From NCBI GenBank assembly GCA_024636875.1, contig JAGXGJ010000076.1:1-37093 (forward strand): 37,093 nucleotides of DNA, in the 5' to 3' direction. The notes under the pieces are model-generated. The model saw nothing but the letters and a program-made list of their open reading frames with translations, had not been told where the DNA came from and did no database searches. This DNA comes from Methylococcaceae bacterium. GTDB taxonomy: Bacteria > Pseudomonadota > Gammaproteobacteria > Methylococcales > Methylomonadaceae. A program made the position numbers and the translations under genes. Positions 1 to 37,093 of this stretch are shown in pieces. Position 1 is the stretch's first letter; each line of letters starts with the position of its first letter.

Positions 1-135
1 CGCTTATTACTGACTTTTTAAGCGTAAATTCTGGCTCACCCGTTGGGTGAATAACTTTGGGAGGTAAAATCATGGCTCGGCTCAAAAAGTACAAGCCTTA
101 CAGATTTTATGTTTTTATTCAACTGCGGTTTTTAG

Positions 136-828
136 GATAAACATTCCCTCAGTCTATTAGTCAATCGTAAGGACGCGTTTAATGATGAAGAACAGCAACG
201 AATTACCCTGGTTTTAAGAACCCTTTTACCATCTCTGGAAGAAGCGATACACGCAGAGCAACGGCATAAAATCAACAGTCAACTGCTGCCTCACATCACC
301 GATCATTTCGACGGCTATATTATTGTCGACCGGGAATTAAACATTCTCTTTTCTGATCCGGTGTACACTGCGATTATAAGCCAGCTGGATTGTGTAAAAA
401 TTTCAGGGGGCCGGTTTGGCATGAAAAACCGCGCTATTCAACTGCGTTTGCTGGCATTAATTGATAATAACGAAGAAGCCTCCGTTCATAACCAGTGCCA
501 CACCTGCCAGCTCAGGCTGATTCCCATTTCCTCTTTAGAAAACCTTTATCAGTGGGAATGTTACAAGGATGGTTTTATTATTATGTTTACTCATGACAAA
601 GAAAAAAACCCGGCCATTGGCCGGTTAACAGAAATTTATCAACTATCCAGGTGCGAGGCTGTTTGTGCCCTGCATTTTATACAGACGCCTTCAATTTCTG
701 ATATTGCGACAAATTCATATCGCTCGCCGGAAACAGTCAGGAATCATTTAAAACGCACGATGCAAAAAATGGAGGTACACAATCAGGCTGAATTGATGAA
801 AAAGTTGATTGCCCTTGCAGCATTATAA
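136..828 (+). pseudogene. 5'-truncated LuxR-type (HTH) transcriptional regulator
   Basis: C-terminal HTH-like segment LTEIYQLSRCEAVCALHFIQTPSISDIATNSYRSPETVRNHLKRTMQKMEVHNQAELMKKL. The frame stays open upstream of the called start to a stop at 133-135 (DKHSLSLLVNRKDAFNDEEQQRITLVLRTLLPSLEEAIHAEQRH...), with no plausible start or N-terminal domain. Confidence 0.6.
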
Positions 829-894
829 TTCCAAAAAAGCCTAGTATCGCGATGACACATAAAAATGACGGCGCATGATGGGGTCACCCAGATA

Positions 895-970
895 GTGTAG
901 AGTAGAGAATAGCCTTGCGGCTGGCTTCCCTCATAAAGCCGTGCATGCGATTTTCCCGCACACGGCTTTC
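895..970 (-). ncRNA. 3' remnant of a group II intron (domain V and probable domain VI)
   Basis: Reverse complement of 935-969 is AAAGCCGTGTGCGGGAAAATCGCATGCACGGCTTT. It folds as a 9-bp lower stem with an AGC triad, a 2-nt 3'-side bulge, a short upper stem and a GAAAA loop, which is domain V architecture. It is followed by a small hairpin GAAGCC...GGCTATTC with bulged A/U, as expected for domain VI, ending ...CTACTCTAC. Confidence 0.65.
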
Positions 971-1068
971 CGATGTTCTTCACGCCAAGTCATGCGCCAT
1001 TTTCCAGTCGCTGTTGCCGCTTACCTTGTAAGTTCATAATTGGATTTTAGGCCAGTTCAAATTTACTT

Positions 1069-2343
1069 TCATTGCAGCTTAAAACTACTCTTCATAATCC
1101 GTTTTTCCATCAGTCGTACCATCCAGTCGTCGATTTTTTGCAAAATCTGCTCACGCAGCGCAGGTGTGGAAAAAAGCTGCTCATGGTGGCTTTTTCCAAC
1201 TAATAGCATCAGTTCGTTATGTGGATGTTTGCTGCGCGTTGCAGCGGCAAAATCAGTATTTCCCCATGCCGGTGTAATGGGATCCTGTTCGGAATAAATG
1301 AGCAGATAGGGCGTATCAAACCCGGCCATGTTGCGTCTGAACTGAATGATTTCCTGTTCAACTCCCAGAACATAACGCATGACGCATCGACGGATGATGT
1401 AATTATCATTGCGTTGTCGGATTCTTTCTTCTTCCGAGTCGCTCAGGTACTGTTCAACCCAGAGCGGACCAGTCGGCGAAAACAGCTTGCGCAGACCGGA
1501 CAATGATACCAGTTCAATCATACCGTCCTGAAGGGGAACGGTAACCAACGCCAGCAGCTGATTGAACAGCAATAGCGGTAAGGGTTCATCGTTCGGATTG
1601 AGAAAGTGTTCGTGGGTATGGAATGTGAACCTGATAAGCGGATTCTGAAACCAGCCGCGCCAGCCTGGAACTTCGGTAACCGCAAAAGCGGGGCCGCTGA
1701 AGATAATGCCTTTTATTCTTGATTTTAAGGCATCATTTTTTGTTTGCAGCAGATAGGAGGCGCTCACCAGTGAACCGAGGCTGTGCGACAGAATAAAAAC
1801 AGGCCGGAAGTTATTGCCTGAAAGTTGGTCGCAGCGCTTGATCAGGTAGCCCAGGGCTTGTTCCAGATCATTGCGCATCGGCTGCAAGTCCCGAAGTTGC
1901 GCCTGCTCCAGGTAAGCATGTCCGGCATCGTAGACCGATGCACCGGATTCGATACTTTTGTGCGCCTTTAGCAGCACTGGATTGCTCAAGCCATGCGCGG
2001 TCATATCCATGCCCGCGACGATAAAACGATTCGCAAAATAACGGGCGATATCACCATAACGGCCGATATGCTCGTTCATGCCGTGGACAATCAGCACACA
2101 GGCTCGGGCGGAATCCGGATGCGCAGGTGCAAGAATCTGCATATGCCGGATAGAGCCGGTTTCATTATCCAGGTAGCGCTCTTCGCCCCAGGTCGGATAT
2201 TTTACTGTCACCGTTTGCTGGTGAGCGCAGCCGCTACAAAACATCAGCAGCGAAATCAAGCAAGGGCTCAGGAGAGTCTTGCCGAAGAATAAATTCACCA
2301 AATTGATAGATGCACATACTTTACTAGCGCTGATAGGTTCCAA
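1069..2343 (-). CDS. alpha/beta hydrolase (serine aminopeptidase/lysophospholipase-like), probable lipoprotein
   Basis: VLIVHGMNEHIGRYGDIARYFANRFIVAGMDMTAHGLS, FILSHSLGSLVSASYLL nucleophile elbow, LLIYSEQDPITP, and a lipobox-like LLMFCSGC N-terminus. Confidence 0.8.
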   Translation of the reverse strand: MEPISASKVCASINLVNLFFGKTLLSPCLISLLMFCSGCAHQQTVTVKYPTWGEERYLDNETGSIRHMQILAPAHPDSARACVLIVHGMNEHIGRYGDIARYFANRFIVAGMDMTAHGLSNPVLLKAHKSIESGASVYDAGHAYLEQAQLRDLQPMRNDLEQALGYLIKRCDQLSGNNFRPVFILSHSLGSLVSASYLLQTKNDALKSRIKGIIFSGPAFAVTEVPGWRGWFQNPLIRFTFHTHEHFLNPNDEPLPLLLFNQLLALVTVPLQDGMIELVSLSGLRKLFSPTGPLWVEQYLSDSEEERIRQRNDNYIIRRCVMRYVLGVEQEIIQFRRNMAGFDTPYLLIYSEQDPITPAWGNTDFAAATRSKHPHNELMLLVGKSHHEQLFSTPALREQILQKIDDWMVRLMEKRIMKSSFKLQ

Positions 2344-2893
2344 TCAGTTCTGCCTGGCCGATAATATGTCTTGCCATCGCCTTTTCCAGCTGCGCCTTGT
2401 TGGGATGATGCAGATCAGGCAATTCAATATCCAGTGCGTAGAGCTTATGAAAGTAACGATGCCGGCCAATAGGCGGGCAGGGGCCGCCATAGCCGGTCCG
2501 TTGCCAGTCGTTTTTGCCTTGCAGCGTGCCGACTGGTAATGCGCTGGCCGCTACCGATTTGGGAAGTTCCGTAATCGTTGGAGGAATGTTGTAAAGCAGC
2601 CAATGTACCCAGGTCATCTTGGGTTTGGCCGGATCCGGCGCATCAGGATCATCGACGATCAGCACCAGACTTTTGGTATTCTGCGGAAGCCCGGTCCAGC
2701 TTAAGGCCGGCGAACTGTCATCGCCGTCGCAAGTAAATATTTTCGGGATTTCTCCCTGGTGGTTAAAGTCGGCTGATTTGAGTATTAAAGTCATGTTTTG
2801 TTCTCCTTCGGCAGATAAGACAGCTGTCATATAAACGCAGCTGAAAACTAGAGCTATTAACCGGATAAAAGCAGGCTGATTAATTGAATTCAT
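2324..2893 (-). CDS. YbhB/YbcL family Raf kinase inhibitor-like (PEBP) protein with signal peptide
   Basis: FTCDGDDSSPALSWTGLPQNTKSLVLIVDDPDAPDPAKPKMTWVHWLLYNIPP and GYGGPCPPIGRHRYFHKLYALD. Confidence 0.92.
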   Translation of the reverse strand: MNSINQPAFIRLIALVFSCVYMTAVLSAEGEQNMTLILKSADFNHQGEIPKIFTCDGDDSSPALSWTGLPQNTKSLVLIVDDPDAPDPAKPKMTWVHWLLYNIPPTITELPKSVAASALPVGTLQGKNDWQRTGYGGPCPPIGRHRYFHKLYALDIELPDLHHPNKAQLEKAMARHIIGQAELIGTYQR

Positions 2894-3150
2894 AGATCAC
2901 TCCACGGGGTGAGAGTTATTGGCGAAATTGCGTTTGCAACATCCTTATCAATCCCGGCGCTGGAATGAATCCAGATTCAGTTCCGGAAGTTTCAACAATA
3001 AACTTAACACGTCAGGCTGGCAAGTGCTAAAAAGATCATATTTTCGAACAAACACTTCTACAGATTGTCACATAATTCGAATCAGAAACAGTCAAGGGAC
3101 TTGCAATAAGCATGCATGCGGATCGACAGGGCTCTCCTGAGTGTAGACGA

Positions 3151-3225
3151 AGGGCTCACTCACCACGAACGGAAAAAGTAAATAAATTCTACACCATTAC
3201 CGTTCGCCTTGAGCCAGTCGAAGGG
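3151..3225. repeat. Inverted pair of REP-like elements (BIME-like)
   Basis: agggctcactcaccacgaacgg (3151-3172) facing ccgttcgccttgagccagtcgaaggg (3200-3225). Both carry the CCGTTCG...TGAGC core in opposite orientation. Confidence 0.6.
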
Positions 3226-3257
3226 TGGCTATCAGGTAAAATCAGGAGATTGCGAAC

Positions 3258-4004
3258 ATGAGAAGAATAAAGCATATTGTTTTTTGGCTTATTGTTATCG
3301 GTATTATTTTGCTGTTGTTTTCCAGTCATGTGATTGCCGAAGATATTTTTCAGCGGCAGCGTCATGAATTGGTCAATATCATTAAGGACGATGTGGTCAG
3401 GACCCGCGCTTTTCTGAATCAGGAATCGCTTGATGAGCGGGTTCTCGATGCCATAGGCAAGGTGCCAAGGCATGAATTTGTGCCCGCCGATCAACGTCCC
3501 TACGCGTATGACAACAGGCCGCTTCCCATCGGTTATGGGCAGACTATTTCCCAGCCCTATATCGTTGCGATTATGACCGATTTGCTCAAGCCAAAAAAAA
3601 CTGACCGGGTTCTGGAAATCGGCACCGGTTCCGGGTATCAGGCAGCCATTCTTGCAGAGCTTGTCGATAACGTCTACACGATAGAAATTGTTAAAGAACT
3701 GGCTGCAAAAGCGGCCGAAAACCTTAAACGGACAGGCTATGATACCGTTCATGCCCGAACCGGCGATGGTTATTACGGCTGGGAAACAGCTGCGCCTTTT
3801 GACGGTATCATTGTGACTGCGGTTGCAAGCCATATACCACCGCCATTGATAAAACAGCTAAAGCCCAACGGCCGCATGATCATACCTGTGGGCGGTCAGT
3901 TTATGATGCAATACCTGACTTTAGTGATTAAGGATTCTGATAACAAGGTAAGCACTCGACAAATTCTGCCGGTAAGATTTGTCCCGCTTACCGGTAAGCA
4001 TTGA
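3258..4004 (+). CDS. pcm: protein-L-isoaspartate O-methyltransferase, N-terminal membrane anchor/signal sequence
   Basis: VPRHEFVPADQRPYAYDNRPLPIGYGQTISQPYIVAIMTDLL and VLEIGTGSGYQAAILAEL; RBS-like aggag upstream; hydrophobic N-terminus. Confidence 0.92.
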   Translation: MRRIKHIVFWLIVIGIILLLFSSHVIAEDIFQRQRHELVNIIKDDVVRTRAFLNQESLDERVLDAIGKVPRHEFVPADQRPYAYDNRPLPIGYGQTISQPYIVAIMTDLLKPKKTDRVLEIGTGSGYQAAILAELVDNVYTIEIVKELAAKAAENLKRTGYDTVHARTGDGYYGWETAAPFDGIIVTAVASHIPPPLIKQLKPNGRMIIPVGGQFMMQYLTLVIKDSDNKVSTRQILPVRFVPLTGKH

Positions 4005-4006
4005 AA

Positions 4007-6514
4007 ATGACGACAAAACCGGGCTTGCCCTTGTTGTTAGCTATCGCCGTTATTTCGGCGTCCGCTTTGGCGTATGAAGTTTTATTAATGCGTCTGTTTT
4101 CAATTATCCAGTGGCATCACTTCGCCTATATGATTATCAGTCTGGCGCTACTGGGCTACGGCGTCAGTGGTGTTTTTCTGGCGTTGAACCGCGAACGTTT
4201 CTCACGTAGTTTCCACTGGGCAATAATGACTAACCTGCTGCTGTTCAGTTTTTCAGCGCCCGCCTGTTTTCTTTTGGCCCAGCAAATACCTTTCAATCCG
4301 GCTGAAATTCTTTGGACGCCCGTACAATTTTTGTATTTGTGCAGCATCTATCTGATTCTGACGCTGCCGTTCTTTTTTGCGGCCAATGTCATCGGCTTGT
4401 CTTTTTATCAATTTAAGGGACAGGTATCTGCCATCTATGCGGCCGATCTGTCTGGAGCAGGTTTGGGCAGTGTGGGTGTAATTCTGCTGCTGTTTCTGAT
4501 GTTTCCGGAAAAGATATTAATCGTATTGGTATTATCGGGTATTTTCGCGGCGCTGATAGTATCGGCTTATGCCTTTCGCGGCCAGCATATCGATACAAGC
4601 AACTGGACTGTAGCGTGCATTGTTATCGGGCTAGTGCTTGTTTTTGCGCCGACCGGTTGGCTTACGCTAAATATATCTCCCTATAAGAGCCAGAGCAAAT
4701 TACTGCTGATTCCCGGTACCAAGGTCATAGACCAATTTTCCAGTCCGCTGGGTTTGATCAGTGTTGTGAAGTCTGAAGTTACCCCTCTTCGCTATGCGCC
4801 GGGACTCAGTCTTAATGCCACGACCGAACCGCCGGAGCAGCTTGCCGTCTTTACCGATGCCGACAATATGACGGCCATCACCCGCTACAATGGCAATCCT
4901 GATACAGTCAGTTATCTGGATCAAACAACCTCGGCCTTGCCTTATCATTTAAGACAGCATGCTGATATCCTGATTCTTGGCGCCGGTACCGGCAGCGACA
5001 TTCTCAGGGCAAACTCTCATGCCATTAAGCACATCGATGCTGTTGAACTCAATCCGCAAGTCATCGAGCTGGTTAAGGAAAAATATGCCGATTTTGCCGG
5101 CCACCTTTATTCCAGCGCCGATATTAAACTATATGTGGATGAAGCCCGTGGATTTGTTGCAACATCGAAGCAAACGTATGACCTGATCAATATTTCCTTG
5201 CTGGATGCTTTTGGCGCATCCGCAGGCCTTTATTCAATGGCTGAAAATTATCTTTATACCGGAGAGGCCCTACAGGATTATCTGCAGCATCTAGGGCCGG
5301 GCGGTTATCTCAGCATTACCCGCTGGATCAAAATACCGCCGCGCGATGAGACTAAATTACTGGCCACGGTTATCGATGTGCTTAAGATGGCAAAAGTCGA
5401 GCAACCCGGCCAGCGAATTATCATGATACGCAGCTGGCAAACCAGCACCTTGATTGTAAAAAATGGCGTTATATCCAGCGATGAAATCAAGCGGCTAAAA
5501 CAATTTTGCAACGAACGCAGCTTTGACCCGGTTTACTACCCCGGCATATCGGCCCGGGAAGTCAATCGCTTCACTATTCAGTCGCAGCCTTATTTGTATG
5601 AAGCGGCCACAGCATTATTGGGCAATCAGAGCAAGGCATTTATTGATGATTACAAATTCAATATTGAACCTGCGACAGACAACCAGCCCTATTTTTTCCA
5701 TTTTTTTAAATGGCGAACCTTACCCGAGATATTTTCATTATGGGACAGCGGCGGCATCTTTTTAATGGAAAGCGGCTATTTATTATTAATCGCGGCATTA
5801 CTGCAGGCGATAGCCGCGAGTCTGTTACTGATAGCGTTGCCGCTACGGCTATGGAAAAACAGGCTGGGCATCACAAATTTGTCTGGAACAGATTTGCATT
5901 TACCCGAAGGGCGTCAGGCAGGAAAGCCTGACGTGAAAGCGGAATCAGGCAGTCATCTGCGCGTTCTCGTGTATTTTTTCTGCTTAGGCTTAGCCTTTCT
6001 TTTTATTGAAATCGCATTTATCCAGAAATTCATCCTGATCCTGCATCATCCGCTTTACGCCATTACCGTGGTGTTGAGTACATTTCTGTTAACTGCCGGA
6101 GCTGGCAGCTATTTCTCGGAAAAATTAACCCGCAGTCCATTAAAACCGGCGATCATGCTGCCGGTAGCCGTCATCTCATTGCTTGGCATCCTTTATAGTC
6201 TGGGCTTTGAGTCCATAGCCGGATTTCTGCTGGAAACCGGCTACCTAAGCCGTTATATTTTTTCCATTCTGTTGATAGCGCCGCTGGGTTTTTGCATGGG
6301 CATGCCGTTTCCAATGGGGCTGGCTAAAATCAGCCAAACCGCTCCGGCTTTGATACCCTGGATCTGGGGCATTAACGGCTGCGCTTCGGTTATCAGCGCC
6401 ATACTGGCAACCCTGATCGCGATACAGTTTGGCTTTACCGTGTTGATCTTTCTGGCGATTTCGTTGTATTGCTTGGCTGCCTGGTTCTTCCCTGATTCGG
6501 GCCCCGCCCGGTAA
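4007..6514 (+). CDS. membrane-embedded spermidine/spermine synthase-like protein
   Basis: Multiple N-terminal TM segments, a central ADILILGAGTGSDILRA...IDAVELNPQVIELVKEKY...LYVDEARGFVATSKQTYDLINISLLDAFGASAGLYSMAENYLYT synthase-like core, and C-terminal TM segments. The ORF track starts at TTG 4001; ATG 4007 is likelier and overlaps the pcm stop. Confidence 0.85.
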   Translation: MTTKPGLPLLLAIAVISASALAYEVLLMRLFSIIQWHHFAYMIISLALLGYGVSGVFLALNRERFSRSFHWAIMTNLLLFSFSAPACFLLAQQIPFNPAEILWTPVQFLYLCSIYLILTLPFFFAANVIGLSFYQFKGQVSAIYAADLSGAGLGSVGVILLLFLMFPEKILIVLVLSGIFAALIVSAYAFRGQHIDTSNWTVACIVIGLVLVFAPTGWLTLNISPYKSQSKLLLIPGTKVIDQFSSPLGLISVVKSEVTPLRYAPGLSLNATTEPPEQLAVFTDADNMTAITRYNGNPDTVSYLDQTTSALPYHLRQHADILILGAGTGSDILRANSHAIKHIDAVELNPQVIELVKEKYADFAGHLYSSADIKLYVDEARGFVATSKQTYDLINISLLDAFGASAGLYSMAENYLYTGEALQDYLQHLGPGGYLSITRWIKIPPRDETKLLATVIDVLKMAKVEQPGQRIIMIRSWQTSTLIVKNGVISSDEIKRLKQFCNERSFDPVYYPGISAREVNRFTIQSQPYLYEAATALLGNQSKAFIDDYKFNIEPATDNQPYFFHFFKWRTLPEIFSLWDSGGIFLMESGYLLLIAALLQAIAASLLLIALPLRLWKNRLGITNLSGTDLHLPEGRQAGKPDVKAESGSHLRVLVYFFCLGLAFLFIEIAFIQKFILILHHPLYAITVVLSTFLLTAGAGSYFSEKLTRSPLKPAIMLPVAVISLLGILYSLGFESIAGFLLETGYLSRYIFSILLIAPLGFCMGMPFPMGLAKISQTAPALIPWIWGINGCASVISAILATLIAIQFGFTVLIFLAISLYCLAAWFFPDSGPAR
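5912..5933. repeat. REP-like palindrome inside a coding sequence
   Basis: cgtcaggc-aggaaa-gcctgacg; perfect 8-bp inverted repeat, in frame as ...PEGRQAGKPDVKAE... Confidence 0.6.
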
Positions 6515-6589
6515 AGGACTGCAATCAGTGTACGACAGGATTAAAGGTGAACGCCAGTTATTGCATTCAGCCATAAACGAAGGTTTTCG

Positions 6590-7024
6590 ATGAACAGCAA
6601 AGCGATAGCACCTCACTGGGAGCATTTTGAACATGAAGCGGATATCGGCATTCGCGGTATTGCGCCTACGCTAGAACAGGCGTTCGAACAAACCGCCGTG
6701 GCTATGACAGCGGTCATTACCAATCCAGATCAAGTCTCGGCATCCAAAGCCGTTTCGATTCGTTGTGAAGCAACCGACAAGGAACTGCTATTAGTGGACT
6801 GGATCAATGAACTGGTTTACCAAATGGCAGTTCAAGGTCTATTGTTCAAGCGCTATCAGGTTGCGATACAAAATGGCAATTTATCGGCAACTGCCTTTGG
6901 TGAAGTTGTTGACCGGCAAAAGCACCAGCCGGCGGTGGAAATTAAAGGGGCTACGTTTACCGGGCTGAGCGTCTATCAGCAAGCTGATGGCGCGTGGATT
7001 GCTCAATGTATTGTCGATGTTTAA
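6590..7024 (+). CDS. archease (RtcB activator)
   Basis: HFEHEADIGIRGIAPTLEQAFEQTA, LLVDWINELVYQM, EIKGATFTGLSV; directly upstream of rtcB. Confidence 0.95.
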   Translation: MNSKAIAPHWEHFEHEADIGIRGIAPTLEQAFEQTAVAMTAVITNPDQVSASKAVSIRCEATDKELLLVDWINELVYQMAVQGLLFKRYQVAIQNGNLSATAFGEVVDRQKHQPAVEIKGATFTGLSVYQQADGAWIAQCIVDV

Positions 7025-7035
7025 GGAAATAATCA

Positions 7036-8466
7036 ATGGATACCAGTCAATTTATACAACGGGATAAAACCTGCTGGGAAATCAAGCCTAACGGCACTAT
7101 GCGCGTGCCGGCGATTATCTATGCCGATGCGCAATTGCTGCAGGATATGGATCAAAAAGTTTACGAGCAGCTCACCAATGTCGCAACGCTGCCGGGTATT
7201 GTTGAAGCCGCTTATGCCATGCCCGACGCACACTGGGGATACGGTTTTCCGATCGGCGGCGTCGCCGCTTTTGATCCCGAACAGGGCGGCGTGGTTTCGG
7301 CCGGCGGTGTAGGTTTTGACATTTCCTGCGGTGTCCGCACCTTGCATACTGGCCTTAATATCGCCGGACTGCAAGCTCATAAGCAGGCGCTGGCAGACGA
7401 GTTGTTCCGCACGGTTCCAGCGGGCGTCGGCAGCAGGGGCCGGATACACTTGAATCATAAAAGCATGCAGGGCATGTTGACAGGCGGCGCACGCTGGGCG
7501 CTCGAAGAGGGTTTTGGCGAAGATCAGGATCTGGAGCGCATTGAAGATCATGGCTGCATGGCCGGGGCTGAACCAAAATACGTTTCATCCAGAGCCAGGG
7601 AGCGGCAAAAAGATGAAATGGGCACCCTCGGTTCCGGCAATCATTATCTGGAAGTGCAGCGGGTTGCGGAAATTTTTGATCATTGCGTCGCCGGAATTTT
7701 CGGCTTGCGAGTGAATGATGTCGTCATCAGTATTCATTGCGGCTCCAGAGGGCTGGGTCATCAGATTGGTACTGAATTTCTGAAAAACATGGTAACGTCT
7801 GCGGCTCAGTACCAGATCGTCTTGCCGGATCGCGAACTGGCCTGTGCGCCATTAACTTCACCTTTAGGAAAGCAATATCTGGGTGCAATGCGCGCAGGCA
7901 TCAACTGTGCATTAGCCAATCGCCAGATTATTACCCATTTAACCCGGCAGGCTGTCGCAAGGGTATTTCCGGGCGTCCATCCCGGGCTGTTATACGATGT
8001 TTCGCATAACACCTGCAAACTGGAGCAGCACACGATTGACGGTCAAAAAAAAGCGCTGTACGTACACCGCAAAGGCGCAACTCGCGCTTTCGGTCCAGGC
8101 CATCCCGATTTGCCTCCCGTATTCAAAGAGACCGGTCAACCAGTGCTGATTGGAGGCTCGATGGGAACCGGTTCTTATGTGTTGTGCGGCGCCAAAGAAA
8201 GCGAACAGCGCTCATTCAGTTCGGCCTGTCATGGCGCAGGAAGAGCGATGAGCCGCAGCAAGGCGACCAAACAATGGCAGGGCAGAACGCTGGTCGACGA
8301 ACTGGCGGCGCAAGGCATTATTATTCGCAGTCCATCGATGCGCGGTGTCGCCGAAGAAGCGCCGGCTGCTTATAAAGATGTCGGTGCCGTCGTGGATATT
8401 GCAGACCAGGCCGGTTTAGCCCGCAAAGTCGCCAGACTGGAGCCGGTGATTTGTATTAAAGGTTAA
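7036..8466 (+). CDS. rtcB: RtcB family RNA-splicing ligase
   Basis: MPDAHWGYGFPIGGVAAFDPEQGGVVSAGGVGFDISCGVRTL, LGSGNHYLEVQ, IHCGSRGLGHQIGTE, YDVSHNTCKLE, GSMGTGSYVLCG. Confidence 0.97.
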   Translation: MDTSQFIQRDKTCWEIKPNGTMRVPAIIYADAQLLQDMDQKVYEQLTNVATLPGIVEAAYAMPDAHWGYGFPIGGVAAFDPEQGGVVSAGGVGFDISCGVRTLHTGLNIAGLQAHKQALADELFRTVPAGVGSRGRIHLNHKSMQGMLTGGARWALEEGFGEDQDLERIEDHGCMAGAEPKYVSSRARERQKDEMGTLGSGNHYLEVQRVAEIFDHCVAGIFGLRVNDVVISIHCGSRGLGHQIGTEFLKNMVTSAAQYQIVLPDRELACAPLTSPLGKQYLGAMRAGINCALANRQIITHLTRQAVARVFPGVHPGLLYDVSHNTCKLEQHTIDGQKKALYVHRKGATRAFGPGHPDLPPVFKETGQPVLIGGSMGTGSYVLCGAKESEQRSFSSACHGAGRAMSRSKATKQWQGRTLVDELAAQGIIIRSPSMRGVAEEAPAAYKDVGAVVDIADQAGLARKVARLEPVICIKG

Positions 8467-8470
8467 GGCG

Positions 8471-9202
8471 GTGTCTCGACTTTACATCGGTACCAGCGGC
8501 TGGAGCTATCAGCATTGGCAAGACTGCTTTTACACCGGCGTTGCACGAAAAGACTGGCTGAAATTCTACGCAGAGCGCTTTTCTGCCGTGGAAATTAACG
8601 GCACTTTTTATCGCCTGCAAAATCCCGGTACGTTTAAAAAATGGTTCGACGAAACCCCGGCAACGTTCCGGTTCGCATTAAAAGCCAACAGGTACCTAAC
8701 GCATAATAAAAAATTACTCGATCCAGAGGCATCGGTATTGATTGAGAAAAACCATGCCGAAGCACTCGGAGAAAAACTGGCTGCGGTGTTGTGGCAGCTG
8801 CCCGGTATGTTAAAAAAGGATTCGGTCCGGCTCAAAGGGTTTATCGACGCCTTGCAGCAGTGGCCAGAAGTGCGCCATGCCATAGAATTCAGACACGCAT
8901 CCTGGTTTGATGAAGAAACGGCTGATTGTCTGGCTCAAGCGGAAATCGCCGTGTGCCTGTCGGATGCCGAAACCTGGCCGATGTGGGATCGTATCACCTC
9001 AAACCTTGTTTATATTCGTTTGCATGGACACATGCGAACCTATGCATCATCCTACAGTGCATCAGAACTGGTCTATTGGGCTGAACGCATTGCCCGGTGG
9101 TCTGGGCAAGGCAAGGAGGTGCACGTTTATTTTGACAACGACGCCGAATGCGCCGCGCCTTTTAATGCCTTAACATTGCAAGAATTGTTAGCCGTTTTAT
9201 AA
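8471..9202 (+). CDS. DUF72 domain-containing protein
   Basis: LYIGTSGWSYQHWQDCFYTG...WLKFYAERFSAVEINGTFYRLQ; GTG start. C-terminal YVYFDND-type segment HVYFDNDAECAAPFNA. Confidence 0.93.
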   Translation: MSRLYIGTSGWSYQHWQDCFYTGVARKDWLKFYAERFSAVEINGTFYRLQNPGTFKKWFDETPATFRFALKANRYLTHNKKLLDPEASVLIEKNHAEALGEKLAAVLWQLPGMLKKDSVRLKGFIDALQQWPEVRHAIEFRHASWFDEETADCLAQAEIAVCLSDAETWPMWDRITSNLVYIRLHGHMRTYASSYSASELVYWAERIARWSGQGKEVHVYFDNDAECAAPFNALTLQELLAVL

Positions 9203-9312
9203 AGTTGGCATGTGTTCTCGTGTCCGCAAAAAGGCATTTAAAAAATTAGCAAAAACGCGACTCATCTTGATCCGGGCAATTAATCATGATGCGATTGTCA
9301 TGACCGTCCGAA

Positions 9313-10908
9313 TCAATAATAGACTCTGAATGACCGCTGTATTTCATCAAACTCAAAAAGGTAGGGCTGCGCCACCTGGTGATTATTAACCACGACAATG
9401 AGATCATGAGAAAAAACCGACGTGTTGTACCAGTTAAAACTGCCTTCTATGACAATCGAATCGTCGACAACGCAATATTTGGAATGAATGGGTGAATAAG
9501 GAACGGGGTGATCGTCTTGCCCATATACCAGACCCACCGGAATACCGGCATTTTTTAGTCGCTGCACTGCCGGCAGCAGCGGGCGATTGAGTTCTTCCCA
9601 CATAGGCCGCGCTACACCAATCCGACCCTGTCTGGCCAGATGGCCATTAAAGAGAATATGGACATAAACCCCTCTGTCCTGGGCATGGATCAAGGCATCA
9701 ACGACACTGTCATGATGATCTCCCAATAGGTCGCCCATCAAAAACAAACACAGCTTGATCGAATGTCTGGCACGGTGAATTTCGGCCAGGATGGCATGAT
9801 GCGGGCGATAGGGCCTCCCGTTGAGCATATGATGTCTGCCGAAAGTGTAGAGCAGATTGAAATGGCTCAACGGATCAATGCCATATTTTTGATTAACGCC
9901 GCCGCGTTGACTCTGGAATATATTGTCCAGCAGACGGCATACGCCCTTGGTATGAAAGGTCATCCCCGATTCCCAGTTGGCCCACCAGCGATCGAAGGTA
10001 ATATTAAATGAACCCAGAATGCAATCCTCATCGTTAAAAATGACAAATTTTGTGTGCATATCCGGTTCAACTTCAATGAGGTGATGTCTGGGTGTGCAGA
10101 AGACGCCTATCAGTTCAACTCTGGCGCGCTTCAAACGGGCATAATTTTGATTGTTGGTGAGCGTCATCTTGCGCCAGTCGACAATACACTGAACCAGGAC
10201 CCCCTGGTGACTGGCATGGATCAAATGGGAAATGAAATCGTAATCATCTATACAATCAACGCTGACCTTGATGGTACAAAGCCGGCCAGGATTTTCCCAT
10301 TTGCTATGTATCACCTTGTCTATATGGTCATGGATAAAACGTTTGGGATGATAGGGATGGTACTGCTGGCCTTTGGTAAATTTGGGAGTAAGGTTCAAGG
10401 ATTCGAAATGGTGATTATACCAGTCGGCGTCGCACTGTAATTCGCCGGTATTCAATTCATAGGTTCGATAGGCATTAGGGGTCGACCATTCTCCGGAGAT
10501 CCTTCGATATTGCGGGTGCCCATCCTGAACCTGATGCCTGTCCATGAAAATGTAGTCATTTTGTGAAGGAATGGAGTGTTCATCCAGATGCACAATGAAA
10601 GAAAACTTGACGCAGTTTATCGGACCCAAGTTGTTGGAAAACGGGTGGATATAAAAATCGCGCGTACTGCGCTTGTGCCGATCCCATTGGACATCAAAGA
10701 CGTCCGTATCAACAATGTAGGTTTCGCATGTACCATGGTCGCGATACACTTTAAGTATAACCTTGACATTGGCCTGAGCACCGTAGAAAACATCAAATTC
10801 TATTTTTCCCCAGCGAATATCAAATTTATCATTGATATCATTGGCTTTTTGAAAATAGCCGCCCAGATGCCCATGAGTGGGCATGGCATAATGTTCTGCT
10901 ATTTGCAT
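9313..10908 (-). CDS. phospholipase D-like protein with two HKD motifs and an uncharacterised beta-rich N-terminal domain
   Basis: First motif DMHTKFVIFNDEDCILGSFNITFDRW; second motif IHSKYCVVDDSIVIEGSFNWYNTS. The roughly 190-aa N-terminus resembles no family I recognise. Confidence 0.88.
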   Translation of the reverse strand: MQIAEHYAMPTHGHLGGYFQKANDINDKFDIRWGKIEFDVFYGAQANVKVILKVYRDHGTCETYIVDTDVFDVQWDRHKRSTRDFYIHPFSNNLGPINCVKFSFIVHLDEHSIPSQNDYIFMDRHQVQDGHPQYRRISGEWSTPNAYRTYELNTGELQCDADWYNHHFESLNLTPKFTKGQQYHPYHPKRFIHDHIDKVIHSKWENPGRLCTIKVSVDCIDDYDFISHLIHASHQGVLVQCIVDWRKMTLTNNQNYARLKRARVELIGVFCTPRHHLIEVEPDMHTKFVIFNDEDCILGSFNITFDRWWANWESGMTFHTKGVCRLLDNIFQSQRGGVNQKYGIDPLSHFNLLYTFGRHHMLNGRPYRPHHAILAEIHRARHSIKLCLFLMGDLLGDHHDSVVDALIHAQDRGVYVHILFNGHLARQGRIGVARPMWEELNRPLLPAVQRLKNAGIPVGLVYGQDDHPVPYSPIHSKYCVVDDSIVIEGSFNWYNTSVFSHDLIVVVNNHQVAQPYLFEFDEIQRSFRVYY

Positions 10909-11007
10909 CTCATCACCTTGTACAAAATTAAGCTTGTTATGTTATTTTGATTCATCTTAGCGGATGGTTCTAGATAGTCGTTAACAAAGGTGTTCCACGG
11001 ACAGAGT

Positions 11008-11112
11008 TATAGGAGCCAAAGTTGGTAAAGCGACCTTTGTAATACCCTCACCCTAACCCTCTCCCAAAGGGAGAGGGGACTTTGTGTCGCTTTACCAACG
11101 TCGGACTCTATA
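11008..11112. mobile_element. 105-bp MITE, copy 1
   Basis: TATAGGAGCCAAAGTTGGTAAAGCGAC ... GTCGCTTTACCAACGTCGGACTCTATA imperfect TIRs; near-identical copy at 31561-31665; internal CCCTCTCCC/GGGAGAGGG hairpin. Confidence 0.85.
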
Positions 11113-12615
11113 CTTCGGTTCAAAGGTCATAAGATAGCCATTATGATCCGAGACTCTGCCATAATCTTCTTCTGTAAACAGCTCTCTTCCTGAAATGATG
11201 TGTAAATCACTCGCCTTGTTCATGAAAATATAATCAATACGATAATCATCGGCAAGATAATGCTGCCAGTAGGGATCATTCACTTTAAAGATTTTTTCAA
11301 ACACGTCATGGGCGCTGGCATCTAGAAACTGGTCTTCATATTCCCTGGAGTTGACCACCAGTTGATAGCCTTCTGATCCTGCCGTGATATTAAAATCACC
11401 GCACAACAGGGTGCCGCTGACATCCGTTGTCTGGTTATCAGCCGCCCACCTGCTCAGCTCTTTAAACTGTTCTGGAAAGCCGTCGTCCCACCAGCTCAGG
11501 TGCGCCGAAAAAAAATTGATTAAGCCCATATAGGGAACATGCACTTGAGCCATAACCACTTTTCTGGTGTGAATGTCATAGGGATCATGAATGTTTGATA
11601 CATATTTTGATGCCTGTTTCAACATCGGGTAGCGGCTCAAAATGGCCACGCCTTCGCGATATTTGTTAAAACCCAAATGCGCCCAATCGGCATGAATATG
11701 GTATGGCTTTTTCAGCTGGTCATTAATTATTTTAGCCGAATTGCTATTCCAGTCGCCATGCCCTTCATTCCAGAGTTCAGCCACTTCCTGAAGACAGACA
11801 ATATCAACATCCAGCTCGTTAATGGCCCTGGCTATTTGTGAAAACTTGGTGTCCTGATTTTCTTCCTGATAACAATGCAGATTGAGGATCATAACGTTTA
11901 GTGGTTCATGACTAAGCGAGTAATTCTTGCCATAGTTGTTGTCCCATATAATCTGATCCCTGCATTCGCAGGAAATGGTATATTGCAATCGAAAAGCATC
12001 GTTGATCTTGAGCAATCCCTGCCAAATCTGGGATCCGTATTGATTCGGATTCCTGGCATTACTACGGGATTTTTCATTCCAATAGTTTCTTTTGAAATGG
12101 CAGGGGGTAAGATGCGTGTGCTGCCAATTGTCCGTTGTCCAGTGAATAGTGACTGTTTCAGCATGAACTGAATGATTTACCGATACTGTGATGGGAACGT
12201 GTTTCTGGCCCTCTTTCAGCCGGTTCTCAAAGCCAATGTTCAGTACCGGCTGAGTGGTTACTACTTTAATTCCGGAGTCGGCCTGGCTGGAATAATTCAG
12301 GCCCTGCTTATTGTCCCAATATTCTCTGCCCAGTGTTTGATAACGCAAGGCAAACTTGATATTACCCTGGAGTGATTTATCTGCTGCGGAATTAAATGTT
12401 GCATGAGCCCGCCAGTACTCTTTATTATCCTCCAGCTTGCTGTGCCAGCTTGCCGATAGGGTTTGCCATTCATCATCCTCGCCTGCCCAGAGAACATCTA
12501 TTTTCTTGTCATGGCTTAAGTTTTCTACCAGCATAAAAAACGACAGTTCCTGTTGAAGAGCTCTTTTTTTTCTGGAAATTATATTTTCTACATACAGCAG
12601 CTGGATTTCATTCAT
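11092..12615 (-). CDS. Tandem CBM21-like domains fused to an endonuclease/exonuclease/phosphatase (EEP) domain
   Basis: Two CBM21-type signatures: IKFALRYQTLGREYWDNKQGLNYS and FRLQYTISCECRDQIIWDNNYGKNYSL (with TIHWTTDNWQHTH). EEP motifs: LNLHCYQ, IVCLQEV, NFFSAHLSWW, LLCGDFNITAGS, YRIDYIFMN, VSDHNGYLMTF. Confidence 0.85.
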   Translation of the reverse strand: MNEIQLLYVENIISRKKRALQQELSFFMLVENLSHDKKIDVLWAGEDDEWQTLSASWHSKLEDNKEYWRAHATFNSAADKSLQGNIKFALRYQTLGREYWDNKQGLNYSSQADSGIKVVTTQPVLNIGFENRLKEGQKHVPITVSVNHSVHAETVTIHWTTDNWQHTHLTPCHFKRNYWNEKSRSNARNPNQYGSQIWQGLLKINDAFRLQYTISCECRDQIIWDNNYGKNYSLSHEPLNVMILNLHCYQEENQDTKFSQIARAINELDVDIVCLQEVAELWNEGHGDWNSNSAKIINDQLKKPYHIHADWAHLGFNKYREGVAILSRYPMLKQASKYVSNIHDPYDIHTRKVVMAQVHVPYMGLINFFSAHLSWWDDGFPEQFKELSRWAADNQTTDVSGTLLCGDFNITAGSEGYQLVVNSREYEDQFLDASAHDVFEKIFKVNDPYWQHYLADDYRIDYIFMNKASDLHIISGRELFTEEDYGRVSDHNGYLMTFEPKYRVRRW

Positions 12616-12655
12616 CCGTTATCTCCATCAGTAGCGACGTATAAAACGCGTACAA

Positions 12656-14122
12656 TTAATCTCCCCGGCGCGATAGTTGCGTATCAGCTTCAAGTTTTTC
12701 ATATAACGCCAGATACTGCTCAGCGCTGCGCTGCCAGGAGAAATCCATTTTTAAGGCATTAGTCTGCATTTTCTTCCAGGTATCAGGATAGCTATATAAA
12801 ATCAGGGCACGCTTAATGGCTTCCAGCAAAGAACTTGAACTGGCTTCGTTGAAGACGATACCACTCGCCGTTTGATTGGCTAATGTTTCAGGCAAGGTAT
12901 CTACGACAGTATCAGCCAACCCTCCGGTTTTTCTGACTACAGGAATTGTGCCGTAGCGTTGGCTGTACATTTGATTCAAACCGCAGGGCTCAAACCGTGA
13001 TGGCATTAAGAAAATATCAGCTCCGGCTTCGATGACATGAGCCAGCGTTTCATCGTAGCCAATATGTATCGCGATGTTATCAGGATAGAGCTCAGCCAGT
13101 TTTTTTAGCTGTTTTTCAAAGCCTTTATCGCCACTGCCGAGCAAGACAAATTGCATATCCATGGCGGCCATCTCAGGAATACATTCTATAATCAGGTCTA
13201 TGCCTTTTTGTTCAACCAGTCGGCCGATGAGTCCAAGGAGAGGGATGCGCTCATTAACTGGCAGTGCGAATCTTCTTTGTAATTCATATTTATTGAGCAG
13301 TTTTTTGTTGAGCGTTGTTGCTGAATAGTGCTGGGTAATATAGGGATCGGTTTCAGGATTCCATTGATCAAGATCAATACCGTTAATAATACCGCCTAAA
13401 GATTCTTTTCGATGACCCAGCAACCCTTCAAGGCCATAACCAAATTCCGGCGTTTGAATTTCCAGTGCGTAGGTCGGACTAACGGTAGTAATATAATCTG
13501 CATAAACCAGTCCACCTTTAATGAAAGACAGCATTTCATGAAACTCCAGCCCTTCAGGCTGCCATAACTTGCCAGGCAAGTTTAATGTGGCTGCGGTACT
13601 GCCAGTGAACAAGCCCTGATAAGCCATGTTATGTATAGTAAAAACGGTCGCTGGCCGGTCTTGCTCAAGCGATAATAAAGCCGGAACCAAACCGCTTTGC
13701 CAGTCGTTACAGTGGACTATATCGGGTTTCCAGCCCTGATGAATCCTGTCCATGGCAGCCTCGACAGCGATGCGGCAAAATAACGCAAACCGTTCAGCAT
13801 TAATGGGCCAGGGTTCGCCCTGTTCGTCAATATAGGGGTTGCCTGGATAGTTGTAGTAGACCGGATAATCAACCAGCCAGACAGTCACATGGCTGCCAGG
13901 CATGCGGGTTTCAAGTATATTAACGCTTCGGTTATCAACGCGAATGGAACAAAGAAAACGGACTTTTTCAGTGGTTTTTAAAGCCTGATAATTGGGTAGA
14001 ATTAATTTTATGTCTTGGGATAACTCAGCTAATGCTTTAGGCAGACTGCCGCAAACATCAGCAAGGCCTCCGGTTTTAATCAGAGGGTGTGCTTCACTGG
14101 TAACAAAAAGTATTTTTTTCAT
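12656..14122 (-). CDS. glgA: glycogen synthase (ADP-glucose type)
   Basis: MKKILFVTSEAHPLIKTGGLADVCGSLPKAL, HCNDWQSGLVPALL, TIHNMAYQGLF, GLIGRLVEQKGIDLI, MPSRFEPCGLNQMYSQRYGTIPVVRKTGGLADTV. Confidence 0.98.
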   Translation of the reverse strand: MKKILFVTSEAHPLIKTGGLADVCGSLPKALAELSQDIKLILPNYQALKTTEKVRFLCSIRVDNRSVNILETRMPGSHVTVWLVDYPVYYNYPGNPYIDEQGEPWPINAERFALFCRIAVEAAMDRIHQGWKPDIVHCNDWQSGLVPALLSLEQDRPATVFTIHNMAYQGLFTGSTAATLNLPGKLWQPEGLEFHEMLSFIKGGLVYADYITTVSPTYALEIQTPEFGYGLEGLLGHRKESLGGIINGIDLDQWNPETDPYITQHYSATTLNKKLLNKYELQRRFALPVNERIPLLGLIGRLVEQKGIDLIIECIPEMAAMDMQFVLLGSGDKGFEKQLKKLAELYPDNIAIHIGYDETLAHVIEAGADIFLMPSRFEPCGLNQMYSQRYGTIPVVRKTGGLADTVVDTLPETLANQTASGIVFNEASSSSLLEAIKRALILYSYPDTWKKMQTNALKMDFSWQRSAEQYLALYEKLEADTQLSRRGD

Positions 14123-14152
14123 ATGATTCTTATGAAATCAACCATAGCTGCA

Positions 14153-14175
14153 GGGTGCGCTGGTGGTGCGCACCC
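14153..14175. terminator. Intergenic hairpin between glgB and glgA (terminator-like or processing structure)
   Basis: gggtgcgc-tggtggt-gcgcaccc, perfect 8-bp stem; no strong U-tract seen. Confidence 0.35.
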
Positions 14176-14215
14176 AGTGTGGAAAGTAACGGTTCGCCTG
14201 GAGCGGCCCCACCGG

Positions 14216-16747
14216 CTATAATTTTAAGATCAAAGCCCCCAAAGGCGGCAAGGTAAGGCTAATGGAATGCGGGTGATTCATCCACGCCGTTGGTTCTGAT
14301 GCAACTGCAGCATTACCCATGTTGCTGCCATCATAATATTTGGAGTCGGAATTAAAAATCTCGGTATAGGTGCCGGCCTCAGGCACGCCGAGCCGGTAAT
14401 TCTCTCTGGGCACGGGCGTAAAGTTGAGTACAATAATTAATTCTTCGGATTCATTTTTGCGGCGGTAACTGATGATTGATTGCTGAACGTCATGGCAATC
14501 AATCCATTCAAAACCATGAGGATCAAAATCATGGGTGAATAAAGCCGGATGTGATTTATAAACATGATTCAGGTCTTTCACTAATGTTTGCACGCCCTTA
14601 TGATGCGGGTAATCCAGTACCCACCAGTCCAAATCCTTGTTGGAATTCCATTCATTGCCTTGCCCGAACTCACAGCCCATAAACAACAGTTTTTTGCCTG
14701 GGTAAGTATACATGAAGGTATATAGCAGCCGTAAATTCGCGAAGCGCTGCCATTCATCCCCCGGCATCCTGTTAACTATAGAACCTTTCCCGTGTACTAC
14801 TTCATCATGCGAAAAAGGCAGCGTGAAGTTTTCGGTAAAGGCATAGAGCATCCCGAATGTGAGCTGGTCATGATGGTATTTGCGGTGTATGGGTTCCTCA
14901 CTCATATAAGACAGTACATCATGCATCCAACCCATATTCCATTTCATTGAAAAGCCCAGGCCGCCGGTCCATGTCGGACGGGTCACCTGAGGCCAGGCAG
15001 TGGATTCTTCGGCCATCATGACAGTACCCGGGTGCAGGTCGTGGGTGACGGTATTGAGTTCTCTGAAAAAATCAATGGCCTCCAGATTTTCGTTGCCGCC
15101 ATACATGTTAGGAATCCAGTCATTATCTTCGCGGGAATAATCCAGATAAAGCATGGATGCTACAGCATCGACTCTCAAGCCATCAAGGTGTAATTCTTCC
15201 AGCCAGAAGTTCGCGCTGGCGAGTAAAAAGTTTTTTACCTCATTACGTCCAAAGTTATAGATCAGTGTACCCCAGTCACGGTGTTCGCCTTTACGCGGGT
15301 CTTCATGTTCATACAGGGCGCTGCCATCAAATCTGGCCAAGGCAAACGCATCCTTAGGAAAATGTGCAGGCACCCAATCGAGAATAATGCCTATGTCATT
15401 TTGGTGGCAGACGTCGACAAAATAGCGGAAATCATCGGGCGTACCGTGACGGCTGGTTGGAGCAAAATAGCCTGTGGTTTGATATCCCCATGAACCATCA
15501 AAAGGATGTTCGGTTATAGGCAACAGTTCAATATGGGTGAAGCCCATCTCTTTAACATAGTTTACAAGTTCGACAGCGAGTGTCCGGTAAGTCAGGAAAT
15601 TGCCCTGATTATCCCGCCGCCACGAGCCCAGATGAACTTCATAAATAGCCATGGGTTCATGCAGCCAGTCGTGCTTGGCGCGCTGCATCATCCAGCGGGT
15701 GTCCTGCCAGTTATAAGTTTTTTCCCTGACTACAATTGACGACGTGTTTGGACGAAACTCAAATTGCTGCCCATAAGGGTCTGTCTTTAGTAGCAGCTCA
15801 TTGGTATTGCGATTTAATATTTCAAATTTGTACAAGCAACCTTCTTTTAGGCCCGGGATGAACAGCTCCCAAATACCGCTGCCACCGAGATTTCGCATCG
15901 GGTTGCAGCGGCCATCCCAGCGATTAAAGTCGCCAACCACACTGATTCGGCCGGCATTGGGAGCCCAAATGGAAAATAAAACGCCATCAATATCATCGAC
16001 AGTATGCAGGTGGCCGCCCAGTTTTTGGTATATGTGCCAGTGCCTGCCTTCGCCAAACAGATGCTGGTCAAATTCCGGAAATTGGGGGCCAAAGTCATAC
16101 GGATCATAATTCTCGTGGGTGTAGCCGTTTTTATCTACCCAGGTTAATTTATAATGCTGCGGCAGTTCTCCTTCTTTGGCGTAATATTCAAAAAAATCCG
16201 TATTAGGTATCCGGTTAAAAAAAGGTCCCTCATTGCCGAGGCGAATCGTTTCGGCGCATGGCTGATAGACTTTAACCAAAATTTGATTGTTCTTTGGATG
16301 GCGGCCCAAGACTGAAAAAGGATCATGATGTCTGGCTTCCATAATTTTTATGGAATCGGGATCCAGTTTATTTTCTTCTTTTTTCGCTATTATGGTTTTT
16401 GCAGCTTTAGGGGCTGGTGTTTGTACCTCTATTTTTGTTTTTTCAGATTTAATAGCATCAGCGGGAGCGGCTTTTGCTTCTGTTTTTGCTGCACTGGTTT
16501 TTGCCGGTTCAGGAGCTGCTGTCTTTGCTTCTTTTTTTGCATCTTCAGGTTTTTTAATATCAGAGGCAGCAGCCTTGACTTCATTTGGGTTTACGGTTTT
16601 CTTGGGATTGGACTCAATCGGTTGCGATGTTGTTTTTTCTGCAATAATTTTTGCAGATTTGGAGTCAGGCGTGTTCGCTTCCGATTTTGCTGCACTGGTT
16701 TTTGTAGCTTCAGAGTCAAGTGTATTATTAGTAGAACGCTTTTTCAC
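14216..16747 (-). CDS. glgB: 1,4-alpha-glucan branching enzyme with a ~135-aa Ala/Lys/Pro-rich N-terminal extension
   Basis: [85 protein letters not shown]. The extension is in frame from a GTG start. Confidence 0.97.
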
Positions 16748-16843
16748 TTTGAATGGCCTCGGTGTAGTAGTAGAATGAATGTTTGGTCAATCTTACCAAA
16801 ATAACTAACAGTTGTAATATCTATATCAACATGGAGACGAAAA

Positions 16844-18124
16844 ATGTCAATGTCAAGCAATAAAAAGCATGATCATAATGTCAGTCATTTGACCCGGAAT
16901 ACAATCGCACTAATATTAGCTGGCGGCCGGGGTTCGCGGTTGCTGAACATGACAGATTGGCGCGCCAAGCCGGCTGTGCCTTTTGGTGGCAAACTGCGCA
17001 TTATTGATTTTCCGTTATCCAATTGCATAAATTCCGGGATCCGCAAGATTGGCATTTTAACGCAATACAAGGCAGATTCTCTAATTCGCCATATTCAGCA
17101 GGGATGGGGTTTTTTGCGCGGCGAATTCGGTGAATATGTTGATTTGATGCCTGCCCAACAAAGACATGGTGAAGATTCCTGGTATAAAGGTACGGCTGAC
17201 GCTGTGTTTCAGAACATTGATATTCTCCGTGGCCGCCATCCTGAACACATTCTGGTATTGGCCGGTGATCACATTTATAAAATGGATTATGGTGAAATGC
17301 TGGCCGACCATGTTGAAAAAAATGCCGATATAACACTGGGTTGTCTGGAAGTATCGCTGGAAGAAGCAACGGCCTTCGGCGTGATTGATATTGATGCCAA
17401 TCGACGGGTTAAAGCTTTTATTGAAAAACCGGCAAATCCTCCTGTTATGCCCGGTAGAACTGATACGGCATTGGTGTCTATGGGTATTTATATTTTTAAT
17501 GCCGGTTTTCTTTTTGAACAGTTGCTTAAAGATGCTGACACCAAAGGCTCAAGCAACGATTTTGGTAAAGACATTATTCCTGCCGTTATTGATAAATATA
17601 TAGTCAACGCCTATCCGTTTTTAGACTTGCAAAGCGGTGAACAAAGTTACTGGCGTGATGTGGGAACCATAGACGCCTACTGGGCTGCCAATATGGAATT
17701 AATCGGGGTAAATCCCGGTTTGAATTTATATGATAACACTTGGCCAATATGGACTACTCAGGAACAGACACCGCCTGCCAAATTTGTTTTTGATGATGAC
17801 GACAGGCGAGGACAGGCTGTGGACTCCATGGTTTCAGGCGGCTGTGTGATTTCTGGAGCAAAAATCAGACATTCCCTGATATTCTCAAATGTCCGGGTTA
17901 ATTCATATACTACTGTGCAAGACTCCCTTGTTTTGCCCGAGGTTAATATTGCCCGTCATTGCCGTATCACCAAAGCGATTATAGAAAAAGGCTGCGAAGT
18001 CCCGGAAGGTATGGTTATAGGCGAAAACAGGGCAGAAGACGAGAAAAGATTTCATGTCAGCCCCGGCGGAGTCGTTCTGGTGACTCCTGAAATGTTGGGG
18101 CAAAAGTTGCATTATGTCCGTTAG
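16844..18124 (+). CDS. glgC: glucose-1-phosphate adenylyltransferase
   Basis: [67 protein letters not shown] and [12 protein letters not shown]. Confidence 0.98.
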
Positions 18125-18231
18125 AGCACTTGCCGGTTAAGTCGAGCGAGTGGTTTAAACCCTCTGTCCGGTGCCCCACGGAGTTGAGATGGACTTGGGG
18201 ATACGCATTTTATAACCGGTTCGGCTGACTA

Positions 18232-18314
18232 GTTTTTGTCCGTCTTCTGCGTTGTATAAACACTTGCATAGCTTGCTATGCAAGTGTTTATAAGCCCTGA
18301 ATAAGGACAAAAAC
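18232..18314. repeat. 83-bp long palindrome downstream of glgC
   Basis: Outer arms gtttttgtcc/ggacaaaaac (10 bp perfect); inner arms tataaacacttgcatagc/gctatgcaagtgtttata (18 bp perfect) separated by tt. Confidence 0.85.
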
Positions 18315-18420
18315 CCTGTGTGTTTGCCCAGGGCTATTTCATGCCCATTCCTTATTTTCAATTCATCCTGGATAACGGCCAATCCCGTATCTCTGAGTAA
18401 TTGGCGAGAATAAAAAAAAT

Positions 18421-20112
18421 ATGTCAGACCAAAAAAAGTTGAGATTAGTGCTGTGCTGGCACATGCATCAGCCGGAATACAGGGACTTGCAAACCGGGGA
18501 ATTTAAATTGCCGTGGACTTATCTGCATGTCATTAAGGATTATGTCGACATGGTTGCGCATCTGGAAGCAGTACCGGAGGCAAAAGCGGTAATCAATTTT
18601 GCGCCTATTTTGCTGGAACAAATAGAAGAATATGCCAGCCAGATCAGCGGTTACCTGCATAAAGATCGAGCAATCACGGATCCTTTACTGGCGGCATTAG
18701 TTGCCCCGGTTATTCCTGAAGATCCTGAAGATCGTTTGCAACTGGTTAGGGACTGTATGCGGGCAAATCGTGACCGGCAAATCAACCGCTACCCGGCGTT
18801 CGTAAAACTGGTTGAAATGACTGATTGGCTTGAACAGCATTGCGGCTCGTTGTACTATGTCAATTCCCAGTTTATTAGCGACATACTGGTTTGGTATCAT
18901 CTGGTCTGGATGGGAGAAACAGTAAAATTAACGGACAGCAGGGTACAGTATTTAATACTGAAAGGCTCAGGTTATACGCTGCACGACAGGATTGAAATCC
19001 TGCAAATTATTGGAGATCTGCTGGCAGACGTGATCCGAAGATATAAGGTACTTGCCAAAAAAAATCAGATTGAACTTTCGATAACCCCTTATGCGCATCC
19101 TATTATGCCGTTGTTGCTGGACCTGAAGACGACACATGAAGCGATGCCCGATGCGCCTTTGCCTGAGTTGGCCGATTATCCGGGCGGTGAAGAGCGCGTG
19201 GCATGGCATCTAGAAAAAGGCGTGCAGACCTTTAAACGATTTTTTGGTTTTAAGCCCAAAGGTTGTTGGCCTTCAGAAGGCAGTGTCAGTGAGCAGACGC
19301 TGGAAATACTGGGTGATTTTGGCTTTAGATGGACAGCAAGCGGTGGAGCAGTATTGCGCAATAGTTTAGACCTGCAGGAAAATAAAAAACCATCAGGAAT
19401 ACATCACCCTTTTAAGCTTAAAAACACTAAAATAGCCTGTTTTTTTCGGGATGACGGCCTATCTGACCTTATCGGTTTTGAATATTCAAAATGGCATGCC
19501 GATGATGCTGTCGCCGATTTGATTCATCATCTGGAAAATATTGCAGCGCATGAACCCGGCGACAAAGTAGCTTCAATCATCATGGATGGCGAAAACGCCT
19601 GGGAATATTTTCCTGAAAATGGTTATCATTTCCTGAGCACCCTCTATAATCGATTGTCCAGTCACCCGGCAATAGAATTGACAACGTTTTCTGAGTGCTT
19701 GAAAAACAAGACAGTCGTAAAACCCCTGGCAAAACTGGTTGCGGGCAGTTGGGTTTACGGCACCTTTTCAACGTGGATTGGTTCAGCCGACAAGAACCGC
19801 GGCTGGGATATGCTGGGCGATGTTAAAAAGGCCTTCGATGAAGCTCTGGCCGCCAAGCGCTTAACCGGTAAACAAGTGCAAGAGGCCGAGTTTCAATTGG
19901 CGGTTTGTGAAGGTTCCGACTGGTTCTGGTGGTTTGGTGATTATAATCCAGGCGAAGCAGTCAGCAGTTTTGAAAAGCAATACCGGCTAAATTTAGCCAA
20001 TCTGTATCGATTATTAGGCGAAGAGCCTCCAGCTTATCTGGCGCTGTCATTTACCCAAGGGGTTGGTCACCCAGCCATGGGTGGAGCCATGCGGCCAGGC
20101 GTTGAATACTAA
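18421..20112 (+). CDS. glycoside hydrolase family 57 protein (alpha-amylase/glucanotransferase-like)
   Basis: LRLVLCWHMHQPEYRDLQTGEFKLPWTYLHVIKDYVDMVAHLE, GCWPSEGSVSEQTLEILGDFGFRWTASG, ASIIMDGENAWEYFPENGYHFLSTLY, EGSDWFWWFGDYN. Confidence 0.93.
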   Translation: MSDQKKLRLVLCWHMHQPEYRDLQTGEFKLPWTYLHVIKDYVDMVAHLEAVPEAKAVINFAPILLEQIEEYASQISGYLHKDRAITDPLLAALVAPVIPEDPEDRLQLVRDCMRANRDRQINRYPAFVKLVEMTDWLEQHCGSLYYVNSQFISDILVWYHLVWMGETVKLTDSRVQYLILKGSGYTLHDRIEILQIIGDLLADVIRRYKVLAKKNQIELSITPYAHPIMPLLLDLKTTHEAMPDAPLPELADYPGGEERVAWHLEKGVQTFKRFFGFKPKGCWPSEGSVSEQTLEILGDFGFRWTASGGAVLRNSLDLQENKKPSGIHHPFKLKNTKIACFFRDDGLSDLIGFEYSKWHADDAVADLIHHLENIAAHEPGDKVASIIMDGENAWEYFPENGYHFLSTLYNRLSSHPAIELTTFSECLKNKTVVKPLAKLVAGSWVYGTFSTWIGSADKNRGWDMLGDVKKAFDEALAAKRLTGKQVQEAEFQLAVCEGSDWFWWFGDYNPGEAVSSFEKQYRLNLANLYRLLGEEPPAYLALSFTQGVGHPAMGGAMRPGVEY

Positions 20113-20130
20113 CCAGAGACACTTTTAAGC

Positions 20131-21606
20131 GTGAAAAATCTTTTAAACAAACGCCGTGCAGGCATTCTGCTGCATATTACCTCGTTGCCCGGTGCAGATA
20201 AGCAGGGTGATTTCGGTCAGGATGCCTATTATTTTGTCAATTTTCTGCATGATGCCGGTATTGGCGTATGGCAAACGCTGCCTTTGGGCATAACCCATGA
20301 GGATGGTTCTCCTTATCAATGCTTATCAGCTCATGCCGGCAATCCGGCATTCATTGATATTGAGGGGTTGGTGAAACTGGGTTGGTTACAACATTCAGGG
20401 CAGTACGAAGAAGGCCAGGGAACTGCCGCGTTCAACAAAAGGAGCCTGGTCGCAAAAGCTTATCATGGTTTTATAGAGTGCGCTGAACGACGGGATTGGG
20501 ATGATTTTGCCCATTTTTGTCAGGAAAAGGCCTTTTGGCTTGATGATTTTGCCTTGTTTATAGCGCTTAGGGATGAATTGAATCAACAATGCTGGAATCA
20601 ATGGCCCGAACCATACAAGGAAAGAGATTCAAAAGCACTCAAGGAAGCACGCCACCGATTATCTGCGTTAATAGAAGAGATTAAATTCGAGCAATATGTT
20701 TTTTTCCGGCAATGGATGGCTTTAAAAGCCTATGCCAATGAACGCGGGGTGCTTTTGTTTGGCGATATTCCTATTTTCGTAGCTTATGACAGTTCAGATG
20801 TCTGGGCTAATCGTGAGGTTTTTAAACTCGATGAAGCTGGTGAATTGTTGGTTGTCGCAGGTGTTCCACCTGATTATTTTTCTGCAACGGGTCAGCGCTG
20901 GGGCAACCCGCATTATGATTGGAACTATCTAAAGAAAACCTGGTTTAAATGGTGGATTGAACGAATGCAAACTCAGCTCGAGCAGTTTGATATTCTTCGT
21001 ATCGATCATTTTCGTGGTCTGGAGGCGGCATGGGAGATACCCGCTGATGAACCTACAGCACAAATTGGGCAGTGGGTTAAAGCGCCTGGAAAAGCCTTGC
21101 TGAAGGAAATGAAAGCAAAACTGGGATCGATTCCCCTGGTGGCTGAAGATCTCGGTATTATTACCGATGAAGTCGAAGCATTGAGAGATGAGTTTGATTT
21201 ACCCGGCATGAAGATTTTACAGTTTGCTTTTGGTGGCGGGCCTGATAATCCCTATCTACCCGACAATTATGTAAAAAATTGCGTTGTTTATACCGGCACG
21301 CATGATAATGACACGACTTTGGGCTGGTCACTCAGCATCAGCGACTATGAGAGAAACTATATTTACGATTATCTGGGCAATCCGTCAATATCACTGCATT
21401 GCGCACTGATACAAGCCGCCTTGGGATCGGTTGCAAATCTTGCAGTTATCCCCATGCAGGATATTCTTGAACTGGGTTCCGAGGCGCGCATAAACACTCC
21501 AGGCACGACGGAAGGCAACTGGCAGTGGCGTTTTCAATGGGATCAGCTGTCACCCGAGCGGGCCGCCCGGCTTGCACATCTGGTAAAATTGTTTAACCGG
21601 AATTAA
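20131..21606 (+). CDS. malQ: 4-alpha-glucanotransferase
   Basis: RRAGILLHITSLPGADKQGDFGQDAYYFVNFLHDAGIGVWQTLPLG, LFGDIPIFVAYDSSDVWANREVF, LRIDHFRGLEAAWEIPA, VAEDLGIIT, YTGTHDNDTTLGW. Confidence 0.97.
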   Translation: MKNLLNKRRAGILLHITSLPGADKQGDFGQDAYYFVNFLHDAGIGVWQTLPLGITHEDGSPYQCLSAHAGNPAFIDIEGLVKLGWLQHSGQYEEGQGTAAFNKRSLVAKAYHGFIECAERRDWDDFAHFCQEKAFWLDDFALFIALRDELNQQCWNQWPEPYKERDSKALKEARHRLSALIEEIKFEQYVFFRQWMALKAYANERGVLLFGDIPIFVAYDSSDVWANREVFKLDEAGELLVVAGVPPDYFSATGQRWGNPHYDWNYLKKTWFKWWIERMQTQLEQFDILRIDHFRGLEAAWEIPADEPTAQIGQWVKAPGKALLKEMKAKLGSIPLVAEDLGIITDEVEALRDEFDLPGMKILQFAFGGGPDNPYLPDNYVKNCVVYTGTHDNDTTLGWSLSISDYERNYIYDYLGNPSISLHCALIQAALGSVANLAVIPMQDILELGSEARINTPGTTEGNWQWRFQWDQLSPERAARLAHLVKLFNRN

Positions 21607-21644
21607 GGAATTGAAATCTTATAACTGCAAATCGATGATTTGTC

Positions 21645-21705
21645 TTTTTATCCGTCTTCTGTGTCGTATCAACAGTTACCAGGCATGCCAGAGTCAAGTT
21701 GATAC
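21645..21705. repeat. Diverged relative of the 18232 palindrome, downstream of malQ
   Basis: tttttatccgtcttctgtgtcgtatcaaca resembles tttttgtccgtcttctgcgttgtataaaca at 18233; it keeps a hairpin gtatcaac (21666-21673)/gttgatac (21698-21705). Confidence 0.55.
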
Positions 21706-21784
21706 ACGCCTATTGCGTACGAAACAATCCCGCGTCAAATTGGCCGGTTATTTAATTTCCTATACCCAAACAATTCGGTTACAA

Positions 21785-21959
21785 ATTATAATGTGAATTA
21801 AGAGCTAAAGATCTAAAGAGCTAAAGAGCTAAAGATCTAAAGATCTAAAGTACTGAAATAAGCCCTCTCCGAAGGGAGAGGGTTGGGTGAGGGGAAATCA
21901 GATTAACATAACTCTTTGATTTTATGTTCTCAAATTTAGCTCTTAATTCACATTATAAT
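21785..21959. mobile_element. 175-bp MITE-like element with perfect 25-bp TIRs
   Basis: attataatgtgaattaagagctaaa (21785-21809) and its exact reverse complement at 21935-21959; internal 8-bp tandem repeats and a CCCTCTCC/GGAGAGGG hairpin. Confidence 0.8.
21803..21850 (+). repeat. Six tandem 8-bp repeats (agctaaag/atctaaag)
   Basis: agctaaag atctaaag agctaaag agctaaag atctaaag atctaaag read directly. Confidence 0.95.
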
Positions 21960-22002
21960 GGATAAGCAGATTGCAACTTCCTGTCAAAGGCAATCATGAA
22001 GA

Positions 22003-23007
22003 TTAATCGTTATCTTCTCCGGGTATTTGCCCTCGCAACTCTTCTGACAATAGCATTTGTCCACCTACACTAACAATTTGCTCTCCTGGATTGATTGCAA
22101 CGGGAATAAAATAACCCTCGCTTGTTGCTGAGTACTGGTCAATGTTACGACGGATGAAGTATTCCTGAGCTGTTTTAAGATAAACAAATGCCTGACCCAT
22201 ATGCCAGATTAGCGCGGATTTCGGAATAATAACGCCAGTCAGGTGAACGTTTTGTTCAGGAATCCAGGCGGTCACGTTCATGCCGGTCAGGATATTTTTA
22301 TCGCCGGTCTGGAAGTAATAGCTTTCACCTTGTGCGACTGTCTCTGTTTTTGCGGCCACTGAAACCAGCTCGGCTTTGCGGGCTTTGCTGCGGTCGCCTG
22401 AAGGATCAATATAAATAGTCTGAATGTCATCAGCCAAATGCTTATTGGCAGGTAAGGTAATATGCAGCAGTCTTTTCCGCCCTGATAAAAAAACGCCTAA
22501 TTTATCAGAATCCCTGGACATTGCCCGGTCGGTGAGTTCTTTTCCCCACAATAGCAGGGCTTCATCAAGAATCGCCTTGCCCTGAAAATCAGTGGCATTG
22601 ACTTGGGATTTATTGGTCTGCCATAGTGCTTGCTGTTCTTGCAAGCTGCGTTTTGAACTTACGCCATGACGATATAAATCTTGCTGACGGCTAATGTTCT
22701 GCTCAGCCTGCTTAAATCTTGCTTTAGCGCTGGAATTTTCAGTTAATGCAATCAGGTAGCGATTACGCAAGGCCAGTAAAGGCTGAATGCTGATGGCTTT
22801 GCCATTCGCAGTAAATTCGGCCTGATAATGGACTGGCTTAAGCGTGATTGTTTCAATGCCTGATAATGTCTGGGTTTCAGTATCAAGCTTGATAACCGAT
22901 TGCCCATTGTTGTTATATATTTCAGACGGGTGCTTTTCATCATCAGCAGCCAGACTCATCGATAAGAGGTTGAGGACAAAAAAGCAGGTGATTGACAGCG
23001 TATTCAT
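22003..23007 (-). CDS. Periplasmic adaptor (HlyD/RND membrane-fusion)-like protein
   Basis: Signal peptide; KARFKQAEQNISRQQDLYRHGVSSKRSLQEQQALWQTNKSQ helical hairpin; TGMNVTAWIPEQNVHLTGVIIPKSALIWHMGQAFVYLKT and GEQIVSVGGQMLLSEELRGQI, as in RND adaptors. Confidence 0.7.
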   Translation of the reverse strand: MNTLSITCFFVLNLLSMSLAADDEKHPSEIYNNNGQSVIKLDTETQTLSGIETITLKPVHYQAEFTANGKAISIQPLLALRNRYLIALTENSSAKARFKQAEQNISRQQDLYRHGVSSKRSLQEQQALWQTNKSQVNATDFQGKAILDEALLLWGKELTDRAMSRDSDKLGVFLSGRKRLLHITLPANKHLADDIQTIYIDPSGDRSKARKAELVSVAAKTETVAQGESYYFQTGDKNILTGMNVTAWIPEQNVHLTGVIIPKSALIWHMGQAFVYLKTAQEYFIRRNIDQYSATSEGYFIPVAINPGEQIVSVGGQMLLSEELRGQIPGEDND

Positions 23008-23135
23008 CAGCTAAAAAGGGATGTATAAATTGTTTAATAGAACTGCCCACCAGCGATTTTTTCCATCTTGTCTGTGTGCAGTTGGCAGGAGGCTAAAAAT
23101 TATAAGCTTTACGGGTAAATAAAGGTCAAAAAAAA

Positions 23136-23160
23136 GCCCCGGTTGAAAAACAACCAGGGC
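23136..23160 (-). terminator. Rho-independent terminator of xoxF
   Basis: gccccggttg-aaaaa-caaccagggc stem with a U-tract on the minus strand, just downstream of the xoxF stop. Confidence 0.85.
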
Positions 23161-23186
23161 TTCACCAGCAAACTAAAAATCAGATT

Positions 23187-25112
23187 TTAGTCAGTAGGTA
23201 GTGCGAATACCGTAAATACGCCACCCTGTTTGGTGAAATTGCTTAAGCTTGCGTAAGCACCGGTAGCACCTAAGCCTTCTTGTGATATTTTCAATGCTAT
23301 TTTTTCCAATTCAGCCTTTTTCACTGGATCGGTTTCTGCCGCTGCCTTGGCTTGAGCTTCTTCTAACTGTTTATTGAAGTCAGTAGCGATACCAATACCT
23401 GCCCAGCCGCCGATACCGGAAAGAACACCAACATATTGTTTGCCGTTGTATTTCCAGGTATTAACGTTGCCGATGATGCCGGAAGGGGTTTTGAATTTGT
23501 ACAATTCCTTGCCAGTTTTACCATCAACTGCTTTCAGGTAGCCTTCCAGTGTGCCGTAGAATACAACGCCACCGGCTGTAGAAAGTGAACCGGACCAAAC
23601 CGAGAAAGGTTCGCTGTTTGACCAAGCTATTTTGCCTGTTTTAGCGTCAAATGCGGTGAACTGACCCAGATTGGTTGTGCCATCCGGTTTACCTGTCAGA
23701 ACGTCTGCACCGGCCGGCAACATATCCAGAGTCGCGCCAACATAAGGCTGACCTGCTGTGTAGGATACTTCAAAAGGTTCGTAGTTCATGCACAGGTGGT
23801 TGCCTGAAATATAGAACAAGCCGGTTTGTGGTGAGTAAGAAACCGGTTGCTGGTTTTTACTACCCAATGCCGCAGGGCAAACGCCGTCTGTTCTGACGTC
23901 CTCACCGTTTTGTTCGGGGCTGTATTGGGCTACAACTTGTGGACGACCTGTATTCATATCAACGTGAGTTGCCCAGTTGACTGATTTATCGAATTTTTCT
24001 GCAACCAGCAGTTCACCTGTTTCACGATCCAGGGTGTAGCCAAAGCCGTTGCGGTCGAAATGCACGAGAGTCTTGTGCATTTTGCCCTTAACTTCCTGGT
24101 CAACCAGAACAGTTTCGTTAATACCATCAAAATCCCACTCATCGTGTGGAGTCATTTGGTATACCCATTTAACTGCGCCAGTGTCAGCATCACGTGCCCA
24201 TAATGACATGGACCATTTGTTGTCGCCCGGACGTTGTACAGGGTTCCATGTTGATGGGTTGCCTGATCCGTAGAAGATCAGATTCAGTTCAGGATCGTAG
24301 CTGGTCCAGCCCCAGGTGGTGCCGCCGCCGATTTTCCATTGGTCGCCTTCCCAGGTTTTTAAACTGGAATCAGCGCCCACTGGAGTAACCTTACCGTTTT
24401 CCCAGGTTGTTGTTTTGCTTGGGTCAATCAGCGTGTCCTTATCAGGGCCCATGCTGTAGCCTTTCCATCTCAATTTGCCCGTATTGATGTCATAAGCAGC
24501 CAGGAAGCCGCGAACACCAAATTCACCACCGGAAATGCCGGTTAACACAGTATCTTTAACAACTATAGGCGCGGCGGTATTGGTCATGCCCAGTTTGGGA
24601 TCGCCGTTTTGTACGCTCCAAATGCGCTTGCCGGTTTTAGCGTCCAATGCGGTTAAAACAGTATTGGATTGTTGCAGGAAAATTTTGCCATCACCGTAAG
24701 CTAAGCCACGATTGACGGTATCGCAACACATAACCGGAATAGTCACGTCAGCATCTTGTGTCGGTGTGAATTCCCAGATGACTGATTGAGTTTTTTGGTT
24801 GATTGCGAAAACAGTGTTAGGAAAAGGTGTGTGGATGTAAATAACATCATCGACAACCAGTGGCCCGCCTTCGTGACCGCGTAATACACCTGTAGAAAAG
24901 GACCATGCAGGTTGCAGATTTTTTACGTTGTTAACGTTAATTTCATCAAGCTTGCTGTAACGAGTTCCAGCGTAGTCGCCGCCCCAAGTTGCCCAGTTAG
25001 CGGGATCTTTGGTCAGGGCTTCGACACCGCTGTTAGCATTCGAAATTGCAGGTGCAGCTAATATTGACGCTACACTCGAAGCAATCAGCCAACTTCTTAA
25101 AGGCTTCTTCAT
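23187..25112 (-). CDS. xoxF: XoxF-type (lanthanide-dependent) PQQ methanol dehydrogenase
   Basis: PQQ beta-propeller; [19 protein letters not shown] vicinal Cys pair; [12 protein letters not shown], with Asp two residues after the catalytic Asp (the XoxF lanthanide-ligand position; Ala in MxaF); [42 protein letters not shown]. Confidence 0.93.
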
Positions 25113-25348
25113 ATATTTTTCTCCTGGTACTTTGTTAATTAGACAAAATACTGATTATGATTTTTTAAGACTAATATTAGTTTTTTGGGTGATCTTTATT
25201 TTTTTCCGTATGCATGTCAGGAATTTTTCACGCCAAGCGGGTAGATTCAATTATTTTGCCTAAAAAGTCAAATTTTAATAGGTGTAAGGTTAAAGTTCAA
25301 GGGAGAGGATTCAAATAGCGGGCTTTTTAAACCCTGCACCTTAACGTG

Positions 25349-26131
25349 TTAAATATCTTCAATTTTATAACCTTTACTATCCCAGCACAAAACCTCCCCT
25401 GCATCCTGGCTCCATGCGGCAAGTACAAAGCGCTGTGCGGGCTGATTGTTGATAGTAAAATTGTGAATCCCGGGACGGTGGGTATGGCCATGAATGAGTC
25501 GCAGGCAGTTATATTCGCTCATCACCCTGATCACCGTCTGCTGATTTACGTCCATAATTTCCCGGGATTTTTTACGTTTATGAAAGTGGCTGCGAATGCG
25601 ATACCAGCGAGCCGCCAATAAACGCATAAGCAGTGGCTTGGACAGTACGGCCTGCTGCCATTCCGGTGCATGGGATTTGGCTCGAAACGCCTGATATGGC
25701 AAGTCATCGGTGCAGAGCAGATCACCATGGGTAAGCAAGGTTGGTGTTCCGAATAAATCAATGACGACATAATCATCGAGTGGCGTAACACCAGTATCCT
25801 GACAGAATTTATGACCTAATAGAAAATCACGGTTGCCTTGCTGCAAAAAAACACGCGTGCCTGAATTGCTCAGTTGTTTAAGCTGCTTGCGGATTTTATT
25901 ATTAGGCGGCGTAAAGTCGTCGTCCCCTATCCAGGCATCGAATAGATCTCCCAGTATGTAAACAGCTGAGGCTTTTTTCGCCCGATTGTTGAGAAAAGCG
26001 AGAAATCGGCGGGTGATTTCAGGCTTTTCCAGTGAAATGTGTAAATCTGAAATAAACAGGATTTCTTTGCTCAATGAGTCGCTCTGGTGATTGCTGTGAA
26101 AAATAGGCGAAAGATGAAGGGCACAAGGCAA
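25349..26131 (-). CDS. lpxH: UDP-2,3-diacylglucosamine diphosphatase
   Basis: LFISDLHISLEKPEITRRFLAFL, VYILGDLFDAWIGDDD, QGNRDFLLGHKF, LLTHGDLLCTDD, LIHGHTHRP. Confidence 0.95.
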   Translation of the reverse strand: MPCALHLSPIFHSNHQSDSLSKEILFISDLHISLEKPEITRRFLAFLNNRAKKASAVYILGDLFDAWIGDDDFTPPNNKIRKQLKQLSNSGTRVFLQQGNRDFLLGHKFCQDTGVTPLDDYVVIDLFGTPTLLTHGDLLCTDDLPYQAFRAKSHAPEWQQAVLSKPLLMRLLAARWYRIRSHFHKRKKSREIMDVNQQTVIRVMSEYNCLRLIHGHTHRPGIHNFTINNQPAQRFVLAAWSQDAGEVLCWDSKGYKIEDI

Positions 26132-26171
26132 AAGGTGGCAATTCGTTACCTTGTGTTTTTTAGCCTTGAAC

Positions 26172-26756
26172 CTAATCCTTTACAACTTCAGTTTTTTCGA
26201 TAACGATATCTGTTTTGGGTACATCCTGATGCCCGCCACGATTGCCGGTAGCCTGTTTGGCCATTGCATCGACAACATCCATACCTTCAAGTACTTCGCC
26301 AAATACAGCGTAGCCCCAGCCACTTGGTGTCTGGCTGGTGTGATTTAAAAATGAATTATCTTTGTAATTAATAAAAAATTGGGCCGTGGCGGAATCAGGG
26401 TCGGATGTGCGAGCCATCGCTAACGTGCCGCGACGATTAGTCAGACCATTGTTGGCTTCGTTTTTGATAGGCGCATGTACCGCTTTTTGCTTGAAGCCGG
26501 TATCAAAGCCACCGCCTTGCGCCATAAAACCGGGTATGACACGGTGAAAAATAGTGCCGTTGTAAAAGCCTTCATTAACATAGGTTAAGAAATTTGCCGA
26601 TGATACAGGTGCTTTATCAGTATTGAGTTGAATGATAATTTCACCCAGCGACGTTGTTAATTTAACTTTTGATTGTGTATCAGTCATAGTATTTTCCTTT
26701 GCAAAAGAAAGTGTTGTGGTTAAAAGCAGAATCATGGATAGAACGAGTACACGCAT
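26172..26756 (-). CDS. cyclophilin-type peptidyl-prolyl cis-trans isomerase with signal peptide
   Basis: [91 protein letters not shown]. Confidence 0.95.
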
Positions 26757-26934
26757 TGATTTTTCCTGGAAAGCGGTGTAAATGACAAATTTTATGTGTT
26801 TTTAGCTTGAAAGAGAAGTATACACTTGGTAAATTGTGATGTTTAGTTGTCAAGCGCCACCACTTTATCGTTAACCGTTTGTAATGGATCGACGCTGAGT
26901 GCAGATATTGTCTAACGGTATAATTTATAAATGT

Positions 26935-28374
26935 ATGTTGAAAATATATAACACCCTGACCCGCAGTAAAGAACTGTTCCAGCCACGAGTACAGGGCAAG
27001 GTCGGCATGTATGTGTGCGGCATGACGGTTTATGATTATTGCCATATCGGCCATGCCCGCGTCATGGTCGTATTCGATATCGTCGCGCGTTATTTTCGAT
27101 ATTCAGGTTATGACTTGACCTATGTGCGAAATATTACCGATATTGATGATAAAATCATTCAGCGCGCCCATGAAAATAACGAAGAATTTGGGGAATTGAC
27201 CGGGCGTTTTATAAAGGTCATGCACGAAGATGAGCAGGCGCTTTCGGTGCTGCCCCCCGATAGCGAGCCAAGAGCGACGCAGTCTATTCCTGCCATTATC
27301 GCGATGATTCAAGCCTTGATCGCCAACGGGCAGGCCTACATTGGCAGCAATGGCGATGTATTCTACGCAGTGACTCGATTTAAAAATTACGGGCAATTAT
27401 CGGGCAAGAATCTGCACGACTTGCAAGCAGGTGAGCGCGTAGATGTTGACCTCGCAAAAGAGAATCCTATGGACTTTGTGTTATGGAAAATGGCGAAAGC
27501 CAATGAGCCAGCGTGGCCGTCACCCTGGGGTTTAGGCCGCCCCGGTTGGCATATCGAATGTTCAGCGATGTCTACCTGCTGCCTGGGCAATCATTTCGAT
27601 ATTCATGGCGGTGGCATGGATTTGCAGTTTCCGCACCATGAAAATGAAATCGCCCAGTCTGAAGGCGCGACCGGGGAGAAGTTCGTTAATGTATGGATGC
27701 ATAATGGTTTTGTGCGGATTAATGAAGAAAAAATGTCCAAGTCGCTGGATAATTTCTTTACTGTGCGTGAAGTGCTGAAGCAGTACAAGCCTGAAATTAT
27801 CCGTTTTTTTATCCTGTCCAGCCATTACCGCAGTCCGCTCAATTATTCCGATGAGCAGCTGAATGATGCAAAAGCAGCTTTAACACGGTTATATACGGCT
27901 CTGCGCGGTGTGAAATTTGCTGCGGATACAGGGGGGGCGGAAGAAGCTTATAAAACCCGCTTTGAACAGGCGATGGATGATGATTTCAATACGCCGGTTG
28001 CACTGTCAGTGCTATTTGATTTGGCTAGAGAATTGAATAAAGTCAAGGAAAACAATCCGGAAAGGGCAGGGGAACTGGCGGCCAGCCTCAAAATTTTAGG
28101 CGGCTTGCTGGGAATTTTGCACGATGATCCTGATACATTTCTTAAACAAGTGGTTTCACCTGCTTTATTTGTTGATAACGATACCTTTTATGGTGCGACC
28201 GTAACCGTCGAACCTGTATCAGCTCAGATTATCGAGCAGCAAATCCAGGCCCGTTTAGATGCCAAAAAAGCCAAAAACTGGGCTTTGGCCGATCAAATCC
28301 GTAATGAATTAAAACAGCAGGGCATTATTCTCGAAGACGCTCCCAATGGCACAACCAGTTGGCGGCGCGAATAA
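26935..28374 (+). CDS. cysS: cysteinyl-tRNA synthetase
   Basis: [90 protein letters not shown]. The ORF track starts at 26899; the homologous start is the internal ATG at 26935. Confidence 0.97.
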
Positions 28375-28481
28375 CATTTCTAAATGAGGAAAATCACAGA
28401 AACGTGTGTGGTCGGGTTAGCGTAGCGTAATCCGGCAACCGTAGTGTAAAAAAGCCTAAACGATAACAGAGCCGTTGCCCA

Positions 28482-29111
28482 ATGAGTGAAATAAAAGACC
28501 AATCCATTCAAAACTTTCTCGATGAATTAGCCGGTAAATCGGCCACTCCCGGCGGCGGTAGCGTCGCAGCTCTGATGGGCGCACAGTCTGCCGCTTTAAC
28601 CAGCATGGTTTGTAATCTGACTATCGGCAAACCCGCGTACGCTGAGGTCGAAGCCGAAATGCAAGCGTTGCTGGAAAAATCAGAAGCCTTGCGCAAAAAA
28701 CTGACAGGCTTGATTCAAGCAGACATTGACGTATTTAATCGTTTAATGGCCAGGTATGGCCTGCCTAAAGACTCCGGCCAGGACAAAGCAATACGCAGTG
28801 AAGCAATACAAAACGAGTTAAAAGAAGCCACTGAAGTCCCTTTGGATTGTGCGCGTGCTTGTGCAGAAGCGATTGAATTAAGCCAAATCGCAGCCGATAA
28901 AGGCTATCTTGGCGCTATCAGTGATGCCGGTGCTGCGGTAATGGCAGGCTATTGCGGATTAAAAATGGCTGCATTAAATGTTTATATCAATACTAATAGC
29001 CTTAAAGACAAAGCTTTCGCTGAGGCAAAATTGACTGAATTGGAAGCCATTCTGAAAGGTGTTGATGTTGTTGCAGAAGAAATTTACCAGATGGTTAAAA
29101 CCAAGCTGTAA
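28482..29111 (+). CDS. fchA: methenyltetrahydrofolate cyclohydrolase (cyclodeaminase/cyclohydrolase family)
   Basis: FLDELAGKSATPGGGSVAALMGAQSAALTSMVCNLTIGKPAYAEVEAEMQALLEKSEALRKKLTGLIQADIDVF, ISDAGAAVMAGYCGLKMAALNVYINTNSLKD. Confidence 0.88.
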   Translation: MSEIKDQSIQNFLDELAGKSATPGGGSVAALMGAQSAALTSMVCNLTIGKPAYAEVEAEMQALLEKSEALRKKLTGLIQADIDVFNRLMARYGLPKDSGQDKAIRSEAIQNELKEATEVPLDCARACAEAIELSQIAADKGYLGAISDAGAAVMAGYCGLKMAALNVYINTNSLKDKAFAEAKLTELEAILKGVDVVAEEIYQMVKTKL

Positions 29112-29118
29112 GTATTGC

Positions 29119-29660
29119 GTCTGTTCGAGCAGGAAACTCGAAAAATTCCAAAGACGCCTTCTTGCTGATAAACCCATCACGAATGTACCGGTGAATACTG
29201 CTGTACGGCCAATCAACGGGACGGGTAACGGGCACCGGATTGTAATGGATGTAATCAATGTGCTGGTTAAAATCCCTTTCATCCCGAATACGGTGTTCCC
29301 AAACTTGTCCTGAGCATGTCGAAGGATTCGTCGTTGCCATATTGCCTGTTCGTGCTTGTGTTGCCGGCTGGCGAAAATGGCGGGACGCTATACGGGTGCG
29401 GGATGATTGCGGTAAAGGATCGCTTGATATTACGCCAGCGGATGGAATAATCTGCGTCATTGGGCGGCAATGTCCAAATGGCATGGATATGCTTGGGCAT
29501 AATGACAATAGTGTCAATATAAAACGGACGGCGCGCCATTTCGCCGCGAATTGCCGCTCGCACCCAACATTCTATGATTAAACCATGCACCGTCCTTGGG
29601 AAAACCCGGTACAGTTTTTTTAAGTGCCAATTTGAAATATTGCTGGCTTGGCTATCGCCA
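29119..29660 (-). pseudogene. Frameshifted REP-associated tyrosine transposase (RAYT, IS200/Y1_Tnp-like)
   Basis: Frame 1 has PFYIDTIVIMPKHIHAIWTLPPNDADYSIRWRNIKRSF. A second frame continues VWEHRIRDERDFNQHIDYIHYNPVPVTRPVDWPYSSIHRYIRDG. A repeat-like tgtcctgagcatgtcgaagg (29307-29325) lies at the break. Confidence 0.8.
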
Positions 29661-30167
29661 GCCACAGCCTGCGCGCTTATTTTTGATCCACGCAACGTTA
29701 TTCATTATTCGTAGTCCACGTCATTGCTTTTACCGTTTTTTTTATATCTAACCAAGTATCGCAAGCAAGATATGTCTGAAAATCCACAAAACCGATCATC
29801 ATTACAGCAAGCACAATACTGTTCATTTTCCAAAGCATCCAATAAACGTTTTTTTGTTGGCAACTCCACCTCGACTATCTTGACTCGTCAGTCGTAAGTT
29901 AATTGCCAAATACAGGGGAGTAACGGTCCTCTATACACCTGGCACATAAATGCAGGATGAGGTTAAATTGAATCAGTAACTCAGCAATTCAGAGCATTAT
30001 GAAAATCCAACAGAAAGGACGCTTACCTTTTTATGCCGAACACGCGCCTCCCTCTCCTTTCTGGCTAGAGTCCGCAGTGTTTCGTTATCAATGTGGGTAA
30101 ACTGTGTAGTCTCCTAAAAGCTTGTGAGGTTAACTCACTAGTGGGAATGAGGAATCCCCTTCATTGG

Positions 30168-31349
30168 TCAATTGGCAAATCGAAACTGTCGGCGTGTGCT
30201 ATTAATACGCTCCAGTTCCTGCTCATCCAATTCAGCCCATTGCATGACGGCAACAAGATCGAGCCAAAGGTTTTTCAATGTTGGATGGTTTTTAGCCTTC
30301 ATGAAGCCTTCATTTTCAATTTTCCACATCAAACGCCCAGTTTTGCTGGTGTCGGCCACGTTGTGGGCATTGATGGGCAAATCGGTGATATGCACAAAAC
30401 AGGTGGTTTTTGGTTCCTCTTCTGATGCCTCCGGCTTTGTCGGCCTGATGGTCTCTTGGCACGCCAGCCAGTTTAAAGTATGCCCTTTTATATTCCCCCC
30501 TGTCACCCATTGGAACACTTGCACCACGGTTTTGCCATCGGGCCGATAGCACACTTCCTGACGAATGTTCTGGTTTTGCAGCGGCTGTAATTCCAGGACT
30601 TCCTCCCAAACGGTGGGTAGGTTGCCCTCCTTAAAAATCACACAGTAAGTCCACTGATTGGCTTTGCAGATAGCAAAAAAACCTTCATAAGGGTACAGCC
30701 CGTCCGCGAGTATCACTATGGGCAGGCGTGGATAAACTTCCTTCAACTTGGCTGCCAGACGGGTGAAGCCCTTACGTTCACAATCTTGTTTGTCATACTC
30801 ACCGCCCTCAGGGTTTTCAATCCACTCGGTGGCGATGGAAATGCTGAATCCGTTCAGGGTGACAAGCCTGGCTTCCAAGACTGAATGAAAGTAGGTGGTT
30901 TTACCGTTCTTTGAGGTGCGGTGCAGGCATTGCTCATCGCGTTGATGGTCGTAACCCCCCACCCCGCTGGCATCGACCGCAACCTGAAACCAATGCCCTC
31001 GGTAACGGCTGTTATGGAAGGTCTTGCGCTGAACTAGAAGCTGAACCATCTTTTGCTTCAGTTGTTCGATTTAGGACACCTCCAACAAGGCCATGACCTT
31101 CCGGACAGAGTCACCATGCGGCATCGCAAAACCAAACAGGCGTTTGTAGTTCTTCTGGAACTGACTATCCTCACGGTGCTGATTGTATTGGTTGCGGGAA
31201 CCCGATTTGAATAGGAACATCGCTAAGCAGGCAGTCAGGTGCGCGGCCAATTCATAATTGGAGGCTTTTTTGCGGCAATCGTCCACCTCCCGCATCCAGT
31301 CAAACAGCTCAGGAAAGTGAAGGCGAATGGTGCGGTACATCTCATGCAC
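30168..31349 (-). pseudogene. DDE transposase interrupted by an in-frame TAA at 31071-31073
   Basis: VAVDASGVGGYDHQRDEQ, IVILADGLYPYEGFFAICKANQWTYCVIFKEG, GRLMWKIENEGFMKAKN. Upstream ORF MHEMYRTIRLHFPELFDW...ALLEVS* continues in the same frame IEQLKQKMVQLLVQRKTF. Confidence 0.8.
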
Positions 31350-31560
31350 AAGTTCCTTTTTCTTCTGCTGCTGGCTGGTGACTGTCTGTTTCCTGGCTGC
31401 CGCCTCGCGTTGTTTAGCTTTTTTTGCTCGGCGTTGGGCGTGAGGATCCGATTTGGTTTGGGCGTTTTTTCATTAGGAATATGCTTTTTAAGTGTGGATT
31501 TGATGGAAGATCGTTCATTATTCATTAAAACAACCGGAAAAATAAAATTTTAATGCTCAT

Positions 31561-31665
31561 TATAGGAGCCAAAGTTGGTAAAGCGACCTTTGTAATACCC
31601 TCACCCTAACCCTCTCCCAAAGGGAGATGGTACTTTGTGTCGCTTTACCAACGTCGGACTCTATA
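31561..31665. mobile_element. 105-bp MITE, copy 2
   Basis: Same length and near-identical sequence to 11008-11112; differences seen at gagatggtac versus gagaggggac. Confidence 0.85.
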
Positions 31666-31729
31666 AATGATTGATTTGTACAGAGTACTGCTACGTTCTG
31701 CACGGTAAATTCGTTCTACTCCCCAAACC

Positions 31730-32905
31730 TTGTACCAGAAAGAGTTTGCTAGTCAACTCTGGATATCCCACCGCCATTGCTGTATAAAGTGCGTCTTTGC
31801 CACAACACATAACAGCCCCTTGAATCTACAAGCACTCCAAGTACGTCTCGTACGTCCTGATGAAGAACAGGGCTATCAAGCGCTAATGCAAGCCCATCAT
31901 TATTTAGGATCGCTGGCCAAGATCGGTGAAACTCTCTGGTACGTTGCCACTTATGTCGGTGAGTGGGTGGCGTTGTTGAGTTTTTCCTCGGCGGCGCTAA
32001 AGTGCGCCGCGCGGGATTGCTGGATAGGCTGGAATTTCAGGTACCAGTACTCTCGCCTTAATTTACTGACCAACAACAGCCGATTCTTGATCCTGCCGGC
32101 GTGGCATTATCCAAATCTGGCCTCAAAAACCCTCTCACTCTGTCTGAAGCGATTGTCCTGCGATTGGCAGACGCACTTTGACCATCCCTTGTTGTTGGTA
32201 GAAACCTTCGTCGATCCAGCACGCTTTCAAGGCACCCTCTATAAAGCGTCAAACTGGCTTTATCTGGGCAATACCCAAGGTTTTAGCCGGATGCGACAGA
32301 GTTACAGCGCGACTGCCACAGCGCCTAAAATGCTGTTTGTTTTTCTTTTGCAAGCCGATGCACGCGTCGTGCTTTCACGCCCCATACTCGAATCCCCTTA
32401 CCAAACCGGAACTCCAAAACTCATGTTATCCGCCGAAAAAATGCAATCGCTGTACGATTTTTTTACCGGCATTCCGGACCCGCGCCGCGCTGAGGGGCGG
32501 CGTCATTCATTGCCCACCGTTCTGGCTATCTCTGCGGCGGCGGTGTTATGCGGTAAGGAGGGCTATAAGGCCATAGGGGATTGGGCCAAGGCGCTTGGAC
32601 CGAAAGGCCGGGAGCGGTTTCGTTGCCGCTATGTAAAGGGCAGCTTCCAGGTACCCAGTGAATCCATCATCCGTGATGTACTTATCCGCGTGGATCCGGA
32701 GCAACTCGATTTAGCCCTGCAACACTGGCATAAAGCGCACGGACAGGAGGACGAAAGCCTTGCTATTGACGGCAAAACCATGAAAAACGCGATTGATGCA
32801 CAAGGCCGTCAAACCCACATTATGAGTGCCATTGGCCATCAATCCAAGGTCTGCTACACCCAAAAAAAGTCGGAACTCTGCCAGCAGAAGGCGATAGCGA
32901 GGTAG
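31730..32905 (+). CDS. DUF4338 (DruA-like) domain fused to the N-terminal part of an ISAs1-family transposase
   Basis: VRLVRPDEEQGYQALMQAHHYLGSLAKIGETLWYVATYVGEWVALLSFSSAALKCAARDCWIGW...NSRFLILPAWHYPNLASKTLSLCLKRLSCDWQTHFDHPLLLVETFVDPARFQGTLYKASNWLYLGNTQGF, then LYDFFTGIPDPRRAEGRRHSLPTVLAISAAAVLCG...LAIDGKTMKNAID. Confidence 0.85.
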   Translation: MYQKEFASQLWISHRHCCIKCVFATTHNSPLNLQALQVRLVRPDEEQGYQALMQAHHYLGSLAKIGETLWYVATYVGEWVALLSFSSAALKCAARDCWIGWNFRYQYSRLNLLTNNSRFLILPAWHYPNLASKTLSLCLKRLSCDWQTHFDHPLLLVETFVDPARFQGTLYKASNWLYLGNTQGFSRMRQSYSATATAPKMLFVFLLQADARVVLSRPILESPYQTGTPKLMLSAEKMQSLYDFFTGIPDPRRAEGRRHSLPTVLAISAAAVLCGKEGYKAIGDWAKALGPKGRERFRCRYVKGSFQVPSESIIRDVLIRVDPEQLDLALQHWHKAHGQEDESLAIDGKTMKNAIDAQGRQTHIMSAIGHQSKVCYTQKKSELCQQKAIAR

Positions 32906-32934
32906 CGGTACAAAAACAAACTAACGAAATCGGT

Positions 32935-33603
32935 ATGACCATCCCGCTCCTGGATGCCATCGCTATCCAAGGCAAAACTATCACCGCCGACGCCTTACTG
33001 ACCCAGCGCAAAATCGCTGGGTATCTGGTTAATCGCGAAGCTGATTATCACTTCACCGTCAAAAATAACCAGCCTGCGTTACGCGAGGATATTGCCCTGT
33101 TCTTCGAGAATCGGCAAGAGCCGGATTTTATCGACTATACTCCGCCCGACCACGGACGTATCGAAACCCGCAAAATCTGGACAACCACAGTGCTCAACCA
33201 GTACCTGGATTTTCCCCATGTTGGACAAGCCTTCGTGATTGAACGAGAAAGCATTAAAAAGAAAACAGGTGAACGAACTCGCGAAGTCGTTTACGGAGTG
33301 ACCAGTAGTAAGCCTGAAAAGGCTAATGCCGAAAAAATCCTTAAGACGAATCGCTGTCATTGGAGCATTGAAAACAGTTGCCATTACGTGATTGATTGGA
33401 ACTACAACGAAGACCGTTGCCGCATTCGCACAGGACACAGCCCCGAGAATATCACCCGACTACGCCGCTTCGCCGTCAGCCTCATCAAATCCAAAGGTGC
33501 TGTCTTTGTGGCTCAAAAAATACGCGAATTGGTTCAAAATACGCGGTTAGTTTTTGATTACCTGAAGATGACGAAAAACTATTGCGCTACTAGCTGCTCA
33601 TGA
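32935..33603 (+). CDS. ISAs1-family transposase, C-terminal part (-1 frame relative to the upstream ORF)
   Basis: IPLLDAIAIQGKTITADALLTQRKIAGYLVNREADYHFTVKNNQPALREDI, RCHWSIENSCHYVIDWNYNEDRCRIRTGHSPENITRLRRFAVSLIK. Confidence 0.9.
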   Translation: MTIPLLDAIAIQGKTITADALLTQRKIAGYLVNREADYHFTVKNNQPALREDIALFFENRQEPDFIDYTPPDHGRIETRKIWTTTVLNQYLDFPHVGQAFVIERESIKKKTGERTREVVYGVTSSKPEKANAEKILKTNRCHWSIENSCHYVIDWNYNEDRCRIRTGHSPENITRLRRFAVSLIKSKGAVFVAQKIRELVQNTRLVFDYLKMTKNYCATSCS

Positions 33604-33669
33604 TGGGTGGAGAACAAATTTACCGTGCTACGTTCTGAATTGCTGTTAACAAAGTAGAATTAGTCAACC

Positions 33670-35661
33670 TCAGCTTTGTTTTTCTGCAATCAACCGCTTC
33701 AATAAGTCTTTGCAGACGGCCATGTTTTTCTCGGCATACGCATTGAAATCATGATATTGCCACCACTCCTGTCTAGCTTCATATTGCGGTGCCAGTCTGT
33801 CAATAGTCAGCAAGTCATAGATATTGACCCATTCATCTGCCACTTTAATCGCCAGCCTGGGATTGAAAATATAAGCGCCGCGCAGTACGCGATAGAACAA
33901 TTTGCGGTTATGTTTGTCGTCTTTGCTGATTTCGTTTTTAGCCAGGATGCTGGACAGATAAGCCCGTTGTTTACGGCGTTCCGGAAGAATGCTGCCGGGG
34001 ATATGCTGCACGGCAGCGATAAAATCCTGGGTTGAAAAGCCTTCGAGCCGATACCTCATTTTTTTCGGCATCACGCGGTAAAACAGCGCGATCATCAAAT
34101 TAAGCATGAAGAATTCCATACTGTTCTTGTCGAGCTTGATCAGGTGATCATCGACCTGTATGCTCATGCTGGTGGGTTCCAGTTGTTCGTAAATATCAGT
34201 CAGCTTCTTTTTGGCGTAGCTTTCACTGCGATCCGTTTGCGCCAGAGCTATTTGAAAAGCCGTTAGCCCGTTGCCATCGACTTTTTCGGTGTCGGCGCCC
34301 AACTCAAACAGTGCCTTAATCACGTCGGTATTGCCCATCCAGGCGGCTACCATTAACGGCGTTTGATTGAAGATGTTGCGAAAATCCGGGCCGTACTGAT
34401 CAACTTTTTTGAGTACGGCATCGGGTTTTTTAAAACTGTAGGCGCTGTAGTGCTTTTGTTGCAGCAACTGCAAGCCTTTGTCGGGGTGTTTGGCGGCTTT
34501 GAATTCGGCTTTCAGCAGGGTATTGATGATGTCGCGGTCTTCATAAACCAGACCGTATTCAAACAAGGTCATTTTGGCATTTTTATCGTTGCCTTCAAGG
34601 GCTTTATGTTTTAAATCGGCCAGTGTTGCTGTGGTAATGACCTGCCAATCCGGTGTTTTTTGTTTGAGAATTTCACTGCGAATCCGCTCAGCTTGCTCTG
34701 GTTTACCTTGCAGTTCCAGTTTATGCGCTTCCTGACGCCAGGCATCAAGGCTGGAGTTTTGATTGGCAAGTTGCAGGCTGGCTTGGGCATCGCGCAAGCC
34801 TAGCAGATCCAGCAAGGGTTGCTTGGGGTTGCTTTCAATCCAGTACAGGTTTTTAACAGCTCGGGTGAGCGCGACGTACAAGGCATTAATATAGAATTTG
34901 TAGACTTCCAGCGATTTATCGGTTTTATCCTTGCCACGGGCATATTTAAGGTCTTGTTGCAAATCCGCAACACTGACGCCTTTGCTGATTTCGCGGTAAC
35001 GGGTTTCTTCCTGACTGAGGAAGTTGTAGAGAATGATGTTTTCATATTCCAATCCTTTGGCTTCCTGGATGGTAAATACCAACGGCGTGCTGAAATGTTG
35101 CTGCGCGGCCGGTTTTTGGTCGGTCGTCATAACAATGACCGCAAACAGCGTGGACGCTTTGGTTTTGCTGTCCAGTTCCTGGCGAATAGACGCGGTGTCC
35201 TGCAAAAACAGCACTTCACCCTGTGTGTGACCGTTGCTTTCGACCAAATAATGACTTTCTTTGTCGATGGAGCCGAAACGCTGATTTTTGATTTTGAGAA
35301 TCTTGTTGGCAATGTCGGTAACTTGCGGCGAATTGCGATAATTGGTATTGAGAATTCTGATCAGCTCATCAGAAGTTTGTATATCCTCCTGCCGGTAGAA
35401 CAGGCTTTTCACTTTCGACCAGGAAAAAAAGTTGGGATGGACAATCTGGTTGGAATCCCCGCACAAGATAAAATCCTGCGCCTGACGTAGCGATTTGATA
35501 ATCAGGTAAAGCTGGATATTGGTTAAATCCTGTACTTCATCGACAATGACAAAATCGTAAAGGGGCTCAATAAGCTGTAAATACTGATGACTGACGATGT
35601 TGCTATCGTAGAGCTGCTGATCTTGTAAAAAACTCAGGTATTTTTCAAAAACGTCGTACAC
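33670..35661 (-). CDS. C-terminal part of a UvrD-like SF1 helicase with ankyrin repeats (split gene)
   Basis: DFVIVDEVQDLTNIQLYLI (Walker B), FILCGDSNQIVHPNFFSW, LNTNYRNS, FTIQEAKGLEYENIILYNF, NALYVALTRAVKNLYWIE; ankyrin-like FNQTPLMVAAWMGNTDVIKALFELGADTEKVDGNGLTAFQIALAQ. Confidence 0.85.
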   Translation of the reverse strand: MYDVFEKYLSFLQDQQLYDSNIVSHQYLQLIEPLYDFVIVDEVQDLTNIQLYLIIKSLRQAQDFILCGDSNQIVHPNFFSWSKVKSLFYRQEDIQTSDELIRILNTNYRNSPQVTDIANKILKIKNQRFGSIDKESHYLVESNGHTQGEVLFLQDTASIRQELDSKTKASTLFAVIVMTTDQKPAAQQHFSTPLVFTIQEAKGLEYENIILYNFLSQEETRYREISKGVSVADLQQDLKYARGKDKTDKSLEVYKFYINALYVALTRAVKNLYWIESNPKQPLLDLLGLRDAQASLQLANQNSSLDAWRQEAHKLELQGKPEQAERIRSEILKQKTPDWQVITTATLADLKHKALEGNDKNAKMTLFEYGLVYEDRDIINTLLKAEFKAAKHPDKGLQLLQQKHYSAYSFKKPDAVLKKVDQYGPDFRNIFNQTPLMVAAWMGNTDVIKALFELGADTEKVDGNGLTAFQIALAQTDRSESYAKKKLTDIYEQLEPTSMSIQVDDHLIKLDKNSMEFFMLNLMIALFYRVMPKKMRYRLEGFSTQDFIAAVQHIPGSILPERRKQRAYLSSILAKNEISKDDKHNRKLFYRVLRGAYIFNPRLAIKVADEWVNIYDLLTIDRLAPQYEARQEWWQYHDFNAYAEKNMAVCKDLLKRLIAEKQS

Positions 35662-35670
35662 CGACTCGCG

Positions 35671-36492
35671 TTATTCCGCCAGAAAGATCGATTCCTTGAC
35701 GCCCAGGTTCAGATAATCTTCACGGCTTAACCAGCTTTTATCGGTGGCAGGCCCCGTGATGACGCCGCGAAACTCCTCAAACAGTTTATGCCCATCTTTC
35801 AGCTGTCCATTGCGATGGCGGCTAAACCATTGCTGGAAAGCCTGAAAAGTAATGGGTTTGCCGGCAGGTACCCGGATACTTTCCAAAAACTCCTGGAACG
35901 ATAAAAAATCGATCTGCTGATCAGGATTATCGTAATGGTGAGCATAATAAAGATCGCGAGAGTTTTTAACCAGATAAGCAGACTGGGTTACATACAGCAC
36001 GTCGCCTACTGCCTGTTTCATTTTTTCCAGCGTCAAGGCTGTCTTACCGCTACCAGCCGAACCGATCACAATCAGCGGCGGTTGCAAGTCATAAATCGAC
36101 TGTTGACGGTCATCAAACGAGATTATTTTATCCAGCAGGTTAAATGAATTATGCCCTGGATTAAGATAAACCAGCGCTTTGTCACCGGCTTCATCGGGCT
36201 TATGTATGACCGGGATTTTATCTTCATCGATAATGCAGACCTGGCGCAGAAAACGCGAATTCTGGTAAGCATGGTTTTTGATAAACTCCAGTATCAGCGC
36301 ATAGTTTTGTTCCTGATGACGATAAATTGAGAACAATAACCGGTCGCGTTGATTGAGCCGGGCCCGGTACAAATTGTCGCCGACTTTTTTAACGTCCGCC
36401 GATTTGAAGTCATCGTCTTCCAGGTAGCTTTGCAGCTTGGCGAAGCCGGGAATGGTTTTGGGATTGAGTTCATTGTAGACAAGGACTTTCAT
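35671..36492 (-). CDS. N-terminal part of the same helicase: RelE/ParE-like domain plus Walker A
   Basis: NLYRARLNQRDRLLFSIYRHQEQNYALILEFIKNHAYQNSRF resembles the RelE/ParE core; IVIGSAGSGKTALTLEKM is Walker A. The stop TAA at 35671-35673 is in frame with the downstream ORF (FLAE*RESVYDVFEKYL). Confidence 0.8.
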   Translation of the reverse strand: MKVLVYNELNPKTIPGFAKLQSYLEDDDFKSADVKKVGDNLYRARLNQRDRLLFSIYRHQEQNYALILEFIKNHAYQNSRFLRQVCIIDEDKIPVIHKPDEAGDKALVYLNPGHNSFNLLDKIISFDDRQQSIYDLQPPLIVIGSAGSGKTALTLEKMKQAVGDVLYVTQSAYLVKNSRDLYYAHHYDNPDQQIDFLSFQEFLESIRVPAGKPITFQAFQQWFSRHRNGQLKDGHKLFEEFRGVITGPATDKSWLSREDYLNLGVKESIFLAE

Positions 36493-36645
36493 GAAACGTT
36501 TTTTTGATAACGGTTAGGCTGTTGGAGTGGTTAAAAAATAACTTCTTATGATTGCTTATTATACCGGCTTTTACCGAGCCACGTATCTTGGAGATGGGAC
36601 TTCCTGCAAACATTCAATTACCAATTTAACCCCGTATTGTTATCA

Positions 36646-36794
36646 CCTGAAGTTTCCCAGTTTTTAAACAAAGCCAATCACGCTGCCTATGCGGGATAGA
36701 GATTTAATACAGGGTTTGCGTAATTTATAGTAAAACCCCACTTTAATTGGTTTTCCTATATACGTCACGAGCAGAAAAACGGGGAAACTTCAGG
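36646..36794. mobile_element. 149-bp MITE-like element with ~20-bp TIRs and 6-bp TSD
   Basis: CCTGAAGTTTCCCAGTTTTT at the left; reverse complement of the right end is CCTGAAGTTTCCCCGTTTTT. Flanking direct repeats TTATCA at 36640-36645 and 36795-36800. Confidence 0.82.
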
Positions 36795-37093
36795 TTATCA
36801 CTATTTTTTATAATTTTCACCATCGCTACAGTGGACATTTCGAAAGCAAAACACGATCAGTTTTTGCTTCCGCGTCAAACTATCTGAAGGGACTCATGCA
36901 AGCCACTCGAAAAAACATGGAACGCATGGAAGAACATGTCGTAGGAGCAGATGATCAAGCGCTTCAGTACATGCTGACCGAGGCTCAGTGGGACAGCCAA
37001 GCGGTGATGGATCAAGTTGCGCAAGAGGTCAATCAATTACTGGGAGGTGACGGGAGTTGTTTATTGCTGGATGAAAGCGGATTTGAGAAAAAA
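36795..37093 (+). CDS. IS701/IS4-like transposase, N-terminal part, truncated by the window edge (start uncertain)
   Basis: FYNFHHRYSGHFESKTRSVFASASNYLKGLMQATRKNMERMEEHVVGADDQALQYMLTEAQWDSQAVMDQVAQEVNQLLGGDGSCLLLDESGFEKK, open to the end of the window. Confidence 0.82.

Follow-up and report, generated by a model that had tools for sequence, protein, structure and literature searches.

We found that a gene for a protein with two CBM21 domains and an EEP catalytic domain (CBM21-EEP) forms, with the gene for a PLD-like protein, a conserved two-gene glycogen accessory system that was previously uncharacterized. The gene lies in a 37,093-nucleotide stretch of DNA from a Methylococcaceae bacterium, the whole of which we analyzed and refer to as the window. 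The PLD protein is an obligate partner of CBM21-EEP. Support in silico comes from the domain architecture, the intact catalytic and glucan-contact residues, the glycogen-gene neighborhood, and the coupled inheritance of the PLD gene. We tentatively propose that CBM21-EEP works in the cytosol as a metal-dependent phosphoesterase tethered to glycogen, and that it and the PLD protein together act on glucan phosphate esters.

Domains and residues of CBM21-EEP

A sequence-only reading of the window had proposed an open reading frame at positions 11092 to 12615 that fuses tandem CBM21 domains to an EEP domain. The frame matched exactly, on the minus strand, and every motif quoted was found in it. 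That reading overlooked the glycogen operon and the obligate PLD partner. GGAG precedes the ATG, and the protein begins with MNEIQLLYVENIISRKK. Judged by eye, this N terminus has no recognizable signal peptide, and CBM21-EEP is therefore probably cytosolic. Full-length orthologues with 47 to 88% identity occur in dozens of genomes, which rules out a chance open reading frame or a frameshift.

In a Pfam search, the protein scored above the curated cut-offs of both profiles named in that reading: CBM_21 matched over two stretches (E=4.2e-18, 66.1 bits for the whole protein versus a cut-off of 28.9), and Exo_endo_phos gave 63.1 bits versus 24.5 (E=4e-17). The tandem CBM21-EEP fusion was also backed by sequence matches in the PDB, by residue conservation, and by an AlphaFold2 model with a mean pLDDT of 82. 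Judged by its sequence, CBM21-EEP is a member of both the CBM21 and the EEP families. Run over the genome DNA, CBM_21 exceeded its cut-off twice, both times in this gene and nowhere else in the assembly (77% complete), and it had no match in 14 control genomes.

Features of the window, with coordinates, strand, and basis
Feature	Position	Strand	Basis
CBM21-CBM21-EEP gene, 507 aa, ATG start	11092..12615	-	ORF list, Pfam, orthologues
CBM21 domain 1, about aa 20-109	12289..12558	-	CBM_21 36.1 bits vs cut-off 28.9; alignment to 2djm
CBM21 domain 2, about aa 134-234	11914..12216	-	CBM_21 43.3 bits vs cut-off 28.9; alignment to 2eef
EEP (DNase-I-like) domain, about aa 239-499	11119..11901	-	Pfam; Foldseek 3teb; conservation
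MITE-like repeat, ~101 bp	11010..11110		14-nt perfect inverted arms; inserted at TA
Double-HKD PLD-like protein, 531 aa	9313..10908	-	PLDc_2 E=1.6e-34, two stretches; co-occurrence
N-terminal beta-rich domain of PLD protein, about aa 1-145	10474..10908	-	Secondary structure in low-confidence model
HKD motif 1 of PLD protein, HTKFVIFNDEDCILGSFN	10003..10056	-	H and K retained; Asn replaces usual Asp
HKD motif 2 of PLD protein, HSKYCVVDDSIVIEGSFN	9433..9486	-	Canonical; alignment
glgA, glycogen synthase	12656..14122	-	Pfam Glyco_transf_5; synteny
glgB, GH13 glucan-branching enzyme	14216..16747	-	Pfam
glgC, ADP-glucose pyrophosphorylase	16844..18124	+	NCBIfam TIGR02091
GH57 alpha-glucan enzyme	18421..20112	+	Pfam
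GH77 4-alpha-glucanotransferase (malQ)	20131..21606	+	Pfam, NCBIfam

In a PDB sequence search, domain 1 matched the CBM21 of Rhizopus oryzae glucoamylase (RoGA; 2djm, 6.2e-5), and domain 2 matched PPP1R3B (2eef, 1.4e-5). Site I of the RoGA domain includes W47, Y94, N96, and N101, and site II includes K34, F58, and E68 (PMC3398936). In the alignment to 2djm, the site I residues correspond to W50, W100, N102, and N107 of domain 1; their counterparts in domain 2 are W164, W224, N227, and N231. Site II of domain 1 reads K37, W57, and E66, with an aromatic residue retained at F58. RoGA Y32 is replaced by H35 in domain 1, a position held by Tyr in most relatives, and RoGA Y83 is not retained (A89). 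Each site I residue of both domains is present in 47 to 54 of the 54 orthologues (51 to 54 for the tryptophans checked, 47 to 52 for the asparagines). The model of residues 1 to 236 is nearly all beta, and whole-chain Foldseek lists matches to the EEP domain. At the sequence level, predicted tethering to glycogen through the two CBM21 domains is well supported.

The EEP domain has the complete catalytic set of Asn, Glu, His, Asp-x-Asn, Asp, and Asp-His. As had been claimed, the motifs are intact: the eight active-site residues checked (N245, E277, H372, D407, N409, D461, D490, and H491) are invariant in the 54 orthologues. Mean column identity in the same orthologues is highest in this domain (0.78, versus 0.65 and 0.63 for the CBM21 domains). 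The closest solved relative by sequence is the Leptotrichia protein 3TEB (4.6e-19), which is also the best PDB fold match of the AlphaFold2 model (Foldseek 3teb_B, E=1.9e-18, TM-score on target 0.81). Unlike CBM21-EEP, 3TEB is a stand-alone EEP protein with no CBM, and its record title names no function. After 3TEB, Foldseek listed sphingomyelinase (the human neutral enzyme, 8j2f, E=6.8e-13, is a close match), TDP2, and other EEP enzymes, among them the mannosyl-6-phosphatase Bt3783 (4c1r, E=2.4e-10). Bt3783 shares the EEP fold and is described as acting on sugar phosphate, although identity is only about 15% and the matched structure has no CBM21. Nucleases, sphingomyelinases, and TDP2 score comparably to it. 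We found no description of Bt3783 in open-access papers.

The sequence-only reading knew of no characterized bacterial protein with this architecture, and we found no characterized protein of this kind either. No NCBIfam model matched CBM21-EEP at its cut-off, the open-access literature yielded no description of the CBM21-CBM21-EEP architecture or of the CBM21-EEP/PLD cassette, and the PDB holds CBM21 and EEP relatives as separate domains only, with no fused structure.

An EEP-only paralogue of about 280 aa was also found. In one genome (G198), its gene (L149:7152-7994) follows that of CBM21-EEP after about 10 bp, which suggests related roles; in the other genomes examined it is located elsewhere, and the neighbors that we compared had none in common that indicates a role.

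The PLD partner and its joint inheritance with CBM21-EEP

In the window, the PLD gene lies directly downstream of the CBM21-EEP gene. Two HxK motifs (H285/K287 and H475/K477) are invariant among 18 aligned PLD sequences, and column identity is 87% for the PLD protein versus 76% for CBM21-EEP. The protein is a member of the PLD superfamily and of no named subfamily. Its nearest relatives are the nucleases DrmC, NucT, Nuc, and Zucchini/MitoPLD, and these similarities are weak and below the NCBIfam family cut-offs; against the DrmC (DISARM) equivalog it scored 39.5 bits, under the cut-off of 133. The partner shares the HKD motifs of Nuc/NucT/MitoPLD-type proteins, but it differs from them in carrying two HKD motifs in one chain, an Asn in motif 1, and an N-terminal domain that matches no known family. 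The pLDDT of this domain is roughly 70 to 80, with weaker blocks within it. We considered a hidden CBM21 there and rejected it, as hhalign showed no profile relation. Foldseek matches of the PLD model (for example, polyphosphate kinase, TM 0.16) are meaningless because the model is too poor, with a mean pLDDT of 54.

We searched 201 genomes of the order for each protein. Both were present in 94 and neither in 106; one genome (G190) had the PLD protein only, and none had CBM21-EEP only. In 83 of the 94 genomes, the PLD gene comes next after CBM21-EEP on the same strand, with a median gap of 64 bp. In three others (G063, G116, and G142), both genes are present though 0.18 to 1.6 Mb apart on one contig. 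Gene-tree distances for the two proteins correlate at 0.89. The Fisher p value for co-occurrence (8e-58) ignores phylogeny, and our conclusion does not lean on it. Better support for the coupling comes from nine genera (g3, g4, g5, g6, g14, g15, g17, g19, and g25) that hold both carriers of the pair and genomes without it, a count taken from the search tables in which some absences could stem from incomplete assemblies.

All carriers within the order belong to the family of the window. The window itself is from a Methylobacter-like methanotroph and has other methanotrophs as relatives (Methylobacter, Methylomonas, and further Methylococcales), and the pair is present in the cultured Methylobacter tundripaludum SV96. 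Outside the order, we found pairs in Accumulibacter, another Rhodocyclaceae, and one unclassified Pseudomonadota contig (L046 and L048 to L050); glgA is present in these genomes. Among 399 sampled Pseudomonadota genomes, there was no further full-length CBM21-EEP or PLD protein. Aquimarina loci (L053 to L073) were rejected as orthologues, since no EEP was detected in them; they encode proteins of about 280 aa that have CBM21-like domains in tandem and a lipoprotein-like N terminus, and several have three CBM21-matching stretches in a row. A lone CBM21-pair-like ORF of 224 aa, without an EEP domain, lies beside an ORF of ~586 aa in another genome (G195, L159:601-1275).

Glycogen genes and the proposed function

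In the window, glgB, glgA, and the CBM21-EEP gene follow one another on the same strand, with 40 bp between glgA and CBM21-EEP, and glgC and the GH57 and GH77 genes are divergent on the far side of glgB. A glucan gene was found within about 8 kb at 49 of the 58 loci, and several of the remainder are of the Rhodocyclaceae type. The commonest glucan neighbor is a GH57 branching enzyme immediately upstream on the same strand. In other genera, CBM21-EEP is preceded by a DUF4912 gene and by the gene for a GH57 branching enzyme that carries a BE_C domain, usually with gaps of <300 bp, and isoamylase-like GH13 genes are often close. The DUF4912 gene stands upstream of the branching enzyme and CBM21-EEP at 36 of the 58 loci (e.g., L038:5656-6270, in SV96). 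As a separate observation, the glgB ORF of the window opens with ~120 residues, among which Lys, Ala, Pro, Thr, and Glu are abundant, followed by GlgB_N.

According to the model that we favor, the two N-terminal CBM21 domains would dock the EEP enzyme on intracellular glycogen. EEP and PLD would then remove mono- or diester phosphate that has arisen on the growing alpha-glucan or been attached to it, leaving a glucan on which glycogen synthase and the branching and debranching/transfer enzymes could act. With a partner of the PLD type, a phosphodiester seems more likely than a simple monoester. Phosphate on glucan lowers the affinity of branching enzymes, a bacterial one included (PMC13011383), and this fits the recurrent position of CBM21-EEP beside branching enzymes. 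We also count Bt3783 in favor, as an EEP relative that acts on a sugar phosphate. Against the model, the same paper leaves it open whether glycogen in bacteria carries phosphate at all (PMC13011383).

Known glucan phosphatases are all DSPs (PMC13011383), so an EEP acting on glycogen would be a new variant. We found no Pfam match to a DSP domain in CBM21-EEP, whose catalytic domain is EEP, and the protein therefore stands outside the known glucan phosphatases. Like laforin (CBM20-DSP) and SEX4, it joins a glucan-binding module to a phosphatase-type domain in one chain and is linked to glycogen or starch. Unlike them, it has a metal-dependent EEP rather than a cysteine DSP, tandem CBM21 domains, a PLD partner, and a bacterial host, and its activity is predicted. 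The PP1-targeting PPP1R3 subunits offer a functional analogy, in that their CBM21 brings a phosphatase to glycogen, and domain 2 matches PPP1R3B; PPP1R3, however, recruits a separate Ser/Thr protein phosphatase, whereas CBM21-EEP is fused to an unrelated enzyme. The wider proposal, that the two genes edit both monoester and diester phosphate on the glycogen of bacteria and represent a non-DSP, metal-dependent class that evolved independently of laforin and SEX4, is more doubtful.

Several observations count against a glucan-phosphate substrate. The EEP fold is also that of nucleases, sphingomyelinases, and TDP2. At four Rhodocyclaceae-type loci, glucan genes do not adjoin the pair, although the genomes have glgA. 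Many relatives have glgA without the pair, which is thus dispensable for glycogen synthesis.

EEP enzymes cleave a range of phosphate esters, and CBM21-EEP could instead be a glycogen-tethered nucleotide or sugar-nucleotide hydrolase that adjusts glycogen synthesis by cleaving ADP-glucose or a signaling nucleotide on the surface of the granule. In its favor, in the genus of the window the gene is in line with glgB and glgA and opposite glgC. We consider it unlikely, because it leaves the PLD partner without a role and no sugar-nucleotide-specific relative is prominent among the Foldseek matches. Also improbable is a glycogen-docked pair of nucleases, EEP and PLD/Nuc type, that degrades RNA or DNA, perhaps for recycling during starvation, with the granule as a scaffold. 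The nuclease relatives of the PLD partner and the resemblance of TDP2 and DNase-like folds to the EEP domain are consistent with such a pair, but the PLD similarity is weak and under the family cut-offs, and two glucan-binding modules and operons with branching enzymes would lack an obvious reason.

Phospholipids are often the substrates of PLD families, and human neutral sphingomyelinase is close to the EEP domain in Foldseek. A pair of lipid phosphodiesterases, sphingomyelinase-like EEP and PLD, that acts on membrane or granule phospholipid while bound to glycogen is nevertheless very unlikely: we saw neither a membrane anchor nor a signal peptide, and no lipid-related gene recurs among the tallied neighbors. 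An anti-phage defense module, suggested by weak DrmC and MkoC matches of the PLD partner in PADLOC, is scarcely credible and was rejected, since PADLOC gives no match for CBM21-EEP, the DrmC score is 39.5 against 133, inheritance is stable with congruent trees, and the neighbors are metabolic rather than defensive.

Because the cassette is conserved in methanotrophs, including SV96, and in Accumulibacter, it makes the question of bacterial glycogen phosphorylation directly testable. The proposed action on glucan phosphate esters would bear on how carbon is stored by organisms that matter for methane removal and wastewater treatment.

A MITE-like repeat and other features of the window

The MITE-like repeat interrupts the TAA that was originally the stop codon of the CBM21-EEP gene, with a duplicated TA target. 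The C-terminal YRVRRW of the protein is derived from the repeat and is not ancestral. We found the empty insertion site at three other loci (L031, L033, and L002). The repeat core has 155 matches in the genome, versus 0 for a control, and a second, near-identical copy lies in the window at about 31563 to 31663. Elsewhere in the window, the ORF at 33670 to 35661 has UvrD-like helicase C-terminal and ankyrin-repeat matches, and the one at 31730 to 32905 matches DruA and a DDE_Tnp_1-associated domain and is probably transposase related.
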